Part shown: positions 1 through 64,000 of the stretch, piece after piece
Layout of the letters: each line of letters opens with the position of its first letter
Position numbering within the stretch: position 1 is the stretch's first letter
NCBI GenBank assembly: GCA_017302795.1
Contig: JAFLCB010000005.1
Span: forward strand, 124,001 to 188,000
Direction: 5' to 3'
From: Deltaproteobacteria bacterium
GTDB lineage: Bacteria > Bdellovibrionota > Bdellovibrionia > Bdellovibrionales > JAMPXM01
DNA length: 64,000 nt
Program-made: the position numbers and the translations under genes
The notes under the pieces: generated by a model
The model's input: the letters and a program-made list of their open reading frames with translations, nothing else
Told to the model about the DNA's origin: nothing
Databases searched by the model: none

Positions 1-662
1 CTGGTATGGAAGAAATGAAGTACGACATGTGCGGCGGCGCAAACGTTATCGGCGCAATGCTCGCGATCGCAAAACTGAAACTGAAGGTCAATGTTATCGG
101 CCTCGTCCCTGCGACAGAAAATATGCCTGGTCCAAATGCGAACAAGCCGGGCGACATCGTCATCGCGCGAAACGGGAAGACGATAGAAGTGAACAACACC
201 GATGCCGAAGGTCGTTTGATTTTGAATGACGCTTTGGTTTACGCCTGTGAACAAAAGCCAGCCGCAATTTTCGATGCTGCGACATTGACTGGAGCGATGG
301 TTGTTGCCCTTGGCAACATTCACACTGGGTTCTTCACTCGAAACGATAAACTCGCAGCAAAAGTTGAAGCGGCAGCAAAAGCGACCGGCGAACTTGTTTG
401 GCGCATGCCACTAACAGACTTTCATGTCCGCGACATGAAAGGCACCTATGCGGATTTATCTAACATCAGTTCAGGAAAAGGAGCGGGCAGCGCAACGGCA
501 GCCGCTTTCCTCGAACAGTTCGTGGAAAAAGATATTCCATGGGCGCACTTTGATATCGCGGGAACCGGGTGGCACAACGGCGACCGTTTCCCGTATAACC
601 CAAGAAAAGGCGCCTCCGGCGCGATGATTCGTACGTTTATCGAGTTAGCTCAGTCCGTTTAA
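1..662 (+). CDS. pepA: Leucyl aminopeptidase (M17), C-terminal part; 5' end outside window
   Basis: Cytosolic di-metal aminopeptidase that removes N-terminal residues from peptides during protein turnover. The gene is already open at base 1, so only about the last 220 residues are present. They include the EMKYDMCGG segment, the family signature NTDAEGRL at bases 195-218 (metal and active-site region), the DAATLTGA strand and the C-terminal DIAGTGWHNG metal/substrate region. Length and order match the catalytic domain of PepA/LAP proteins. A strong hairpin with a T-rich tail follows, so this is the end of its transcript. The identification is secure; the missing N-terminal domain cannot be judged. 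Confidence 0.95.
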   Translation, partial: GMEEMKYDMCGGANVIGAMLAIAKLKLKVNVIGLVPATENMPGPNANKPGDIVIARNGKTIEVNNTDAEGRLILNDALVYACEQKPAAIFDAATLTGAMVVALGNIHTGFFTRNDKLAAKVEAAAKATGELVWRMPLTDFHVRDMKGTYADLSNISSGKGAGSATAAAFLEQFVEKDIPWAHFDIAGTGWHNGDRFPYNPRKGASGAMIRTFIELAQSV

Positions 663-702
663 TTCGAAGCCCCCTTTGTGGGCTTCGACCAAAGTCGAGT
701 TG

Positions 703-733
703 AAGAGGGGCAGGCTCGCCCCTCTTTTCTTTT
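703..733 (+). terminator. Rho-independent terminator after pepA
   Basis: A perfect 9-bp stem (AAGAGGGGC at 703-711 with GCCCCTCTT at 718-726) closes a 6-base loop and is followed by a T-rich tail. A weaker hairpin (GAAGCCC...GGGCTTC) lies just upstream at about 665-686. Confidence 0.8.
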
Positions 734-793
734 GGTGTTTGAGTTCGAGACGTTTTATTCCGATATCAAGGGAGAGTGTCCTTCGGAGGAACA

Positions 794-1495
794 ATGTCAG
801 CAAAGCACACGGACTTGTCATTTTGGGGTGGAGTCGCGACGTTTACGATTTTTGCCGCATTCGGATTTTGGATCTCCGTCAGCGCTTGGGACGGCATGGT
901 CTACGTTTCAGACTTAAAATTGAAAGGCCTCTCGGGACGGGTTCCAGCTGCGATTCGAAAGGACCTCGACTTTTCTCGCCTCAACGGTGCCGAGCTCATG
1001 TCCGCTTCGCAAAAACGCTTATTGACGGCCGCGCGCGTGATCACAACCAGCAGAAATGTCGGTATCGAGTTTGGGCAGTTTATCATTCGCTCCGAGGAAG
1101 GCCAACGGCAGCTTGCATGCGACTTCTATGATCGTGTTCGAGTGCGACTTGAAGCAGATGGCATGGCTGTTTCTGGTGAAAAACCGTCCATCGAAGTGAA
1201 TGCACCTTGTGCGACATCAAATGATTTGGCACTCACTGAACCAATTTGGATTCCGACCGACGAGATTCTTGCCGGTCGAGCGATTGATGGCGAGGCGACT
1301 TTCGCCAGTGTCGAACGCACATCATTTAAGTTTGTTAACATGACAAATCAGTGGCCTCGTCGTTGGGCCGTGACGGAAGTTACGCTTTTTCGTGAAGCAG
1401 ATCCCGGCCAAGTTGTTCACGTTGACCAGTCCGATATGAAAGAATTTAATCGCAAGCCGCTGATTCTAGTGTGGCCGAATGAAACCACAAACTAA
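794..1495 (+). CDS. Membrane-anchored protein of unknown function
   Basis: No family recognised. The ATG at 794 is preferred over a GTG at 776 because GGAGGA (785-790) lies just before it; that spacing is short but usable. The 233-residue product has a short polar N-terminus, one hydrophobic segment at about residues 9-27 (signal anchor or uncleaved signal), then a soluble, probably periplasmic domain of about 200 residues with two or three cysteines. It follows the pepA terminator and so has its own transcript. It converges on the gshA end of the next unit, with only about 35 bases between the stops. The ORF is convincing; the function is unknown. Confidence 0.75.
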   Translation: MSAKHTDLSFWGGVATFTIFAAFGFWISVSAWDGMVYVSDLKLKGLSGRVPAAIRKDLDFSRLNGAELMSASQKRLLTAARVITTSRNVGIEFGQFIIRSEEGQRQLACDFYDRVRVRLEADGMAVSGEKPSIEVNAPCATSNDLALTEPIWIPTDEILAGRAIDGEATFASVERTSFKFVNMTNQWPRRWAVTEVTLFREADPGQVVHVDQSDMKEFNRKPLILVWPNETTN

Positions 1496-1530
1496 TCACA
1501 AAGAATACTCGCTGAAGTAATTTGCGATTA

Positions 1531-2829
1531 CTATTCGACGATCGAACACTCACTTCCACTGCCCAATCGGTCGTAGCCATTGTACCTGACGCCCATCTCT
1601 TTTGCTTCTCGGCCAATTGCCAACACACCAAGACGCGAGACCCATCCGTAGACATTTTCTAGGGGATGACCTTCGACAGAAATCTTTAGATCCGAAACAC
1701 AAAGTCGTTTGTAAACCGCTCCGGGACTATTTAGCGACTCCGTTGGGCCTTTTTCAGAATGGGTCCGCAAAAAACCACCAGCCAGCTGACATCCAAAAAG
1801 GTAGAGCGTGGGTTCAGCAGTGACTCCCTCAGCTTGCACGATCGACGGTACTCCCTCTTGAATAATTACCTCTTCGACCTGCCGGCCGCCCTTGGCCGCC
1901 TTCATTTTCGTACGCGCTCGATTGTTCAGCTGCATCACCTCTTCGCCGGACGCCACTCGCATGACTGCTAACCCGTAGGTGCCTGCATTGTTTTTTACAA
2001 ATGCTACCGGATCCTGATTGATTCCTCGCTCCGCATACATTTTTTTCGTGCGGTCCAACTGCAGCTGAACTTTTTGAGCAAGGTCTGTTCGACTCGCTAC
2101 ATCCGACATGTCAAACCCCGAAAACAATTCGGTCTCAACCGTCAACAGCCATGGGTCTACGTCAATAATACGAGCGAATTCAGTTGAGAGATCATTGTAG
2201 TGTTTAAAGTAATTCGATTTTTTTCGCTGCCACCAACCGAGTTCTCGCGGAGGGTTCAATTTCAAATCCAACGTCTCGCCCCATTCGGCGTAAAATTCTG
2301 AAAAATCGTTATTCGACACAACCAGATCGGGCTCGAAACAACTGCACTGAATTCGCCCGTTGGAAACCGTCACGGACACAACCTCCACTAGACGCCCAGA
2401 CGCGGTTGTCATGACCGCTCTCTCGGTTGCAAGTCTTGGAATCGCGACACATACCTGAAGCCCGGCTCCGACAAGGATTTCTCGCAATGTAAAAACATTG
2501 TCCCAATAGTAGGGGTTGTTCGTGTGCTCTTCCGTGATCAACATCAGTTTTTTAACTGGCGAACCGCCAACGGCCGAATGATAGTGACGATCGATGTAGT
2601 ACCGCACAAGAGGGGGTGCGCTTTCGCGATCAGTGGGACAAATATTATTGAAGCCCGCCGGATAAATATTGGCGTCAACATTGGCAACCTTGAAACCGGA
2701 ATCGCGAATATCATAGCTAGAATAAAATGGAATATCGACTGCGCCCCGCTGTGCGCCAAACCAGTCTCGCAGCGGACCAAGGCTCTTCACGATCGCAGCG
2801 TGCAGTTCGACCTTTCGGTTATTCATCAA
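1531..2829 (-). CDS. gshA: Glutamate-cysteine ligase, GshA family PF08886 (Acidithiobacillus type)
   Basis: Predicted to catalyse ATP-dependent formation of gamma-glutamylcysteine, the first step of glutathione synthesis, in the cytosol. The 432-residue length and N-terminal pattern (YSSYDIRDSGFK, then NIYPAGFNNICPTDRE) match the small family of GshA-type ligases (TIGR02049/PF08886), which is unrelated in sequence to E. coli GshA. It is the last gene of a five-gene minus-strand unit; its ATG overlaps the stop of the EI24/CysZ-like gene by 4 bases, which indicates translational coupling. No gshB is visible in the window. Sulfur genes elsewhere in the window (CBS, CGL, SufS) give a supply and use context for cysteine. 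Confidence 0.82.
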   Translation of the reverse strand: MMNNRKVELHAAIVKSLGPLRDWFGAQRGAVDIPFYSSYDIRDSGFKVANVDANIYPAGFNNICPTDRESAPPLVRYYIDRHYHSAVGGSPVKKLMLITEEHTNNPYYWDNVFTLREILVGAGLQVCVAIPRLATERAVMTTASGRLVEVVSVTVSNGRIQCSCFEPDLVVSNNDFSEFYAEWGETLDLKLNPPRELGWWQRKKSNYFKHYNDLSTEFARIIDVDPWLLTVETELFSGFDMSDVASRTDLAQKVQLQLDRTKKMYAERGINQDPVAFVKNNAGTYGLAVMRVASGEEVMQLNNRARTKMKAAKGGRQVEEVIIQEGVPSIVQAEGVTAEPTLYLFGCQLAGGFLRTHSEKGPTESLNSPGAVYKRLCVSDLKISVEGHPLENVYGWVSRLGVLAIGREAKEMGVRYNGYDRLGSGSECSIVE

Positions 2830-3578
2830 ATGCCCCTCTTCGAGTTTTCGCGCATCAAACTACGCTGCAGAACCAAACTTGCTCCGACAATCGCCGCCGG
2901 CATTATGACAATACTCATTCCTGGAATTACCATTGCACCGCCAAGTCCGATCGCCAAGCCAGAATACAAATTCATGTTTTCCCGAAAATGTTGGAAACGC
3001 CTTTTCAAACTCCACTCCATCGCTTCAAAACTGTAGTCCGACACATCGAAAGATAGCATGTGCACGAATCCAAGCGTGGCAAGCAGGTTAACCACCGGGA
3101 TCAGGGACAAAAGAAATAAAACCGCGCCCGCCACTACAAACACCGCGCTTTTCAAAAGGCTCACAACCAACATTCGCAACGTAAGCGGAACCCATTGTTG
3201 CAAGCGAAAGGGACGATCTTCGCGGATTCCCATTTTCACTAATGCGGCTTCCGCGAGCACAGAATAAAACGGCGCCACTACCAACCGAACGGCCATGTAG
3301 ATCGCAACTCCCAAACCCAAGAGACCGATGGGCCAAAGTAAGACGTTGAGGAGAGTCATCGCCCATCCGCCGGGCACTAAAGACATCCACGCGCCCAGCT
3401 GCATCGCGACCCCACCAAGAGTTGCTCCAAGATAGTAAAGACCGGAAATAGTTAATACAGAGCCCAAAAGGACCGAGACCAAAAAGGGAACTATCGACAG
3501 GGCCCGAAGTTTAGAGTCTGATACCAAAATTTGAAATCCGCGGAAGATCGCTATGAGTCCAAAGAAAAAATCGCTCAC
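2826..3578 (-). CDS. EI24/CysZ-like integral membrane protein
   Basis: A 250-residue inner-membrane protein with four or more hydrophobic segments (about residues 25-55, 70-105, 135-172, 205-237) and the N-terminal GFQILVSDSKLRALSIVPF pattern of the EI24 domain family (PF07264). That family includes CysZ, a sulfate-uptake channel. It overlaps the genes on both sides by 4 bases. Sitting directly before gshA, a role in sulfur supply is attractive but inferred; many EI24 proteins are uncharacterised and not sulfate channels. Family membership is fairly sure, the substrate is not. Confidence 0.7.
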   Translation of the reverse strand: MSDFFFGLIAIFRGFQILVSDSKLRALSIVPFLVSVLLGSVLTISGLYYLGATLGGVAMQLGAWMSLVPGGWAMTLLNVLLWPIGLLGLGVAIYMAVRLVVAPFYSVLAEAALVKMGIREDRPFRLQQWVPLTLRMLVVSLLKSAVFVVAGAVLFLLSLIPVVNLLATLGFVHMLSFDVSDYSFEAMEWSLKRRFQHFRENMNLYSGLAIGLGGAMVIPGMSIVIMPAAIVGASLVLQRSLMRENSKRGI

Positions 3579-4765
3579 TTGTCGTCACCCTCATCGCTTT
3601 CGCCACCTTCCCCGGGAAACACGGGAGTGGCATTAATCGCCTTTGCACGCTTTCCTTCTTTGCGGTGCAATGAGTCTGGCGTTTCGCCCTCGCCGACCGG
3701 GCGCTCGAGCATCAAAGTCGACTGCATGTTTTCTTCAAATGATTCCGCAAAATCCACGATTTTACGCAATGGACTTTCGGCCGTTGCCTGCTTTTCAATT
3801 TCTCCGACGAAGAGTGAGCGAAGCTGAATAATTGAATCCGACAGGCGCACCAGCCGCTTCCACCTTTCGCGTTGCTGCTCGCGTGCTGCGATGACAATTT
3901 CAGCGGCCGCTGGCACCGGCACAGCGTCGATTGACTTTCGTAAAGCACTGTAGCTTCCCAGCAGCTCGTCCGCTGCCAATCCTGCCCATGGCTGAATGCC
4001 AAGTTCAGCAGACTGAAGAAGGTAAATCTGGCTTCGTTCAAGCGGCACCAACGCCGATTCGAAACGCTCCCAGGTGATCTCGCCAAGCGGGCGATGGCCC
4101 ATCGCATACAAAATTCTCGGGAGCCACTCGGGCTGTTCACCCTTTGCTACTTGTGCTCGCAAACGTGCAAGCTGCCGTTCCGCGAGATTGTAGTAGCGTT
4201 CGGCTTCCGAAAAATTCCTTTCTCGCGCATAGGCAGCCGCCAACCGTGCCGGCAATTCTGTCTGCGCGATCTCCTCGGGCAAACTTTTCGTGCGGCGCTC
4301 TGCATCCTTCAGTGCCGCAAGACTTCGATCGTCTTCACCCAACGCATCAAGAATCACGCCGACCCGAAGAAGCGAGAGACCCTGCAAGCGCGGTACGCGG
4401 CGACCTTTCTCGGCAACCGCTTGGTAAATGTCCAGCGCCGGCTTCAATTGGTCCAGAGCCTCATGGCATCTTGCCTGATTGAATTGCGCAGCAAGAGTCC
4501 AATTAGTTGTCGGCTGCGTCCGAAGAAAATCCGAGAAGCCTTTGAGCCCGCCCTCGTAATCCTGTTTTTCAAGCTTCGCAAATGCCTCTCGGTAAGCGGC
4601 TGGCGCAGCAGGAATCGGCGCCAAGTACGGGTCTTCTTCGAATCCCAGTACTCTTTTTATTTTTAAAACGGTGGGCGTTTCGGATTTACGATCCGCCGTG
4701 GAACAACCGCCGATCGCGAGACTGATCAGAAAACAAAAAAAGCTCGAGATCATCCGTGTTGTCAT
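3575..4765 (-). CDS. TPR-repeat outer-envelope lipoprotein
   Basis: A 396-residue protein with a signal peptide ending in a lipobox (LAIGGC, Cys21), so it is predicted to be a lipid-anchored periplasmic-face protein. Residues about 55-225 are alpha-helical with TPR-like pairs (for example AAYREAFAKLEKQDYEGGLK and ARLAAAYARERNFSEAERYY), a protein-protein interaction scaffold. The C-terminal 40 residues are charged and acidic (ending GGESDEGDDK). It overlaps the ArsA-type gene upstream and the EI24 gene downstream by 4 bases each. The function is unknown; it probably acts with the other members of this tightly coupled unit. Confidence 0.75.
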   Translation of the reverse strand: MTTRMISSFFCFLISLAIGGCSTADRKSETPTVLKIKRVLGFEEDPYLAPIPAAPAAYREAFAKLEKQDYEGGLKGFSDFLRTQPTTNWTLAAQFNQARCHEALDQLKPALDIYQAVAEKGRRVPRLQGLSLLRVGVILDALGEDDRSLAALKDAERRTKSLPEEIAQTELPARLAAAYARERNFSEAERYYNLAERQLARLRAQVAKGEQPEWLPRILYAMGHRPLGEITWERFESALVPLERSQIYLLQSAELGIQPWAGLAADELLGSYSALRKSIDAVPVPAAAEIVIAAREQQRERWKRLVRLSDSIIQLRSLFVGEIEKQATAESPLRKIVDFAESFEENMQSTLMLERPVGEGETPDSLHRKEGKRAKAINATPVFPGEGGESDEGDDK

Positions 4766-5895
4766 TTTTCTTCTCCTAAAAACAGCGCCAAAGATTCTAA
4801 GTCGCTCAGTCCAAAAATATCTTGCCGGTACTCTGGCACTCGGACGACTCGAACATCTCTATCGACTTGTTTTTCAAATTCCTCAAACTGATGAAAGCGA
4901 ACCGTGTGATCAGCTCGAACTTTCTTGTACACCTCACGCAGACGTGTGACTGATTCTCGAAGAAACTCAGGCGTCGGCTGTTCCATCTCGCTGTCGGACG
5001 GCAGATGCTCGGGAAAAGCACGATTCAAAATGCAGGCACCCAACCTGTAGCCAAACTTCTTTAAGTGTCCATTCAAGTGTTGCGCTTCTTTCAATTTAGC
5101 TACGTCAAAGCTAGTGACTAAAACGAAAACAGACGAACGCGATTTTAGGATTGAATTCACAGCTTCGCTTCGGTCGCGGAGCTCTTTTTGAATTGACTGC
5201 ATCGAGTGGAAAAAATCGATGAGCTCTTCAATAAATCTTGCACCTGTCAAAACTTCCAGCGATTTCAACGCGACTTTTGTTCCGCGCCCGATGAGGGTCG
5301 ACACAATCCCCTGGCCAAGAAATCCAGCATTCGCAGCCGGGTTCATAAACCATTTTGTGATGTTGTCTTGAAAAAGGCCTCTGATTCTATCAGGTGCAGA
5401 TAGAAAATCGATGGCGTGCTGGGTGGGCGGCGTATCCAAAATAATCAAATCATACTTCGGCCCATCGGCCTCTGTCGCCTCATACGCCTGAAGCAGTCTT
5501 TCGAGCGCAGTAAATTCCTGCGATCCAGACAGTGTCGTCGATAGCTGCTCATACAGCCGATTTTTCGCAAGCCGCTTCATAAGCTCTGGATCAGTCGCGT
5601 GAGTTTGGATAAAGCCATCAAAAACTTTTTTCGAATCTATGACAGCTGCGTGCAATGTTCCCGAATTACTTGCGGCTCTCGCAACCTCTGAAGCTGGCAC
5701 TAGGCGTTCTTCTACGCCGGTCAAGTCAAGACCCAGCGCCGAGGCAAGACGCTTTGCTGGATCCACGGTCACCACGAGAACGCGGCGACCCAATTGGCGT
5801 CCGCGCAAAGCCAAAGCAGCTGCCATCGTCGTTTTTCCAACTCCGCCCGAGCCAACACAAACCAATACCCGATGTTCATTTATGAGCGCATCCAA
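4762..5895 (-). CDS. ArsA/GET3-family ATPase (second of a tandem pair)
   Basis: A SIMIBI-class P-loop ATPase of 377 residues. Visible motifs are the deviant Walker A GSGGVGKTT (residues 15-23), a VTVDPAKRL segment after the first helix-strand unit as in ArsA/Get3, and the switch II motif DTPPTQH (154-160), equivalent to DTAPTGH of Get3. The arsenite-binding cysteine triad of true ArsA is not apparent and no arsB, arsC or arsR is nearby, so arsenite pumping is unlikely. Bacterial homologues of this kind are mostly uncharacterised. It overlaps the upstream paralogue by 16 bases and the lipoprotein gene by 4. The pair may form a heterodimer (inference). Confidence 0.85.
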   Translation of the reverse strand: MDALINEHRVLVCVGSGGVGKTTMAAALALRGRQLGRRVLVVTVDPAKRLASALGLDLTGVEERLVPASEVARAASNSGTLHAAVIDSKKVFDGFIQTHATDPELMKRLAKNRLYEQLSTTLSGSQEFTALERLLQAYEATEADGPKYDLIILDTPPTQHAIDFLSAPDRIRGLFQDNITKWFMNPAANAGFLGQGIVSTLIGRGTKVALKSLEVLTGARFIEELIDFFHSMQSIQKELRDRSEAVNSILKSRSSVFVLVTSFDVAKLKEAQHLNGHLKKFGYRLGACILNRAFPEHLPSDSEMEQPTPEFLRESVTRLREVYKKVRADHTVRFHQFEEFEKQVDRDVRVVRVPEYRQDIFGLSDLESLALFLGEEK

Positions 5896-6857
5896 AGATC
5901 CCGTAGGGCCTCCTTTGCTGCTTGCACCATTTCACGCGGCGATAATGACAAGAAACGCGGTATGTATTTTACCGGCCGCTGCAAAGTTTCCCGCTTCTGC
6001 ATTTCGCCCAGTTGCTCGATCAGCGCATTTTGATTTTTAATTTGCGAGGCAAGGCCGGCTGCGTATTTCGAAAGCTCAGATTTTCCCAAAGCAGAAATCG
6101 CTGTTAGCTCGGCTTCGGTCAAAGGCAAATCGAGGTGCCGATTTGCGATCACTTGAATGGGCATGTGAAATTCGCTTGTCACCGCTTTCACAAACTCTTC
6201 AGTTTCCGCGATCGGCAACTCCTCCAAAAGTGTTACAACAACCAAGCCCGAGATGGCTGGATCGCGAAGAAGTCGATCAATTTCGCCCGAATGTTGAGCA
6301 ATGGGGCCGATTTGAATAGCTTCCGCCATGCCTTTTGGAGTGCGAAACATAGCTAATGCGTGGCCTGTCGCCGGCAGATCCACAACAATCGTGTCGTAAT
6401 TCATCGATGGCCCAACGCGGCGAATACCAGATGTGACTTTTCCAAGAATAGCGATTTCGCCAAGTCCAGGTGCGACGTTCACCAAAGCCTTCATCACTTT
6501 GTTTTCGAAGAAGATTTTGTAAATTCGCTCGAGCTTCAGAAGGTGCAGAACATATTCGCGAAGACAGCTCTCTCCGCTCCAGATTGCGAGGTCGAATCCG
6601 AGGCCCGATGCGCGGGGGACGTGATCAACCTGAGAAAGCTCTAAGAAATCACGGAAGTACGACCGGTCACCGGTTTCAACCAGAAGTGTGCGACGACCAG
6701 CTTCGACGGCCCCTGCGGCCAAAGCGGCCGCCACCAACGACTTTCCCACTCCGCCTTTGCCAGAAACAAAGACAAACGGGCGAGCCGTAAAGCTTTGCTG
6801 GTTTCCTTTGTCCACACCCGACTGCTGACCCTGCAACTTATCCCTCTTAGTAGGCAT
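5880..6857 (-). CDS. ArsA/GET3-family ATPase (first of a tandem pair)
   Basis: A 325-residue paralogue of the downstream gene. The P-loop GKGGVGKS is at residues 33-40 and the DLPATGHAL switch II motif follows about 110 residues later. A basic, Gln-rich extension of about 25 residues precedes the P-loop. The ATG at 6857 is chosen; an in-frame TTG at 6899 would add 14 residues but has no support. It is first in the five-gene minus-strand unit, divergent from trigger factor, so the promoter should lie in 6858-6987. As with its neighbour, no arsenic genes are present, and a Get3-like chaperone or targeting role, or a partner role to the second copy, are the alternatives. Confidence 0.83.
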   Translation of the reverse strand: MPTKRDKLQGQQSGVDKGNQQSFTARPFVFVSGKGGVGKSLVAAALAAGAVEAGRRTLLVETGDRSYFRDFLELSQVDHVPRASGLGFDLAIWSGESCLREYVLHLLKLERIYKIFFENKVMKALVNVAPGLGEIAILGKVTSGIRRVGPSMNYDTIVVDLPATGHALAMFRTPKGMAEAIQIGPIAQHSGEIDRLLRDPAISGLVVVTLLEELPIAETEEFVKAVTSEFHMPIQVIANRHLDLPLTEAELTAISALGKSELSKYAAGLASQIKNQNALIEQLGEMQKRETLQRPVKYIPRFLSLSPREMVQAAKEALRDLWMRS

Positions 6858-6987
6858 TCTCGATGACCCTATAAACGCCACCGTTTCACACGTCGTCAAA
6901 TACCATTCAGAAACACGAAAACATTAGACTTTTCTAGACGGTTCTCCTATCAATTCGCCACTTCTTTATTTAGGGGACACACAGTTC

Positions 6988-8304
6988 ATGAAAGCCACTC
7001 TCGAAACCGTATCGAAACTTGAGCGCAAACTTAATATTCAGGTTCCTGCTGCAGAGGTTCAAGCCGCGTTTAACACGGCGTATAGCTCAATTCAAAAGCA
7101 TGTCGCGATCAAAGGCTTCCGCAAGGGCAAAGCGCCGATCAATGCCGTCAAAACAATGTATGGCGACCGCGTCAAACAGGACGTCGTAAATGATCTAGTT
7201 CAAAAGTACTATTCCACCGCACTTCGCGAACACTCATTGGACCCAGTAAGTTTCCCAACTATCGAATTCGATGCGCTTAATGAAGCAGCAGACTTCGCTT
7301 TCACCGCTGAATTTGAAGTTCGACCCGAAGTTGTATTGAAGCAGGTAGAAAAACTATCTCTGCAACGAGAGAAATTTGAAATCCCGCCCGACTTTATCGC
7401 TAACACGCTAGAGGACATTCGTAAAAGCCGTGCCACCAACGTTCCGGTCCTTGAAGATCGCCCCGCACAAAAAGGCGATATCGCAGTTTTGGATTTCAAA
7501 GGCTACCTTGAATCTGGTGAATTAGAAAACGGATCGGCCGAAGGTCACGAGCTCGAACTGGGATCAAATATGTTCATTCCTGGCTTCGAAGACGCCGTCA
7601 TAGGCATGAAGGTTGGAGTTGAGGGTGAAGTCGCCATCAAGTTCCCTGATGATTATCACGTCAGCCACCTCGCCGCACAGCCGGTAAAATTCAAAGTCAA
7701 AATTCAAAAGCTCATGAAAAAAGAGCTGCCGGAGTTGAACGACGATTTCGCAAAAGCGTCTGGCGCAAAGTATCAAAAGATGGATGACCTCATCGCAGGG
7801 ATCACCGACGAATTCACAAAACGCGAAGAAAAAAGAATCAAAGACGAACTCAAAGATCGCTTGATGAAAACCTTGGTCGAAAAAAACCCAGTTGAAGTCC
7901 CAAAAGCGCTTTTGACTGAACAGAAAAAAGCCCTCGTCGAAGACCTGAAAAAGCGCATGGAAGGTCAAGGCATGGGCGGTGAACAGTTCGAAGACTACAA
8001 AGACAAATGGGACGCGGACTTCAGTGAAACAGCGACATTCATGATTCGCTCAAGTTTCTTGTTGGACAAAATTTCTACGGACAACAACCTCCGCGCAACA
8101 GACGCCGATTTGGATGCAAAATTTGAAGAATACGCGAAGCAAACTGGTATCGAGCTTGCGCGCGTCAAAGAATTCTATTCTGAAGAAGATCGCCGTTCAC
8201 GTCTGCGCTATCAGTTGACTGAAGAGCGCTGTGTCGATTGGCTTGTATCGAGAGCCGACGTAAAAGAGGTCAGCAAAGCCGACCTCGAAAAAACGTCGAA
8301 CTAG
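6988..8304 (+). CDS. tig: Trigger factor
   Basis: Ribosome-associated chaperone and peptidyl-prolyl isomerase that receives nascent chains at the exit tunnel. The 438-residue protein shows all three domains: N-terminal ribosome-binding domain with GFRKGKAP (residues 43-50, the L23-contact signature), a central FKBP-type domain (about 160-245, GDIAVLDFKGYLE...FIPGFEDAVIGM) and a long helical C-terminal chaperone domain. A GGGGA ribosome site lies about 10 bases before the ATG. Unlike the common tig-clpP-clpX order, no clp genes follow. Just after the stop is a 7-bp hairpin (CTAGCTT...AAGCTAG, 8301-8322) without a T-run. Confidence 0.97.
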   Translation: MKATLETVSKLERKLNIQVPAAEVQAAFNTAYSSIQKHVAIKGFRKGKAPINAVKTMYGDRVKQDVVNDLVQKYYSTALREHSLDPVSFPTIEFDALNEAADFAFTAEFEVRPEVVLKQVEKLSLQREKFEIPPDFIANTLEDIRKSRATNVPVLEDRPAQKGDIAVLDFKGYLESGELENGSAEGHELELGSNMFIPGFEDAVIGMKVGVEGEVAIKFPDDYHVSHLAAQPVKFKVKIQKLMKKELPELNDDFAKASGAKYQKMDDLIAGITDEFTKREEKRIKDELKDRLMKTLVEKNPVEVPKALLTEQKKALVEDLKKRMEGQGMGGEQFEDYKDKWDADFSETATFMIRSSFLLDKISTDNNLRATDADLDAKFEEYAKQTGIELARVKEFYSEEDRRSRLRYQLTEERCVDWLVSRADVKEVSKADLEKTSN

Positions 8305-8355
8305 CTTGAGGTAAAAAGCTAGCACGCAGACGGTCATCAAGAGCTGGGGGGCGGC

Positions 8356-9096
8356 TTGAGAACAGAAAACTTGGGAACACAGGTCTCATCTGATTTTTCA
8401 GGCTCGGCTTGCCGCGGGCTGCTCTTGATTGCCAGCGTTTCCTTGATCGGCTTCGCGACCGCCTGCGGGCCGCGCGCCAACAAAGGTGGGCCTGAAGAAC
8501 CGAAGGCCGACGGCCCGGTTGTCGTCAAAAATCTTGGCTGCGAAGAGGTGTCCGGCCCTTTGATTGTCCCGGTGGGACCAGAGGGCCCTACTAGGAAAAC
8601 CGAACTTCTTCGAATTGCGCCCCGCAAAGACAGGTTCTGTGCCATCGTTCTTTCTATCGACCCAACGTTCCTCGGCTGGCTAAATTCTGGCGACAAGTCG
8701 TTTGAGTACCGCAAGAGCCATCCCGGCGACGAGATCAGTCACATTATCTTTTTCGACAACAAAGCTCTTACACTTGTGGCCGTTGCTGACGTCGTTGAAA
8801 CCATTGCCGGTGATCCGCTTGAGATTTCGGAACTCACATGGCGCCGTTCCGGCACAACAGTGGACGGCCTCATGAGCTACTTCGGGGATCGCCCCGTCGG
8901 GTTTGCAACTGAGCTTAAAAACTTTCGCTCACTTCCTAGCCCGATTTCACTGGCAGCCGCCCGAACGCTGGATCCAAAGTTCCAACGTCCCTACGGTTAT
9001 CTTTTCGTAGATCGCCATCCCAAAATTAATGACGCCATCATGGCGCAACTTGGAATTACTAAACAACAAGCCGAAACTACATCCGAGCCGCTCTAA
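8356..9096 (+). CDS. Predicted lipoprotein with an ASCH/PUA-like domain
   Basis: A 246-residue protein starting at TTG (no in-frame ATG or GTG lies nearby upstream; GGGGGG precedes it). A hydrophobic stretch LLLIASVSLIGFATAC ends in a lipobox-like ATAC (Cys37), followed by a Gly/Pro/charged linker. Residues about 95-205 resemble ASCH/PUA-like domains: LSIDPTFLGWLNSGDKSFEY followed by RK, a middle strand region, then W...SG...YFG and a final LPSPISL, as in proteins with the LSIKP...G-K-EFRK signature. Such domains normally bind RNA or nucleotides inside the cell, so an exported copy is odd. The stop is one base from the GluQ-RS start, suggesting co-expression. Domain call moderate; lipidation and export need proof. 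Confidence 0.65.
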   Translation: MRTENLGTQVSSDFSGSACRGLLLIASVSLIGFATACGPRANKGGPEEPKADGPVVVKNLGCEEVSGPLIVPVGPEGPTRKTELLRIAPRKDRFCAIVLSIDPTFLGWLNSGDKSFEYRKSHPGDEISHIIFFDNKALTLVAVADVVETIAGDPLEISELTWRRSGTTVDGLMSYFGDRPVGFATELKNFRSLPSPISLAAARTLDPKFQRPYGYLFVDRHPKINDAIMAQLGITKQQAETTSEPL

Positions 9097-9097
9097 A

Positions 9098-10054
9098 ATG
9101 ACTCCGGATGAAACAGTGGGAGCATACGGAATCCGTTTTGCGCCTTCACCAACTGGACCCTTTCACGTTGGAAACCTCCGCACAGCGTGGGTTTCCTGGA
9201 AAATTGGTCAATCACTCGGACAACCGTGGATTATTCGAATAGAAGATATCGATACCGCGCGAGTCAAAGAGGATGCGTGGTCAAATCCCTCAACCGGCCA
9301 GCTTTCGGACCTGAATAAGCTTGGCCTCATTCCCGATCAGCTGCTGCGACAATCTGAAAATCACTCACGTCACGAAATGCTCTTTAGAAAAGCGGTCGAT
9401 GAAGACCGAGTGTATCCATGTGATTGCTCTCGAAGCGATGTGCGGGCGGCGCTTACTGGTTTTGCCAGTGCTCCTCACGAGCGCGAGCCCGAGTATTCGG
9501 GCCATTGTCGAAACTTAGAAAAACATCGGACGCTGAATCCTGTCGAGACACTTGCGTGGAGATGGAAGTTGGAAGACCCAAGTGGTCGCTTTGATCCAGT
9601 CATCGCACGAACGCAATTAGAGGGAACTCAGTTGAATCAAGGCGATCAATCTCGACACTTTCAACCTGGGTACCATTTCGCGTGTGCGGTGGACGACGCC
9701 GACGGCGGATACCGTCTACTCGTGAGGGCTTGGGATCTCGCGCCCGCTGAAGAGATACAAAAGAACATCCGGCGATGGGTGTCTCCCGACAACATGTCGC
9801 GGGTGTTCCACTGTACATTGGTAACTTTAGACAACGGTAAACGGCTTGAGAAACGAACCAAAGGAATCACACTCACAGAATTGAAATCCGGCGGGCTGAA
9901 CGCCAAAATGCTTGTTCAAAAGTTTGAAGAAACAATCGATATGAAAAAGGCCGTCAGCGACATCAAGACGGCCGAAAACAACGGCCAAGAGTTTCCCGTG
10001 TTGGGCGAAGCCAGAAAAACCATCGGCCTTTCTGAACTTTCAATCCGCTCCTAA
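9098..10054 (+). CDS. gluQ: Glutamyl-Q tRNA(Asp) synthetase (GluQ-RS)
   Basis: A truncated class Ic glutamyl-tRNA synthetase paralogue that attaches glutamate to queuosine in tRNA(Asp). The 318-residue protein lacks the anticodon-binding half of GluRS, as expected. It has the class I signature region RFAPSPTGPFHVGN (HVGN at residues 23-26, the HIGH motif), IRIEDIDTARV, a CDC...C set typical of the zinc site of GluQ-RS, and a KMSKS-like GKRLEKR. The ATG at 9098 is one base after the preceding stop. This start removes 23 residues that would overlap the upstream gene. The nearest paralogue, GluRS, is excluded by length. Confidence 0.88.
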   Translation: MTPDETVGAYGIRFAPSPTGPFHVGNLRTAWVSWKIGQSLGQPWIIRIEDIDTARVKEDAWSNPSTGQLSDLNKLGLIPDQLLRQSENHSRHEMLFRKAVDEDRVYPCDCSRSDVRAALTGFASAPHEREPEYSGHCRNLEKHRTLNPVETLAWRWKLEDPSGRFDPVIARTQLEGTQLNQGDQSRHFQPGYHFACAVDDADGGYRLLVRAWDLAPAEEIQKNIRRWVSPDNMSRVFHCTLVTLDNGKRLEKRTKGITLTELKSGGLNAKMLVQKFEETIDMKKAVSDIKTAENNGQEFPVLGEARKTIGLSELSIRS

Positions 10055-11046
10055 TTGGCCTCTAGCCATTCCTTTAAAGTCATCCGCTTTGATTTTACAG
10101 TTCCCGTCAGTCCAGACTTGGGATCAGGAATATATCCATACGGCGGAATTCCTCGAACGGTATGCCATTCATTTTTTTCTCGGAAAGAAGCCATCAGTCC
10201 AGGCGACTGCTCCAGTCCAAAAATCGTAATCCCAATCGGACCAGGCAATCGCACGTGTCCCCACACCATTTGCTTCGCAACAAACGTGGACTTCAGGTCA
10301 AAGCGCTCAACCAGACGCAGCAATGCCGCTGGTGCATCGTAATGTTCCAGCCAGCGCCTGTCGAACCAACTTGTACAAGCAGCGGCGCAACTTTCTTGGG
10401 CCAATGTAAACTTGCTCGAATCAAATTCCGGAGCAATCGGCTCACCTTCTTTAACGCCCGCACCGCGACTGTGCTTAGCGATCAATTCGTGTCGTTGTCT
10501 TGTTCTAATAAAATCGAGAATCGCCTTTTGTTCAGCCGCGGTGATTGGCAAAGTCAGTTCCATCAAAGCGGCACTCTGAAATCCCATTGGCGTAAAGCGC
10601 CCCAAGTGAAATTCACGTATAAACTGAAACGAAAAATAGTATTTTCCAACCCGCAGCGATGCCGTGCCGGGATTGTTGGCTGGGTGATCGTTCAAAACTA
10701 GTCCCACTGTGTCTTTACCAACCTGGTTCATCCAAGCGTTTAACTTAACGGAAGGAACGCCGGTCACGACAAACTCGCCTTTCGCCGGAAAGCGCCCCAG
10801 GGCAGATTGTCTTCCAGCAGGTGTCAGCGCCCAGCGAGTCACGTACGAAGTGTCTTCTAGGCCCATGCTTACCAGTGCTTTTGTGTAGTCAACTTTTACC
10901 TGGCGCAAGTCGACGTCCGCAAAAACCGGCTCAGCTTCCGCTGCCACTACTTTGAATTGCTGCTCACAACGAGTAGCGGAATGGGCGGCATCCATTGCAG
11001 CGACAATCGTCAGAACTAAAATGGCTAGAAAGAATCTCAACTTCAT
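10051..11046 (-). CDS. Exported protein of unknown function
   Basis: A 331-residue protein with a clear signal peptide (about residues 1-24, KLRFFLAILVLTIVAAMDAAHS). No known domain recognised. Cysteines are few: one near residue 27 and a CAAAC pair near residue 222. The C-terminal part contains GPIGITIFGLEQSPGLMASF and IPPYGYIPDPKSG, which look like a folded globular domain. Its ATG overlaps the stop of the 718-residue upstream gene (ATGA, 11043-11046), so the two are translationally coupled and probably work together in the periplasm. The stop also lies within 4 bases of the gluQ end, on the opposite strand. Confidence 0.72.
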   Translation of the reverse strand: MKLRFFLAILVLTIVAAMDAAHSATRCEQQFKVVAAEAEPVFADVDLRQVKVDYTKALVSMGLEDTSYVTRWALTPAGRQSALGRFPAKGEFVVTGVPSVKLNAWMNQVGKDTVGLVLNDHPANNPGTASLRVGKYYFSFQFIREFHLGRFTPMGFQSAALMELTLPITAAEQKAILDFIRTRQRHELIAKHSRGAGVKEGEPIAPEFDSSKFTLAQESCAAACTSWFDRRWLEHYDAPAALLRLVERFDLKSTFVAKQMVWGHVRLPGPIGITIFGLEQSPGLMASFREKNEWHTVRGIPPYGYIPDPKSGLTGTVKSKRMTLKEWLEAN

Positions 11047-13199
11047 CGAGCACCTCTTCTTCCGGATACGACCGGTACGCTTACGAACATCGCCTCACAT
11101 CGCTGCGCAACTGGCAAACGGCGCAACTCGGCCGCAGTTCTTACAGGTGTTGCCTCTTCAGCAGGTTGTGCGCGTTCAACCACCGTCAACGCCGGACTCC
11201 TGGTCGTCGTGCGCGCCACTTTCGATCGATTGTCGAGCATTGAGCCAAGTTCGACAGCATCAACAGCATATCGACCCAGTCGTCGCTCGGCGACAATACC
11301 CTCGGCAGTCTGAGGCCCCTCAAGAAGCGCAAAACCAATCACTGGATCTGGGCTCGCAGCCGTTGTCTTTGGCGTTCTCGCTTCGATCACCAAAGTTCCG
11401 TCGATCATTTTGTACAGATAGTAAAAGGCAGCTGTCGAAAGCGAACGGCGGAGTGGTGACACGCGGCTTTCAGTTTTCAGACGCGTCCATTCATTGGCTA
11501 GGAGCTCTTGCAAGCGTTCATCACTTTGCTGCGCCTGCAAACTCGCAAGCGTCGCCGGAGAAAGCTGAGCAAGCTTTGCTCGCCATTCTCCCAGGATTTT
11601 GTTCAACCCTTTATCTCGACCGAAGCCAAAGTCGGCTTCGGTCAGCCGCAGGCCCGTTATCTTTTCTGCTTCCTGAGCCGCGATCTGATCAAATAGCTTT
11701 TGGATTCCATCTTTGTCCATTCTTGCACGAGGATCGATTTCGTTGATCGCACGCAGCAAGTACGCAGCTAAGGTTTCAAAACCGTTTACGTTGCGAATTA
11801 ATTTGTAATACCAACTTCCCAAAAACGCGACACCCTCAGCACCTAGGCCCAGGGCATTCGAAAACTTTCCCCAGGTGAAAGGATCGCTGAAATGTGCAAA
11901 TCTCGCGAGCTTGCGATTCTGTCTTACCGCCAATTCCGTGTCGAAACGAAACCCGTCATTATCTTTGAACATGACTTCGCCTGTCGGAAGCCAACCATCG
12001 CCAGTTTTTTTCAGCCGATAGTAGAAATTTTGAGTATGAAGTTCGCCAGGTAAACCTTCTACCAGTCCCATTCCTAAGTAGCTGCGGAGAAGCGGACGAA
12101 TAATTCGCTCTTGAACAAAATCCAGTGGCCTCTCTCCAGCCAGAGCGGCCATATCTTTGATATTTAGACCTTCCACGGCATTCGCTCCCGTGTTTTGTAG
12201 AATGAACGCCGGGATCCAGCGATAGCCACGACCAGGATTCATCAAATCCGGAGCGACCTCTCGAAAAATGGTCGACGCAATTTTGCCCTTGGGCTGCATC
12301 GCCGCGGGTTCAAGCATGAACTGCACGCCGTATTTTTTCATCTGCTCACCTGGAACAGATTCGATGGCCTCGCTCATGATGATCGCTCGTCGAGCCTTTT
12401 TGTCGGTGTTGATGCGGACGGATCCGTCGATCTCTTTATGTATCGAAACTTTCACCCAGTGCACTTCCGATGGCTTTTCAGAATCCATCACGATCAACGA
12501 CCGAGGACTAGAGGTGGTCATCGCGTCGTAGTGGTAAACAATCCCGAACTTTTCAATAAGATCCGCGTAAGCACTGACGTAGTTGGGATGAATAAAAAAC
12601 CGGTTGTACTTGCGGCCACTCTTTTCAAATTGAACAAGAGATTTGGTTTCCGCGGTCGCGTAGTCAGAGAGATGCGAAAACTCCATTTCGGAAATTGGAA
12701 TTGGGATATAGGGAACTTTGAAAGTCGTGAATTCGGCCGGAGCGAAAACACCTAAACTCTTTAGGTCGTTGGACTCTTGCGCATGAAGGTTCGCTGCTTT
12801 CTCGAGCTGCATCACTTCAGCAAGGGGCTTGGGCATCCGTCGCATCAAGCTTTCTGGTGACGACACATCGGTCGCAATCACAGTCGCTTCGGCGTTTATC
12901 GGACCTGAAAGTATTTGGTGTCGCCCGACTTTTCCTTTCGCGACCGGCTCTTCGCGAGTTTTGAAATATCGAATTTCAATATCGCGCTCTGGTGGCTGAT
13001 CCATTCCTATTGGAAGTAGCCACCGAAGTCCTGCTCGATCGCGAACGAGGTGCATCCCTTCAGGAATCTCAACTGCACCCGTTTTTGGAACTTGTCGTGG
13101 TGAATCGTTTTCGGCATTGACCGCTGGCGCTCCAGCAATCAGCACAAAGGCCAAGGCGACGACGATCAAAAAGATCGCCAGATTCGCTATTCGTCGCAT
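11043..13199 (-). CDS. Large exported protein of unknown function (718 aa)
   Basis: The ATG at 13199 is chosen because a run of eight G residues lies just upstream and the product then begins with a classical signal peptide: MRRIA, hydrophobic core, cleavage near PAVNA. The mature protein of about 690 residues is soluble in character with no recognisable catalytic motif. It reads as a mixed alpha/beta periplasmic protein. It is followed without a gap by another exported protein (ATGA overlap), the arrangement expected for a two-component envelope factor. No lipobox and no C-terminal membrane segment. The function is unknown; the long open frame and signal sequence make the gene itself secure. 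Confidence 0.75.
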   Translation of the reverse strand: MRRIANLAIFLIVVALAFVLIAGAPAVNAENDSPRQVPKTGAVEIPEGMHLVRDRAGLRWLLPIGMDQPPERDIEIRYFKTREEPVAKGKVGRHQILSGPINAEATVIATDVSSPESLMRRMPKPLAEVMQLEKAANLHAQESNDLKSLGVFAPAEFTTFKVPYIPIPISEMEFSHLSDYATAETKSLVQFEKSGRKYNRFFIHPNYVSAYADLIEKFGIVYHYDAMTTSSPRSLIVMDSEKPSEVHWVKVSIHKEIDGSVRINTDKKARRAIIMSEAIESVPGEQMKKYGVQFMLEPAAMQPKGKIASTIFREVAPDLMNPGRGYRWIPAFILQNTGANAVEGLNIKDMAALAGERPLDFVQERIIRPLLRSYLGMGLVEGLPGELHTQNFYYRLKKTGDGWLPTGEVMFKDNDGFRFDTELAVRQNRKLARFAHFSDPFTWGKFSNALGLGAEGVAFLGSWYYKLIRNVNGFETLAAYLLRAINEIDPRARMDKDGIQKLFDQIAAQEAEKITGLRLTEADFGFGRDKGLNKILGEWRAKLAQLSPATLASLQAQQSDERLQELLANEWTRLKTESRVSPLRRSLSTAAFYYLYKMIDGTLVIEARTPKTTAASPDPVIGFALLEGPQTAEGIVAERRLGRYAVDAVELGSMLDNRSKVARTTTRSPALTVVERAQPAEEATPVRTAAELRRLPVAQRCEAMFVSVPVVSGRRGAR

Positions 13200-13502
13200 G
13201 CATCCCCCCCAGAACTGCAAACAATCAGTATCGAAGAGCGGGGTTTAGCTTGCTCATTGTGTAACCGCGATCAGACTCAGGCTGACTCGCAGCGCAATGT
13301 AAAATTGAATATGGATCGTGAAAGAATGTTGGTGAAAATGAAAAGAAAATCGAACGGATAGTTGAAAAGGTTCACCATTCAGTGCCGTTCGAACTAATGC
13401 ATTGCACAAGTATCGCTGATAGAATCTCGCAATAGTTGAATTTCCTCTGCTAGCCTAACCCGCATTAACACCACGATTGAAGAGCCGTGCGAGGAGTTCT
13501 GT
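13200..13502. other. Divergent intergenic region, 303 bases
   Basis: It lies between two genes transcribed away from each other, both for exported proteins, so it must carry two promoters. It is AT-rich relative to its surroundings (especially 13300-13370). No convincing pair of -35/-10 boxes, no tRNA and no perfect long palindrome was found by eye. A ribosome site GAGGAG (13491-13496) precedes the plus-strand gene. Confidence 0.5.
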
Positions 13503-14114
13503 ATGTCGAGACTGTTTTCTAAGATATTACTGACTGTGTTTCTAACAGCTTTCTTTTCTGGGGTTCAGTCCGCGGCGGCGCAAGCTGGATTCAAAAACGG
13601 AAACACCTTCGATTACAAGTCCGCTGTCGGAGACGTTTCCGTTCATTGCCCAAATACAGGCGGAGGAAGCCCTCCTGGCGGACCAAGCGGTCCGACCTTC
13701 GCAAACTATCGTTGCTATGGTTACTCACTTACTCCAGGTGACGCAGATTACTTTGTTGGACCGAAAGTTAATGCCGATGAAGTCGAGCTTTCGGCGGTTC
13801 GAGCAGATGGCAGCAAACGATCGAAAACGAGTGAATATGAGTCCGCAAAAGGGCAATCGAAAGACACTTTTAATCTTTGGATAGAAACGCTTTTTCAAAA
13901 GCCACTTTTGAAGATGGGTCGTAACGATGTGACGTGGACGTTGAAGCGCGGAGGCCGAACGGTCCAAACCGGCTCATTCATCGCAGAAGTTTTTGATCGC
14001 GGTGACCTGCGCTGCCCGTCAACTTCAGAAACCTCTTGGGACCCAAGTGATTGTCAAAACTCAGGTCGCATTTGCAGCGATTATTTTTTCCGCTATGGGA
14101 ATCAGTGCCGGTAG
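13503..14114 (+). CDS. Small secreted cysteine-containing protein of unknown function
   Basis: A 203-residue protein with a signal peptide (about residues 1-26, cleavage after SAAAQA). The mature part has a Gly/Pro/Ser linker (GGGSPPGGPSGP) near residue 56, a central beta-rich region and a cluster of cysteines near the C-terminus (LRCPSTSETSW, SDCQNSGRICSD, NQCR) that probably form disulfides. A GAGGAG ribosome site lies a few bases upstream of the ATG. The gene stands alone and converges on ctpA; a G/C-rich inverted repeat at about 14107-14130 followed by a short T-run could terminate it. No family recognised. Confidence 0.68.
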   Translation: MSRLFSKILLTVFLTAFFSGVQSAAAQAGFKNGNTFDYKSAVGDVSVHCPNTGGGSPPGGPSGPTFANYRCYGYSLTPGDADYFVGPKVNADEVELSAVRADGSKRSKTSEYESAKGQSKDTFNLWIETLFQKPLLKMGRNDVTWTLKRGGRTVQTGSFIAEVFDRGDLRCPSTSETSWDPSDCQNSGRICSDYFFRYGNQCR

Positions 14115-14137
14115 AAAGGCCCTAACCGGCTTTCCGC

Positions 14138-15640
14138 TTACGGTTTTTTAGTTTCAGCCGGCGCCGTCTTGTCAGGAGTTTTCTCGGCGGCTTTTTCGGC
14201 CGCTTTCTCTGCAGCTTTCTCTGCAGCTTTCTCTGCAGCTTTTTCTGCGGCCGCAGAGGAACCACCGAACTTTTCCATGACCCTCCAAGCCTTGATATAG
14301 TTGTAAGCTTGAAGAACTTGGAAATCCTCGTGAAGAAGCTTGTCCCGGGGAGACATGTTTGTCTTCTTGGTCGAATCCTGTTTGTACCAAAAGGACATTG
14401 AATCCGATGAATCTGACTTTTTACCTTCCTTGGATTCCTTTTCTTTATCGCTCAACAAATGTCCGCCGAGATCTTGCTCTCGTCGCACTTCCCGACGAAT
14501 GATTGCCTTTTTGAACTGCTCAGGGTCGACATCTTCGACCACCACGTCAGGTTTCACGCCTTCCGACTGAATAGATCTACCGCTAGGGGTGTAGTAACGC
14601 GCGACCGTCAGCTTTAGACCAGAGCCATCACCCAACTTAACAACCGATTGCACACTGCCTTTTCCAAAAGTTCGTTGCCCCATAATCAGTGCTCGTTTGT
14701 TGTCTTGCAGTGCGCCGGCAAGAATTTCAGAGGCACTTGCCGAGTACTCATTTACGAGGACGACGATCGGGAAACCGCTATAGGTGCCCTCTCGTTTCGC
14801 ATAGATGACCTCTTTTTCTTTTTTGTTGCGCCCGATCGTACTGACAATCGCGCCTTCCTCTAAAAACAGGTCGCTGATTTTTACAGCCTGGTCCAAAAGT
14901 CCTCCGGGATTTCTCCTAAGGTCGACCACCAGACCACGTATAGTCTTCGACTTTTTCGTAACTTCTTTTAAGGCTTTCTCAAAGTCGGTAGCGGAGTTCT
15001 CGATGAAACTTGTAAGTCGAATGTAGCCGAAACCCTCGTCGAGCTCTGTGAACTTAACCGACTTCAATTTTACAGTGCCGCGAGCAACCGTAAATTCTTT
15101 CGACTTTTCGAACCCCTCTCGGAAAATCCCCATGCGCACTTTGGAACCCTTTTTACCGCGCATTCGTTGAGCGGCTTCGGCAAGACTTAAACCCTTTGTC
15201 GATTCACCGTTGATCTCGACGATTTTGTCTCCGGCCTGAATTCCCGCTTCCCAAGCTGGGGTATCTTCGATGGGCGAGATCACTGTCAGTACGTCGTTTT
15301 GCAACGTAATTTCAATTCCAAGTCCGCCAAACTCCCCGCTCGTTTCGCTCTCAAACTCTTTGTAGACTTCGGGCGGAAGGAAGTTTGTGTGGGGATCAAG
15401 TTCTTGAAGCATCCCCTTTACACCGCCATAGATCAGTTTTGTCATGTCGACTTCCTCGACGTAATATTGCTGAACTAGGTTCAAGACTTTTGTGAATATC
15501 TGTAGATCGGCGTAACGTTCTTTTGCATAAGCGAGGGTGCTGCTTGCAGAGATAGCACCAAGTGTAAAACCAGCCAGTCCGATCGATGACAAAAAAGCAA
15601 TCGTGATGACTCCGCGAGCGGTTTTATTGAACTTTACCAT
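14138..15640 (-). CDS. ctpA: C-terminal processing protease (S41, PDZ)
   Basis: A 500-residue periplasmic serine protease of the CtpA/Prc class. An N-terminal signal anchor (residues about 10-38) is followed by a helical region, a PDZ domain (about 105-185, GGLGIEITLQNDVLTVISPI) and the S41 catalytic domain. The Ser/Lys dyad is intact: Ser302 in EYSASASEI and Lys327 in RTFGKGSV, exactly 25 residues apart as in known Ctp proteases. The C-terminal 40 residues are a low-complexity AEKA-type tail encoded by a 12-bp tandem repeat. Its start overlaps the end of envC by 7 bases, as in the frequent envC-ctp gene order, so regulated trimming of wall hydrolase machinery is a likely role. Confidence 0.94.
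   Translation of the reverse strand: MVKFNKTARGVITIAFLSSIGLAGFTLGAISASSTLAYAKERYADLQIFTKVLNLVQQYYVEEVDMTKLIYGGVKGMLQELDPHTNFLPPEVYKEFESETSGEFGGLGIEITLQNDVLTVISPIEDTPAWEAGIQAGDKIVEINGESTKGLSLAEAAQRMRGKKGSKVRMGIFREGFEKSKEFTVARGTVKLKSVKFTELDEGFGYIRLTSFIENSATDFEKALKEVTKKSKTIRGLVVDLRRNPGGLLDQAVKISDLFLEEGAIVSTIGRNKKEKEVIYAKREGTYSGFPIVVLVNEYSASASEILAGALQDNKRALIMGQRTFGKGSVQSVVKLGDGSGLKLTVARYYTPSGRSIQSEGVKPDVVVEDVDPEQFKKAIIRREVRREQDLGGHLLSDKEKESKEGKKSDSSDSMSFWYKQDSTKKTNMSPRDKLLHEDFQVLQAYNYIKAWRVMEKFGGSSAAAEKAAEKAAEKAAEKAAEKAAEKTPDKTAPAETKKP
14187..14246. repeat. Five 12-bp tandem repeats inside ctpA
   Basis: Units of the type GCAGCTTTCTCT repeat every 12 bases (two are identical, three have small changes). 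They encode the EKAA-type C-terminal tail of the protease. Period divisible by three keeps the frame, so copy number can vary without breaking the gene. Confidence 0.85.
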
Positions 15641-16812
15641 TTAGCATCTCCCTGTTGCGCATCTTCTGACTGAGCTGCGAGCTTACGTTCTAAATTTTTA
15701 CTCATTTGTCCAGTTTGGATAGCACTCTGACGAGAAATCCAATGTGCCGGATTTTCAGGTTCAGAAAAATGGCGAAACTCAAAATAGAGTTGACCGCTGG
15801 AGGCGGCCAGTTTTTGTCCTCGGAGAACTCGGGCGCCAGTTTCGGTCTCGACTTTAGCCAGTCCGGCGTAGATGGAATAATAATGATCATCATGATCAAC
15901 AATAAGGGCGTTTCCATAGCCCGTTAAAGCGCCTTGAAAAACCACAGTGCCGTCGTCCGTCGACACAACCGGGGTGTCAATTCCAACATCTATTAACCAA
16001 CCTTTGTGGCTGATCTTAAACTGATGCTTTTCATCTACGTGTAGACCAAATTCTCTTGCGATCTGCCCTGATCCGACCGGGGCAAGGAGTGTTCCTTTTT
16101 TCTCATAGATAGATGGCTTCAGCAGCTGCGCAATTTCAACATCACTGACGTTGACGGTTTGTCGCAATCGGCGAATTTCGGAAATGCGCTTTCTGGTTTC
16201 ACCGTCGATTCTGTTTGCAAGCATCGACTTCGCTTGATGCTCTTGCGCCAGCAAGCCTTCTTGTTTTTGAATTCGTTTTTCAACCAAAAGAAGTTTTTCG
16301 ACTTGACCACGCAGCTTCTTGCGCTGCTGACCCAACAAAGTAAGGTTCGAACGATAAGCTCGAATCAAATGGAAATCACGATCGGAAATTATTTTAAGAT
16401 TTCTTAATGTGGAATCAAATTCAAATGCGTTCGAAGTAGAAAAAACGGCGCCAAAATAAGATTCACCCGAAATTTTGTAGAGTGCTCGCAGACGAATTTT
16501 TAAACTACTCCGCTGCCTAGCGATTTGGTCTTCCAGCGTTTTGATGGCCACGGCAACCGTTGCAACAGCGTCCTGACTTTGCAACAGTTCGTCCGTTAAC
16601 TTACCCTTTCGCGACGAGATTTTCTTCATCCTCTGATTGATTGCGTACAAAGATCCAAGCAGTCGGCGCTTTTCGGCTTCTGATTCATTGATCACTTCTC
16701 GGTTCTCTCGAAGCTTTTTCGCGATTCCAGAGCCCTCTTCCGAAGCTCCAGCAATTGCTGAAAATGACATCAAAAAAACGCAGTATGCAGCGATTGGAAA
16801 TGGAGCTCTCAC
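15634..16812 (-). CDS. envC: Murein hydrolase activator EnvC-like (coiled coil plus degenerate LytM)
   Basis: A 392-residue periplasmic protein that in known systems links FtsEX to amidase activation at the septum. The GTG at 16812 is chosen: AAGGGAG lies 7 bases upstream, it overlaps the ftsX stop (GTGA), and a signal peptide follows directly. Residues about 30-250 are a long coiled coil; 285-375 is an M23/LytM fold. The zinc ligands are altered: an HKGWLID stretch replaces HxGxD and QLYFEFRH lacks the first His of HxH, so it is expected to be an activator and not a peptidase, as E. coli EnvC is. Confidence 0.9.
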   Translation of the reverse strand: MRAPFPIAAYCVFLMSFSAIAGASEEGSGIAKKLRENREVINESEAEKRRLLGSLYAINQRMKKISSRKGKLTDELLQSQDAVATVAVAIKTLEDQIARQRSSLKIRLRALYKISGESYFGAVFSTSNAFEFDSTLRNLKIISDRDFHLIRAYRSNLTLLGQQRKKLRGQVEKLLLVEKRIQKQEGLLAQEHQAKSMLANRIDGETRKRISEIRRLRQTVNVSDVEIAQLLKPSIYEKKGTLLAPVGSGQIAREFGLHVDEKHQFKISHKGWLIDVGIDTPVVSTDDGTVVFQGALTGYGNALIVDHDDHYYSIYAGLAKVETETGARVLRGQKLAASSGQLYFEFRHFSEPENPAHWISRQSAIQTGQMSKNLERKLAAQSEDAQQGDAKW

Positions 16813-17771
16813 CCAGTCACTCCCTTGGCCGCGACTCCGGTTAAGGCGGATTTTCGGGCGGCGGACCACCCATCGTTCATCGAGCGCACCGTGATGAATG
16901 CGCCGAGGGCGCCAAGCGCAGCCGCGAGAACGGCAATCGTCAATGCTTCGACAGCGGTAAAATAGCGAAATTCTTGCGCGATACGTGCGAACGCCAAGCT
17001 CTTTTTCATAATCGACATCTGCCAACTAAAAATAGCACCGTTCAACGTCAGCGCCATGACAATCGCGATCGTGGACAGCATCGCACCTTCGACGACATAA
17101 GGCTTTCTAATGAAGTCGGCGGTCGCGCCTATCAATTCAAGGATTTCGATTTCATCGCGTCGGCCGGAAAGGAGCGCGCGAATTGAATTCCCAATAATAA
17201 ACAGCGATCCAAGCAAAAGAATCACGCCGATCGCGAGGCCAGCATTTTGTATCACTTTAACAAAGGACGCATAGTTTCGGACCCAGCTTTGGCCATAGCT
17301 CACGTCCTCTACACCTTCGTGCTTCAGAATCTCTGCGGCAATGGCTTCCAGTTTCGCGACATTCGTTTCGTTGGTCGAATCGCCTTTTAACTTTAAGTTG
17401 ATGCTCGCAGGGAACGGGGTCGAGAATTCAGAATCTGACATGAGGTCTGGTGCGTAGCTCGCCATTTGATCGCGGAAAAGATCCGCAGCTTTTTCTTTCG
17501 ACAAGTACTCGACGGAAGCCACCTCCCGCCGAGCCCCGAATTCAGATTTCAAATTTTGGATAGCAGCCTCACTAAGTCCGTCCTCGAGGTAGACTGAAAT
17601 CTGTACGTTCTCACCCCAGACAGCCAGTACTCTTTTAAAATTCTGAGTAAGAGTGACCATGAACAGAACGACGGCGAAAGTCGCTGTCAATACGGCTAGA
17701 GTCGCAATTTGCATTCCAATATGCTGCCGCCACGATCTTGCGATAGCGTCTAGAGATCTTGCGAAAGCCAT
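16809..17771 (-). CDS. ftsX: Cell division protein FtsX
   Basis: Inner-membrane permease-like partner of FtsE with four membrane segments: one near residues 15-40 and three in the C-terminal half (about 165-195, 220-245, 270-300). Between the first two lies the periplasmic domain (VQISVYLEDGLSEAAIQNLK) that contacts EnvC-type activators. The ATG at 17771 with GGAG six bases upstream is preferred over a TTG at 17819; it still overlaps ftsE by 22 bases. Order ftsE-ftsX-envC-ctpA with overlaps at every joint indicates one operon. FtsX passes the ATPase cycle of FtsE to septal wall splitting. Confidence 0.92.
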   Translation of the reverse strand: MAFARSLDAIARSWRQHIGMQIATLAVLTATFAVVLFMVTLTQNFKRVLAVWGENVQISVYLEDGLSEAAIQNLKSEFGARREVASVEYLSKEKAADLFRDQMASYAPDLMSDSEFSTPFPASINLKLKGDSTNETNVAKLEAIAAEILKHEGVEDVSYGQSWVRNYASFVKVIQNAGLAIGVILLLGSLFIIGNSIRALLSGRRDEIEILELIGATADFIRKPYVVEGAMLSTIAIVMALTLNGAIFSWQMSIMKKSLAFARIAQEFRYFTAVEALTIAVLAAALGALGAFITVRSMNDGWSAARKSALTGVAAKGVTG

Positions 17772-18460
17772 AGCTTCTCCGAATCTGATTTTGCTCCGCT
17801 TATTACCTGGCCAGCGCAAATCGCAACCACCCGCTTGCCGTGTTTTTGTACGAGATTCTGATCATGAGTTGCGACGAAGAGTGTCGTTCCTTGTGCATTG
17901 GCGCGCTCAAAGAGCTCCATGATTTCCGCAGCCTTTCCCGAATCCAAATTTCCGGTCGGCTCATCCGCAATCAGAAGTCCGGGTCGGTGTACCAGAGCTC
18001 GCGCAATCGCAATCCGCTGCTGCTCCCCGCCGGAGAGTTGGTCAGGAAGCTCATCTCGCCGATCCGCAAGTCCCATTTGATCGAGACATTCCATCACACG
18101 ACGCTGAATCAACGAGGATTTTTCTCCCATGACTTCCAACGGGAGGGCGACATTATCGAAGGCCGAACGATCGCGCAACAATCTGAAGTCTTGAAAGACT
18201 ACGCCAATTCGACGACGAAAAGCAGGCAAGTCAACAGCGCGAAGAGAAGAGAGATTGTAACCTAAAATGTTCGCGACACCCGAACTTGGTTTATCGAAGG
18301 CCGAAAGTAATCGAAACAATGTTGTTTTCCCTGCGCCACTTGGGCCCGTCAAAAAAACAAACTCGCCTTTTCCGATTTCCAAGGACACATCACGAAGCGC
18401 ATGACACTCACGCGAATCGCTACCCCGATACGTTTTGTACACATGTGAAAATGAGATCAT
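17750..18460 (-). CDS. ftsE: Cell division ATP-binding protein FtsE
   Basis: A 236-residue ABC ATPase of the FtsE/LolD class. It has Walker A GPSGAGKTT, the Q-loop VFQDFRLLRDRSAFDNVALP typical of FtsE, ABC signature LSGGEQQRIAIARAL, Walker B LLIADEPTGNLD and the H-loop ATHD. It sits in the cytosol bound to FtsX and powers activation of septal peptidoglycan hydrolysis. It is first of the ftsE-ftsX-envC-ctpA unit, about 90 bases downstream of a small conserved protein gene on the same strand. The pairing with ftsX excludes the LolD and MacB alternatives. Confidence 0.95.
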   Translation of the reverse strand: MISFSHVYKTYRGSDSRECHALRDVSLEIGKGEFVFLTGPSGAGKTTLFRLLSAFDKPSSGVANILGYNLSSLRAVDLPAFRRRIGVVFQDFRLLRDRSAFDNVALPLEVMGEKSSLIQRRVMECLDQMGLADRRDELPDQLSGGEQQRIAIARALVHRPGLLIADEPTGNLDSGKAAEIMELFERANAQGTTLFVATHDQNLVQKHGKRVVAICAGQVISGAKSDSEKLWLSQDL

Positions 18461-18548
18461 TTGAATAGGGTATCTAAGTTCGCCCCAAAGTGGCTCGCGT
18501 CGTACGTCTAGATCTTCATCGAACCAGACTTCCGCTAACCCTGGACTC

Positions 18549-18821
18549 TCAGTTTGAGCCGCCTAGCTGTCGGATCATACGGTCGTGCTGCTCACGCATG
18601 GCATCCTGTAAAGCTTCTGACATCGCCACTTTGTTTCGCAAAAGTAGAAATGCGTTTCGATGGCGCAAGACTTCGGAATAGGGGGTCTTGATCGATTCGA
18701 CGACCGCGCCGCTAAGGTAAACGCGAGTGACCAACCACGGGTTTTCAAAACCCCAGTCTTCGGTCTGGACGTGGTAAGTCACGCCGCCCTTCGAAATGTC
18801 TGAATTGTAGCCTTTTTCCAA
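18549..18821 (-). CDS. Small conserved protein (YHVQTEDWG type), function unknown
   Basis: A 90-residue soluble protein. The pattern GYNSDI...GVTYHVQTEDWG...NPWLVTRVY...SGAVVESIKTPY is recognisable from small uncharacterised proteins of delta-type proteobacteria and Bdellovibrio-like bacteria. The C-terminal third is helical and ends in a charged tail with QH. No signal peptide, membrane segment or catalytic motif. It lies upstream of ftsE on the same strand with an 88-base gap, so it may share a transcript with the division genes. Confidence 0.75.
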   Translation of the reverse strand: MEKGYNSDISKGGVTYHVQTEDWGFENPWLVTRVYLSGAVVESIKTPYSEVLRHRNAFLLLRNKVAMSEALQDAMREQHDRMIRQLGGSN

Positions 18822-18901
18822 GTTGAACTTCCTAACCCTCTAGCTAATCGCCGCCGTCCAGTCTGGTCAATCAGTAGGAAGAATTTGCCGATGAGAAATC
18901 G

Positions 18902-21022
18902 ATGTTTTCATCGCGAAACTCTGACTTTCGAACCATTGTCGCCGCATGCTCCTTGGCATTTCTCGCCAATGTGCTTGTTAGCGGGTGCACTCAGGGTGGA
19001 TCGACACAGCTGGAGAGTCGTGCGCTGGATCCGTATTGTCCGCATCTACCTTCGAAGACATTCCCGTCTCCCGTGAATATTGCTGGCCAAGGTTTTTACG
19101 AATATCGCGTCGGCGGCAACGGGGTTGCTAGCGACAGCGGCGTAGTTTTCACCATCGATTCTTTTTTGACCGCAGCGACTCGGACCTACAGCATCGAAAT
19201 TAATGGGCGTAGCTATTCAGTCCAAAGTTCAGGAAACGGAACCACAGCCCAGCTGGATGTCGTTGCAAAGCTGATCGCCGCGATCAACGCCGACACCTCC
19301 GCAGGACTTGTCGCTTACGGACATGGGACGCTCACAGTTTCGCAGCCGGGTACGGTCATAGCGCCAACTGTGGGGAGCGTTTTGCGCGTAGTTCACTCGT
19401 CTACAAATCCTGGACCGCGGCCCATTCGTCAGGCAGAAATTTTGATAAAGGACATCATGGGATCTATCGTCCAATGCGCCGAGACCGCAGACGATGGGAG
19501 TTTCAGTTTTCAACTTCCGATGGGAGGCGACGTTTATTCGGTTGAGCTCAATTCCCGGTCGGCCAACTCCCGGAGCAACACTTACGTTTTAAATAATCCG
19601 ACAGACAACCGTCAGCACGCAATGAAGTTGAACATCAACGCGGCAACAAACATAAATGGAATTCTATTTCGCGCCACTGTTGCAAATGGTCTAAACGGCG
19701 GCGCATTTAATATTTTAGATCAAATCCTAAATGCGCAGGACTATTTACGAGCCGCTACTGGATCTTGCGATCAAGTTGGACATGCAACTTACTATGTCAA
19801 TTGCACGCCATTCACTGAGGCGCCGCTGGTAAAGGTGTATTGGTCTCCGGGTGTCAGCCCATCTGTTTATGTCGGAGTAAGCGGCTCGATCAGCTACTAC
19901 CTCAATCGAAGACGCGAACTGTATCTGCAAGGCGGACAATCGGGCAATATCCTGTCCAGTGACATGGACCATTTCGATAATTCCGTCATTCTTCATGAGT
20001 ACGCACACTTTTTAGAAGACGTTTTCGGAGCACCCAATTCTCCCGGTGGCAGTCACAGCGGCGATGGGATCGTCGACCCGCGTCTCGCTTGGAGCGAGGG
20101 GTGGGCAAATTTTTTCCAAGCGGCCGTCACTGGTGAGCCGCGGTATCGAGACACCTATGGAACTCCAGACTGTGAATCCGCCTGCTCGGGAACCTACTTT
20201 GACGAATCTTTAGATCCATCAGGTGTACCGCCGAACGACGCCCCCACACTAGGCGCGTTGGGTGAAGGAAACTTCCGAGAGTTTTCGGTTTCGCGCCTGC
20301 TCTGGGACGTCATTAAGCCAACCGGCGGAGTAAGTCGATTTGCAGAAATATGGCGTGCGTTTGCGTCGCCGTCTTTTGGAATGAAAGCGGCAGATGATCC
20401 CTTTAAAACTGTTGGGCGATTTCACAAAATTCAAGCCGACCTCGACAATGTGAATTCATGGTCATCAATTCGACTGGCTGAAGAACAAATGCCAGGTTTC
20501 TGGTTTTATGGGACTCCCTTCACTCTAACCACAAGCGGTTGTTCGACATCACCGATTGCTATGGCGCCTGTTCGCGCAAGTTTCGACGACGGCTCATTTG
20601 CTCGATCCGATCAATTTCGAAGTAATGATTTCTATAGGATCGACCATACGGGCGGTACGCTAGTCACTGAACTTTTTTATTCCAAAGACAGCGGTAATCC
20701 GCCTGACTTGGACATTTTTATTTATCGACCTACCTACGTCTTTGGACGATCGACAGACATACTTCTTGAATCAGCAGTCTCCGGCGACGGATGCCAAGCT
20801 TCAGGCTCACAAACCGACACCGCAAATCCTTTCCGCGGAGTCAACGGCTGCCCTGCTCCTCCCGCTGGACTTACGTCCACCTACGGCTATGAAAAGGCGG
20901 CTGTATCCCTTGCCGCCGGAACCTACATGATCAACGTCAAGGCTGACACATCAATTCGTGCCGGCGCATCTACCAATTATGTCATACTACTGAGTGGGTA
21001 CAATCTATGTCCCTCACTATGA
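18902..21022 (+). CDS. Lipoprotein metallopeptidase (HExxH...E, gluzincin-like)
   Basis: A 706-residue protein with a lipobox (LVSGC, Cys about residue 29). It holds a zinc-peptidase motif HEYAH followed about 35 residues later by WSEGWANFF, whose Glu would be the third zinc ligand, as in gluzincins. Before it, residues about 170-230 look like a carboxypeptidase-regulatory/Ig-like domain (AEILIKDIMGSIVQCAETAD). After it, about residues 570-700 resemble a PPC-like beta domain (LDIFIYRP, AAGTYMINVKAD). Such lipoproteins face the periplasm or the cell surface. It is followed after 8 bases by a membrane-anchored protein, probably its partner. No inhibitor or pro-domain was identified. Confidence 0.8.
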   Translation: MFSSRNSDFRTIVAACSLAFLANVLVSGCTQGGSTQLESRALDPYCPHLPSKTFPSPVNIAGQGFYEYRVGGNGVASDSGVVFTIDSFLTAATRTYSIEINGRSYSVQSSGNGTTAQLDVVAKLIAAINADTSAGLVAYGHGTLTVSQPGTVIAPTVGSVLRVVHSSTNPGPRPIRQAEILIKDIMGSIVQCAETADDGSFSFQLPMGGDVYSVELNSRSANSRSNTYVLNNPTDNRQHAMKLNINAATNINGILFRATVANGLNGGAFNILDQILNAQDYLRAATGSCDQVGHATYYVNCTPFTEAPLVKVYWSPGVSPSVYVGVSGSISYYLNRRRELYLQGGQSGNILSSDMDHFDNSVILHEYAHFLEDVFGAPNSPGGSHSGDGIVDPRLAWSEGWANFFQAAVTGEPRYRDTYGTPDCESACSGTYFDESLDPSGVPPNDAPTLGALGEGNFREFSVSRLLWDVIKPTGGVSRFAEIWRAFASPSFGMKAADDPFKTVGRFHKIQADLDNVNSWSSIRLAEEQMPGFWFYGTPFTLTTSGCSTSPIAMAPVRASFDDGSFARSDQFRSNDFYRIDHTGGTLVTELFYSKDSGNPPDLDIFIYRPTYVFGRSTDILLESAVSGDGCQASGSQTDTANPFRGVNGCPAPPAGLTSTYGYEKAAVSLAAGTYMINVKADTSIRAGASTNYVILLSGYNLCPSL

Positions 21023-21029
21023 GGTATCA

Positions 21030-21677
21030 ATGAGTTCTCAACAGATCACTCGCCCTGTAAAAGTCATTGTCGCGACTGCGACGACTCTCCTTGTCACAGG
21101 CCTGATTTGGTCAGTGAAACACCAGGCCAGCGATTCTCGTCAAGACCGCGGCCCGGCCTCACACAATACAGAAGCCAACAAAAAATCGAAACAAACCGTC
21201 GACCACCAACATCAGTTGGAAGGGAAAGTAGGGTCTGGTCTTTCGATCAAAATATATGGAAAAAATTCGAATGGTGATGAACTAGCGACTGCTGATCAAG
21301 CAACCTATGATTTGGTGAATTCTCGATTCATGCTAACCGGAAAAGTCGTCGCAACAAGACACATGGCTGCGCAAGAATTTACCTGGATTTTTCCACAGAG
21401 TTATCAGGTCATCGCAGGAACCGCGACGGGCACGATCCCCGAGCTTCAGCCCGGACAGGAACACCAAATTTCAATCACACTCGATCGCGGTGCCGAACCC
21501 GAGCAACCCGTAGTTCTTCACGTTTTCAAAGTCGTCAATTCAGAGCCACGCGGAACTATCGTTCAGTATGATTTTCCACCTCGAACACAACTTGATAATC
21601 GATCGCCATCTGATGTTTCACGCGGATCAATCGAACATGCCATCGAACACCACAAGGGCGAAAAATTTGTTCAGTGA
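21030..21677 (+). CDS. Membrane-anchored periplasmic protein of unknown function
   Basis: A 215-residue protein. The ATG at 21030 has GAGG five bases upstream and sits 8 bases after the metallopeptidase stop; an in-frame ATG at 20994 inside that gene is less likely. One hydrophobic segment (residues about 10-27, VIVATATTLLVTGLIW) anchors it, then a polar His/Gln/Lys-rich linker, then a beta-rich domain (residues about 70-190) with alternating hydrophobic strands such as HQISITLDRGAEPEQPVVL. No family recognised. Co-transcription with the metallopeptidase suggests a substrate, inhibitor or accessory subunit. Confidence 0.7.
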   Translation: MSSQQITRPVKVIVATATTLLVTGLIWSVKHQASDSRQDRGPASHNTEANKKSKQTVDHQHQLEGKVGSGLSIKIYGKNSNGDELATADQATYDLVNSRFMLTGKVVATRHMAAQEFTWIFPQSYQVIAGTATGTIPELQPGQEHQISITLDRGAEPEQPVVLHVFKVVNSEPRGTIVQYDFPPRTQLDNRSPSDVSRGSIEHAIEHHKGEKFVQ

Positions 21678-21698
21678 TTATGATCGATGATCGAACGC

Positions 21699-22268
21699 CT
21701 AAACCGGGATGACTTCCAGTTCAGGATCGAACTGTTCCCGTAAAATTCCCTGAATCGCGTCCAACGTAGCACCGACGGAACTTGGACACGTACCGCAAGC
21801 ACCTTGATAACGAACTTCCAGTTTGTGGCCTTCATATTTGATCACTTCCAAATCTCCACCATCGCCCTGAAGATGCATACGAACGGTCTCGTCTAATATT
21901 GTCTCGATACGCTGAATATCTGGCGGCAAGTTGGACCGATCTACATGTTTTTTCTCTTCTTCCATCAAAAAACCAGGATCATGTGCGGGCATTCTTGTTT
22001 GCAGCACTGCCTTCACTTCAAGCTGAAGAGTGTCGACATCAGCATCTTCCGAATAAGTCACAGTGATGACATTTTCGAAGAAGTGGAGTTGCCGGACCCC
22101 ATCGATCATAAACAAATCTTCCGCTACTCGAATTCCCACTGCCTCTGAGGGGCGCGAAAAGGTCGCTTTACCGTGCATCTTTGCGGGTACATTCATCACA
22201 AACTTTAATGCGTTGGGATTCGGCGTTGGTTGAACTCGAATTAAAATAATGTCTGTTGCCGAGCTCAT
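21699..22268 (-). CDS. NifU-like Fe-S carrier (Nfu_N plus NifU C-terminal domain)
   Basis: A 189-residue Fe-S cluster carrier that passes clusters to apo-proteins. Residues 9-95 form the Nfu N-terminal domain (VQPTPNPNALKFV signature); residues 115-185 form the NifU C-terminal domain with the cluster-binding CxxC in GACGTCPSS (Cys158, Cys161). It closes the suf operon, starting 10 bases after the sufS stop. It fills the carrier role of NfuA, although the architecture (Nfu_N plus NifU_C) is like mitochondrial NFU1 and not E. coli NfuA, which has an A-type domain. Confidence 0.92.
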   Translation of the reverse strand: MSSATDIILIRVQPTPNPNALKFVMNVPAKMHGKATFSRPSEAVGIRVAEDLFMIDGVRQLHFFENVITVTYSEDADVDTLQLEVKAVLQTRMPAHDPGFLMEEEKKHVDRSNLPPDIQRIETILDETVRMHLQGDGGDLEVIKYEGHKLEVRYQGACGTCPSSVGATLDAIQGILREQFDPELEVIPV

Positions 22269-22278
22269 GTAGCAGTCC

Positions 22279-23529
22279 TCATGTCAGAATCTCCTTTGCC
22301 TTTTTTACGGCCTCAATAAACGCCGTCGCTTCCTGCCTAGTATTGTATATGGAAAATGAGGCCCGCCCAGTGGCCAAGCAGCCCAAGCGCCGCATCAAGG
22401 GTTGGCAGCAATGATGTCCCGCACGAATCGCGATCCCTTGTTGATCCAAAATCGTTCCCAAGTCGCTCGCGTGAACACCATCGAGATTGAACGAGACAAT
22501 GGACGTGCGGTGGCTTGCGTTTCCGTAAACAGTAATTCCTGAAATCTCCGACAGTTCACGTCGTACACTTTCCGCTAATTCCTTTGCATGCGAAAAAGCT
22601 GCTTGAGAGTCGATTTGTTCAATCCATCGAATAGCCTCAGCTAGTCCAAGCGCGCCGCCCACATTTGGTGTGCCCGCTTCAAACTTTTGCGGAACATCTG
22701 CCCATGTAGAGGCGTCGAAACTCACCGTGTGAATCATACTTCCACCGCCCTGATACGGAGGCAGAATTTCTAGCCAATCTTTTTTCGCCCAAAGAACGCC
22801 AATTCCGAATGGTGAAAAAAGCTTATGTCCGGAAAAAGCAACAAAGTCTGCTCCCCATTTTTGAACATCCAGTGGGCCAGCGGTGATCGATTGGGCGGCG
22901 TCCACAACAACAGCGGCGCCTGCCTCCTTTGACAGCTTAACTATCGAAGGAATATCGACGACAGTCGCTAAAACGTTCGAGCACCCGGTCACCGCAACAA
23001 CAGCCGTCTTGGATTTCAAAAGTGTCTTCAAATGTGTAAGATCGATTTCGCCTCGGTCGTCGATTCGCACTGGAACTAACCGCGCACCTGATCTCTGACA
23101 GGCAAGTTGCCACGGAACGATATTCGAGTGGTGCTCCATTTCACTTACTATGACTTGATCACCAGGCTGAAGCCCCCGAGACATTGAAGGGCCGGAGTCA
23201 GAACCAAGTGCTGCCATGGTTTGCGCGACTAGGTTGATAGATTCCGTCGTACCGCGCGTAAACACGATTTCCGCGGAGCTCGCCGCATTCAAAAAACCGG
23301 CGACTACGTTGCGAGCCTCCTCATAGAAGACTGTCCCAGTTTCCGCTAGCCAGTGTGCACCTCGATGAACATTTGAATTTTCATTCTGATAATATTTAGC
23401 AACTCGGTCGATAACAGCCCTTGGCTTCAGTGTCGTTGCGCCATTATCAAGATAAACAAGATTGTTGCCGCGCACCTTGATCGACAACTGAGGAACGTCG
23501 TTTCGAACGGACTGCACATCGAAAGACAT
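22279..23529 (-). CDS. sufS: Cysteine desulfurase SufS
   Basis: A PLP enzyme (416 residues) that takes sulfur from cysteine to form a persulfide for Fe-S assembly. The PLP lysine is Lys236 in SGHKLFSP, the PLP-stacking histidine region is SEMEHHSNIVPW, and the persulfide cysteine is Cys374 in RAGHHCCQ; a second cysteine directly follows it, where E. coli SufS has Ala. The ATG at 23529 overlaps the sufD stop (TAATG) and has a GGGGGGA site upstream. No sufE or sufU is present in the window, so its sulfur acceptor is encoded elsewhere or is SufB itself. Confidence 0.95.
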   Translation of the reverse strand: MSFDVQSVRNDVPQLSIKVRGNNLVYLDNGATTLKPRAVIDRVAKYYQNENSNVHRGAHWLAETGTVFYEEARNVVAGFLNAASSAEIVFTRGTTESINLVAQTMAALGSDSGPSMSRGLQPGDQVIVSEMEHHSNIVPWQLACQRSGARLVPVRIDDRGEIDLTHLKTLLKSKTAVVAVTGCSNVLATVVDIPSIVKLSKEAGAAVVVDAAQSITAGPLDVQKWGADFVAFSGHKLFSPFGIGVLWAKKDWLEILPPYQGGGSMIHTVSFDASTWADVPQKFEAGTPNVGGALGLAEAIRWIEQIDSQAAFSHAKELAESVRRELSEISGITVYGNASHRTSIVSFNLDGVHASDLGTILDQQGIAIRAGHHCCQPLMRRLGCLATGRASFSIYNTRQEATAFIEAVKKAKEILT

Positions 23530-24824
23530 TAAGCGTCCCCCCAAGTCAAGCCAACAAGGGAGTCGGAAATACAAACCTTTGCTAATTCACGGAGCTTGTG
23601 CGTCTCTGCTAAGTCTTCAATTCGGTCGAGCACATCGAACGCGAATCCGCAGGCCAAAATTTCGATGGCTTGCGCTTTTCCAATTCCGCGAGACTGAAGA
23701 TAGAAAATGTGTTCTGCGTCCAGGCGTCCAATGGCCGCTCCGTGCGCGGCCTTGACGTCATCGTTATCAATTTCAAGCTGCGGCTTCGTGTCGATTTCAA
23801 CTTTTTTGGACAACAAGAGATTGCGGTTCATTTGCGAAGAATTCGAGCCTCTTGCATTTTTCGCAATAGCAATTCTTCCGTTAAAAACCCCACGCGATTC
23901 GTCACAGAGAATGCCTTTGTACAACTGTTCGCTTAGCGTCTCGCCAACTCGGTGGCAAAGGCTGGTATGATGATCCAAAACCTGTTTGCCCTTGCCAATA
24001 TAAACTCCGTCGACCGTAGCCTTGGCGCCTGCGTACAACAACTCTACTTCTAGGTCTTCTCGCGAAAGACAGGATCCCGAGGATACTTGAAGACCGTGAT
24101 AGTTCGCACCTTCGAAAACGTCGATGTGCGCCGCTGCGGTCACAACACCAACGTCCGCTTTTCCTGGGCCCTGTTGCGACCGAAGGTGAGTGACACGCGC
24201 GCCAGCCCCTACATTGACGAGAGTCAGCAGCGACTGAGCATCCACTTCGCGACCGTACCGTTCGACAATCGATACGGACGACCGAGCACCGACATCGATG
24301 ACCACTGCGCCCATTGACCAAAAGCCGTCCGGGAGTGCTTTCCAGGTAATTTCAATTGGTTCAGCCGATTTCAAGCCCTCTGGAACACAGATCACAAACG
24401 GGTCGGCAACGAGAGCGCGACACAATCGGCCGGTAAATCCACCGGTTTCTTTACTAAGGGATTTTCGAACGCGACTGATCAAGTTTAAATCTACAGACGC
24501 CACTCGCTCCATTTGTGACAAAGTCAATACTTGAAGTCCGTCTGGTCCCCGCACATCAACGGGACCAAGGGCAATTTTTCGATCGCGGGCATGCAGCTGC
24601 ACCAGATTGGTGTACTTCCAATCTTCTAATCTTGTTGTCGGTAATCCGGACTGGGAAATTTGCCGAGCTTTGGCCGCAGCCTGACTCCGCCACCAGTCCG
24701 GTGCGCCGGGAACCGCATTTGCAGCATTTGAAGATCCAGCGACTGCAAATGCCTTTAACAAAGACTGCCATTGCGCAGAATCAGCATGAGGGAGCGCCGA
24801 TTGCTCAATCAAGGAGCCAGTCAT
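23529..24824 (-). CDS. sufD: Fe-S assembly protein SufD
   Basis: Scaffold subunit of the SufBCD complex. The 431-residue protein has an N-terminal helical region with [16 protein letters not shown] (the LEDWKYT signature near residue 65) and the C-terminal beta-helix ending in [20 protein letters not shown] and [17 protein letters not shown], shared with SufB. It overlaps sufC by 20 bases upstream and sufS by 3 downstream, so the complex is made in coupled amounts. It is a paralogue of SufB and forms the SufB-SufD dimer on a SufC2 base. Confidence 0.94.
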
Positions 24825-25563
24825 ATCCCTTTTCCTCTAACTTCAGTGCGAGTGTTTTGTCGCCCGATTCAATAATTTTTCCATCGGCCAACACATGAAC
24901 AAAATCAGGTACAATGTAATCCAAAAGCCTTTGGTAGTGGGTGACCAGAACGACCGCGTTTTCCTTCGTACGAAGCTTCGTCACACCGCCAGCAACAATT
25001 CGAAGTGCGTCGATGTCCAGTCCAGAATCGGTTTCATCGAGAAACGAAATGCGCGGCGAAAGGACGGCCATTTGGAGAATTTCATTTCTCTTTTTTTCGC
25101 CACCGGAGAAGCCAACATTGACCCCACGCTCAAGAAACTTAGGATTCATTTCGACCAATTCCATTTTAGACTTCAGAAATTTTCCAAAAGCAGCCTCGTT
25201 CATTTCCTCAACACCTTGGTGTTTACAAATGGCATTGAACGAAGTTCTTAAAAAAATCTCATTTGTAACGCCTGGCACCTCAACGGGATATTGAAACGCC
25301 ATAAAGACTCCCTCTTTGGCTCGAACATCTGGATCGAGCTCCAAGAGATTGCGCATCTGAAAGTTGATGTCGTACTTCACTTCACCAGCGGTGACCGTGT
25401 AATCAGGGTGTCCGGCGATAACTTTTGAAAGCGTCGACTTGCCGGATCCATTCGGCCCCATGATGGCGTGCACTTCCCCGGGGTTAATTGTCAGATTTAA
25501 TCCCTTTAAGACCGGCTTGTCCGCTACTGAAGCGTGAAGATTCTTGATTTCTAATAAAGCCAT
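24805..25563 (-). CDS. sufC: Fe-S assembly ATPase SufC
   Basis: A 252-residue ABC-type ATPase that drives conformational change of SufBD. It has Walker [10 protein letters not shown], the SufC variant signature [14 protein letters not shown], Walker [20 protein letters not shown] and HYQRLLDYI. The ATG at 25563 follows AGGAAT and is preferred over a TTG five codons upstream inside the sufB end. The unit sufB-sufC-sufD-sufS-nfu is one minus-strand operon. Confidence 0.96.
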
Positions 25564-25570
25564 ATTCCTA

Positions 25571-27004
25571 TCACCCAACCGAGTTTTCTAATTTCATTTC
25601 GATCAACTTTACCGCTTCGACAGAAAACTCGAGTGGCAGTTGCTTGAAGACGTCTTTGCAGAATCCGTTTACCAACATTGAAATCGCAGCTTCTTTATCC
25701 AATCCCCGCGATTGAAGATAAAAAAGCTGGTCTTCGCTGATTCGCGAAGTCGTCGCCTCATGTTCGAGAGTCGCCGATTTGTTTTTTACTTCGATATAGG
25801 GATAGGTGTTAGCCGAACTATTCTGCCCGACCAACATCGAATCACACTGAGAATAGTTGCGAGCATTTTCGGCCGACGGCATGATTTTGACTTGCCCTCG
25901 ATAACTGTTGCGCGAATGGCCCGTCGAAATACCCTTCGATAAAATCGTGCTCTTTGTGTTTTTGCCGATGTGGATCATCTTGGTTCCGGTGTCGGCTTGC
26001 ATGTAGTCATGGGTTAGCGCGACCGAGTAAAAGGCACCTTGCGACCCGTCACCAAGAAGTATGCAGCTGGGGTATTTCCAGGTGATCGCTGAACCAGATT
26101 CAATCTGAGTCCATGAAATTTTAGAGTTCTTACCCTGGCATTTTCCGCGCTTGGTGACGAAATTATAAATTCCGCCGCGTCCCTCTTTGTCGCCGGTGTA
26201 CCAATTTTGTACCGTTGAATATCTGATCTCGGCATTATCTAGTGCAATCAGCTCTACGACAGCCGCATGAAGTTGATTTTCATCTCGCTGAGGCGCCGTG
26301 CATCCCTCGAGGTAGTTCACGAACGAACCCTCGTCAGCCACGATCAACGTTCTTTCAAATTGACCGGTGTCGGATGCATTGATGCGGAAATACGTCGATA
26401 GATCTAGTGGGCAGCGGACACCTTTGGGAATGTAAACAAACGAACCGTCAGTAAACACAGCCGCATTTAATGCACCAAAAAAATTATCCGATGTCGGCAC
26501 AACGGAACCAAGATACTTCTTAACTAATTCAGGATGAGTGTGCACTGCCTCGGAAATGGAACAAAAGACCACGCCGTGACGTTTAAGCTCCTCTTGATGA
26601 GTTGTGCCCAGTGATACTGAGTCGAAAACTGCGTCAACTGCCACCCCAGAAATTCGCTTCTGTTCAGTCAGCGGTATGCCTAAACGTTCAAAAGTTTTTA
26701 ACAGCTCTGGATCAAGTTCATCCAGCGATTGTTTTTTCTCTTGAGCTTTTTTCGGCGCAGAAAAATAGACGATGTCTTGATAGTCGATTTTCGGGTACCG
26801 CAGATCCGCCCACTGCGGCTCCTCCATCGTCAGCCACAGGCGATAGGCCTTCAGGCGATACTCAAGCAACCATTCCGGCTCGTTCTTTTTGGCAGAAATA
26901 GTTCTGACAGTTTCTTCCGACAACCCTTTTTTTACGGTGTCGGTTTCGATTTCGGTCACAAAGCCGTACTTGTAATCATCTGCTTCTGGGAATTTCTGAG
27001 TCAT
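25571..27004 (-). CDS. sufB: Fe-S assembly protein SufB
   Basis: A 477-residue scaffold on which Fe-S clusters are built. The sequence has the SufB landmarks: [12 protein letters not shown] near the N-terminus, [20 protein letters not shown], the [20 protein letters not shown] stretch with its conserved cysteine, and the C-terminal [20 protein letters not shown] beta-helix end. It begins 2 bases after the stop of the Rrf2-type regulator gene. Its length matches the family. Confidence 0.96.
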
Positions 27005-27006
27005 GT

Positions 27007-27465
27007 CTAAGCCTCCACCGCCGGCGATGGCACGGCGCGCCCTTTGTTCCCTCTACCGCTTTCGATAAGTTCCGCGACCGACAGGCTTCGATAGAAATCG
27101 GAGAGCTTGCGATTTAACAATTGAATCGGAGATACGATATTGCAGGTCTCGCGAAGGTCGCATGCACCCTCCTGTGATTCCTGAAGACATTTTGCGACTC
27201 CCATCGGGCCCAAAATCATTTCTAAAAGTTCATAAAATGAAACTCGGCTAAGATCTTTCGCGATCATATATCCACCGTGCGCGCCTTGTTCTGAATTCAA
27301 AATAGCTTTGCCCGCCAAGGCTTGAAGAACACGCGCTGTAACGTCGGTCGGACAACCGTATTGAGACGCAATTTCCTTCACGGTCGTGCGTTCGCCCGGC
27401 GCTTTACTGCGCATGTGCTTCAGAGCGATTAATGCGTACTCGACTTTTCGATGAATTCGGTTCAT
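27007..27465 (-). CDS. Rrf2-family transcriptional regulator of the suf operon
   Basis: A 152-residue winged-helix repressor. The N-terminal HTH ([15 protein letters not shown], then [20 protein letters not shown] and GAHGGYMIA) is typical of Rrf2/IscR proteins. Three cysteines, [17 protein letters not shown] (about residues 90-106), form a likely Fe-S site; spacing is C-x8-C-x5-C, while E. coli IscR has C-x5-C-x5-C. It heads the suf operon, two bases before sufB, so it probably represses its own operon when clusters are plentiful (inference from IscR/SufR biology). A palindrome upstream is a candidate operator. Confidence 0.9.
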
Positions 27466-27510
27466 AAGCAGGTGAAAACTAATCGATAATTGGCCAAAGG
27501 GCTATCAAAT

Positions 27511-27529
27511 TCGGTCTAAAAAGGACCGA
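27511..27529 (-). promoter_or_regulatory. Candidate operator upstream of the suf operon
   Basis: A perfect palindrome with 6-base arms (TCGGTC-TAAAAAG-GACCGA) lies 46 bases before the regulator's start codon, next to a possible -35 TTGAAC (27530-27535 on the minus strand). It sits where an Rrf2 repressor would block transcription. The -10 box is not clear. Confidence 0.35.
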
Positions 27530-27594
27530 GTTCAAAGTTTGCGATTCCCGATTGTGTTTAAGATAAAGTCAGAATTTGCGAGGGCTTACAGAAT

Positions 27595-28446
27595 ATGAAA
27601 CGGACTTTGAATTCCATTCTTCTCGTAGCACTTAGCCTAATTGCTACGCTTGGTGGAGGATGGATGTACTTCCATTCGAAAGCCCGTTCCACGCCCGTGA
27701 AAACTCCGTTCGACCACCCGTTTTTGCACCTTGCTCACAAAGATCAGCGACCCGTTGTTTTGTTCCGTACGAACTTACCCTCAGACAATCCGGCTAAACT
27801 TGCTTCCGCTTTCGCAACCAAGGCGGGGAAACCGTTGGCCGACGTGAACCTCGGATTATGGCTTGATGTGAGGCTCACTAATGACGGGGCGCTGATTGTC
27901 AGTCAAAATGAACTCCTCACCACCGGATCAACGGTTGGAAAGCCGATTGAACTTGCGACACTTGATGACTGCAAAAACGCGGGACTTTTTGAACTAAAAG
28001 ATTTCGCGGCGGGCATCGAAAAATCTCCGACGGTTCTTAATCTGATTGCCCGCCGCCCGGGCCTTGCAAAAAGAATTTTGGATATGTGGGGCCCGCCTCC
28101 AATGCCGCTTTCGCTGTCAAACACAGTTCTTCACTCCGAAAGCGATGGCGTTCTGAAGGAACTCCGCGAAGCGCAGCCGCGAGGTCTTTACGGAACCAGC
28201 CAATCTACGATTATTCAAATCGAGATGCTGGCTAATCTCGACCTTCAGGCGTTGGTGGATTTAAAAAGTGACCTGCTTATTTCTTCGACCGTCGAGTTGG
28301 TACCTGCCCCCGAACCTCGCCTCAGAAAATCCACGTTGGATGAGGCGAAACGGCGCGGGCTAAAGCGTTACGCAGGACCGACATCAGATCCAGCCAAAGT
28401 CCTTCAAATGCTAGCGGACGGATATGACGGTGTTTTGATCGATTGA
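27595..28446 (+). CDS. GDPD-like exported protein, probably catalytically inactive
   Basis: A 283-residue protein with an N-terminal signal anchor (about residues 5-26). Residues 45-283 resemble the TIM barrel of glycerophosphodiester phosphodiesterases: FLHLAHKDQ near the start, LGLWLDVRLTNDGALIV in the middle and KVLQMLADGYDGVLID at the end. The catalytic pattern is lost: no HRG...ENT, the metal-binding ExD is WLD, and the HD after the second strand is SQNE. It stands alone, divergent from the suf operon and 74 bases before tolQ. A non-enzymatic envelope role is inferred; remote similarity only. Confidence 0.55.
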   Translation: MKRTLNSILLVALSLIATLGGGWMYFHSKARSTPVKTPFDHPFLHLAHKDQRPVVLFRTNLPSDNPAKLASAFATKAGKPLADVNLGLWLDVRLTNDGALIVSQNELLTTGSTVGKPIELATLDDCKNAGLFELKDFAAGIEKSPTVLNLIARRPGLAKRILDMWGPPPMPLSLSNTVLHSESDGVLKELREAQPRGLYGTSQSTIIQIEMLANLDLQALVDLKSDLLISSTVELVPAPEPRLRKSTLDEAKRRGLKRYAGPTSDPAKVLQMLADGYDGVLID

Positions 28447-28520
28447 TTCTGAAGGCAAAACCCGAATAGCCTATTCGTGCACCGGCTCAATATGGGCAAG
28501 TACGAAGGAGAGCTATTCAG

Positions 28521-29243
28521 ATGGCAGCACCTAAAATCGCAGTCAAAACGGGAATTTTAGATGGAGTGATGGGCGCAGGACCTGTCGTTCAGGGGCTTCT
28601 TCTGTTGATGCTCAGCTTGAGCATCGTCTCATGGGCCATCATCATTACGAAAAGACGTCAGCTGAAACTGATGTACGAGGCCAACGAAACTTTTGTCGAT
28701 GCATTTTGGAAAGCCGCTTCGCTTGAGGACATGGCCAAGAAAGCCAAAGACTATCAAAATTCCAATATTGCGGTCGTTTTCCTAGCAGCCTTTCAAGAAC
28801 TACAACGAATCGCGGAAAAATCCCTCGGCTCAAAGTCAGCCGACGTCGGCTCTGATTCCTCAACCCGACTGACGGGAATCGACAATCTCGAGCGCACAAT
28901 TCGCAAAGTGTCGGATTCAGAAATTGCCAAAGCGGAAGCCAACCTCAGTTTTCTTGCGACCGTAGGCAGCACATCTCCCTTTATCGGATTATTGGGAACC
29001 GTCATCGGCATCATGACATCGTTCCAGCAAATTGCTGCCAGTGGATCTGCGAGCCTTGCAGTGGTGGCACCTGGAATTTCCGAAGCACTCTTCGCTACTG
29101 CGATTGGGCTATTCGCCGCGCTTCCAGCGGTCGCGGCCTATAACTATTTTGTCGGACAAGTGAAGCGAATCGAAATGGGAGTCGCAAGCTTCGGTTCAGA
29201 TTTTTTAAACGTGGCTAAACGTAACTTCTTCCGAGAGTCCTAG
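28521..29243 (+). CDS. tolQ: TolQ proton channel subunit (MotA/TolQ/ExbB)
   Basis: A 240-residue inner-membrane protein with three membrane segments (about 18-42, 145-175, 190-215). The family pattern is clear in FLATVGSTSPFIGLLGTVIG and in APGISEALFATAIGLFAALP. With TolR it uses the proton motive force to drive TolA. An AGGAGAG ribosome site precedes the ATG. ExbB is the alternative name for the family, but the following tolR, tolA and tolB assign it to the Tol system that constricts the outer membrane at division. Confidence 0.93.
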   Translation: MAAPKIAVKTGILDGVMGAGPVVQGLLLLMLSLSIVSWAIIITKRRQLKLMYEANETFVDAFWKAASLEDMAKKAKDYQNSNIAVVFLAAFQELQRIAEKSLGSKSADVGSDSSTRLTGIDNLERTIRKVSDSEIAKAEANLSFLATVGSTSPFIGLLGTVIGIMTSFQQIAASGSASLAVVAPGISEALFATAIGLFAALPAVAAYNYFVGQVKRIEMGVASFGSDFLNVAKRNFFRES

Positions 29244-29247
29244 AATT

Positions 29248-29661
29248 ATGGGCATGTCAAGTTCAGGCGGCGGAAAAAGTCGAGTGGTCATGAGTGAGAT
29301 CAATGTCACGCCCCTAGTGGATGTGATGCTCGTGCTGTTAATCATTTTCATGGTTACAGCACCGATGATGCAGCAGGGGTTGGAAATTGAACTACCGGAA
29401 ACCGCTGCCTCTGGAGTTTCTACCTCCGAAGAACCTTTCGTACTGGTAATTAATCGGGCGAAGAAAATCACTGTCGGCGGGCAGCCCATTCCAATAGCGG
29501 ATTTGCGAAAACGCCTTACTGCTATTTTTGAAAGACGTCCTAACAAGCAAATATATCTTCAGGCCGATAAGTCCGTGGACTATGGATTCGTCGCCGAAAC
29601 CATGGCTGAAGTTCGGGCCGCCGGAATAACGAATATTGGATTGGTGACCTTACCGAAATGA
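29248..29661 (+). CDS. tolR: TolR (ExbD/TolR family)
   Basis: A 137-residue protein with one membrane segment (about residues 20-42) containing the proton-carrying Asp in NVTPLVDVMLVLLIIFMV, then a small periplasmic domain with the ExbD/TolR fold (YLQADKSVDYGFVAETMAEV). It starts 4 bases after the tolQ stop and overlaps tolA by 4 bases. It couples the TolQ channel to TolA. Confidence 0.93.
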   Translation: MGMSSSGGGKSRVVMSEINVTPLVDVMLVLLIIFMVTAPMMQQGLEIELPETAASGVSTSEEPFVLVINRAKKITVGGQPIPIADLRKRLTAIFERRPNKQIYLQADKSVDYGFVAETMAEVRAAGITNIGLVTLPK

Positions 29662-30500
29662 TCGCAAATCCTGGCTCAGAAAATCTGAACAATGAGAAGC
29701 TTGGCTTCATAAAAAATGATGCCTTCAGTTTTAAGCCAGCCCTGATTAAGTCGGCCGCTGCTCACATCGTCATCGCACTCTTGCTGACGATTCGTGCCTA
29801 TATTTTTCCCAATGAACCTTTGCGAATCGAAAGCGCCATCCGCGTCGATATTGTAGGACTGCCAGAAAAGTCGCAATCACTTCCACCGCCTATTGAAAAT
29901 CCGCCGGCCGAGGCTGCTAAGACCGAAACCGTACCAGAGACCTCCAAAGAACTTCCACCGATTGAAACTGCTAAGCCTGAAGCACCAAAAGATCCACCCG
30001 TGGTGTTAAAACCGAAAAAACCTGATCCAAAAAAGCAACGCAAAGACCAAGAGTCGGCACTCAAGCGCCTGCAAGCAATGGCGAAGTTGGACCAGCAAGC
30101 GCGAGTGGATGCGGCTCAAAAAGCGTTAACTGCGGCAAAAAATGCCCAAGCCGCCGTTCGCGGCAATCAGATTTCAAAAGGCAACTCCCTGTCTGGCCTC
30201 ACGCGCCTGGATCACGCAAAATATCTCGATGAACTCGAGGCGCGCGTCAAATCGCAATGGCGCCCCCCTAAGTTTTTAGCTTCATCGAAACTGCGGGTGC
30301 GTGTTGTTCTTCTCATTGACTCGAGCGGATCGATTTTAAAGAAATCTATTGTTCAATCGTCTGGCAACAACGTTTTCGACGAGTCCGCGATTCAAGCAAT
30401 TGAAGCCGCGCAGCCGTTGAAGGCGCCACCCGAAACTCTTCAAGGCCTGCTTTCCACGCAAGGTGTTGAACTCGACTTAGAGCCTAGCTCGTTCCGCTAA
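29658..30500 (+). CDS. tolA: TolA-like energy transducer with TonB-type C-terminal domain
   Basis: A 280-residue protein with one membrane segment (about 34-54, SAAAHIVIALLLTI), a long Pro/Glu/Lys-rich then Lys/Gln/Ala-rich helical linker that spans the periplasm (about 70-185) and a C-terminal TonB/TolA domain (about 190-280, YLDELEARVKSQWRPP, LRVRVVLLIDSSGSIL). It is shorter than E. coli TolA (421 aa). It overlaps tolR by 4 bases. Position in a tolQRAB cluster favours TolA over TonB, although by domain alone it could be either. Confidence 0.87.
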   Translation: MIANPGSENLNNEKLGFIKNDAFSFKPALIKSAAAHIVIALLLTIRAYIFPNEPLRIESAIRVDIVGLPEKSQSLPPPIENPPAEAAKTETVPETSKELPPIETAKPEAPKDPPVVLKPKKPDPKKQRKDQESALKRLQAMAKLDQQARVDAAQKALTAAKNAQAAVRGNQISKGNSLSGLTRLDHAKYLDELEARVKSQWRPPKFLASSKLRVRVVLLIDSSGSILKKSIVQSSGNNVFDESAIQAIEAAQPLKAPPETLQGLLSTQGVELDLEPSSFR

Positions 30501-30561
30501 ACTGAAGTGACGTACGGATATTTATTGGCGACACTCGGATAAGCGACCAAGGAGTACCAAC

Positions 30562-31959
30562 GTGATGCGAGTTCTATTTCAAACTGCGATTTGTTTTTCT
30601 GTCTTCTGCTTCACGCAATCGTCCGCCGCTCAAGACGCTGTCGGAAGCGGCGCCTACATCAAGATCACGGACGCCAACTTTCGAAAAAGCCTGATGGCGC
30701 TTCCTCCGTTTCAATTCCAAGGAGTTGCAGCCACCAGCCCACAACATTTGAAAATAGGAAAAGAACTTTTCGACGTCTTTCGAAATGATATGGAAACAAG
30801 CGGCTATTTCGAGTTTATCAAACCCGCGGCTTTTCTTGAAGACTCCGCAAAAGTGGGATTAAAGCCAGCCGGACAAGAGACTAACGGGTTTAAGTTTGAA
30901 AGCTGGAAACAAATTGGCACGGACTTTCTTGTTCGCGTTGGATATCGAATCATAGGCGACGAATTAAGCGTCGATACTTACACTTATTTTGTCGGCCAGT
31001 CTAAGCTCGTGCTTGGGAAAACGTATAAAGCGAAAATTTCAGATTCGCGAACGATCGCTCACACTTTCGCAAACGACGTCGTCAAGGAGCTGACCGGCAA
31101 GCAAGGAATGTTTTTGTCGAAAATCGTTACCTCGCGGACGACCGCGAAGGGCCAAAAAGAAATTTTCATAATGGATTGGGACGGTGCAAATCCAAGACAA
31201 GTTTCAACCCATAAATCGATCGCTCAGTCGCCGACGTGGTCTTACAGTGGAAGTATGATCGCTTACTCAGCTTTCGCCTATCACGCAAAAGAGAAGCGAC
31301 GGAACTTGGATCTCTTTACCTATGACACCACCAACGGCAGACGCTTTCTAGTTTCCTATAGAACTGGAATAAATTCTGGCTCCTCTTTTATTCCTGGGGA
31401 TCGGCATCTTCTGCTGACAATCTCGAATTCCGGCAACCCTGACCTCTACAAAATGTCGCTCGACGGAAAAAATCTTGAACGCATTACCAACGGGCCTCGC
31501 GGCGCAATGAACGTCGAACCCGCCATGAGCGCTGACGGCAAGCGCATCGCATTTTCGTCCGATCGAAGTGGCCGACCCCACATCTTTGTCATGAACTCGG
31601 ATGGTTCAAATATCAAACGAATCACAATAGCAGGTGAGTACAATTCTTCTCCACGTTGGTCGCCAGATGGGCAACGACTGGTTTTCGCTGGCTACGACAA
31701 AGGTCATTTCGACCTCTTCACCGTCAATGCAGATGGATCTGACATGATCCGCCTCACTTCCGCGAAAAAACCGAATGGAAAAATGGCCGATAACGAAGAC
31801 CCTAGCTATTCGCCGGACGGGCGGCACATACTTTTCGTCAGCAATCGCACCGGCGCGAATCAGCTGTATCTCGTGACCACGGATGGCGAAACGGAAAAAA
31901 GAATCACCTACGACAACCATCAGTATTTCAAACCCCAGTGGTCACCGTCGTTTGATTAG
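30562..31959 (+). CDS. tolB: TolB periplasmic beta-propeller protein
   Basis: A 465-residue protein with a signal peptide (cleavage near SSAAQDA), an N-terminal alpha/beta domain (about 30-200) and a C-terminal propeller built from WD40-like repeats with WSYSGSMIAYSA, MSADGKRIAFSSDRSGRPHI, WSPDGQRLVFAG and YSPDGRHILFVSNRTGANQL. A GGAG site (30551-30554) serves GTG at 30562 or ATG at 30565. TolB normally binds Pal and TolA; here no pal follows and glnE overlaps the end. Confidence 0.95.
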   Translation: MMRVLFQTAICFSVFCFTQSSAAQDAVGSGAYIKITDANFRKSLMALPPFQFQGVAATSPQHLKIGKELFDVFRNDMETSGYFEFIKPAAFLEDSAKVGLKPAGQETNGFKFESWKQIGTDFLVRVGYRIIGDELSVDTYTYFVGQSKLVLGKTYKAKISDSRTIAHTFANDVVKELTGKQGMFLSKIVTSRTTAKGQKEIFIMDWDGANPRQVSTHKSIAQSPTWSYSGSMIAYSAFAYHAKEKRRNLDLFTYDTTNGRRFLVSYRTGINSGSSFIPGDRHLLLTISNSGNPDLYKMSLDGKNLERITNGPRGAMNVEPAMSADGKRIAFSSDRSGRPHIFVMNSDGSNIKRITIAGEYNSSPRWSPDGQRLVFAGYDKGHFDLFTVNADGSDMIRLTSAKKPNGKMADNEDPSYSPDGRHILFVSNRTGANQLYLVTTDGETEKRITYDNHQYFKPQWSPSFD

Positions 31960-34477
31960 CCTGCGGGAACTCTCCTCGTACTCTGACGCTGAAAAGCAGG
32001 CCGCAAGTTCGTGGCCAGCGATCCGGCGCTACCTGCCGCTCGTTGAACGTGGTCCGTTAGAAAATCCTGTTTCCAATCTCAAGCTCGTTCGTCACAAAGC
32101 CTGGCTTGAATGCGCCCTGGCGCTATTTCACGAAACCGCTTCCGATCGTGAGGTCTGCAGTTATTGGAGCAACGCCGCTGATCGGCACATTGCAGAGGCA
32201 GCAAATCTCTCTGGTCTGGATCGTCTGCCGGTTGCTATTTTTGCGTTAGGAAAGCTTGGCGCGGAAGAACTGAACCTTTCAAGTGACGTGGATCTGATTC
32301 TTGTCGCAGAAGATGGACTCGCCCCGCCTCTTAAAGAAGCTCGAGAGTTTATAAAAATATTAAGTGACGCAGATGAATGGGGCTTCTGCCACCGTGTTGA
32401 CATCACCATACGCCCCGGGGGATCCGCCTCCGCTATGGTGCCAAGTGTATCACAGTTCGAGAATCACTACGGCTATCAAGGTGAAGCGTGGGAACGCCTT
32501 GCGCTGATTCGCCTTCGTCCGATTTTGCTCTCTCCAAACGCGCAGTTAAAAATTGAACGAGACCGAATTCAGGATGAGGTTTTAAAGTTTTCACTTGGCT
32601 TTTCGTTTCGTCGCCATCTCGACTATTCTGTTTTCGAAGAACTGCGTCTTTTGCTTAGCAGAATTCGAAGCGAGTACTCGCCAAAGTCCAACAACGAAGT
32701 CCATTTGAAACTTCACGGTGGCTGCATTCGTGACCTCGAACTTTTCGTCCACGCGCTTCAGAGTATTCACGGCGGGCGTCGCCGGGATCTCATCGTTCGG
32801 CGCACCGACGATGCCATCGAAGCGCTGTCTGATGCGGGACTCCTGTCCACAGAAGAGCGGGATGACCTCATACGAATATACTGGTTTTATCGGGGGATAG
32901 AAAATCGCCTTCAAGCCTTCGAAGACTTTCAAACTTATCGAGTCGTTGATAGCGAGGATGTCCACAAAATTAAATTCGAAGCGCAGCGGGTGATTCAAAT
33001 TTCCGAAGCTGGTTTTCCCACCACCACCATATCTGCGCTTCCTTCGATCGATTCGCTTGTCGCGATGGGTTTCCGGCGAGAAATTGCTACCGACGCTCTC
33101 GATGAACTTCAAAAAACGAAAGTCCTGTCTAGAAAATCTGAACGTGACGAGCGGGAAAAGAATTTGTTTTTGTCCAACTTCTTTAACGTTCTTGCAACAA
33201 GCGGCGGCGATCTAGATTTAGGCCTCGGGCTGCTTGTCGATTTTGTTAAAGGCACTCGCGCCAAAGCGACACTCTTTTCGATGCTCAACCGAGAATCCAC
33301 TTTGGTGAAGCAACTGGCTTTGCTATTTGGCGTTTCGCCTTGGGCCGGGTCAGTGCTTAGCTCTCGACCAGAACTTTTGGACTCTTTCATTCTTCGACAG
33401 GATATCGATCTCATAGAAGAATTCCGCACAAAGAAAGATATTTCTTTCGTACTTGATTCGCTTTCTGAACGTCGCTTGATGGGCGAACTCATCGCCATTC
33501 TCAACTATCTCGAGACAAAAGACCTCGAAACGTGCACGGAAAATCTCACGTCATTGGCCGATCAAATTGCGTCTGACCTCATGATCGTGAGTGCCGAAGA
33601 AATCGGCTGCGCCCCGCTTGGAATCGTAGCCCTTGGCAAGTGGGGCGGGAAAGAACTTGGCGTGCGCTCTGATCTCGATTTCGTTTTTTATACGAAAGAC
33701 GATCCGACTTCCGAGCAACAGAGACTCGCGAGAAGGTTTTTAAATCGTATGACCGAGGCCCACAAAGGTGGAGCGCTATATGCGATCGACCTACGCCTGC
33801 GCCCAAGTGGCCATGCCGGTCCGATGCTGGTTCAAGAATCGGCGCTTAGAAATCATCTTTCTACAACCGCCGAAGCTTGGGAGAGACAAAGTTGGCTTCG
33901 CGCCCGGTCACTGCCTCGACTGCCCCATCATTTGGATCCCGGCCTAAAGACCGCTATCCTTCGTCGAGGACTTTCTAGCGAGGATGAAACCAAGCTGTCC
34001 GAAATTGCCGACAAATTGTTTAAACCAGTTCCTTCACCGAGTTTGAGTGGAACAGCAAAGACTTTGGTCGATCTCAAGCTGGTACACGGCGGCCTCGCCC
34101 CGATCGAATTCGCGGCACAGATTTCTCTTTTAAAACACGGAGATCGATTCGCCTCGACTATAGGGAACAATCCACCATTAACGCTTGAGACCTCGACACG
34201 GAGCATGGTTCAATTTTTAGAGGAGCATTCGAAGTCTGACCATGACGGCTGGGCTGGATGCGGGCCGCGCTTGAGAGAATTGCACGATTGGTTCAGGGGC
34301 CTTGAACAGGCCGCCAGAATCACGGGCGATCATGCAGGATCGGCTTTAAAATTGGAGTCGCCAGAATTCGAACGCTTGGCAAAAACAGTTGGCACATCTG
34401 CCACTGTCCTCAGGCAGAAGATTCTTGTGTCTCTCGAAGAGTCTTCCAAGTCGCTGAAGATTCTTTTGGGTCGCTAG
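31952..34477 (+). CDS. glnE: Bifunctional glutamine synthetase adenylyltransferase/deadenylase
   Basis: It controls glutamine synthetase by adding and removing AMP. Both nucleotidyltransferase domains are present: GKLGAEELNLSSDVDL in the N-terminal half and GKWGGKELGVRSDLDF in the C-terminal half, each with the GxGxxEL...SDxD metal motif, joined by helical regions (DWFRGLEQAARITG near the end). The start is uncertain. TTG at 31952 overlaps only the tolB stop; an ATG at 31883 would overlap tolB by 77 bases and add residues that look like a shadow of the tolB frame. About 841 residues, shorter than E. coli GlnE (946). No glnA, glnB or glnD is visible. Confidence 0.9.
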   Translation: MISLRELSSYSDAEKQAASSWPAIRRYLPLVERGPLENPVSNLKLVRHKAWLECALALFHETASDREVCSYWSNAADRHIAEAANLSGLDRLPVAIFALGKLGAEELNLSSDVDLILVAEDGLAPPLKEAREFIKILSDADEWGFCHRVDITIRPGGSASAMVPSVSQFENHYGYQGEAWERLALIRLRPILLSPNAQLKIERDRIQDEVLKFSLGFSFRRHLDYSVFEELRLLLSRIRSEYSPKSNNEVHLKLHGGCIRDLELFVHALQSIHGGRRRDLIVRRTDDAIEALSDAGLLSTEERDDLIRIYWFYRGIENRLQAFEDFQTYRVVDSEDVHKIKFEAQRVIQISEAGFPTTTISALPSIDSLVAMGFRREIATDALDELQKTKVLSRKSERDEREKNLFLSNFFNVLATSGGDLDLGLGLLVDFVKGTRAKATLFSMLNRESTLVKQLALLFGVSPWAGSVLSSRPELLDSFILRQDIDLIEEFRTKKDISFVLDSLSERRLMGELIAILNYLETKDLETCTENLTSLADQIASDLMIVSAEEIGCAPLGIVALGKWGGKELGVRSDLDFVFYTKDDPTSEQQRLARRFLNRMTEAHKGGALYAIDLRLRPSGHAGPMLVQESALRNHLSTTAEAWERQSWLRARSLPRLPHHLDPGLKTAILRRGLSSEDETKLSEIADKLFKPVPSPSLSGTAKTLVDLKLVHGGLAPIEFAAQISLLKHGDRFASTIGNNPPLTLETSTRSMVQFLEEHSKSDHDGWAGCGPRLRELHDWFRGLEQAARITGDHAGSALKLESPEFERLAKTVGTSATVLRQKILVSLEESSKSLKILLGR

Positions 34478-34489
34478 TATGGAGGCCTT

Positions 34490-35584
34490 GTGTTTTTTTT
34501 CGGTGTTTTTCTAGCCGCCTTTTCCGTTTCGGTCTTTACCGTCTCCGAGGTTTCGGCACAGGCGGAGGTACCCACGAATCCACCGCCATCGTCCATGCAA
34601 TATCAACCTCAAGTTCCGTCGCAAACTTCTAGCGGGATGCCGACTGGCGTTTTACCACCAACACAGGGTGTGCCCGCAAACACATCTCCCTCGCAGTTTA
34701 TCCCAATGGCACTTCCGCCGTCTGCCGGGAGCTTCGTCCCAGTAATGCCTGTGCCTGTGGTCCCGCAAGGAGTACCGAACAACTATAACACTCCTTCAAA
34801 TCAACCGCGAAAAGACGAACTACGCTCTGAGATCGTCAATTATAGCGACGAAGTCGAAGAGAGGCCCGTATTGGTTGTGAAAACTTCGGAGGGCGAATTC
34901 AAGGTCCGTGTTGCCGCAGATATCAACCGGCAAACTGTCGCACACTTCATGGGACTCGCTCAGGGCGCCAAAGAATTTATTGACGTGCGCACAGGAAAAA
35001 AAGTTCGACGCCCCTTTTACACCGGTCTCAACTGCCACCGCGTACTCAAAGGCGTACTCATTCAGTGCGGCTGCCCGTTCGGAAACGGTCGGGGTAACCC
35101 AGGTGTCCTTGTGGATAACGAAACTGCATCGAGCTTGAAGTTTGATAAACCAGGAATCGTTGCGATGTCGTTACAGACGGAAGAAAAAAGTGGCATCACG
35201 AATGATATAAAAGACACCAACGGCAGTCAGTTTTTTATTTCGCTCGCAGCGATGCCCGAGTTCACCGGAAAATATTCTATTTTAGGCGAAATTACGGGGG
35301 GAATGGACACGATTCGAAAAATTGCATCGACACCAACCGGCCCCACGGATCGACCAATCAAGCGTGTGGTCATCTTTTCGATAGACCCCGATATTCCCGC
35401 CGCACTTCCAATTTCACCGGCAATTTCACCGGTCGTTTCACCCGGCCTTTCTCCCGCCGCGGGCGCAACCGCGCCGGGCTCTCCGCCGGTTGCTACAGAT
35501 CCGATGGCCCAGCCCGGTAGTCTCCAGCCACCGGCTCCTGGCCTCGGAGTTGACCCCTTCGCGCTTCCACCAGCTGGCCCCTAG
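34490..35584 (+). CDS. Exported cyclophilin-type peptidyl-prolyl isomerase with Pro-rich tails
   Basis: A 364-residue protein starting at GTG with GGAGG four bases upstream, 12 bases after glnE. A signal peptide (about 1-25) is followed by a Pro/Gln/Ser-rich linker of about 85 residues, a cyclophilin domain (about 120-305) with FYTGLNCHRVLKGVLIQCGC, NGSQFFISLA and GKYSILGEITGGMDTI, and a Pro/Ala/Ser-rich C-terminal tail with PAISPVVSPGLSP repeats. The domain order suggests a periplasmic folding factor with flexible arms, perhaps reaching into the wall. The catalytic Arg equivalent is plausible in NCHRV. Confidence 0.87.
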   Translation: MFFFGVFLAAFSVSVFTVSEVSAQAEVPTNPPPSSMQYQPQVPSQTSSGMPTGVLPPTQGVPANTSPSQFIPMALPPSAGSFVPVMPVPVVPQGVPNNYNTPSNQPRKDELRSEIVNYSDEVEERPVLVVKTSEGEFKVRVAADINRQTVAHFMGLAQGAKEFIDVRTGKKVRRPFYTGLNCHRVLKGVLIQCGCPFGNGRGNPGVLVDNETASSLKFDKPGIVAMSLQTEEKSGITNDIKDTNGSQFFISLAAMPEFTGKYSILGEITGGMDTIRKIASTPTGPTDRPIKRVVIFSIDPDIPAALPISPAISPVVSPGLSPAAGATAPGSPPVATDPMAQPGSLQPPAPGLGVDPFALPPAGP

Positions 35585-35846
35585 GTCTTTCTGGCTATCT
35601 TCTCGACAACGCCTGACGTGCGCCCGCTCGACGCCGCACGAGTGACACTTTTCGTCGCCGGCCGTCACAAAAGGCACCCGCCGGTCATCTTGAATCCTAT
35701 ATAAAATCAGGATGTTAGAGTTTTGCCGTTGGAGGCAGGTCTTGGACCTTCCGTCGCGAATCGGTAGCGCATTTTGCATAACTCTTCACCGCTACGCTCA
35801 AGGCTATTGGTCAATAGCAATTGGTTTGTCGCGCTGAAGGAGACGA

Positions 35847-38800
35847 ATGATGAAACTCAAGCCGGTCAGATTTCTTGGGATGAAACGATTTCTCGGCCTG
35901 CCGTTCGCTTTCGTATTCATTTTTATTCAGGCATTTGCACCGACTTTAGCTGCACAGCAAACTAACCAGCCCGCACCGGTGAGCACTGCACATGGTGCGA
36001 AGCTTGTTCCGCAAACGGTTCCACCCACAACACAAGAAGTCGACATCTTTAGCTTTCGCGACCCAAAAACCGACGAGCTCATAAAAGTAAAATACCTACC
36101 GACGTCACGCGAACAACTTCGCAAATATGCTCCTTCAAAAGTACGCGCGATGATGGCCGGCTTCCCGCCGAAACCCGGCATCAAGGGACTAGCGAAAGAT
36201 TTTGTCATCGATCTCCCGGCCGAGTTCATTGCGTTTACCGGCGCGATGCTTCTCAGTTCTTCTCTACATACCAACAACGACCCCGCATCAATGAAGCACT
36301 TCATTGATCAAAATATTTTAGACCCCGCGGCCTACGCGAGCTTCGCGGGCTTCCTTGTGGGAAGCCGCGCCTCCCATGCCTTCTTTAAGGCTACTGGTCA
36401 TGCGTACGATCCCTACCGAAGTGATTTTCACTATACCACTGGCGTGATGGCGAACACCGACATAGATGACCCGAAGCACCCTGGAAGAAAATTAAAAATC
36501 CCGACCGCGCTGAATGGTGCAAACTCCGTTGTCGTTGGCGATGTCGAAACGCGCGCCAATATTGCAAATGTGCGATCAACCGCAGTGCCTGGCCCCCAGA
36601 CACGGAAGCAACGCTTGTTTTCGCCGTTGATGAACCCAATGGGTCTTGCAGTCGGAATGGGTTTCAGCAGCGTGATTCACGAACTTCTTGCCGATCAAGA
36701 TATTCGCGCATGCTCTAAGGCACGCAGCACGCCGTCTATTCCGACGGCTGCAGCGGACGAAATCTGCGACAAGGCCTGGGAAAATTGGGCACTTTCAAAA
36801 AAGGCCGCCGATTATACTCCCGATATGCTAGCCCTTGGCACCACGGCCATCATTCAAACCTATGCCGTCAACCGCTTCCTACCCTGGGCCGTTGAAGCCG
36901 TGGCCGTTAGAACCGGTGCCGAGCGATACATTCCATTTGTTTTCAAAGGATTCCGTGTCGCGAGAGTGTTCGGCGTAAATCACCCCGTAGGCCGTTTCGC
37001 GATGTCGATCGGACACATTGCGATCTTCATGGAAATCGTTCACCCGCTGACACCGTGGTTTAAGAAACCATTTGAAAGCGTGCGCCAAGGTGCTGCGCTT
37101 GCAAAACAGATTCGGGACATTCGCGCCGAACTCGGGCGAGCAGAAAAAAACGCGTGGGTTTGGGAACCGGTAAAGTACGATCAATCGTACTGCATGGTCG
37201 ACGATATGGGAAACAGCATAGACATGTCAGGCAGCATAATGGACTTTGAGATGGGCTGCACCCTTCCTGAACAGCCGACCCCTGGCCACTTATTGAAAAA
37301 ACACGCTGAGCGCCAAACTAAATGGCGGGAGTTCCTTCTACAGGATGGCTTCGCTGCGCACAAAAACTGGCAAGACTACGTCAGTCGATTTACGACGATG
37401 TACTCGAACGCGACAAATTATTACGAGCAAGTTATTCGGCATATAAACTTTCAGCGCTACGACGAGCGTGCGAAAATCAACCCAAGTGTGCTCTTCACCG
37501 AACAACCACTCTACGGGATTTCAGCGGACGGCCAAGATTACAGTGTCGCATCAAAACGAAAAGCTGTTGCGGCCGCAAAAGATTGGCTGAACGAGTATTT
37601 AAAAGCTGCCGAACAGAGTAAGCGCCGCCTGCATTCGACCGAACGATCCAATTTGCCGATCATCCACGCCGGTCTTCTTGCTTTCGATCCACAGTCAGAC
37701 ATCAAGGCGCTTGCGCCGGTGGAATTGGGTTTCAGAAATCTAGACGGGATGAATCCGGAACAAAGAGCCGATCTCGAAGAGCGTGTGCGCGAGCGCATGC
37801 TGGTGAAGTCGCTTACGATTTTGCGTGAGGTTTTGGCGAAAGACGTCGTGTATTCGGATCGCCATGTCCAATTTTTATCGGGTGATCAAGTCTCTGAGTA
37901 CTATAAAAGACTTTCTGAAAATAACCCGTTCATGAAAATTCGCGTGCTGCTTGGAAATCCCGAACCCATGGGTCCAGGTCTCGCGTTCATTCGCGGAGGG
38001 AACGATGACCCAACCGTCATCGAACAAAACACCAAATCAAATCATCCAGACGGCATCAGCCGCGCATCGACCAACTCGATGTCGGAATACATGCTGGCAT
38101 CAATGGTTTGCGGACCAGAAATAGATCCAAAAATTTCCAACTCAGAAAAGATCAAAATCTATTATCTGAAAATGAAAGATTCCAAGTTCGAATCCAAGCT
38201 CCGGGAATTGGGACTCGGCGGTCGGCCGCAAGACGCGACGGATCCCGGCGTCCTCATTGCGGTTCAAGAACACCTCGACGAAATCACAGGAAAAGAAACT
38301 CGAATCGTTCCTCGCTGGAGCAAGAATTCGTCGATCACTGACTGGTCAGGATTCCGAATGGATTTCCGTCCGCCTAAAATCGTGTCTGGAATTCCTGATG
38401 GTCTTTGCAACACGCTTCCGCCGAATGCAAATCGAGACAAAGTCATGTTCAATATACATGAAGCCAAATGGAAAATCGGTTCTGAAACATTCAACGGGAT
38501 GGTCGACATCGTTCGACGCAAAATTCGCACTGAGATCGTTGGCACCAGTGCTCCACCCGAAGATAAAAATACCGCCTGGGAAGATTCCTTTAACAACTGG
38601 TGGACCGAAAAAGTCGATCGCCATATTGAAAAAACTGTCGAAGATCTTCGCATTCGATACAAAAACATCGTTCGCGAAACCTATCTTCCGGCACTTCTTG
38701 GCAAGCAAGAGGGTTGGCTAGCCAGCTACCTTCGTGGCCTCAATATGCCCCTCTCCTTTGTTGGCTGGGGAGTCAAACTAGGTGCGCTGGAATCCTTAAA

Positions 38801-39161
38801 TGCCGAGCTTGATTTTTATCTCGACGTTCTCCGGAAGACGACCCGCAATGCGCCGGGTTTCGATGCGACCGCGACGAATCTGCGGACTGAAATCAAAAAC
38901 ATGGGTGAACTAGTTTCCGACATTGATTTCGTGGACCGAAAGGGAGCCGACGCAAAAGCAGCGGTCGAAGCCAGAAGAGTCGCAGTGGAAGTACGCTTTA
39001 AGGAGCTCGTCACAATCGTCGAAAATTCCGAAAAAAACGCCAAGCCATCAACTGAAATCAAGGAAGTCCAATTGCAAAGTATTAAGAATATTCAAGGACT
39101 TGTGGGCGAGCTTGATTCCTATTGGGGCATCATTCGCGGCATTCAGGTCCTAGGCCAATAA
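35847..39161 (+). CDS. Very large exported protein of unknown function (1104 aa)
   Basis: The longest gene of the window. A signal peptide (about residues 10-36, ending near LAAQQ) precedes a mostly soluble protein with moderately hydrophobic stretches at about 125-180 and 250-360, which may be membrane-associated or buried. Charged, helical segments dominate the second half (for example about 950-1090, with coiled-coil character near DAKAAVEARRVAVEVRFKEL). No peptidase, glycosidase or repeat signature was recognised and there is no lipobox. It is a single gene with about 260 bases on either side. The type of protein recalls large lineage-specific envelope proteins of predatory bacteria, but that is inference. 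Confidence 0.75.
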   Translation: MMKLKPVRFLGMKRFLGLPFAFVFIFIQAFAPTLAAQQTNQPAPVSTAHGAKLVPQTVPPTTQEVDIFSFRDPKTDELIKVKYLPTSREQLRKYAPSKVRAMMAGFPPKPGIKGLAKDFVIDLPAEFIAFTGAMLLSSSLHTNNDPASMKHFIDQNILDPAAYASFAGFLVGSRASHAFFKATGHAYDPYRSDFHYTTGVMANTDIDDPKHPGRKLKIPTALNGANSVVVGDVETRANIANVRSTAVPGPQTRKQRLFSPLMNPMGLAVGMGFSSVIHELLADQDIRACSKARSTPSIPTAAADEICDKAWENWALSKKAADYTPDMLALGTTAIIQTYAVNRFLPWAVEAVAVRTGAERYIPFVFKGFRVARVFGVNHPVGRFAMSIGHIAIFMEIVHPLTPWFKKPFESVRQGAALAKQIRDIRAELGRAEKNAWVWEPVKYDQSYCMVDDMGNSIDMSGSIMDFEMGCTLPEQPTPGHLLKKHAERQTKWREFLLQDGFAAHKNWQDYVSRFTTMYSNATNYYEQVIRHINFQRYDERAKINPSVLFTEQPLYGISADGQDYSVASKRKAVAAAKDWLNEYLKAAEQSKRRLHSTERSNLPIIHAGLLAFDPQSDIKALAPVELGFRNLDGMNPEQRADLEERVRERMLVKSLTILREVLAKDVVYSDRHVQFLSGDQVSEYYKRLSENNPFMKIRVLLGNPEPMGPGLAFIRGGNDDPTVIEQNTKSNHPDGISRASTNSMSEYMLASMVCGPEIDPKISNSEKIKIYYLKMKDSKFESKLRELGLGGRPQDATDPGVLIAVQEHLDEITGKETRIVPRWSKNSSITDWSGFRMDFRPPKIVSGIPDGLCNTLPPNANRDKVMFNIHEAKWKIGSETFNGMVDIVRRKIRTEIVGTSAPPEDKNTAWEDSFNNWWTEKVDRHIEKTVEDLRIRYKNIVRETYLPALLGKQEGWLASYLRGLNMPLSFVGWGVKLGALESLNAELDFYLDVLRKTTRNAPGFDATATNLRTEIKNMGELVSDIDFVDRKGADAKAAVEARRVAVEVRFKELVTIVENSEKNAKPSTEIKEVQLQSIKNIQGLVGELDSYWGIIRGIQVLGQ

Positions 39162-39419
39162 TTGTAGAACTGTGAGACGGATATGAAACAGATTCACAGA
39201 CCCTACATCTTTGATCGAATTGTTCGCACCGATGTTGCATACTCCCGTCCTAACCGCGCGATTTGTGGTTCGGAAGCAAGAGAAGGCTAGAGAGATCAGA
39301 AATCGCGCCGAAAAATGGAATTTTGAACGACCGTAATTGGCACCGTTCGATCAGACCAGATGATGAGAACGCTTTAAAGAATTAGTAATATTATCGAGGG
39401 CTCGCCTCGAGGAGGAAAA

Positions 39420-40091
39420 ATGAAGAAGAATTTGATCATGGCAGTAGCTGCCACACTTGCAGTAGGACAGTTATCGGCAGTCGCTCATGCCGCAGGACCA
39501 GGTCGCAGCTCACGCCCAGAGGCCGTTCGAGGTCGCGAAACAGAAACTGCTCGACGTGGAGCTGAAACCGCTGCTCGAACTGGTGCAGATAGCGCTGGAT
39601 CGACAACTATCGCGGAAGTTGCGCGTCTAAACCTGACACGCACTCTCGACGTGAATCAACTAACTGCACTCCGTCGAAAAAGTAATGATCCCGCAGTAGA
39701 TGAAGCGTTGAAAAACATTCTTTCGAACTCATCCAAAGCGGAACTCGAGGCCCTTTCACTGGCTCGCATGACGGCGATTGCAAACTTGCCACCGGGTTAC
39801 AAAGTTGATGCTCAACAAGAAGCGGTTGCGCGGCTATCTCCCGATGCTCAAAACGAACTCGCTTACGCGAAGTTTGCACTGCGCACTTATACAAAAGACT
39901 TTTCTCAGAAAAACCGAGATAACCTGACGTTCCTTTTCGAAAAAACGAACGAAATTTATCTCGCAAGCGGCGGTCGCAAAACGATTGGTGAATCGTTCAA
40001 GGAAGCTAATGACATGATGGCGAAGTCGGAAGCGCAAGGCGGCCGAAGCACGCGCCTCGAGTTAGCAGAAGCAAACAAGTACTGCAAATAA
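39420..40091 (+). CDS. Small secreted protein of unknown function, probably well expressed
   Basis: A 223-residue protein with a signal peptide (about 1-24, VAHAA cleavage) followed by an Arg/Glu/Thr/Ala-rich helical stretch (SRPEAVRGRETETARRGAET) and a helical domain. A single cysteine lies two residues from the C-terminus (YCK). A strong ribosome site GAGGAGG sits directly before the ATG, with a small hairpin (CGAGG...CCTCG, 39395-39409) just upstream that could gate it, and a strong terminator follows. These signals suggest an abundant protein. No family recognised. Confidence 0.72.
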   Translation: MKKNLIMAVAATLAVGQLSAVAHAAGPGRSSRPEAVRGRETETARRGAETAARTGADSAGSTTIAEVARLNLTRTLDVNQLTALRRKSNDPAVDEALKNILSNSSKAELEALSLARMTAIANLPPGYKVDAQQEAVARLSPDAQNELAYAKFALRTYTKDFSQKNRDNLTFLFEKTNEIYLASGGRKTIGESFKEANDMMAKSEAQGGRSTRLELAEANKYCK

Positions 40092-40118
40092 GCTGAGGTC
40101 GTTTTTCCTCTCCGAACT

Positions 40119-40149
40119 GGGCGAAGCTGCTAGCTTCGCCCTTTTTTTT
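40119..40149 (+). terminator. Rho-independent terminator
   Basis: A perfect 10-bp stem (GGGCGAAGCT at 40119-40128 with AGCTTCGCCC at 40132-40141) with a 3-base loop is followed by eight T residues. It ends the transcript of the small secreted protein. Confidence 0.92.
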
Positions 40150-40189
40150 GATGATTTCTTTTTTCGCAATTCTGCTGTTAAATTGCACC

Positions 40190-40828
40190 ATGCTTAGCGC
40201 CTTAACTGACGTCGATCGCGATCTCTTTGAGATTGTGAACCGGAACCTCTCAAACGATGTCTTTGACGCCGTCATGCCGATTGTCACCGACCTTCATCAG
40301 CAGCCTTTGTTCTGGGCCGCAGTTACAGCTTGGATTCTCAGCCAGATTTTGGTCCCTGCTTTTTTTAAGCGCGATCAAAACGATCCCAAAAAACGCTTCT
40401 CGGTCTACGCAAAGGCTGCTGCGGTGAGATGGGTCAAGGCGATCCTTATTCTTTCACTCTCAATGGGGCTCGCAGATTTGATTTCATATCGCGGTATTAA
40501 AGTTTGGGTGAAACGCGATCGTCCAGAGGCCGCAGGACTTCAGCCGATCCTTCGTACTCACCCACATTCGGGGTGGTCGTTTCCTTCCAATCATTCAGCC
40601 AATAATTTTGCACTTGCGAGAACGGTTCAATTCTTCGCCCCCTCCTACGCGGTAGTCACCTATATTTTCGCTTTTGCTGTGGCATTTTCTAGGGTGTACG
40701 TTGGCGTACATTTCCCTGGCGACGCGCTCGCCGGGGCATTGATAGGATTTTTATCCGCTACTTTCGTGTGGCGAGTCGTCGGCGAGATTAGCCGACGACG
40801 GAAAAAGACGACTCAAGGCACAGCCTGA
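40190..40828 (+). CDS. PAP2-family membrane phosphatase
   Basis: A 212-residue integral membrane protein with the acid-phosphatase triad of the PAP2 superfamily: KVWVKRDRP (motif 1), FPSNHS (motif 2) and SRVYVGVHFPGD (motif 3). Five or six membrane segments. The ATG at 40190 is preferred; upstream in-frame starts at 40148-40151 lie on the terminator tail, and the MLSALTDVDRDLFEIVN beginning fits the family. Likely substrates are undecaprenyl pyrophosphate or phosphatidate/lipid A phosphates; the sequence does not decide. Convergent with the cyclic-nucleotide-binding gene across a repeat. Confidence 0.87.
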   Translation: MLSALTDVDRDLFEIVNRNLSNDVFDAVMPIVTDLHQQPLFWAAVTAWILSQILVPAFFKRDQNDPKKRFSVYAKAAAVRWVKAILILSLSMGLADLISYRGIKVWVKRDRPEAAGLQPILRTHPHSGWSFPSNHSANNFALARTVQFFAPSYAVVTYIFAFAVAFSRVYVGVHFPGDALAGALIGFLSATFVWRVVGEISRRRKKTTQGTA

Positions 40829-40910
40829 TGGGCGTTCCGTTTACAAAACGCCGCCTAATTGGCGTTACATTTATAAAACGCCGCCTAGGTGGCGTTACAT
40901 TTAAAAGTGG
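40829..40910. repeat. 30-bp tandem repeat with nested hairpins (2.7 copies)
   Basis: GGCGTT starts recur at 40831, 40861 and 40891, exactly 30 bases apart. Copies 1 and 2 share 25 of 30 bases; copy 3 is truncated after about 14. Each copy can fold (GGCGTT...AACGCC), and the joint between copies forms AACGCCGCCTAGGTGGCGTT, a 20-bp near-palindrome that is fully paired in RNA with one G-U. It lies between two convergent genes and so may end both transcripts. Confidence 0.8.
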
Positions 40911-41362
40911 CGAATATTTTTTTCGCGTGAAAACGAAAGATCCATAGTGGTTATTCGCAGCCGGCCGCAAAGGAAGTGGGCAAATGACCGATAGACCTTA
41001 ACCGCGACGGCCGGGTTTTTCTCAAAAAAACTTCTAAGGCTATCAAAATCAAGTTTCACGAGTTCCGTTCTCTCAAGAGCAACAACCGTCGCCGAGCGAG
41101 GCTCACCATCAACGAATGCCATCTCGCCGAAGTGACCGCCTGTTCCCAGCTGTGCGACTTCGACCACGTCTTCTTTTCCCGATCGACGAATTCGCACTGT
41201 CCCAAATTTAATAACGAACAAAGAAACGGCTTTATCGCCCTCGCTGAATACTTCATCGCCAGGGTTGAACGTCTCGACAGTCGCAATTTCACTTAATTGT
41301 TCGAGCTCTTTTGGTGAGAGATCTTTGAAAAGATAAATATTTTTAAATAACTCAGCGCCCAT
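40901..41362 (-). CDS. Cyclic-nucleotide-binding domain protein
   Basis: A 153-residue protein made almost only of a CRP-type nucleotide-binding domain (about 10-125): LFKDLSPKELEQLSEIA, then NPGDEVFSEGDKAVSLFVI and the phosphate-binding cassette HFGEMAFVDGEPRSATVVA with its Glu and Arg. No helix-turn-helix is present, so it is not a CRP-like activator by itself; it may bind a partner or act as a cAMP/cGMP sensor. The ATG at 41362 follows GGGAGG at 5 bases. It is divergent from the SDR gene, and its 3' end touches the 30-bp repeat. Confidence 0.85.
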   Translation of the reverse strand: MGAELFKNIYLFKDLSPKELEQLSEIATVETFNPGDEVFSEGDKAVSLFVIKFGTVRIRRSGKEDVVEVAQLGTGGHFGEMAFVDGEPRSATVVALERTELVKLDFDSLRSFFEKNPAVAVKVYRSFAHFLCGRLRITTMDLSFSREKNIRHF

Positions 41363-41389
41363 GAAGCCTCCCACTGTTTTCAAAAGAAC

Positions 41390-41426
41390 ATAGACAGGAT
41401 AAAGACCGAAGCGCGAGTCTGTCTAT
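41390..41426. promoter_or_regulatory. Long inverted repeat in the divergent CNB/SDR promoter region
   Basis: ATAGACAG (41390-41397) and CTGTCTAT (41419-41426) are perfect 8-base inverted arms separated by 21 bases. A further small palindrome GGACTGTCC (41437-41445) lies just before the SDR start. The centre-to-centre distance of about 29 bases, close to three helical turns, suits two dimers of a regulator. Confidence 0.4.
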
Positions 41427-41448
41427 CAACTAGAGGGGACTGTCCTAA

Positions 41449-42441
41449 ATGAAAGTACTTGTGACGGGAGCGACAGGATTTCTTGGCTATTGGATGACCC
41501 GCCGACTGCTCGACGAAGGTATGGAAGTTCGCGTGCTGGTTCGCAATCGAAACAAATTAGAGGACCTTAGCACGCTCCCCGGGAAGTCGATCGAAATCGC
41601 AGAGGGCGATATCACAAATTATGATTCACTCGAGACGGCCTGCACTGGGGTCCAGGGCGTTTTCCATTTAGCAGGTCTCATCGCCTATTCTCGCGCCCAG
41701 CGAAGCTCGATGGAAGAGGTCAACGTACAAGGAACAAAGAATTTACTGAAAGCAATTGAACGAACTTCGCAAGCCAGGTTGCTACATCTTTCTTCCGTTG
41801 TGGCTGTCGGTGCTGGATTTTCCAAAGAGCAAATTCTTGATGAAGCATCTCCGTACAACGTTGGCCACCTGAACCTCGGTTACTTTGAAACCAAACACGA
41901 TGCAGAACTCGCCGTTTTTGAAGCTGTGAGGCACGGAAAAATTGAAGCCGTCGCCGTTAATCCCTCCACGATTTACGGCCCCGGTGATTCCAAAAAGGGA
42001 AGTCGCGGTGTACAGCTAAAGGTTGCAAAGGGAAAGTTCCCGTTCTATCCGCCAGGTGGCGTGAACATCGTACATGTGGATGACGTCGTCGATCTTTGCG
42101 TGAAGGCCTTTCGAAGCGGTATCAATGGAGAACGCTTTATTGCCTGCGGTGAAAATCTCACCATCGAAGAGACTTTTCGAAGAATCGCTATGCTTGCGAA
42201 AGTGCCACCACCGCGTTTCGCGCTGCCTCGAGGAGCCATTTTTGCTTTGGCAAAAGTCGGTGACCTTTTAGAAAAGATAGACCGCAAGGGACCGATCAAC
42301 TCAGAGAACGCGTGGACATCGACCCTTTTTCATTGGTTCCGACATGACAAGGCCACACGGGAATTTAATTTCCGGCCTCGCCCCGCACAGGAGGCTCTTG
42401 AAGCAAGTATCAAATGGAGTCGCGATCACGGACTCATTTAG
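41449..42441 (+). CDS. Extended SDR, NAD(P)-dependent epimerase/dehydrogenase
   Basis: A 330-residue Rossmann-fold protein. The nucleotide site is VTGATGFLGYW (residues about 5-15), the middle has HLAGLIAYSR and LHLSSVVAVG, and the catalytic pair is YFETK (YxxxK) near residue 145, followed by AVNPSTIYGPGD. The order matches the dihydroflavonol-4-reductase/HpnA/3-beta-HSD group of extended SDRs. The substrate (a sugar nucleotide, sterol-like or hopanoid precursor) cannot be told. A single-gene transcript divergent from the cyclic-nucleotide-binding gene; GAGGGGA provides the ribosome site. Confidence 0.88.
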   Translation: MKVLVTGATGFLGYWMTRRLLDEGMEVRVLVRNRNKLEDLSTLPGKSIEIAEGDITNYDSLETACTGVQGVFHLAGLIAYSRAQRSSMEEVNVQGTKNLLKAIERTSQARLLHLSSVVAVGAGFSKEQILDEASPYNVGHLNLGYFETKHDAELAVFEAVRHGKIEAVAVNPSTIYGPGDSKKGSRGVQLKVAKGKFPFYPPGGVNIVHVDDVVDLCVKAFRSGINGERFIACGENLTIEETFRRIAMLAKVPPPRFALPRGAIFALAKVGDLLEKIDRKGPINSENAWTSTLFHWFRHDKATREFNFRPRPAQEALEASIKWSRDHGLI

Positions 42442-42444
42442 TTT

Positions 42445-43323
42445 TTAAACTGGTTGGTTGATGGCTCGAGGGGCCATCATTCCTCGACCGGAAACGCGCA
42501 TTGCTAGGACAAAAACGGTGGCGAGGTAAGGGATGATTTGCACCAAAGAGTTGGGCACAGACACGTCAAAAAGTTTTTGTCCCTGAAGCAGCATTTGAGT
42601 GGCATCGGCTGCGGCAAAAACGAAACAGGCCACTGCAGTTGGAACCGGTCGCCAGCCGCCCAGAATCAAGGCCGCCAATGCTATAAAACCACGACCTCCA
42701 GCCATGTCACGAATATATCCGCTACCTTGAACCATACTTAAATCGACGCCGCCAATCCCAATGATTGCGCCACCCAAAGTGCCCGCTAGAATTCGAATTC
42801 TTGCCGGACTCACTCCTTGAACGACGAGTGCCATGGGCTCATCGCCGGCTGCCTTCAAACGAAGGCCCCAGCGCGTGGCGCGCAAAGCGAAGAACAAAAA
42901 ACCGGCCAGAACAAGCGCACCTAGAAAAAATCCTGTATCGCTGTTAAGGCGATTTGCCATCTCCAGTTGAGGTGTACCGCCTGTCACGCCAAACCACGCG
43001 CGACAAACGGTGGGAATAAAACCAGCGACCAGCATATTAAAGGCGATCCCGACAACGATTTGGTCCGCGCGGCTCATAACGGCCAAGAATCCGAATGCAA
43101 AACCGCTCATCGCGCCACTTAAAAATCCGGCAATTAGTCCAAGCCAAGGATTTCCAGTCACTGCCGCGGTCGCTGCTGCTGAAAAAGCTGAAACCAAAAG
43201 CTGGCCCTCGATTGCGACATTGGCCAAACCGGAACGTTCGGAAATTAAACCACCATAGGCAGCGAATAAAAGTGGAACGCTGACACGCAGTGTGCTTTCC
43301 AAGAACGCGATCAACAGATCCAT
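42445..43323 (-). CDS. Nucleoside-type ABC importer, permease 2 (BPD_transp_2)
   Basis: A 292-residue permease with about eight membrane segments. The VPLLFAAYGGLISERSGLAN N-terminal pattern, followed by VAIEGQ, identifies the RbsC-like subfamily found in BMP-linked nucleoside importers (NupQ/YufQ type). It ends the importer operon and shares one base with the upstream permease. It works with the 356-residue permease as a heterodimer, the ATPase with two ABC domains and the lipoprotein. Confidence 0.9.
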   Translation of the reverse strand: MDLLIAFLESTLRVSVPLLFAAYGGLISERSGLANVAIEGQLLVSAFSAAATAAVTGNPWLGLIAGFLSGAMSGFAFGFLAVMSRADQIVVGIAFNMLVAGFIPTVCRAWFGVTGGTPQLEMANRLNSDTGFFLGALVLAGFLFFALRATRWGLRLKAAGDEPMALVVQGVSPARIRILAGTLGGAIIGIGGVDLSMVQGSGYIRDMAGGRGFIALAALILGGWRPVPTAVACFVFAAADATQMLLQGQKLFDVSVPNSLVQIIPYLATVFVLAMRVSGRGMMAPRAINQPV

Positions 43324-44393
43324 CAGCGTCCCCCGTCAGAAGGAGAGGAAAGTATTCTCTCTTTCGCCTTCAGCCAGCCCGCCTCAAGCAATGATCTTGA
43401 AGCCACAGCTAGCACAATCAACGCTTGAACAACGCCGGCGAGATCGCGAGAAATTTTCTCGGTATCTAAATCCAAATCCAGCGATCCCTTTTGTAAAGCT
43501 CCAAACAAAATCGCAGCCGCGACTATTCCCGCCGCGCGACTCCCGCCAAGTAGTGCGACAGCGATTCCAACGAAGCCCGCGCCCGCGGCAAATCCTTCAC
43601 GGGCTTTGTGCATGTAACCCAAAACTACAGACGCACCAGCTAAACCCGCAAGCCCACCGGATATGGAAAACGTCCGAAGTGTCGTTGCGCTCAACGAAAC
43701 TCCGGATCGTTTCGCAAACTCGGGCGCTCCACCCACCCATCTTGTTTTCAGTCCGAAAATAGTTTTTTGCAAAACCACGTCAACAATAACGGCCACCGCG
43801 AGGGCGATGAGAAACGCCAAATTCAAAGGACTGGTTCCACCGACTCCTATGAAATCGGCCAAACCAGAAAATCGGAATCCCTCGCCAATTTCAAGCGTCT
43901 CGGGATTCTGAGACGCACTATTGCGAAAAACATCCAGAATCAGGAATCCAGCAAACCCGTAACTTAAAAAATTAAACAAAATCGAACCAAGAACTTCGTG
44001 AACCCCGCGACGCACCTTCAGCCATGCAACAATCCAGGCCCAAGTCCCGCCCGCAAGGAAACCCGCGAACATCGCTACAGGCCATGCAAGAATAGCTGGC
44101 AAATTCGAAAGCTGAATGCCAACTGCTGCCATAGCAATTCCCCCCATGGTCATCTGGCCCTCTGCGCCGATATTGAAAAGCCCTGCGCGCAGCGCCCACG
44201 AAACAGAAAGGCCCGTTAAGATTAACGGAGTCGCGTAATAAAGTGTGTAGCCCAAAGCAGTTGGAGTGCCAAAAGCACCATTTATAAGAACAGTCGCAAC
44301 GTGGAGTGGGCTTTCTCCTAGAGCTAAAGTAAGGATCGATGTGAGGATCGCTGCCAGCCCTATTGCGATTATAACTGGGATCAGACGTTTCAT
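43323..44393 (-). CDS. Nucleoside-type ABC importer, permease 1 (BPD_transp_2)
   Basis: A 356-residue permease with nine or ten membrane segments. GLSVSWALRAGLFNIGAEGQ is the family hallmark (NupP/YufP type), together with GYMHKAREGFAAGAGFVGIA near the C-terminal half. It overlaps the ATPase gene by 4 bases and the second permease by 1. The function is uptake of nucleosides or related compounds through the inner membrane, inferred from the BMP-type binding protein of the operon. Confidence 0.9.
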   Translation of the reverse strand: MKRLIPVIIAIGLAAILTSILTLALGESPLHVATVLINGAFGTPTALGYTLYYATPLILTGLSVSWALRAGLFNIGAEGQMTMGGIAMAAVGIQLSNLPAILAWPVAMFAGFLAGGTWAWIVAWLKVRRGVHEVLGSILFNFLSYGFAGFLILDVFRNSASQNPETLEIGEGFRFSGLADFIGVGGTSPLNLAFLIALAVAVIVDVVLQKTIFGLKTRWVGGAPEFAKRSGVSLSATTLRTFSISGGLAGLAGASVVLGYMHKAREGFAAGAGFVGIAVALLGGSRAAGIVAAAILFGALQKGSLDLDLDTEKISRDLAGVVQALIVLAVASRSLLEAGWLKAKERILSSPSDGGR

Positions 44394-45958
44394 ACAGTGG
44401 ACTCCGGCTTCACCATTCGACCGATGATCATCGAATCTCCGACTGTTTTTCGATCGAATCCCTGCACTTCTCTTCCGCCTAATGCCCGCTTAAATTCACC
44501 CGTTATCTTCCCACTTGCCATAACTAACAGTCGGTCCGACAGCGCAAATAATTCGTCAAGCTCGCTGGATATCACAAGGACTGCAGCTCCCTGGTCACGC
44601 GCTTGAATAATTTTTTCGTGAATTAGACGAACCGCTGCCAAATCAACACCGCGAGTTGGCTGATGCGCAACTAGAAGTTTTAATGGCCGAGATAACATTT
44701 CCCTAGCGAAAATGAGCTTCTGTTGATTACCCCCAGAGAGGCTCGAGGCTGGGGTCGCAAGCTCAGGGGCCCTGACGTCATAGGTTTCAGAAAACTTCTT
44801 AGCGCGCTCGTGCCATTCGTTTTTTTCAAGCCAAAATTTTTCTACATAGCCAATCGATGCATTCATCGTAACGGTCTCATCCATCCAAAGACCTTGATGA
44901 TGGCGATCTTCTGCCACAACCGCCAAGCCATCTCGCCGCAGCTCCGCCAGGCGTTTCGCCGATACTGACTCTGACGAATTGCTTTCGACATTTCGACCGA
45001 GGACTTGAACAGTTCCTGAAAACCGCTGCAGCCCCAATAAGCAGTTTACGAGTTCGGACTGACCCGAACCATCTACACCAGCAATTCCTAGAATCTCTCC
45101 CGAACGTATTGAAAGTGAAATTTTATGCAAGGATCGCGAGGTACCAGATTCAGCCGACAGATTCGAGACACACACAACCGGCTCCGGCTGCAGTTCTTTG
45201 GGAGCCGCTGAACGCGGTGACAATGGAGCAACGTCGCTGCCAACCATTGCTCTTACAACTTCATCGCGAGCAGTGTTTGCGATCATGCCCGCACCCACCA
45301 TTTTCCCAGCGCGCAAAACAGTCCATGTGTCGCAATGATCAAACACTTCCGATAGTTTGTGGGTGATTACAAAAACAGTACGACCTTGCTTCTTTAGCTG
45401 CTTCAATATTCCGAAAAGACTTTCGATCTCAATAGGAGAAAGAACTGCTGTAGGTTCGTCCAAAACAAGAATTTCAGCACGGCGAGCAATCAGCTTCAGA
45501 ATTTCTACTCGCTGCCGCTCTCCAACCGATAAATTGCCGACCGTTTCATACCAATTCAACTTAAGGTCAGAAGAGGGCAATAATGCCTCCAAGTCCCTTA
45601 TCGCTTTTTCACGCTTCAACCGACCGAAAAAGTCGACGGCTTCATGACCCAGCATAATGTTATCGATTACCGAAAGCGTTTCTACCAAAGTGAAGTGCTG
45701 TTGAACCATTCCAAGCCCGGCCCGGATCGCATCCGTCGGAGAAGAAAAATTCGCTAGCTTTCCTGATAAATGAACCCGGCCCTCCGACGCCTGCACAAGA
45801 CCGAAGAGGATTTTCATCATCGTCGATTTTCCTGCACCATTTTCGCCCAAAACAGCGTGGATCAAACCCTCTTCGAATTTCGCACTGACACTGTCCAAAG
45901 CCCGATACTTACTGGGCTCGCAGATGCGTGTAACACCAGTAAACTCGACCGCAATCAC
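44390..45958 (-). CDS. Nucleoside-type ABC importer, two-domain ATPase
   Basis: A 522-residue protein with two fused ABC domains. The first has intact GENGAGKST, NLSVGERQRVEILKLI and LVLDEPTAVLS; the second has the altered Walker A GVDGSGQSEL, LSGGNQQKLIFAREM and a VAHQPTRGVD stretch in place of the usual Walker B acid. This asymmetry is normal for RbsA/NupO-like ATPases, where only some sites hydrolyse ATP. It overlaps the binding-protein gene and the first permease gene by 4 bases each. Energy unit of the importer. Confidence 0.93.
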   Translation of the reverse strand: MIAVEFTGVTRICEPSKYRALDSVSAKFEEGLIHAVLGENGAGKSTMMKILFGLVQASEGRVHLSGKLANFSSPTDAIRAGLGMVQQHFTLVETLSVIDNIMLGHEAVDFFGRLKREKAIRDLEALLPSSDLKLNWYETVGNLSVGERQRVEILKLIARRAEILVLDEPTAVLSPIEIESLFGILKQLKKQGRTVFVITHKLSEVFDHCDTWTVLRAGKMVGAGMIANTARDEVVRAMVGSDVAPLSPRSAAPKELQPEPVVCVSNLSAESGTSRSLHKISLSIRSGEILGIAGVDGSGQSELVNCLLGLQRFSGTVQVLGRNVESNSSESVSAKRLAELRRDGLAVVAEDRHHQGLWMDETVTMNASIGYVEKFWLEKNEWHERAKKFSETYDVRAPELATPASSLSGGNQQKLIFAREMLSRPLKLLVAHQPTRGVDLAAVRLIHEKIIQARDQGAAVLVISSELDELFALSDRLLVMASGKITGEFKRALGGREVQGFDRKTVGDSMIIGRMVKPESTV

Positions 45959-47025
45959 TTCACTTCTTTCATCTTATAGAAGTCGGGCACCTTCACAGCG
46001 CCGCTGATGATTTGAGCCCGAACTGCTTCCAGTTTTTCCTGGTAGGGAGCGATGAGCGTTTTGTTGTGCTCGTCAACCGCATAGTCGATGCCTTTGTCTA
46101 TCAACCCGAACGACTGGGTACCAGCTTTGAAGTTCTTCTCGACTTCGGATTTGATCGCTTCATAAACTGCGTTATCAACCCGCTTCAACATACTGGTCAG
46201 CACCCGGCCTGGTTTTATTCCGTTTTGATTCGAATCAACGCCAATGACCAATGTCTTTTTTGAGGAGTCCGTCTCTACCGCGTCAAAAACCCCGATCCCA
46301 GATGCTCCGGCAGCAGCAAACAAAACGTCGGCTCCCTGGCTCATTTGCGAAAGTGCTAATTCGCGCCCTCGAGTAGGATTCGCCCAAGCTGAGGCAGTGA
46401 TTCCAACAAAACCATTCATTACCTTCACTTTTGGATTCGCTGCCGCTACTCCAGCTTCATAGGCGATTAGAAACCGGCGGACCAACGCGACGTCCATCCC
46501 GCCGACGAAGCCCACTTTTCCGGTCTTCGTTGCAAGCCCCGCCAAATACCCTACCAGGTAGCTACCTTCGTGCTCTTCAAACATAAGGCTAGACACATTC
46601 GGACCGTTGACCACCGAGTCAACAATTGCAAAATGCGTGTTGGGAAACTGCGGAGCTACCTTTTTGAGAGCATCAGCTTGCGCAAATCCGACGGCAATAA
46701 TCAGCGGAATTCCCCGTTCGGCAAACGTCCTCATGGCGGGCTCAAAGGCTGCATCGTCTGGACTCTCTACATCCTTCAATGTCAGCCCAAATTCTTTTGC
46801 TGCTCGCTCGGCACCCGCGACGGCTGCTGAGTTAAAAGACTTGTCGTCTTTTCCGCCTTTATCGAGGACAAGACCAATCGACATTCCAGACGTCGCTTTC
46901 TTTTCTTCTGCAGATGCGCCAAAGTCCGATTTCTTGGTGCAAGCACACAAAACGATCGGAAGCACCACTAGCGGCAGCCGCAAACCGCGCTTAAAAGATT
47001 TCTCGAAACCTCGAACTGATGACAT
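45955..47025 (-). CDS. bmpA: BMP-family substrate-binding lipoprotein of the importer
   Basis: A 356-residue lipoprotein (signal with VLCAC lipobox, Cys about residue 29). The binding fold begins GLVLDKGGKDDKSFNSAAV, the N-terminal signature of the BMP/Med/PnrA family (PF02608), which binds purine nucleosides in Treponema and nucleosides in Gram-positives. First gene of the operon bmpA-ATPase-permease-permease; GGAGGGCGCT precedes the ATG. A nucleoside ligand is the best inference. It is divergent from mtgA with about 42 bases between the starts. Confidence 0.92.
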   Translation of the reverse strand: MSSVRGFEKSFKRGLRLPLVVLPIVLCACTKKSDFGASAEEKKATSGMSIGLVLDKGGKDDKSFNSAAVAGAERAAKEFGLTLKDVESPDDAAFEPAMRTFAERGIPLIIAVGFAQADALKKVAPQFPNTHFAIVDSVVNGPNVSSLMFEEHEGSYLVGYLAGLATKTGKVGFVGGMDVALVRRFLIAYEAGVAAANPKVKVMNGFVGITASAWANPTRGRELALSQMSQGADVLFAAAGASGIGVFDAVETDSSKKTLVIGVDSNQNGIKPGRVLTSMLKRVDNAVYEAIKSEVEKNFKAGTQSFGLIDKGIDYAVDEHNKTLIAPYQEKLEAVRAQIISGAVKVPDFYKMKEVK

Positions 47026-47067
47026 AGCGCCCTCCGACGACTAAACTGTATTTATCCCTCACAATAA

Positions 47068-48069
47068 TTGCAGCTATTTTTCACAGTTCGCGTCGACTTG
47101 TTTGTCCCATCGCGTAAGTTCCAGTACAGTTTTCAAACGGTGATTCGACGCTTATTGCCCTTAGGCTGGTTTCTAATATCAATTCTCTGTGTGGGCGTCA
47201 TTGCGATCGCCTCAGGAACTTTATTTTTCGTCCTCATACCAGATGCTAAGGACCTCGATTCCTGTCTTACGACCACCATGCACGAAGTTCGACTTTGCCG
47301 AAAAGAGCCGTCTTACGTGCCGCTGGCTCAGATCTCCGAATCACTGCAAAATGCTATCATCGTGTCAGAAGACTCTGCTTTTTGGGATCATGAAGGCATC
47401 GATTGGATCGAGCTTCGAAAAAGTTTCGAAACAAATATCGAGAAAGGTCGATTCGCCCGTGGCGGTTCGACGATCACGCAGCAGTTAGCCAAAAACGTTT
47501 ATCTGTCGCCCGAAAAGTCGGTCCTTCGAAAAATTAAGGAAGCCGTCATAGCAACTCGGATCGAGCGACAATTTAAGAAAAAATTGATTCTCGAAAAATA
47601 TCTCAACGTCGTCGAGTTCGATAAAGACGTTTACGGAATAAAAAAAGCGGCTCAGCACTATTTCCAAACTACACCTCGCTCGCTGACCATTGCACAAAGC
47701 GCATGGCTGGCCTTTTTGTTGCCCAATCCGCCCAAGTATTCGATCAGCTTTCACCGAAACAAACTGACTCCCTTCGCCTTCAAACAAATGAGCGAGATCA
47801 TTAACCGTCTGGGACGGTTCAAAAAAATATCGGAAAGCGATCGCGCGGCAGCGCTGAACGAGGCGCGGTCCATGTTTGGCGGCCTCTCGGGCGAATCAAC
47901 GGAACTTTATGATGAGCTCGAGGAAGAGGGCGATCAGAGCGAACCCTCGAATGCGCCGGCGCAAACTCCAGCGCCCGAATCTGCGGCTGATTCCGAAAGT
48001 GATGCCGCGGCAGCTCCATCAACCGACCCTATCGATGAAGAATTGGGCAATTCGTCCAACGATCCTTGA
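47068..48069 (+). CDS. mtgA: Monofunctional peptidoglycan transglycosylase (GT51)
   Basis: Polymerises lipid II into glycan strands at the inner membrane. It has a single membrane segment (about residues 31-56), then the GT51 motifs: EDSAFWDHEGID (motif 1, catalytic Glu), RGGSTITQQLAKN (motif 2), RKIKEAVIATRIE (motif 3) and KKLILEKYLNVVEF (motif 4). There is no transpeptidase domain. The C-terminal 65 residues form an acidic Pro/Ala/Ser/Asp-rich tail absent from typical MtgA. The start is unsure: TTG at 47068 is the longest, GTG at 47140 places the membrane segment at the N-terminus; neither has a clear ribosome site. Confidence 0.9.
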   Translation: MQLFFTVRVDLFVPSRKFQYSFQTVIRRLLPLGWFLISILCVGVIAIASGTLFFVLIPDAKDLDSCLTTTMHEVRLCRKEPSYVPLAQISESLQNAIIVSEDSAFWDHEGIDWIELRKSFETNIEKGRFARGGSTITQQLAKNVYLSPEKSVLRKIKEAVIATRIERQFKKKLILEKYLNVVEFDKDVYGIKKAAQHYFQTTPRSLTIAQSAWLAFLLPNPPKYSISFHRNKLTPFAFKQMSEIINRLGRFKKISESDRAAALNEARSMFGGLSGESTELYDELEEEGDQSEPSNAPAQTPAPESAADSESDAAAAPSTDPIDEELGNSSNDP

Positions 48070-48198
48070 TCTTTCGACTCACCTTCCTCTGTTGAATTTA
48101 TATTCCATCGCGCCGCGATTGCGGAATGGTCTGGAATTCGGCTACTTGCTGTGTCGAACCCCCCAAGGATTGGGCCACTCAGAAAGTGAGTTTCTTTG

Positions 48199-48873
48199 AT
48201 GAACATTTCCACTTCGTTCAAGCTTCTGGTTAGCTTAGTTTTCTTTTTCTCTGTTTCGAACTCTGCAGCTTCGAACTCTGCAGCCACAAATGCCGTGGCT
48301 ATCGCAGAAGAAGCCGGCGAAAACGAAACAAATGTAATCGATGAATTAGACCCGTTTGCGGCGGACATCGAACAGCAACTTGAGCAGCTCGACCGCGAAT
48401 ACGAAAACGCGACCGACAAGTCTCCTTGGCTGGAAGGCAGCGGGCCAAACGCGCAAATGGCTCCGGGCAATACCTGTTACCGTTCGTCCTGCAAGGTCTA
48501 CATCCGAGTTCGTAAATCTGAACAACGTATGTATGTTTACGTCGACGGCAACCCCTACGGCGAATTCCTTGTCTCGTCGGGTGCGCCTGGGCGCGAAACT
48601 CCCAACTTTGACAAACATCCTAACGGACGAATTTACGACAAGTACTCATCGCGAACTTTTCCAGGTGGAGATTACCAAGGACTAGGAAACATGCCCTACG
48701 CCGTGTTCATTCACGGCGGGTTCGCTCTTCACGGAACCACAAAAGGCAATTTTAAATACCTAGGCCGAAAGGCTTCACACGGCTGCATTCGCCTACATCC
48801 GGACAACGCCTTCATCGTCAACCGTCTGGTTCGCGAGCACGGAATCTACAACACCTGGATCCACATCGACTGA
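48199..48873 (+). CDS. L,D-transpeptidase (YkuD family)
   Basis: A 224-residue exported enzyme that makes 3-3 peptidoglycan cross-links or attaches proteins to the wall. After a signal peptide (about 1-24) and an acidic, helical stretch (about 40-75), the catalytic domain (about 95-224) contains IHGGFALHGT and the active-site SHGCIRLHPDNA with Cys196 and His194. The ATG at 48199 is preferred over the adjacent TTG. It follows mtgA on the same strand, so wall polymerisation and cross-linking genes are paired. Confidence 0.92.
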   Translation: MNISTSFKLLVSLVFFFSVSNSAASNSAATNAVAIAEEAGENETNVIDELDPFAADIEQQLEQLDREYENATDKSPWLEGSGPNAQMAPGNTCYRSSCKVYIRVRKSEQRMYVYVDGNPYGEFLVSSGAPGRETPNFDKHPNGRIYDKYSSRTFPGGDYQGLGNMPYAVFIHGGFALHGTTKGNFKYLGRKASHGCIRLHPDNAFIVNRLVREHGIYNTWIHID

Positions 48874-48874
48874 T

Positions 48875-49693
48875 TCAGATCGATTGGTAAACATAGACAT
48901 GAGTGCGGTAGGGCATGCGAATCACCCCTTCCGCATTCATTGCTGATATAAATACATTTTCCATTTCATTCAGCGCGATTTTCCGTTCGGCAAGCGGCAA
49001 CGAAGCAATAAAGCTTATTGATGCCACGCGATCCCGCATCACCGCCAGGTCACCCACTTGATCGAAGCCGAAAGTCTGATAGCCCACTTCGCGAAAGGGA
49101 TTCGGGTGCCTCTGGAACCCGCTTTTCCAACGCATCGTTTTGTACCTGGGAACATCACTCTCATAGCGATCTAGTATTTTCGAAAGCCGCGAAACCCAGC
49201 TTGCGCCTGATTCATCTCTTAGATTCCAAATAAGTATCAGTCGCCCGCCAGGCCGCAAGACACGCGCGATTTCGCGAACCGCCTGCTCATAATTAAACCA
49301 GTGGAAAGCTTGGGCGACGGTCACAACATCGAAAAAGTTATCGTCAAACGGAATCTGCTCGGCGGTTCCCGGAAAAGCAATCACGGAAGGCAGCTTCTCA
49401 ATAAGTCGCTCGCGCATTTCAATAACCGGTTCGACCGCGAAAAGATCCCAAGCAGCGGGTTCGTTTACCAGGTTTGTGAACTTCCCTGTGCCAGCAGCCA
49501 GATCCAAAACTTTTGGTTTTCGTCTGCTCCCACTTGCGCCGTCTCCGCCAGTTACACCGGCCGTCAGATCATGGATAGTTTCGCGGATAAAAGAAAGCGC
49601 AGCCTCCGAATAACCCGGACGACCGCGCTCATATGCGTCGACAGAAGTGGAAAAACCCACGGCGGCTTTCTCGTGAATAGCTGCGCCGGTCAC
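48875..49693 (-). CDS. Class I SAM-dependent methyltransferase
   Basis: A 272-residue Rossmann-fold methyltransferase starting at GTG. Motif I is VLDLAAGTGKFT (about residues 62-73), motif II acid in FAVEP, then IPFDDNFFDVVTVAQAFHWF and LRPGGRLILIWN. This is the Methyltransf_11 type found in many small-molecule methyltransferases (COG2226-like). The substrate is not predictable. It lies 30 bases after typA, on the same strand, so it may be co-transcribed. Confidence 0.87.
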   Translation of the reverse strand: MTGAAIHEKAAVGFSTSVDAYERGRPGYSEAALSFIRETIHDLTAGVTGGDGASGSRRKPKVLDLAAGTGKFTNLVNEPAAWDLFAVEPVIEMRERLIEKLPSVIAFPGTAEQIPFDDNFFDVVTVAQAFHWFNYEQAVREIARVLRPGGRLILIWNLRDESGASWVSRLSKILDRYESDVPRYKTMRWKSGFQRHPNPFREVGYQTFGFDQVGDLAVMRDRVASISFIASLPLAERKIALNEMENVFISAMNAEGVIRMPYRTHVYVYQSI

Positions 49694-49723
49694 CTGCCTG
49701 ACCTCAATCTCAATCGCACCTCA

Positions 49724-51547
49724 TCAGTCAGCTGCTGCTGCCGAACGCTTACGCTTGTGCGGATCTAGTTCGCGGCAACGAATACGAATCGATAGCGGAG
49801 TCACTTCGATACACTCATCGTCGGTGATCCATTCCATAGACTGTTCAAGCGTCAAAAGCTTAATAGGCGTCAACTTCACAGCCTCGTCCGTTCCCGAGGC
49901 GCGAACGTTCGTTAGCTTCTTTTCGCGAGTACAGTTGACGACCAGATCGTTTTCTTTCGCGTGTTCGCCGATGACCATGCCGTCATAAACTTCAGTTCCT
50001 GGATGAATAAAGATCTTGCCACGTTCCTCTAAGTACCAAAGTGCGTAGGGAGTGGATTTGCCCTTGCGATCAGAAATCATCGATCCATTTTTACGGAACG
50101 TGATGTCGCCCTTGTAGGGCTCCCAGCCGCCAAATTGCGTATTCAGAAGACCGGTTCCACGAGTATCAGTCAGAAACTCAGAACGATAGCCAATCAGTCC
50201 TCGCGATGGAACATGGAACTCAATGCGAACACGGCCCGAGCCTTTGTTCACCATATTTGTCATGACCCCTTTTCGCGTTCCCATTTTTTCGGTCACGATC
50301 CCCGTGTACGCCTCGGCGACATCGACGACTGCGTTTTCCATCGGTTCCGATTTTACGCCATCAATGTTTTTGATGATGACCGTTGGTTTACCGATTTTGC
50401 ACTCGTAGCCTTCTCGGCGCATTTGTTCGACGAGAACACCTAACTGCAATTCGCCGCGACCAAGCAGCTTGAACGTTTCAGGACGATCGGTCATTTCCAA
50501 CCGAATCGCGACGTTCGTCATCACTTCGCGCTCAAGACGTTCGAGGATTTTTCGCGACGTCACACTTTTGCCTTCAAGACCCGCGAAAGGAGAGTCATTG
50601 ACCGACAACATCATTGCAACAGTTGGTTCTTCAACAACGATTCGCGGAAGCGGCTTCGGAGTGGCCACCGACGTAATAGTGTCGCCGATCGTCAGGTCTT
50701 CGAAGCCCGCTACGATCGCGATATCGCCAGCGACGATTTCCTTTACCGCAACCTGCTTCATGCCGTCGTAGGCGAAAAGCGCCGAAATCTTACTTTTCTT
50801 ATTGCCGTTTTCAGTCATTAGCAGAGCGTCGTCTCCGACACGCAAGACGCCGTTCAAAACGCGGCCGATACCAAGACGACCGACAAACGCGTTCCAGCCT
50901 AAGTTAGAAACCATAACCTGCAACACTTCCGCAGAGCTTGCTCGCGGTGCTGGGAACTTGTCCAAAATCATATCGAAAAGAACCGAAAGATCCGGCATCT
51001 TTACTTTTGGATCTGTCGAAGCCCAGCCTTCTCGAGCAACCGCGTATACGACTGGGAAGTCGGCTTGTTCTTCAGTCGCATCAAGGTCGATGAACAGATC
51101 GAAAATTTCATTCAAAACCTCGTCGATCCGCGAATCTGGGCGATCGATTTTGTTGATACAAACGATGACACGTTTGTTTTGCTCAAGCGCTTTCTTCAAA
51201 ACGAAGCGCGTTTGCGGAAGCGGGCCTTCAGACGCGTCGACCAAAAGAACAGCTCCTTCAACCATGTTGAGGATCCGCTCGACTTCACCGCCGAAGTCAC
51301 TGTGCCCGGGGGTATCGACGATGTTTACTTTGTGATCTTTGTAATAGAATGAAGCGTTTTTCGCGGCGATTGTGATACCGCGTTCTTTTTCAAGGTCCAT
51401 CGAGTCCATGACTCGTTCTTCGACGTGCTCGTTCGAACGAAACAAACCGCTCTGTTTTAACAAGTGATCAACCAACGTCGTTTTGCCGTGATCGACGTGA
51501 GCGATAATTGCGATGTTTCTGATTTTATCTGCCGTGATGTTTTCCAT
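49724..51547 (-). CDS. typA: Ribosome-associated GTPase TypA/BipA
   Basis: A 607-residue translational GTPase related to EF-G, which helps ribosome assembly and stress adaptation. G1 is AHVDHGKTT, followed by G2/switch RGITIAAKNASF, G3 DTPGHSDFGGEV and G4 NKIDRPDSR. The C-terminal region shows the TypA-specific RVRIEFHVPSRGLIGYRSEF. The basic tail (HKRKRSAAA) is common in the family. It sits between dusB and a methyltransferase on the same strand. EF-G and LepA are excluded by length and by the C-terminal domain. Confidence 0.97.
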   Translation of the reverse strand: MENITADKIRNIAIIAHVDHGKTTLVDHLLKQSGLFRSNEHVEERVMDSMDLEKERGITIAAKNASFYYKDHKVNIVDTPGHSDFGGEVERILNMVEGAVLLVDASEGPLPQTRFVLKKALEQNKRVIVCINKIDRPDSRIDEVLNEIFDLFIDLDATEEQADFPVVYAVAREGWASTDPKVKMPDLSVLFDMILDKFPAPRASSAEVLQVMVSNLGWNAFVGRLGIGRVLNGVLRVGDDALLMTENGNKKSKISALFAYDGMKQVAVKEIVAGDIAIVAGFEDLTIGDTITSVATPKPLPRIVVEEPTVAMMLSVNDSPFAGLEGKSVTSRKILERLEREVMTNVAIRLEMTDRPETFKLLGRGELQLGVLVEQMRREGYECKIGKPTVIIKNIDGVKSEPMENAVVDVAEAYTGIVTEKMGTRKGVMTNMVNKGSGRVRIEFHVPSRGLIGYRSEFLTDTRGTGLLNTQFGGWEPYKGDITFRKNGSMISDRKGKSTPYALWYLEERGKIFIHPGTEVYDGMVIGEHAKENDLVVNCTREKKLTNVRASGTDEAVKLTPIKLLTLEQSMEWITDDECIEVTPLSIRIRCRELDPHKRKRSAAAAD

Positions 51548-51615
51548 TAACCGTTTCCATTTCTGTTCGCTTCGTTCTCAAGTCTCAATATCAATTCATA
51601 TTCACTGTTTACCGT

Positions 51616-52659
51616 TTACCCGTGGCCACCCATCAAGAAGGCTTCCTGACTGGTGTCGGCCTGAACAAGGGCAGCAATACTATCGAAATATTCAAAGACG
51701 GCCTGAAGAGTGGCTTCCAGCGTTTCTTGCTGAAAAATCGTCTTTCGAAATTGCGAGGCGCCAGGATACCCGGTCGAGTACCACGAAGCAAATTTCTTCA
51801 TCTGCAGCATGATAAATCGCTCAGGCTGGTCGCCCTGGGCAAGGGCGCCGAATGCCTGGTGCAATCGCTCGAACAAAACCCCGAAGTTTTTATCACACAG
51901 AGGGACCTCCCCTGAGTGCAAGAGCCCTTGCGCCTGCCTAAAAATCCACGGATTCTTTAAACAGCCGCGGCCGATCATCACGCCGTCGCAATTTGATTCT
52001 TTCAAGCGCCGCACAGCGGTTTCAGCCGTCAAAATGTCTCCGTTGCCGATAATGGGAATTTTCGACTTCGATTTCACGTCCGCGATGAAGTCCCAGTCCG
52101 CCAAACCCGAATAACCGGCTGCTCGCGTTCGACCGTGAATGGCAACCCACGTCAGCCCTTCCTCGTAGGCAATCCTGGCAACTTCGACGGCATTACGCGA
52201 GTCATGATCCCATCCTGTTCGAATCTTGACTGTCACTGGAATAGAAACCGAGGACTTTACCGCCTTGAAAACAGACTCTACCGCCTTTAAATCACGCAAA
52301 ATGGCGGACCCAGCACCTTTCTTGACGACTTTTGGGACCGGGCAACCAAAGTTAAGGTCCACGAAATCAGCGCCACGACTTTCGACAACTTTGGCCGCGC
52401 GCCCAAGAATTTCAGGAGTTTCGCCGAAAAGTTGTATCCCAATCGGTCTCTGAACCGGTTCAAATTCCATAAGCTGTAAAGTTTTGCGACTTGCGTATTC
52501 AATCCCATGCGCAGAAACAAGTTCAGTGATCACGGTCCCGCAATCAAGTTCGCGCATCACAGATCGAAACGCGCAGTCCGTGATGCCCGCCATCGGCGCC
52601 AAGACGAAGGGCCTTCGCTTCAGTTCCACATTCAAATCAGTCACTGGATCAGCACCCAC
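51616..52659 (-). CDS. dusB: tRNA-dihydrouridine synthase (DusB type)
   Basis: A 347-residue FMN enzyme that reduces uridines in the tRNA D-loop. The TIM barrel shows VLAPMAGITDCAFR at the start, the catalytic Cys106 in DLNFGCPVPKVVKKGAG, TVKIRTGWD, AIHGRTRAAGYSG and IGNGDI, then VMIGRGCLKNPWIF, and a helical C-terminal tRNA-binding domain. The VPKVVKKGAG wording is that of the DusB subfamily. It starts at GTG, 68 bases before typA, likely in the same transcript. Confidence 0.95.
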   Translation of the reverse strand: MGADPVTDLNVELKRRPFVLAPMAGITDCAFRSVMRELDCGTVITELVSAHGIEYASRKTLQLMEFEPVQRPIGIQLFGETPEILGRAAKVVESRGADFVDLNFGCPVPKVVKKGAGSAILRDLKAVESVFKAVKSSVSIPVTVKIRTGWDHDSRNAVEVARIAYEEGLTWVAIHGRTRAAGYSGLADWDFIADVKSKSKIPIIGNGDILTAETAVRRLKESNCDGVMIGRGCLKNPWIFRQAQGLLHSGEVPLCDKNFGVLFERLHQAFGALAQGDQPERFIMLQMKKFASWYSTGYPGASQFRKTIFQQETLEATLQAVFEYFDSIAALVQADTSQEAFLMGGHG

Positions 52660-52795
52660 TTATTTCCCTAAGCCTTCGACATTGCAGCAAATGATGTAAA
52701 AGAAAGCCTGCTGCTATCTAGCGGATCGGTTTGCCGTCGGCAAGAAGCCGCCGGGCTTTGTTTACATTAAGACCGTTTTTTACTACGGTTTTCGT

Positions 52796-53782
52796 ATGGG
52801 ATTCATCTCGCCCACTGACATTGAAGCTCTTGCAAAAGTGCTCGCCCCTTACATCACGAAAACTCCCCTTGTCACTGGGGGCGGCGCCCTACGTCAGCTG
52901 TTTTTAAAGCGGGAAGACCTTCAATTGACCAACAGTTTTACCGTGCGTGCTGCTCTTGGAATTTTGCTGGGTCTGTCAGAAGAGCAAAAGAGCCGCGGCA
53001 TGATTTTGACGACCCCTGGAAATCTCGGCTGGGGCCTCGTATACGGGCTTCAGTGCCTGAACTTAAAAATGCGGCTGACGATCGTCATCCCGAAAGATGC
53101 AGTAGAAGCGAAACGGCTTGGCCTTCTGCAGGCCTTACACCCGGGAATTTCAGTTGTCCAAGACGGATTTGGCGAGCTTGAGCGCTATGAAATCGTCCGG
53201 AAAATTGCTCTCCGCGACGGGCTCGAGGAGCTTCAGCTAAAGAATCGAAAAGATGAGGTTGCCGCCAAAGGATCGATTGCCATTGAAATTCTCGAACAAC
53301 TTTCATTTGTAGCTGGCGCAGATCACAAGCGACCTCTTCGATTTTTCTGCCCCATCGGGTCGGGCGCCTTGGCGGCAGGCTGTGCGATTGTGCTTAAGAA
53401 CGCGATGGGCGAATGCGTAAAAATCATCGGCGCGGAACCTGCGTCGGCCAATGACTTTGCCCTGCTCTTTCATCAACGTACAGTCAGCACCGCCGCTGCG
53501 CCAATGAGCGTTGCGGACTCGCTAAGATCGCCTAAGGTTCGGGACGAGTATCGATCGACACTGCTCGCACTGATGGATGATGTCGTTGAGGTAAGCGAAA
53601 CAGAAATCATAGAAGCGATGCAACTTCTCAAGGAATCCAGTCAAATCGTGTCCGAGCCTTCATCTGCAATTTCTGTCGCCGGCTATTTGAAAAATCCGGC
53701 TTTTGATGGAAATTCTGTCGCCCTGTTGACGGCTTCGAACGTAGACACTGACCGCTTCCAGTTTCTAAAGTCAGCGCTCTGA
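52796..53782 (+). CDS. Threonine-dehydratase-like (PLP fold type II) protein lacking the PLP lysine
   Basis: A 328-residue homologue of serine/threonine dehydratases. The fold is clear: FLKREDLQLTNSFTVRAA in place of LKREDLQ..SFKxRGA, TTPGNLGWG in place of SSGNHGQG, a glycine loop PIGSGALAAG and the C-terminal VSEPSSAISVAGYL. The Schiff-base lysine is Thr49 (codon ACC at 52940-52942), so the normal dehydratase reaction is not possible. It either binds a ligand without covalent PLP or has another activity. No good ribosome site precedes the ATG; a short hairpin lies there. The 3' end overlaps the convergent acetyltransferase gene by 12 bases. Confidence 0.82.
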   Translation: MGFISPTDIEALAKVLAPYITKTPLVTGGGALRQLFLKREDLQLTNSFTVRAALGILLGLSEEQKSRGMILTTPGNLGWGLVYGLQCLNLKMRLTIVIPKDAVEAKRLGLLQALHPGISVVQDGFGELERYEIVRKIALRDGLEELQLKNRKDEVAAKGSIAIEILEQLSFVAGADHKRPLRFFCPIGSGALAAGCAIVLKNAMGECVKIIGAEPASANDFALLFHQRTVSTAAAPMSVADSLRSPKVRDEYRSTLLALMDDVVEVSETEIIEAMQLLKESSQIVSEPSSAISVAGYLKNPAFDGNSVALLTASNVDTDRFQFLKSAL

Positions 53783-54307
53783 ATCGCCGTCTCGAACGAT
53801 CTCTTTGTAACAAAGGATAATCTTCTCCGTGCTCTTCGCAGTCTCGATAGTTTGACCAGGAATTACTCGGCAGCGCCAGTCAAAGCCAGGTACCGGCCTT
53901 AAGTTCCAAGTCTTCGAGAACAACTGAAGTGATTTTTCGTCATAGTAGCCGACATACTTATTCCAAGGTTCCGGCCACAAACCGAGTGCAAAATCATAAA
54001 GGCCAGTTCCTACACCAGTGCCCCGCGCCTCCGGTAAAACGTAAACGCCGCGAACTCGAATAGTGGTGTCTGAAATATTATATACAAGCGACCAACCCAC
54101 CTGTTTGCCATCGATCGAAGCGGCAATTGGAAACTGCAACGTCCGACGAAATACCTCGGATCCCACATACTGAACCATTCCGTATGGATTATTGATAATT
54201 GGAATCCAATGATAGTCCTCGATCCATTTCCACATCGGCCGGACACATTTTCGCCAATTTTCAAATGTAATGACTGAATATTCCACCTTTTTAATAGACG
54301 AGGCCAT
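53771..54307 (-). CDS. GNAT-family N-acetyltransferase
   Basis: A 178-residue protein with the acetyl-CoA site of GNAT enzymes: VRGVYVLPEARGTGVGTGLY (about residues 85-104), where RGTGVG matches the Q/RxxGxG/A motif A, followed by the helix YDFALGLWPEP and a YVGYYDEKSLQLFSKTWNLR motif B-like end. The target is unknown. It overlaps the upstream gene by 17 bases, so the two are coupled, and converges on the dehydratase-like gene. Confidence 0.78.
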   Translation of the reverse strand: MASSIKKVEYSVITFENWRKCVRPMWKWIEDYHWIPIINNPYGMVQYVGSEVFRRTLQFPIAASIDGKQVGWSLVYNISDTTIRVRGVYVLPEARGTGVGTGLYDFALGLWPEPWNKYVGYYDEKSLQLFSKTWNLRPVPGFDWRCRVIPGQTIETAKSTEKIILCYKEIVRDGDSER

Positions 54308-55358
54308 AGTGTCCCTCGTTCATCCGGTGAAAGCGGTCATCACAAATTTGCCAATTCTTTGCCATTATCGCGAGGGAGGTATGCCAAGCCTCCCGCGCCT
54401 TCGGAGATTTTGCACTCAGTCGCCCCTGAAAGCTTAAAAGTTTTTCTCGAAACGGCTCGGACAGCTTTGTGCTCGGAAGCTCGGCCCCTTGACCGCCACA
54501 TAGAAGGCCCTGCACATAGGCCGGCAAAATTTCTGGCGTCGAACGAAAAAAGTCGACCACTCCAGATCGCCCCAAGACTTCCAAATATCTCGCGGCATCC
54601 ATGTCCGACTCCAGCTCTTCGAGGCACCAGTTGACCGGGCCAATCGATTTGTCCTGCACGAGATCAAAATTCAAATCAATGATTCGAGGCAAGTGGTTCT
54701 CGAAAATGAACATCCCTCGCTGCTTTGTCGCTATGAAAACGGAAAAAAGAATTAATGGATCTGTGCCACGAATCTGTGCGGAACTTCGGTCGAGGAAGAC
54801 TTCAAATTCATCCCAAGTGAAACTCTCGGCCTTTAGAGCGAAACCCAGACCTCGCAGCTCACCCAAAATTTCCGACGGAACTTCTGCTGGAGTTTCTGGT
54901 CGCTCCGCCAAGCAAGGCACCACGACCGTTAGCTTATCTCTGCAGTCTGCAAAGGCTTGCAAAACTAGCTGGCAATACGCACTGCCAGTGTAAACCAACC
55001 TAAGTTCGCCGTGTCTTTGTACAGCCTCATTTGCCGCCAAACTGGATTCATCGAGTATTGGTCCGACCGCTCTGCGAGGCCGGCCATGCTCCGCCCAGTA
55101 CATGCAGGTTGAGCTTTCTCTAAACCGCCCGACCTCGCCGTTATAGCCGAACTTAAAATGACCGCCGAAGGAAAAATCGGCCTGAATACTGGTCGACTCG
55201 TTGCGCATCGGCGCACGTGGGAAACCAGCGGCCGGATTTTTTAAAGTGTTCGTGCCATTCAATCCGTAAATGGCAATCTGCTCTGCAATGAAACGGTCGG
55301 CGCGCAGCTTGTCAGGGCCCGAATTGGCATTTGCGGTACTTGTGCTTTTTGAGTCCAA
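54291..55358 (-). CDS. Unknown protein, possibly a degenerate PP-loop/amidotransferase-like fold
   Basis: A 355-residue soluble protein starting at TTG (AAAGG upstream; ATG at 55208 would shorten it by 50 residues). No family recognised with confidence. The stretch ELRLVYTGSAYCQLVLQAF (about residues 118-136), a strand followed by a Gly/Ser turn and a helix, and the next strand KLTVVVPCLAE recall the beginning of PP-loop ATP pyrophosphatases, but SGGxDS is reduced to TGSAYC. It is coupled to the GNAT gene by a 17-base overlap and divergent from the multi-span membrane protein. The function remains open. Confidence 0.62.
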   Translation of the reverse strand: MDSKSTSTANANSGPDKLRADRFIAEQIAIYGLNGTNTLKNPAAGFPRAPMRNESTSIQADFSFGGHFKFGYNGEVGRFRESSTCMYWAEHGRPRRAVGPILDESSLAANEAVQRHGELRLVYTGSAYCQLVLQAFADCRDKLTVVVPCLAERPETPAEVPSEILGELRGLGFALKAESFTWDEFEVFLDRSSAQIRGTDPLILFSVFIATKQRGMFIFENHLPRIIDLNFDLVQDKSIGPVNWCLEELESDMDAARYLEVLGRSGVVDFFRSTPEILPAYVQGLLCGGQGAELPSTKLSEPFREKLLSFQGRLSAKSPKAREAWHTSLAIMAKNWQICDDRFHRMNEGHYGLVY

Positions 55359-55405
55359 AACTTTTGCCTTTCATCCCGATCCAGCTTCCTGTCATAATTG
55401 AACCA

Positions 55406-56539
55406 ATGCAGTCTTGTTTGTCGAGCCGCTTCTTTCTGTTTTTCCCAATGCCGCTTATTGGTTTTCAGATCGCGACAATGTTCGTGGCACCAGGCTCATT
55501 AAACTTCATGGCTGTCGACTTCATTGGCGAGACGTTCTTTCTTGGCTCGACACATAGTTACCTTTCTATTGGTATTTTTCTTCTCCCCGCTGCAGCAAAC
55601 TGGTTCCATCAAAGGGCGGAGGCAAAGCGACAATCCATTGGCGTTTGGACCCTCGCGTTGGGCCTCCTGGCGTTTTCGTTTTTCATGTGGCGTGCGCTGT
55701 CCGGGGGGCGCCCAAGCAGCGTTCGGCCGATCATCATTCTCATCACGGATCTGATGTTCACAGCACTTCTGCTGCATCATACTTTGTGGCAGGTAAAAGG
55801 CCTATCGATGATCTATCGGCTCCAGCCCACAGCAAATTTAGCAAGCAATGTGCAATTCCACTCTGCACAGTTTCCGAAAAACCCAAGATGGCAGGTCTTT
55901 GAAAACGAACATATTCCGTTTTATCTGCTTCTTTCCCTTGTTCTCTGTGTTCCGGCGGCTTCAACCGCGAAAGCATTGTTTCCAACGCTCGCGAGTATTT
56001 TGAACCTAAGAGCCATCGGACTTGTTTCTTCTGCATCGATGTTTTTTATCGCGGCTTTAATCATAGTTCCCGACCTGCTGAACGGCGATACCCAGTTTCG
56101 CAAACGCGCATGGTTCAATTTGCGTCTCTCGTCATGGGCCCTAATTCCTATTTCCAAATACGGCTTCATTATTTCTTCTGTCATTCATGGAATCGAATAC
56201 TTAGTTGTTAACCTTCAAATTTTCTCGAAAGAGAATAGAGAGTTCGCCGTCAAAATGATCGTCAGCTTGCTTGCAATCGCGATCAGCGTTCGCATCTGCA
56301 TCTGGGGATTCAGAAGCTATTCACCAGGTCAAGCGCCACTGTTTTTAACTATTTTGAGTTCGGCCGGCCTCACGTTGGGACTTGCGCACTACTATTGGGA
56401 TCGAAAACTGTTCGCAATGCGAGAGCCCGAAACGCGGGCCTTCACAGGCTCGAGACTCTTGGGCTCAGCAAGCCACGATCACTTTCAGCAGCCATTGGAA
56501 ATAAAAAGAAGAAAAAATGGTGGTCAGAGACGGGATTGA
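55406..56539 (+). CDS. Multi-span membrane protein with histidine motifs, function unknown
   Basis: A 377-residue protein with nine to eleven hydrophobic segments. Histidines lie in or beside membrane segments: LGSTHSYLSIG, LLLHHTLWQVKG, FENEHIPFYL, SVIHGIEYLVV and LGLAHYYWDRKLFAMREPE. The last pattern, a membrane-edge His-Tyr followed by D, aromatic and R-rich residues, resembles a group of bacterial membrane proteins of unknown function. Clustered membrane histidines suggest metal or heme binding (inference). ATG at 55406 chosen by length of the first segment; no clear ribosome site. The last 22 bases run into the tRNA-Phe gene on the other strand. Confidence 0.68.
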   Translation: MQSCLSSRFFLFFPMPLIGFQIATMFVAPGSLNFMAVDFIGETFFLGSTHSYLSIGIFLLPAAANWFHQRAEAKRQSIGVWTLALGLLAFSFFMWRALSGGRPSSVRPIIILITDLMFTALLLHHTLWQVKGLSMIYRLQPTANLASNVQFHSAQFPKNPRWQVFENEHIPFYLLLSLVLCVPAASTAKALFPTLASILNLRAIGLVSSASMFFIAALIIVPDLLNGDTQFRKRAWFNLRLSSWALIPISKYGFIISSVIHGIEYLVVNLQIFSKENREFAVKMIVSLLAIAISVRICIWGFRSYSPGQAPLFLTILSSAGLTLGLAHYYWDRKLFAMREPETRAFTGSRLLGSASHDHFQQPLEIKRRKNGGQRRD

Positions 56540-56593
56540 ACCGCCGACACATGGATTTTCAGTCCATTGCTCTACCAGCTGAGCTACCTGACC
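56518..56593 (-). tRNA. tRNA-Phe (GAA)
   Basis: A 76-base cloverleaf on the minus strand: acceptor GGTCAGG pairs with TCTGACC (one G-U), D-arm GCTCAGCTGGTAGAGC, anticodon stem ATGGA/TCCAT with loop CTGAAAA (anticodon GAA), T-arm GGCGG-TTCAATC-CCGTC. The 3' CCA is encoded (56518-56520) and six T residues follow. Confidence 0.97.
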
Positions 56594-56618
56594 ACTGGAG
56601 AGATTCAAGAGAGAAAGG

Positions 56619-56646
56619 GGTATCAAGCCGCTAGCAACCCTGTCAA
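56619..56646 (-). promoter_or_regulatory. Promoter of tRNA-Phe
   Basis: On the minus strand a perfect -35 TTGACA (56641-56646) is followed after 16 bases by GATACC (56619-56624), about 25 bases before the tRNA 5' end. The -10 is weak, which is usual for stringent-controlled tRNA promoters only in part. Confidence 0.5.
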
Positions 56647-56753
56647 ATATCGATTTCGGACCCTTCAAAAAAGGCCAAAAACACTAGGAATTTCCAGTTT
56701 TAAGACAGACCTAGCCGTAGGAATGCTACTTCCAACGGCAAAACCCCGCAGAT

Positions 56754-57923
56754 TCAAACTTTTGCTAGCGCCTGATCGAGGTCTCGAAGCAGATCGTCGA
56801 CATCCTCAATTCCGACACTTAAACGGACAAGACTGTCGTCAATGCCCAATGATTTTCGGATCTCAGCAGGTACCGATGCATGAGTCATGATCGCCGGATG
56901 TTCGATCAGCGATTCGACCCCGCCCAAGCTTTCTGCCAGGGCAAACACACGGACGTTTTCTAAGACCGCACGCGCGCCCGTCATTCCACCTTTAACAAAA
57001 AAGGTGATCATTCCACCGAAGCCAGACATTTGTTCTTTCGCCAGCGAATGTTGCGGATGCGAAACCAAGCCCGGATAGATGACTTTTTCCACTTTCGAAC
57101 TTTTCTCGAGATACTTTGCCACTTCGCGTGCGCCAGCTTCATGAGCCTTCATTCGAATCGCGAGAGTCTTCAACGAACGCATTGCCAAAAAAGAATCAAA
57201 TGGGGACTGAATTCCGCCCATTGTATTCGATAAGAAAGCGATTTTCGCGGCAATCTCATCATCCGAAGTGACCAACGCGCCTCCGACCATATCGCTATGG
57301 CCGTTGATATACTTCGTCACTGAATGAACAACGACCGTTGCGCCAAGTTCCAGCGGGCGTTGGAAATACGGGCTCATAAAGGTGTTATCGATCACCGAAA
57401 TCACGCCCCTAGCTTTCGCAAGAGCGCTAAGTTTTTTGATATCGACCAGCTTCAATGTTGGATTGGTCGGCGTTTCTAACCACAACATTTTCGTATTGGA
57501 CTTTAAAGCCTTGGTGAAGTTTTCCGGATTAGTGAGATCGACAAAGCTAAAGTCGATTCCGTTGTGACGAATGACCTTATCCATCAGGCGAAACGAACCG
57601 CCGTACATATCGTCGCCCGCAATCACATGATCGCCAGCTTTTAAGAGATGTAGAATCGTCGTCGACGCCGCACAGCCCGAAGCAAACGCGAAGCCATGTT
57701 TCCCAGACTCCAAGTTTGCGATGCAGGCCTCATAAGCTTTGCGAGTTGGGTTGTGCGTCCGGCTATACTCAAACCCGCGGTGAACTCCGGGCGAACTTTG
57801 CACATAGGTCGAGGTCAAATAAACTGGCGTCATGATTGCGCCCGTCGTTGGATCTGGCTCCTGCCCGGCGTGAATGGCGCGCGTTTCGAATTTGAATTTT
57901 TCTGCTGACCAATTTGTTTCCAT
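56754..57923 (-). CDS. Cystathionine gamma-lyase/synthase family enzyme (Cys/Met PLP)
   Basis: A 389-residue PLP enzyme. Family signs are TRAIHAGQEPDPTTGAIMTP at the N-terminus, EYSRTHNPTRKAYE, the PLP lysine Lys204 in VVHSVTKYINGHSD and the C-terminal SLGGVESLIEHPAIMTHAS. It follows the cystathionine beta-synthase gene with one base between them, so cystathionine gamma-lyase (cysteine release, reverse transsulfuration) is the best assignment. Cystathionine gamma-synthase has the same fold and cannot be excluded from sequence alone. Confidence 0.9.
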   Translation of the reverse strand: METNWSAEKFKFETRAIHAGQEPDPTTGAIMTPVYLTSTYVQSSPGVHRGFEYSRTHNPTRKAYEACIANLESGKHGFAFASGCAASTTILHLLKAGDHVIAGDDMYGGSFRLMDKVIRHNGIDFSFVDLTNPENFTKALKSNTKMLWLETPTNPTLKLVDIKKLSALAKARGVISVIDNTFMSPYFQRPLELGATVVVHSVTKYINGHSDMVGGALVTSDDEIAAKIAFLSNTMGGIQSPFDSFLAMRSLKTLAIRMKAHEAGAREVAKYLEKSSKVEKVIYPGLVSHPQHSLAKEQMSGFGGMITFFVKGGMTGARAVLENVRVFALAESLGGVESLIEHPAIMTHASVPAEIRKSLGIDDSLVRLSVGIEDVDDLLRDLDQALAKV

Positions 57924-57924
57924 T

Positions 57925-58938
57925 TTAATTGAGCCCTTTTTCTTGAAGCCAACCCTCGTTGAATGCCTTGCTGAGGTACGAACGACCTCCGTCAGGGAAC
58001 ATCACAAGAATATTCGATGGTTTTTCTAGTTTTTCAGAATACTTCACTGCCGCAGCGAGCGCGGCTCCGCAGCTTGGTCCAACCAGAAGCCCTTCTTTGG
58101 ACGCAAGGTCTCGACAAGCTTTGAAGGATTCGGCGTCGTTCACTCGAACGACGTCATCCATATATTGGAAGTGAACGTTTTCCGGAAGCATGTCTTCCCC
58201 GATTCCTTCTACCAAATAAGACTTGGCCGGATCTCGGACCTCTTTAAAGTAGAAGAGATCGTAGAGAATACTGCCGATTGGATCGGAACAAACGACTTTC
58301 ACGTTCTTGTTTTGCTCTTTTAGGTATCGTCCTACGCCAGACAATGTCCCGCCTGTTCCGATTCCGCCGACGAAAACATCAATTTGCCCGGCCATCTGCT
58401 TCCAAATTTCGGGGCCAGTCGTTTGATAATGAATAAGTGCGTTGGCGGGATTGTGGTACTGATTCGCCAAGTAGGCGCCTGGAGTTTCGGCGACAATGCG
58501 TTTAGCTACTGAATAGTGCGAGTTTGGGTCGTCTGGTTCAAGACCGGTCGGAGTCATAACAACTTTCGCGCCATAGGCCCGCAAAACCGCGCGCTTTTCT
58601 TCGCTGATTTTTTCAGGCATCACAAAAACGCACTTATAGCCCTTCAAAAGGCCGACCAAACCCAAGCCGACGCCCGTGTTGCCAGAAGTGGCCTCGACGA
58701 TGGTTCCACCCGGTTTTAATTCGCCTCGTTTTTCGGCGTCTTCAACTATCGCCATTGCGATACGGTCTTTTACGCTTCCACCTGGATTAAAAAATTCAAC
58801 TTTCCCAAAAAACTGGTGCTTGCCAATGGGAACGCACTTGTTAAGTCGGACGATCGGCGTATTGCCGATGGCCGAAAGCACGTTCTCGTGCACGTTCACA
58901 AAGGAACCCGCGTTTGCGGATACTTTAGATTTTTCCAT
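57925..58938 (-). CDS. Cystathionine beta-synthase-like enzyme (no CBS pair)
   Basis: A 337-residue PLP fold-type II enzyme. The PLP lysine is Lys57 in NPGGSVKDRI, the substrate loop TSGNTG is in EATSGNTGVGLG, the glycine loop is GGIGTGGTLSG, and the C-terminal DGGRSYLSKAFNEGWLQEKG is characteristic of CBS as opposed to CysK/CysM. It would condense serine (or activated serine) with homocysteine. The C-terminal regulatory CBS domains of the animal enzyme are absent, as in many bacteria. First of the two-gene CBS-CGL unit. Cysteine synthase is the alternative. Confidence 0.9.
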   Translation of the reverse strand: MEKSKVSANAGSFVNVHENVLSAIGNTPIVRLNKCVPIGKHQFFGKVEFFNPGGSVKDRIAMAIVEDAEKRGELKPGGTIVEATSGNTGVGLGLVGLLKGYKCVFVMPEKISEEKRAVLRAYGAKVVMTPTGLEPDDPNSHYSVAKRIVAETPGAYLANQYHNPANALIHYQTTGPEIWKQMAGQIDVFVGGIGTGGTLSGVGRYLKEQNKNVKVVCSDPIGSILYDLFYFKEVRDPAKSYLVEGIGEDMLPENVHFQYMDDVVRVNDAESFKACRDLASKEGLLVGPSCGAALAAAVKYSEKLEKPSNILVMFPDGGRSYLSKAFNEGWLQEKGLN

Positions 58939-58957
58939 TTAGATCCCCCGAATTAAA

Positions 58958-59260
58958 CTACGGCGAAAAGTCCGCTTCGCGTGGCCGGGGCACAGCTTTT
59001 TCAGCCTTTGCTAAAGCTTTCGCTTTTTTAGCTGCGGCCGCCCCTGTTGCCTCTGGTTTCGTGCGATTTCGCGAACCGTCGTCATGGCACTCTAAAAGGC
59101 TAAGCGCAAGGCGGAGTTGTTCAGTTTGATCAAGGGTCGCTGGATAGCCCCAATCAGCTAAAGTTTGGGCGACTTCTTTCACGTTGGCAGGGCCCGCTAG
59201 TAGGCGGTCGACCAACGGTTCCAATGCTTCAAGACTGATTTCAGATTTTACTTTTGCCAT
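58958..59260 (-). CDS. Small hypothetical protein with Lys/Ala-rich tail
   Basis: A 100-residue soluble protein. The ATG at 59260 follows GAGGGG and is preferred over one six codons upstream. The N-terminal 65 residues are a helical domain (EISLEALEPLVDRLLAGPAN, then LADWGYPATLDQTEQLRLAL); the C-terminal third is basic and Ala-rich (AAAAKKAKALAKAEKAVPRP), perhaps for nucleic-acid or membrane contact. No family recognised. It lies between the CBS gene and the Tad-like unit on the same strand. Confidence 0.6.
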   Translation of the reverse strand: MAKVKSEISLEALEPLVDRLLAGPANVKEVAQTLADWGYPATLDQTEQLRLALSLLECHDDGSRNRTKPEATGAAAAKKAKALAKAEKAVPRPREADFSP

Positions 59261-59310
59261 TGGCCCCTCAATGGCCAAATCCTAGCGTGAAAAATCGATC
59301 GCACTCAAGA

Positions 59311-59769
59311 CTAACGCGAAGCATCCGAAGCTTGCCCTCGGGCAGCCGCTCGACTTCCGCTTTTCACATATTTCAGATCAAGACTCCGGCTTTCAAGCGC
59401 ATTTCTGCAAGTCTCCGTTACGTGGGGATTCAGCGCCGGTAATACCGGAGCACGTAGGGCCAATCTCCTGCACTCCTCTGTAAGTTCCAATGTTTCTGTT
59501 TCGGACTTCACAAACGCAAAACAAGAGACCGGCGGCCATCCTTTGGTGAGTTGAATCTCGCAGGCGCGCTTCAACACCGTGCCGGTATCTAAATTGTCCG
59601 CTTCCCGCAAAAGTGCACGTTTATCTTTCAAAATCAACAGAGTCGAAATTTCGGAACCGCTGCCGAAGCGCGCTGTCGTTCCTGCGGCCAATTCTGAAAG
59701 AGGGGACAAGCTACCAGACATGATGATGATAAACCCGAAAAGTGCAGGCTTTATGATTTTTATGGGCAT
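59311..59769 (-). CDS. Exported small protein downstream of the TadC-like gene
   Basis: A 152-residue protein with a signal peptide (about 1-30, FGFIIIMSGSLSPLSELAAG). The ATG at 59769 has AGGAG six bases upstream. The mature part carries four cysteines (RACEIQ, VSCFAF, EECRRL, ETCRNA), so it may be disulfide-bonded, and a basic Ala/Arg-rich tail. It starts 13 bases after the TadC-like stop and may be a substrate or accessory of that machine. No family recognised. Confidence 0.65.
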   Translation of the reverse strand: MPIKIIKPALFGFIIIMSGSLSPLSELAAGTTARFGSGSEISTLLILKDKRALLREADNLDTGTVLKRACEIQLTKGWPPVSCFAFVKSETETLELTEECRRLALRAPVLPALNPHVTETCRNALESRSLDLKYVKSGSRAAARGQASDASR

Positions 59770-59782
59770 AACAGCTCCTAGG

Positions 59783-60232
59783 TTAAAGTGACTGAAGAAA
59801 GGACCGTGTAATGGGACCAAACAGCAATATGAGAAAAGCTGGGAATAGAAAGAGAAGCAGCGGCACCAGCATTCTAAACGGAAGTGTCTCGACGTGAGAC
59901 TTCATGTCTAATTCGAGTTGGTTTTGAACATCGGCTTTCAACGAAATCAAATCCGCCAAAATCGCTTCTCCACGGAATCCAGCGAGTAAGACCTGAAATA
60001 AGTTTTCTCTGTATGGAGACAGCGTCGCGCGCAGAACAGTAGAAGACCCCTCCATATCTCGGAGCAGGTGCAATACCTGAAGACGAAAATCCCGGTGATA
60101 CCTGCTACCTTGCCGCTGGTAATCGGAACTGCGGTCTGCCCAGCGCAAAAGAGCGTCTCTCACGTTGTCACCACGCCGGATCCCTTCTTCAACAAACCAT
60201 ATGCATTCAAGCACCGGGTTTATACTGTCCAT
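59783..60232 (-). CDS. TadC-like inner-membrane platform protein (T2SF family), short
   Basis: A 149-residue protein resembling the C-terminal T2SF domain of TadC: ILECIWFVEEGIRRG-type helix with an amphipathic region (SINPVLECIWFVEEGIRRGD), SPYRENLFQVLLAGFRGEAI, then a C-terminal membrane pair (LPFRMLVPLLLFLFPAFLIL). The ATG at 60232 follows GGAGGG and overlaps the TadB-like gene by 13 bases. Full TadC proteins are about 300 residues, so this one is cut down. With the TadB-like protein it may form the base of a Tad/type IV pilus-like or secretion machine; no TadA ATPase or pilin is nearby. Confidence 0.65.
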   Translation of the reverse strand: MDSINPVLECIWFVEEGIRRGDNVRDALLRWADRSSDYQRQGSRYHRDFRLQVLHLLRDMEGSSTVLRATLSPYRENLFQVLLAGFRGEAILADLISLKADVQNQLELDMKSHVETLPFRMLVPLLLFLFPAFLILLFGPITRSFLQSL

Positions 60233-61008
60233 TTCACCCTCCGTCCGCCTCGCCAGATCCAAAATGATCCAATTAAAAACATCGGACCCGCGATCTCCAT
60301 CGCATCGCGAACGGATGTCCAGCCAAATGCAAACGTTGAAAAGACCGAGATCGCAGCAAAAACGAGACTCAATAACGTCGATTGCGCGCGAACTTGTGCC
60401 ATCGCTTGTACAGACCTACGTCGAAAAATTCTTTGCTCCCTCATTTGCGCTCTCCACCGAGCAAGCTCCGCAATTTGATGACTGGCACAAGAGTTGATTC
60501 GACAAAACTCTTTGGCGATTTCTCGGTCGCGACGATTAAGTACTTCTTTTTCCCGCTCGTTTGGCGATGGCCCACTCGACTTTTGTGGTGAAAAAGTCAC
60601 AGCGCGAGCAATCGCGAGCATTCGAATCCGATTCGGCGACAAATTTTTTGCAGCGTGGTCCTCAAGCGCGCCGACAAGTGAATGGCCCCTCCGCATTCTC
60701 ATGATGAGATTCGAAATCCATTCTTCCAACTGATTTTCAAACGCGCTATTTCGCAATTTTGCTAGGAGAAATGCGCCGACTATACTTATTGAGACCGGCA
60801 GCTGCAAACGCAGCCAAGCATCGATCTGCGAACGTGGTGGCATGAAAAAGAAGGAGCTCATCACGAGCAGAGATATGCCGGTGCCAATTTTTGTCATGTC
60901 GAATGCGCTGATGATTCTTTCTCGCACCAAAATCGTAGCGAGATGAGAAGCGGACATCCATCCGACCACTGAACACGCACAAATCATGATCTCAAACAGA
61001 CTTCGCAC
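60220..61008 (-). CDS. TadB-like inner-membrane protein (T2SF family)
   Basis: A 262-residue protein starting at GTG 61008, with GGAGGAT just upstream; a TTG at 61035 would add nine residues. Two or three N-terminal membrane segments (about 5-30, 35-55, 65-90) precede a cytosolic helical T2SF-like part (FENQLEEWISNLIMRMRRGH, then LVGALEDHAAKNLS) and a C-terminal segment pair (about 210-250). The similarity to TadB is weak but the order (TadB then TadC, overlapping) supports it. Pilus assembly or secretion platform by inference. Confidence 0.6.
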   Translation of the reverse strand: MRSLFEIMICACSVVGWMSASHLATILVRERIISAFDMTKIGTGISLLVMSSFFFMPPRSQIDAWLRLQLPVSISIVGAFLLAKLRNSAFENQLEEWISNLIMRMRRGHSLVGALEDHAAKNLSPNRIRMLAIARAVTFSPQKSSGPSPNEREKEVLNRRDREIAKEFCRINSCASHQIAELARWRAQMREQRIFRRRSVQAMAQVRAQSTLLSLVFAAISVFSTFAFGWTSVRDAMEIAGPMFLIGSFWIWRGGRRVKWTV

Positions 61009-61104
61009 TCGATCCTCCGTGAGATTTCGGAGCAAGAGTTGGGCGAATGACGCCCGAAACCGATCGATTCAAAAAAAGATTCGCACTCAAGTTTATTTTT
61101 TCTA

Positions 61105-61132
61105 TTGACGATCAGAGTCGTGGAGTTATCCT
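61105..61132 (+). promoter_or_regulatory. Promoter for the lysine-rich peptide
   Basis: TTGACG (61105-61110) and TATCCT (61127-61132) with 16 bases between them form a plausible sigma-70 promoter about 80 bases before the AGGAGG ribosome site. Confidence 0.5.
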
Positions 61133-61214
61133 TTTTGTAAGGAAGTCTTCAGATCACGAAGTGAATCGCACAGAGTGGTCAACAATAGCGAACTCATCCC
61201 AGGAGGAGCGAGAC

Positions 61215-61304
61215 ATGGCAAAGAAGAAAGCGACTAAGAAAGCAGCGAAAAAAGCTACTAAAAAAGCTGCGAAGAAGAAAACGACTAAAAAAGCGAAGAA
61301 GTAG
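61215..61304 (+). CDS. 29-residue Lys/Ala/Thr-rich histone-tail-like peptide
   Basis: The ATG at 61215 is preceded by AGGAGG at 8 bases, a near-ideal ribosome site. The 29-residue product contains only Met, Ala, Lys and Thr, 16 of them Lys, in KKAT/KKAA steps like the tails of bacterial histone H1-like proteins (Hc1, Hc2, AlgP type). A longer in-frame ORF from 61047 has no ribosome site and a different composition upstream. Promoter and terminator flank it closely, so it is a dedicated transcript. It probably binds DNA or RNA by charge; it lacks any globular domain. Confidence 0.75.
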   Translation: MAKKKATKKAAKKATKKAAKKKTTKKAKK

Positions 61305-61332
61305 TAAGTGAGGTCCTAACGGATCAAACTTT

Positions 61333-61363
61333 AAAACCCTCGAGTAATCGAGGGTTTTTTTTT
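61333..61363 (+). terminator. Rho-independent terminator after the Lys-rich peptide gene
   Basis: AAAACCCTCGA (61333-61343) pairs with TCGAGGGTTTT (61348-61358) around a GTAA loop (GNRA tetraloop), followed by more T residues to 61363. Very strong and close to the gene. Confidence 0.93.
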
Positions 61364-61532
61364 GCCAATCACGACACTGAAGAACGCTTCACTGATTGCG
61401 CACAATACGCTTCCAGAGCGGCGTAGACGAGTTTGCTTACGGTGCTGTTGCGATCCCACAGGCGGGTGCCAGAGACGGCACCGCGGAACGATGTGAATGA
61501 GCAACTGGGAAACAAAGCGATTCCTTTTGAGA

Positions 61533-62348
61533 CTAAAAGAGCTTCGCGCGAATTCCTTCCTTTTGAAGAAACTGTCGGATGGCTGGCTCATCCAACTTGT
61601 CCAAACGCCACATCAGCCGGTGCAGGAGGTCCATGGTTTTCTCGGCCTCAGGACCGCGAAGTTTGGATGTCACTATTATGAGGTCGTCGGTCAACTGCGC
61701 AACGTTGGTCACGATCTTCGAGAATTCTTTGTTCTTCGATGTTTTTTCGAGCAAGACCAGGGTCTTGTTCAAATTGGTCACCAGGTTGTTCATTTTTTCG
61801 ACCGTATCGATGACCGAACCCTCGTTTTTCTCCACCATTTCTAATATTTTTCCGGCCAAGCCGTAACTTTGAGACAAAAGCTGATCGATTCGCGGTGGAT
61901 CTTCGCCACGAACGAAGCTGCCAGGTGGAATTTCGGCAGAGGACAAGGACCCCGGAGTCACTTCAACGAATTTTTCGCCGATGACACCCGCCAAGTTGAT
62001 AAAGAACCGAGAGTCTGCGCGGACAGTTTTCCAGGCATCTCGGCTGATCGATAAAGTAACGGTGAGCTTAACCTCTTCGCCAGCCGTAGTTTTTTGTTCC
62101 GGGGTGAACTCAATCGACTTCACCTTTCCTACCTTAATACCCATCACTCGAACCGGGGATCCGACATCAACACCGCCCGCGAAGTTATAACCCACTCGAA
62201 CGTCGTAGGAAGAGGAGAAGGGATTTAAGGCACCGAGGTACCAGACAAAGCCTAGAACCATGACGATTGAGATTATAAACAGTCCGCCGACTTTCACTTC
62301 CGGAGACCATGGCTTTTGTGAAGGGTTCGATCCGCTTGAATTTGACAT
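61533..62348 (-). CDS. mlaD: MlaD-family MCE-domain lipid-transport protein
   Basis: A 271-residue protein with one N-terminal membrane segment (about 20-42) and an MCE domain (about 45-125: VGYNFAGGVDVGSPVRVMGI, then KVGKVKSIEF and FVEVTPGS). A helical C-terminal region of about 130 residues (LVTNLNKTLVLLEKTSKN) follows, longer than in E. coli MlaD. It lies 56 bases after the second MlaE gene. In Mla-type systems MCE proteins ferry phospholipids between inner and outer membranes. No mlaF ATPase is visible inside the window. Confidence 0.9.
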   Translation of the reverse strand: MSNSSGSNPSQKPWSPEVKVGGLFIISIVMVLGFVWYLGALNPFSSSYDVRVGYNFAGGVDVGSPVRVMGIKVGKVKSIEFTPEQKTTAGEEVKLTVTLSISRDAWKTVRADSRFFINLAGVIGEKFVEVTPGSLSSAEIPPGSFVRGEDPPRIDQLLSQSYGLAGKILEMVEKNEGSVIDTVEKMNNLVTNLNKTLVLLEKTSKNKEFSKIVTNVAQLTDDLIIVTSKLRGPEAEKTMDLLHRLMWRLDKLDEPAIRQFLQKEGIRAKLF

Positions 62349-62404
62349 GACTCTATTAGAGAGGAATTTAAATGATTAAACAACCCATCGAAGTGCGGTC
62401 TTTT

Positions 62405-63157
62405 TTAATAGAAATAGCTCATCAAATAGGACATCAGAAAGTCTAGGACGATAATCGCCACCGAAGAGGACACGACAGCATTAGTTGTCGCGAGTCCAAC
62501 TCCTTCAGCCCCCGGTCGACATCGAAGTCCACAATAACAAGAGAACAATGGAATCACGGCACCAAACACGGCGCCCTTGATAACTGCGAAGACCAGGTCT
62601 TGGCCAGTTATGAATGGGCGACTCATTTCCATAAATAGGCCAGCTGTGTAGCCGAGCTTCACAATTGACACGCCCATTGCCGCTAAAAGGCAAACCAGGT
62701 TGGCGATCAGACTAAGAATTGCGCCTGCGATTGTGCAGGCAATTAAGCGAGGCGCGACAAGAAAGCGAATCGGGTCGAGGCCCAGCATTTGAAGCGCCTC
62801 GACTTGCTCGGTGATTTTCATGGTGCCGACTTCCGCGGCCATACCCGCTCCTGCACGCGACGTGACAAGCAGTGCCATAACGACGGCACCCAGTTCGCGA
62901 AGAATCAACATCGCTGCAAACCCGGGCACCATCGAATCGTTTTGAATGACGAGCTTCATGTGAAATGACGCTTCGATAATTGTGACCATAGCTGCTGCGC
63001 AAACACAAAGCACGATGATGGGCAGACTTTCACCGGCGACGAAGTAAATTTGCTTTGCAAGGTCGCGCCGGCGAAACGGGGGTGTTGCGGCAGCCGAAAA
63101 TGAACGTGCCGCAAGGTAGCTGAAAGAAAATATATGATCAAAGGCATTTCGAATCAT
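62405..63157 (-). CDS. mlaE: MlaE-family ABC permease (second copy)
   Basis: A 250-residue permease with five or six membrane segments. Family signs are LILRELGAVVMALLVTSRAG, GMAAEVGTMKITEQVEALQM and LGLDPIRFLVAPRLIACTI (PF02405). It overlaps the first MlaE copy by 4 bases and precedes mlaD. It works with an MlaF-type ATPase and MCE protein in lipid transport. It differs clearly from the first copy, so the two may form a heterodimer instead of the usual homodimer (inference). Confidence 0.9.
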   Translation of the reverse strand: MIRNAFDHIFSFSYLAARSFSAAATPPFRRRDLAKQIYFVAGESLPIIVLCVCAAAMVTIIEASFHMKLVIQNDSMVPGFAAMLILRELGAVVMALLVTSRAGAGMAAEVGTMKITEQVEALQMLGLDPIRFLVAPRLIACTIAGAILSLIANLVCLLAAMGVSIVKLGYTAGLFMEMSRPFITGQDLVFAVIKGAVFGAVIPLFSCYCGLRCRPGAEGVGLATTNAVVSSSVAIIVLDFLMSYLMSYFY

Positions 63158-63951
63158 GCATTCACCGCAGTTTCGATCGAGCCCGCACCCAGTTGAGAAA
63201 TCAAGACATTTAAAACAGTTTCAGCGATGAGGCTGGTGGCCCAGTCCGCCGCAACAAGTGCAACCATCGTGGCAACGGCCGTTTCGACAACCGCCCGCCC
63301 CACGCCTCTCGCGCCGCCGCTAGCAGTAAAGCCTTTGTAAGTGCAAATTGCCGCAAGAACTATAGCGTAAACGAGACATTTAAAAATTCCGGTCGCAATC
63401 GACGGGAGCTTCACAATGGTCGGGATATGCCGAAAGTATTCGTCCGCGTTTATACCCGCAAAACCAATCGCCAGAAGCACGCCACCAAATACGGACATCA
63501 ACAGTCCCGCCGCCAAAAGAGCAAAGCTAGATAAAATGATGGCGATCATTCTCGGCAAAATCAGTTCTTGAAACGGGTTGGCACCCAAGCAACGGATCGC
63601 ATCGATTTGCTCAGTCACTCGCATTGTTCCAAGTTCGGCGGCAGTAAATGCGCCCACTTTTCCGCTCAACATAAAGGCGATGAGCAATGGCCCAACCTGC
63701 CTGATGGTTGCGCTCGTAGAAAGTCCGCCGAGGTATCCCATCGCACCGTAGGCTTCAACCTGCATCGCGAATTGAACTGTCATGATGGCGCCTACAAAAA
63801 AACCAGCCATTGCCGTCGTCGGAAGACTTTGCACCGTCACCCGCCAGACCTGCATGAAAACTTCGTGACGATTGACACCTTTGCGGATCAGCACATCCAT
63901 CGACTGAAGGAAAAACTGAACGCAGCCGCCAATATCCGCTAGCAAAGTCAT
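63154..63951 (-). CDS. MlaE-family ABC permease (first copy)
   Basis: A 265-residue permease: GFFVGAIMTVQFAMQVEAYG, then RQVGPLLIAFMLSGKVGAFT, AAELGTMRVTEQIDAIRCLG and ANPFQELILPRMIAIILSSF are all MlaE hallmarks. Five or six membrane segments. It overlaps the gene upstream (stop inside its ATGA at 63948-63951) and the second copy downstream by 4 bases, so all are in one translationally coupled unit. Confidence 0.9.
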   Translation of the reverse strand: MTLLADIGGCVQFFLQSMDVLIRKGVNRHEVFMQVWRVTVQSLPTTAMAGFFVGAIMTVQFAMQVEAYGAMGYLGGLSTSATIRQVGPLLIAFMLSGKVGAFTAAELGTMRVTEQIDAIRCLGANPFQELILPRMIAIILSSFALLAAGLLMSVFGGVLLAIGFAGINADEYFRHIPTIVKLPSIATGIFKCLVYAIVLAAICTYKGFTASGGARGVGRAVVETAVATMVALVAADWATSLIAETVLNVLISQLGAGSIETAVNA

Positions 63952-64000
63952 GCTTGAACCGCCCGCGCTTTTGCTTCTTCAAGGAAGTCCACCACAAGTG
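63948..64000 (-). CDS. End of an upstream gene of the Mla unit (fragment)
   Basis: The last 16 codons of a minus-strand reading frame (ending DFLEEAKARAVQA) run from the window edge to a TGA that overlaps the MlaE start (ATGA). The overlap matches the coupling seen throughout this unit, so it is probably real, but too short to name. Confidence 0.4.
   Translation of the reverse strand, partial: LVVDFLEEAKARAVQA

Follow-up and report, generated by a model that had tools for sequence, protein, structure and literature searches.

A PALP-fold gene in a variable spot beside DusB

The window, that is, the whole 64,000-nt stretch of DNA analysed here, contains a gene for a PALP-fold protein without the PLP lysine, which we call P0001 (52796-53782, + strand). 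The gene lies in a spot of about 4.1 kb (52660-56753) between a TypA-DusB block and a CGL-CBS block. Both blocks are syntenic across the family, and the stretch between them varies in length and gene content, measuring about 340 bp in genome G001 and 540 bp in G012, and holding other genes in G004 (2.9 kb) and G002 (5.7 kb). Within the spot, P0001 adjoins DusB and is followed by a GNAT-like gene (53771-54307, − strand), which like P0001 is missing from the rest of the family; this gene was rejected as an operon mate owing to its convergent orientation and its 12-bp overlap with the 3′ end of P0001. The remainder is occupied by ORFs of 355 aa (54291-55358, − strand) and 402 aa (55331-56539, + strand), neither of which has a Pfam match. 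Nothing in the neighbourhood indicates a partner or ligand, the bhcC aldolase and bhcD iminosuccinate reductase genes are absent beside P0001, whose neighbours are DusB, the GNAT-like gene and the two ORFs, and no strong ribosome-binding site or promoter was seen. In two congeners, G002 and G004, the same spot carries related radical-SAM-like proteins (541 aa, L081, and 533 aa, L082, respectively) and GNAT-like proteins adjoining DusB. In G002 there is additionally an ORF resembling metallo-beta-lactamases and a GNAT-like protein extended by a further C-terminal domain; all these names were given by eye. Genes appear to turn over at the CGL-DusB spot.

The P0001 frame runs intact from ATG to TGA over 328 codons. 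Its product matches the Pfam PALP profile (PF00291) with 147.3 bits and an E value of 8e-43 against a curated cut-off of 35 bits, a score that leaves no room for chance homology, and is a member of the PALP superfamily of fold type II PLP enzymes. By contrast, all NCBIfam equivalog scores fall far below their respective cut-offs, including those for BhcB (NF045641; 130.4 versus 550 bits), the best match, threo-3-hydroxyaspartate ammonia-lyase (123 versus 452 bits), the second, and the threonine ammonia-lyases IlvA/TdcB (TIGR01127, 105.2 versus 378.75 bits; PRK08638, 100.6 versus 453 bits). The closest solved structures are those of a Thermus threonine deaminase and of serine racemases, with 22-27% identity. 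The best explanation is that P0001 is related to the short, metal-dependent enzymes of the serine racemase/hydroxyaspartate dehydratase type and has diverged from them. We keep this statement at the level of motifs and have dropped an exact placement in the tree, since the grouping of P0001 with serine racemase/BhcB types in an 8-row set (96% SH-aLRT) was no longer resolved when more short homologs were added. In both trees the terminal branch of P0001 is very long (5.34 against a median of 0.41 in the first, and 3.31 against 0.59 in the second).

The lysine is lost jointly with most of the surrounding signature

The family segment [GA][SA]FKxRGA, which bears the Schiff-base lysine, reads NSFTVRAA in P0001 (residues 46-53, 52931-52954, + strand). 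Specifically, Thr49 (codon ACC, 52940-52942) occupies the position of the PLP lysine, and the segment also carries the changes G46N and G52A. Going from Lys to Thr at this codon takes two base changes from either AAA or AAG, so a single miscalled base does not explain Thr49. In human serine racemase, Lys56 is the PLP lysine, Ser84 is the second catalytic base, and Gln89 belongs to a network joining PLP O3′ to the ATP site (PMC6333871). As demonstrated by the alignment, the counterpart of Lys56 is Thr49, and the asparagine loop of P0001 (TTPGNLGWG, residues 72-80, 53009-53035, + strand) has Pro74 in place of Ser84 (SSGNHG in the human enzyme). Within the GNHxQ loop, His87 and Gln89 are replaced by Leu77 and Trp79, and Asn86 is preserved as Asn76.

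The remaining loops of the pocket are altered as well. The phosphate loop, GGGG[LM] in the family, reads GSGAL (residues 188-192, 53357-53371, + strand); the tetra-glycine stretch 185-188 of human serine racemase corresponds to G188-S189-G190-A191, so that two of the four glycines are replaced (G189S and G191A). The family motif ADG is ADS (residues 240-242, 53513-53521, + strand), with Ser242 for Gly, and the SxGN motif (313-316 in human serine racemase; SGGN in the family) is TASN (residues 312-315, 53729-53740, + strand), in which Thr312 equals the Thr found at this position in BhcB (ITGGN). Altogether, P0001 departs from 19 of the 42 family columns with a conservation of 95% or more across the 47 homologs aligned with it, and each homolog taken in turn departs from 0-9. 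Against the 22 closest short homologs of the serine racemase type, it breaks 15 of 39 near-invariant columns, where the others break 0-5. The changes fall mostly on the PLP and substrate loops.

The sequence-only reading had given the coordinates, the frame with its 328 codons, the ACC codon and the segments NSFTVRAA, TPGNLGWG and EPSSA as they are found here. Its further claim that the glycine phosphate loop is kept holds for G188 and G190 and fails for the loop as a whole. It had also overlooked Pro74, Leu77, Trp79, the ADS motif at 242 and the TASN motif at 312-315, together with the retained segment EPASAND (residues 214-220). With the phosphate loop altered and these additional pocket losses, the case for lost PLP-aldimine chemistry, which that reading had put forward, is stronger than before and well supported. 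Judged from the joint loss of the lysine, the Ser84 counterpart, the His/Gln pair and the glycines, it is very unlikely that P0001 acts on amino acids through an internal aldimine of lysine and PLP.

A putative metal site and the core are retained

Mammalian serine racemase has an Mg/Ca site beside the phosphate loop, formed by Glu210, the backbone carbonyl of Ala214, and Asp216 (PMC6333871). The segment EPASAND of P0001 (residues 214-220, 53435-53455, + strand) is its putative counterpart, in which E214, A218 and D220 match E210, A214 and D216. The C-terminal segment EPSSA (residues 287-291, 53654-53668, + strand) is likewise present, as the sequence-only reading had said. Core positions K38, E40, Q43, F48, R51, A53, G75, N76, P99, K106, G117, E164, G195, E287 and N315 are unchanged.

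The AlphaFold2 model of P0001, built from a nine-row alignment, has a pLDDT of 81.5 and a pTM of 0.83. It matches TdcB (2gn2) with a VIA Z of 34.8 over 310 residues at an r.m.s.d. of 2.9, and S. pombe serine racemase (1v71) with a VIA Z of 33.9; as the alignment consists of lysine-bearing homologs, this match to the two-domain fold type II serves as a consistency check. A fold search of BFVD with the model brought up a single clear match of PALP type, with two others that were weaker. The control, a serine-racemase-type protein that has the lysine (L077), was modelled with the same nine sequences and reached a pLDDT of 92.4. The segment 230-248 of P0001, which includes the ADS motif, has a pLDDT of about 40, against 84-94 in the matching segment of the control. 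This low-confidence segment fits a remodelled pocket, or may instead stem from how far P0001 has diverged from the sequences in its alignment.

So far P0001 is known from one genome

We found no homolog of P0001 closer than about 35% identity in the host genus, family, order (141 genomes) or phylum (369 genomes). Sampling the phyla of three other genomes (398, 395 and 400 genomes) yielded a best match with 35% identity and 118 bits, and no relative above 35% was found among about 1,560 genomes in total. Eighteen homologs from the three-phyla samples were inspected, of which 17 have Lys and one has Arg in an otherwise normal site. Plasmid and phage records hold homologs of at most about 32% identity, peptide patterns retrieved no second P0001-type protein from genome and viral contigs, and a homolog search of viral contigs with the alignment gave no match. 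The host genome has five other PALP proteins, including its own IlvA (G000:C4), and lacks a close paralog of P0001 that bears the lysine. At present, P0001 is a singleton of one genome. The clade sharing the Lys-to-Thr change that the sequence-only reading had proposed to look for is absent from the genus, family, order, phylum, three-phyla samples, plasmids and phages. For its other suggestion, that close relatives might carry Lys, no close homolog was found, and a simple strain mutation or an error in base calling is improbable.

A DNA pattern for lysine-less motifs was run over genome contigs representing about 85,000 species, possibly excluding the window's own genome, and it covers residues other than Asn, Asp, Glu, Gln, His and Tyr at the lysine position in motifs that are not strongly diverged. 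It gave nine matches, of which five are due to chance and four are of PALP type, and none of these four is a relative of P0001. In place of the lysine, the four have Met in Anammoxibacter, Arg in one Anaerolineales and one Rhizobium sequence, and Thr in a Dehalococcoidia sequence. Lysine-less fold type II PLP proteins therefore seem rare in the subgroup of P0001.

In Candidatus Anammoxibacter (JAIQZO010000024.1; L063:4837-6039), a full-length IlvA-type protein has Met for Lys (TGSFMVRGA) and ANHAR for GNHAQ; it is the sole strong IlvA-type match in that genome, and its counterpart in a related genome (L088), 63% identical, has Lys. Anaerolineales entries (L067 / L101) and one from Rhizobium calliandrae (L071, truncated) have Arg for Lys within otherwise ordinary PALP motifs, and could be errors or recent losses. 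A Dehalococcoidia sequence (L069:6430) has Thr for Lys in an otherwise normal IlvA-type motif, and its frame degenerates downstream.

Selection or decay

The GC content of P0001 by codon position is 0.61/0.41/0.54. Both this pattern and the overall GC resemble those of neighbouring genes, and a recent horizontal transfer marked by foreign composition was rejected on this ground. The several length changes relative to homologs are all in frame. When the P0001 gene was evolved neutrally in simulation, no stop arose in 0.15% of runs at 45% of residues changed, a level set by the share of near-invariant columns that P0001 breaks. The frame stayed open in 4% of runs at 20% changed and in 20% at 10% changed. 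The sequence-only expectation that a decayed copy would show stops is borne out for extensive change and holds less firmly for slight change.

The simplest account of these data would be a long lysine-less history under selection for a folded protein. As none of the genomes searched holds an ortholog, selection is something that we infer, and the "selected pseudoenzyme" of the sequence-only reading stands as the best reading, with no clade sharing the change. The main rival is relaxed constraint or recent inactivation, in which a divergent accessory dehydratase has lost its lysine and is decaying but has not yet acquired a stop. The survival of one frame in five at 10% changed makes late inactivation of an enzyme that had already diverged a serious alternative, and the singleton status within a variable spot, the many changed invariant positions and the very long branch agree with it. 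On the other hand, 328 codons are open with all length changes in frame, the codon-position composition is normal, the metal site and core positions are retained, and many pocket loops are altered together. On balance we regard this rival as unlikely, while taking it seriously.

A probable pseudoenzyme, proposed to act by binding

We hold with moderate confidence that P0001 is a folded pseudoenzyme, which forms no PLP internal aldimine, carries out no two-base alpha-carbon chemistry, and works through the binding of a ligand or partner. This reading is favoured by Thr49, the 19 of 42 broken columns, the retained metal triad and core, the predicted fold, the coding-type GC, the 0.15% of simulated frames that stay open, and the long branches. 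Counted against it are the lack of an ortholog, the pLDDT of 81.5 against 92.4 in the control, the missing strong ribosome-binding site or promoter, and a neighbourhood without a hint of a partner. P0001 is probably an old pseudoenzyme, stabilised by metal, whose role would lie in ligand binding or regulation. In such a protein, expression and folding would persist despite the lost aldimine and two-base chemistry, and the Mg/Ca site, if occupied, would hold the two-domain fold together. The pocket between the domains may take a small ligand, such as a small anion or PLP, either free or as an adduct, and the protein would work by binding this ligand or a partner protein, not by catalysis. A Lys-to-Thr mutant engineered in tryptophan synthase beta (K87T, fold type II) has reportedly been crystallised with its active sites occupied by ligands (Rhee 1997, as cited in PMC9512447), which makes free PLP or a PLP adduct a possible ligand of P0001. 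The mutant reportedly holds PLP-amino acid adducts. More speculatively, and rather improbably in our judgement, a serine-racemase-type pocket and metal site may have shed PLP chemistry and become a sensor, a partner-binding module or a metal-based enzyme, carried as accessory cargo of one lineage.

An active enzyme with altered chemistry, using PLP or PMP non-covalently or no PLP at all, and with another residue for acid-base work, has a slim chance of being correct. It would draw on the persistence of Asn76, of G188 and G190, and of Thr312 in the SxGN-type motif, on the ligand-bound crystals of the tryptophan synthase mutant, and on the acknowledged rare cases of PLP-family proteins that do not bind PLP via lysine (PMC2748086). 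However, with Pro in place of the Ser84 counterpart and GNHxQ rebuilt, P0001 lacks both catalytic bases and much of the carboxylate site, and offers no candidate replacement base; for the "new non-PLP activity" of the sequence-only reading there is no positive evidence. A sequencing or assembly artefact or contamination, conceivable in a draft genome of 39 contigs with no second copy of P0001, is scarcely credible given the two base changes at the lysine codon, upwards of a dozen further changes in signature positions, a composition that matches the genome, and the syntenic conserved genes that flank P0001 on a 294-kb contig.

A natural member of the superfamily that lacks the lysine and retains the metal site would reveal how the scaffold can be used without its cofactor. 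For P0001, the automatic label "threonine/serine dehydratase" would be incorrect.

Comparison with known systems

The serine racemases of human, S. pombe and Dictyostelium (PDB 1v71, 3l6b and 6lut) share with P0001 the whole-length fold, a size of about 330 aa without an ACT domain and, to judge by matching residues, the E-A-D metal site (EPASAND), Asn76, EPSSA and a SxGN-type C-terminal motif. P0001 differs from them by T49 for Lys, P74 for Ser84, a GSGA loop, and GNLGW for GNHxQ, at 22-27% identity. BhcB and the threo-3-hydroxyaspartate dehydratases give the top NCBIfam scores (130 and 123 bits), and BhcB has the EPxxAxD motif and the Thr at position 312 in common with P0001; P0001, however, lies far below the cut-offs (550 and 452 bits), and lacks both the Lys and bhcC/bhcD neighbours. 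IlvA and TdcB have the superfamily and fold in common with P0001 (VIA Z 31-35), whereas those of the host order have a C-terminal extension and the Lys, and no EPxxAxD site.

The Anammoxibacter protein is, like P0001, a lysine-less superfamily member with an intact frame. Unlike P0001, it has Met for Lys, an intact GGGGL and an IlvA-like C-terminal extension, and since its 63%-identical relative keeps Lys, its loss is independent of that in P0001. The literature surveyed, largely that outside subscription papers, describes no lysine-less threonine dehydratase or serine racemase pseudoenzyme. PLP-fold pseudoenzymes as such are represented by the ornithine decarboxylase antizyme inhibitors (PMC2748086), which retain a PLP-enzyme fold in the genome without enzyme activity, as P0001 would do; they differ in belonging to another PLP fold type, in having a known partner, and in being conserved family-wide.
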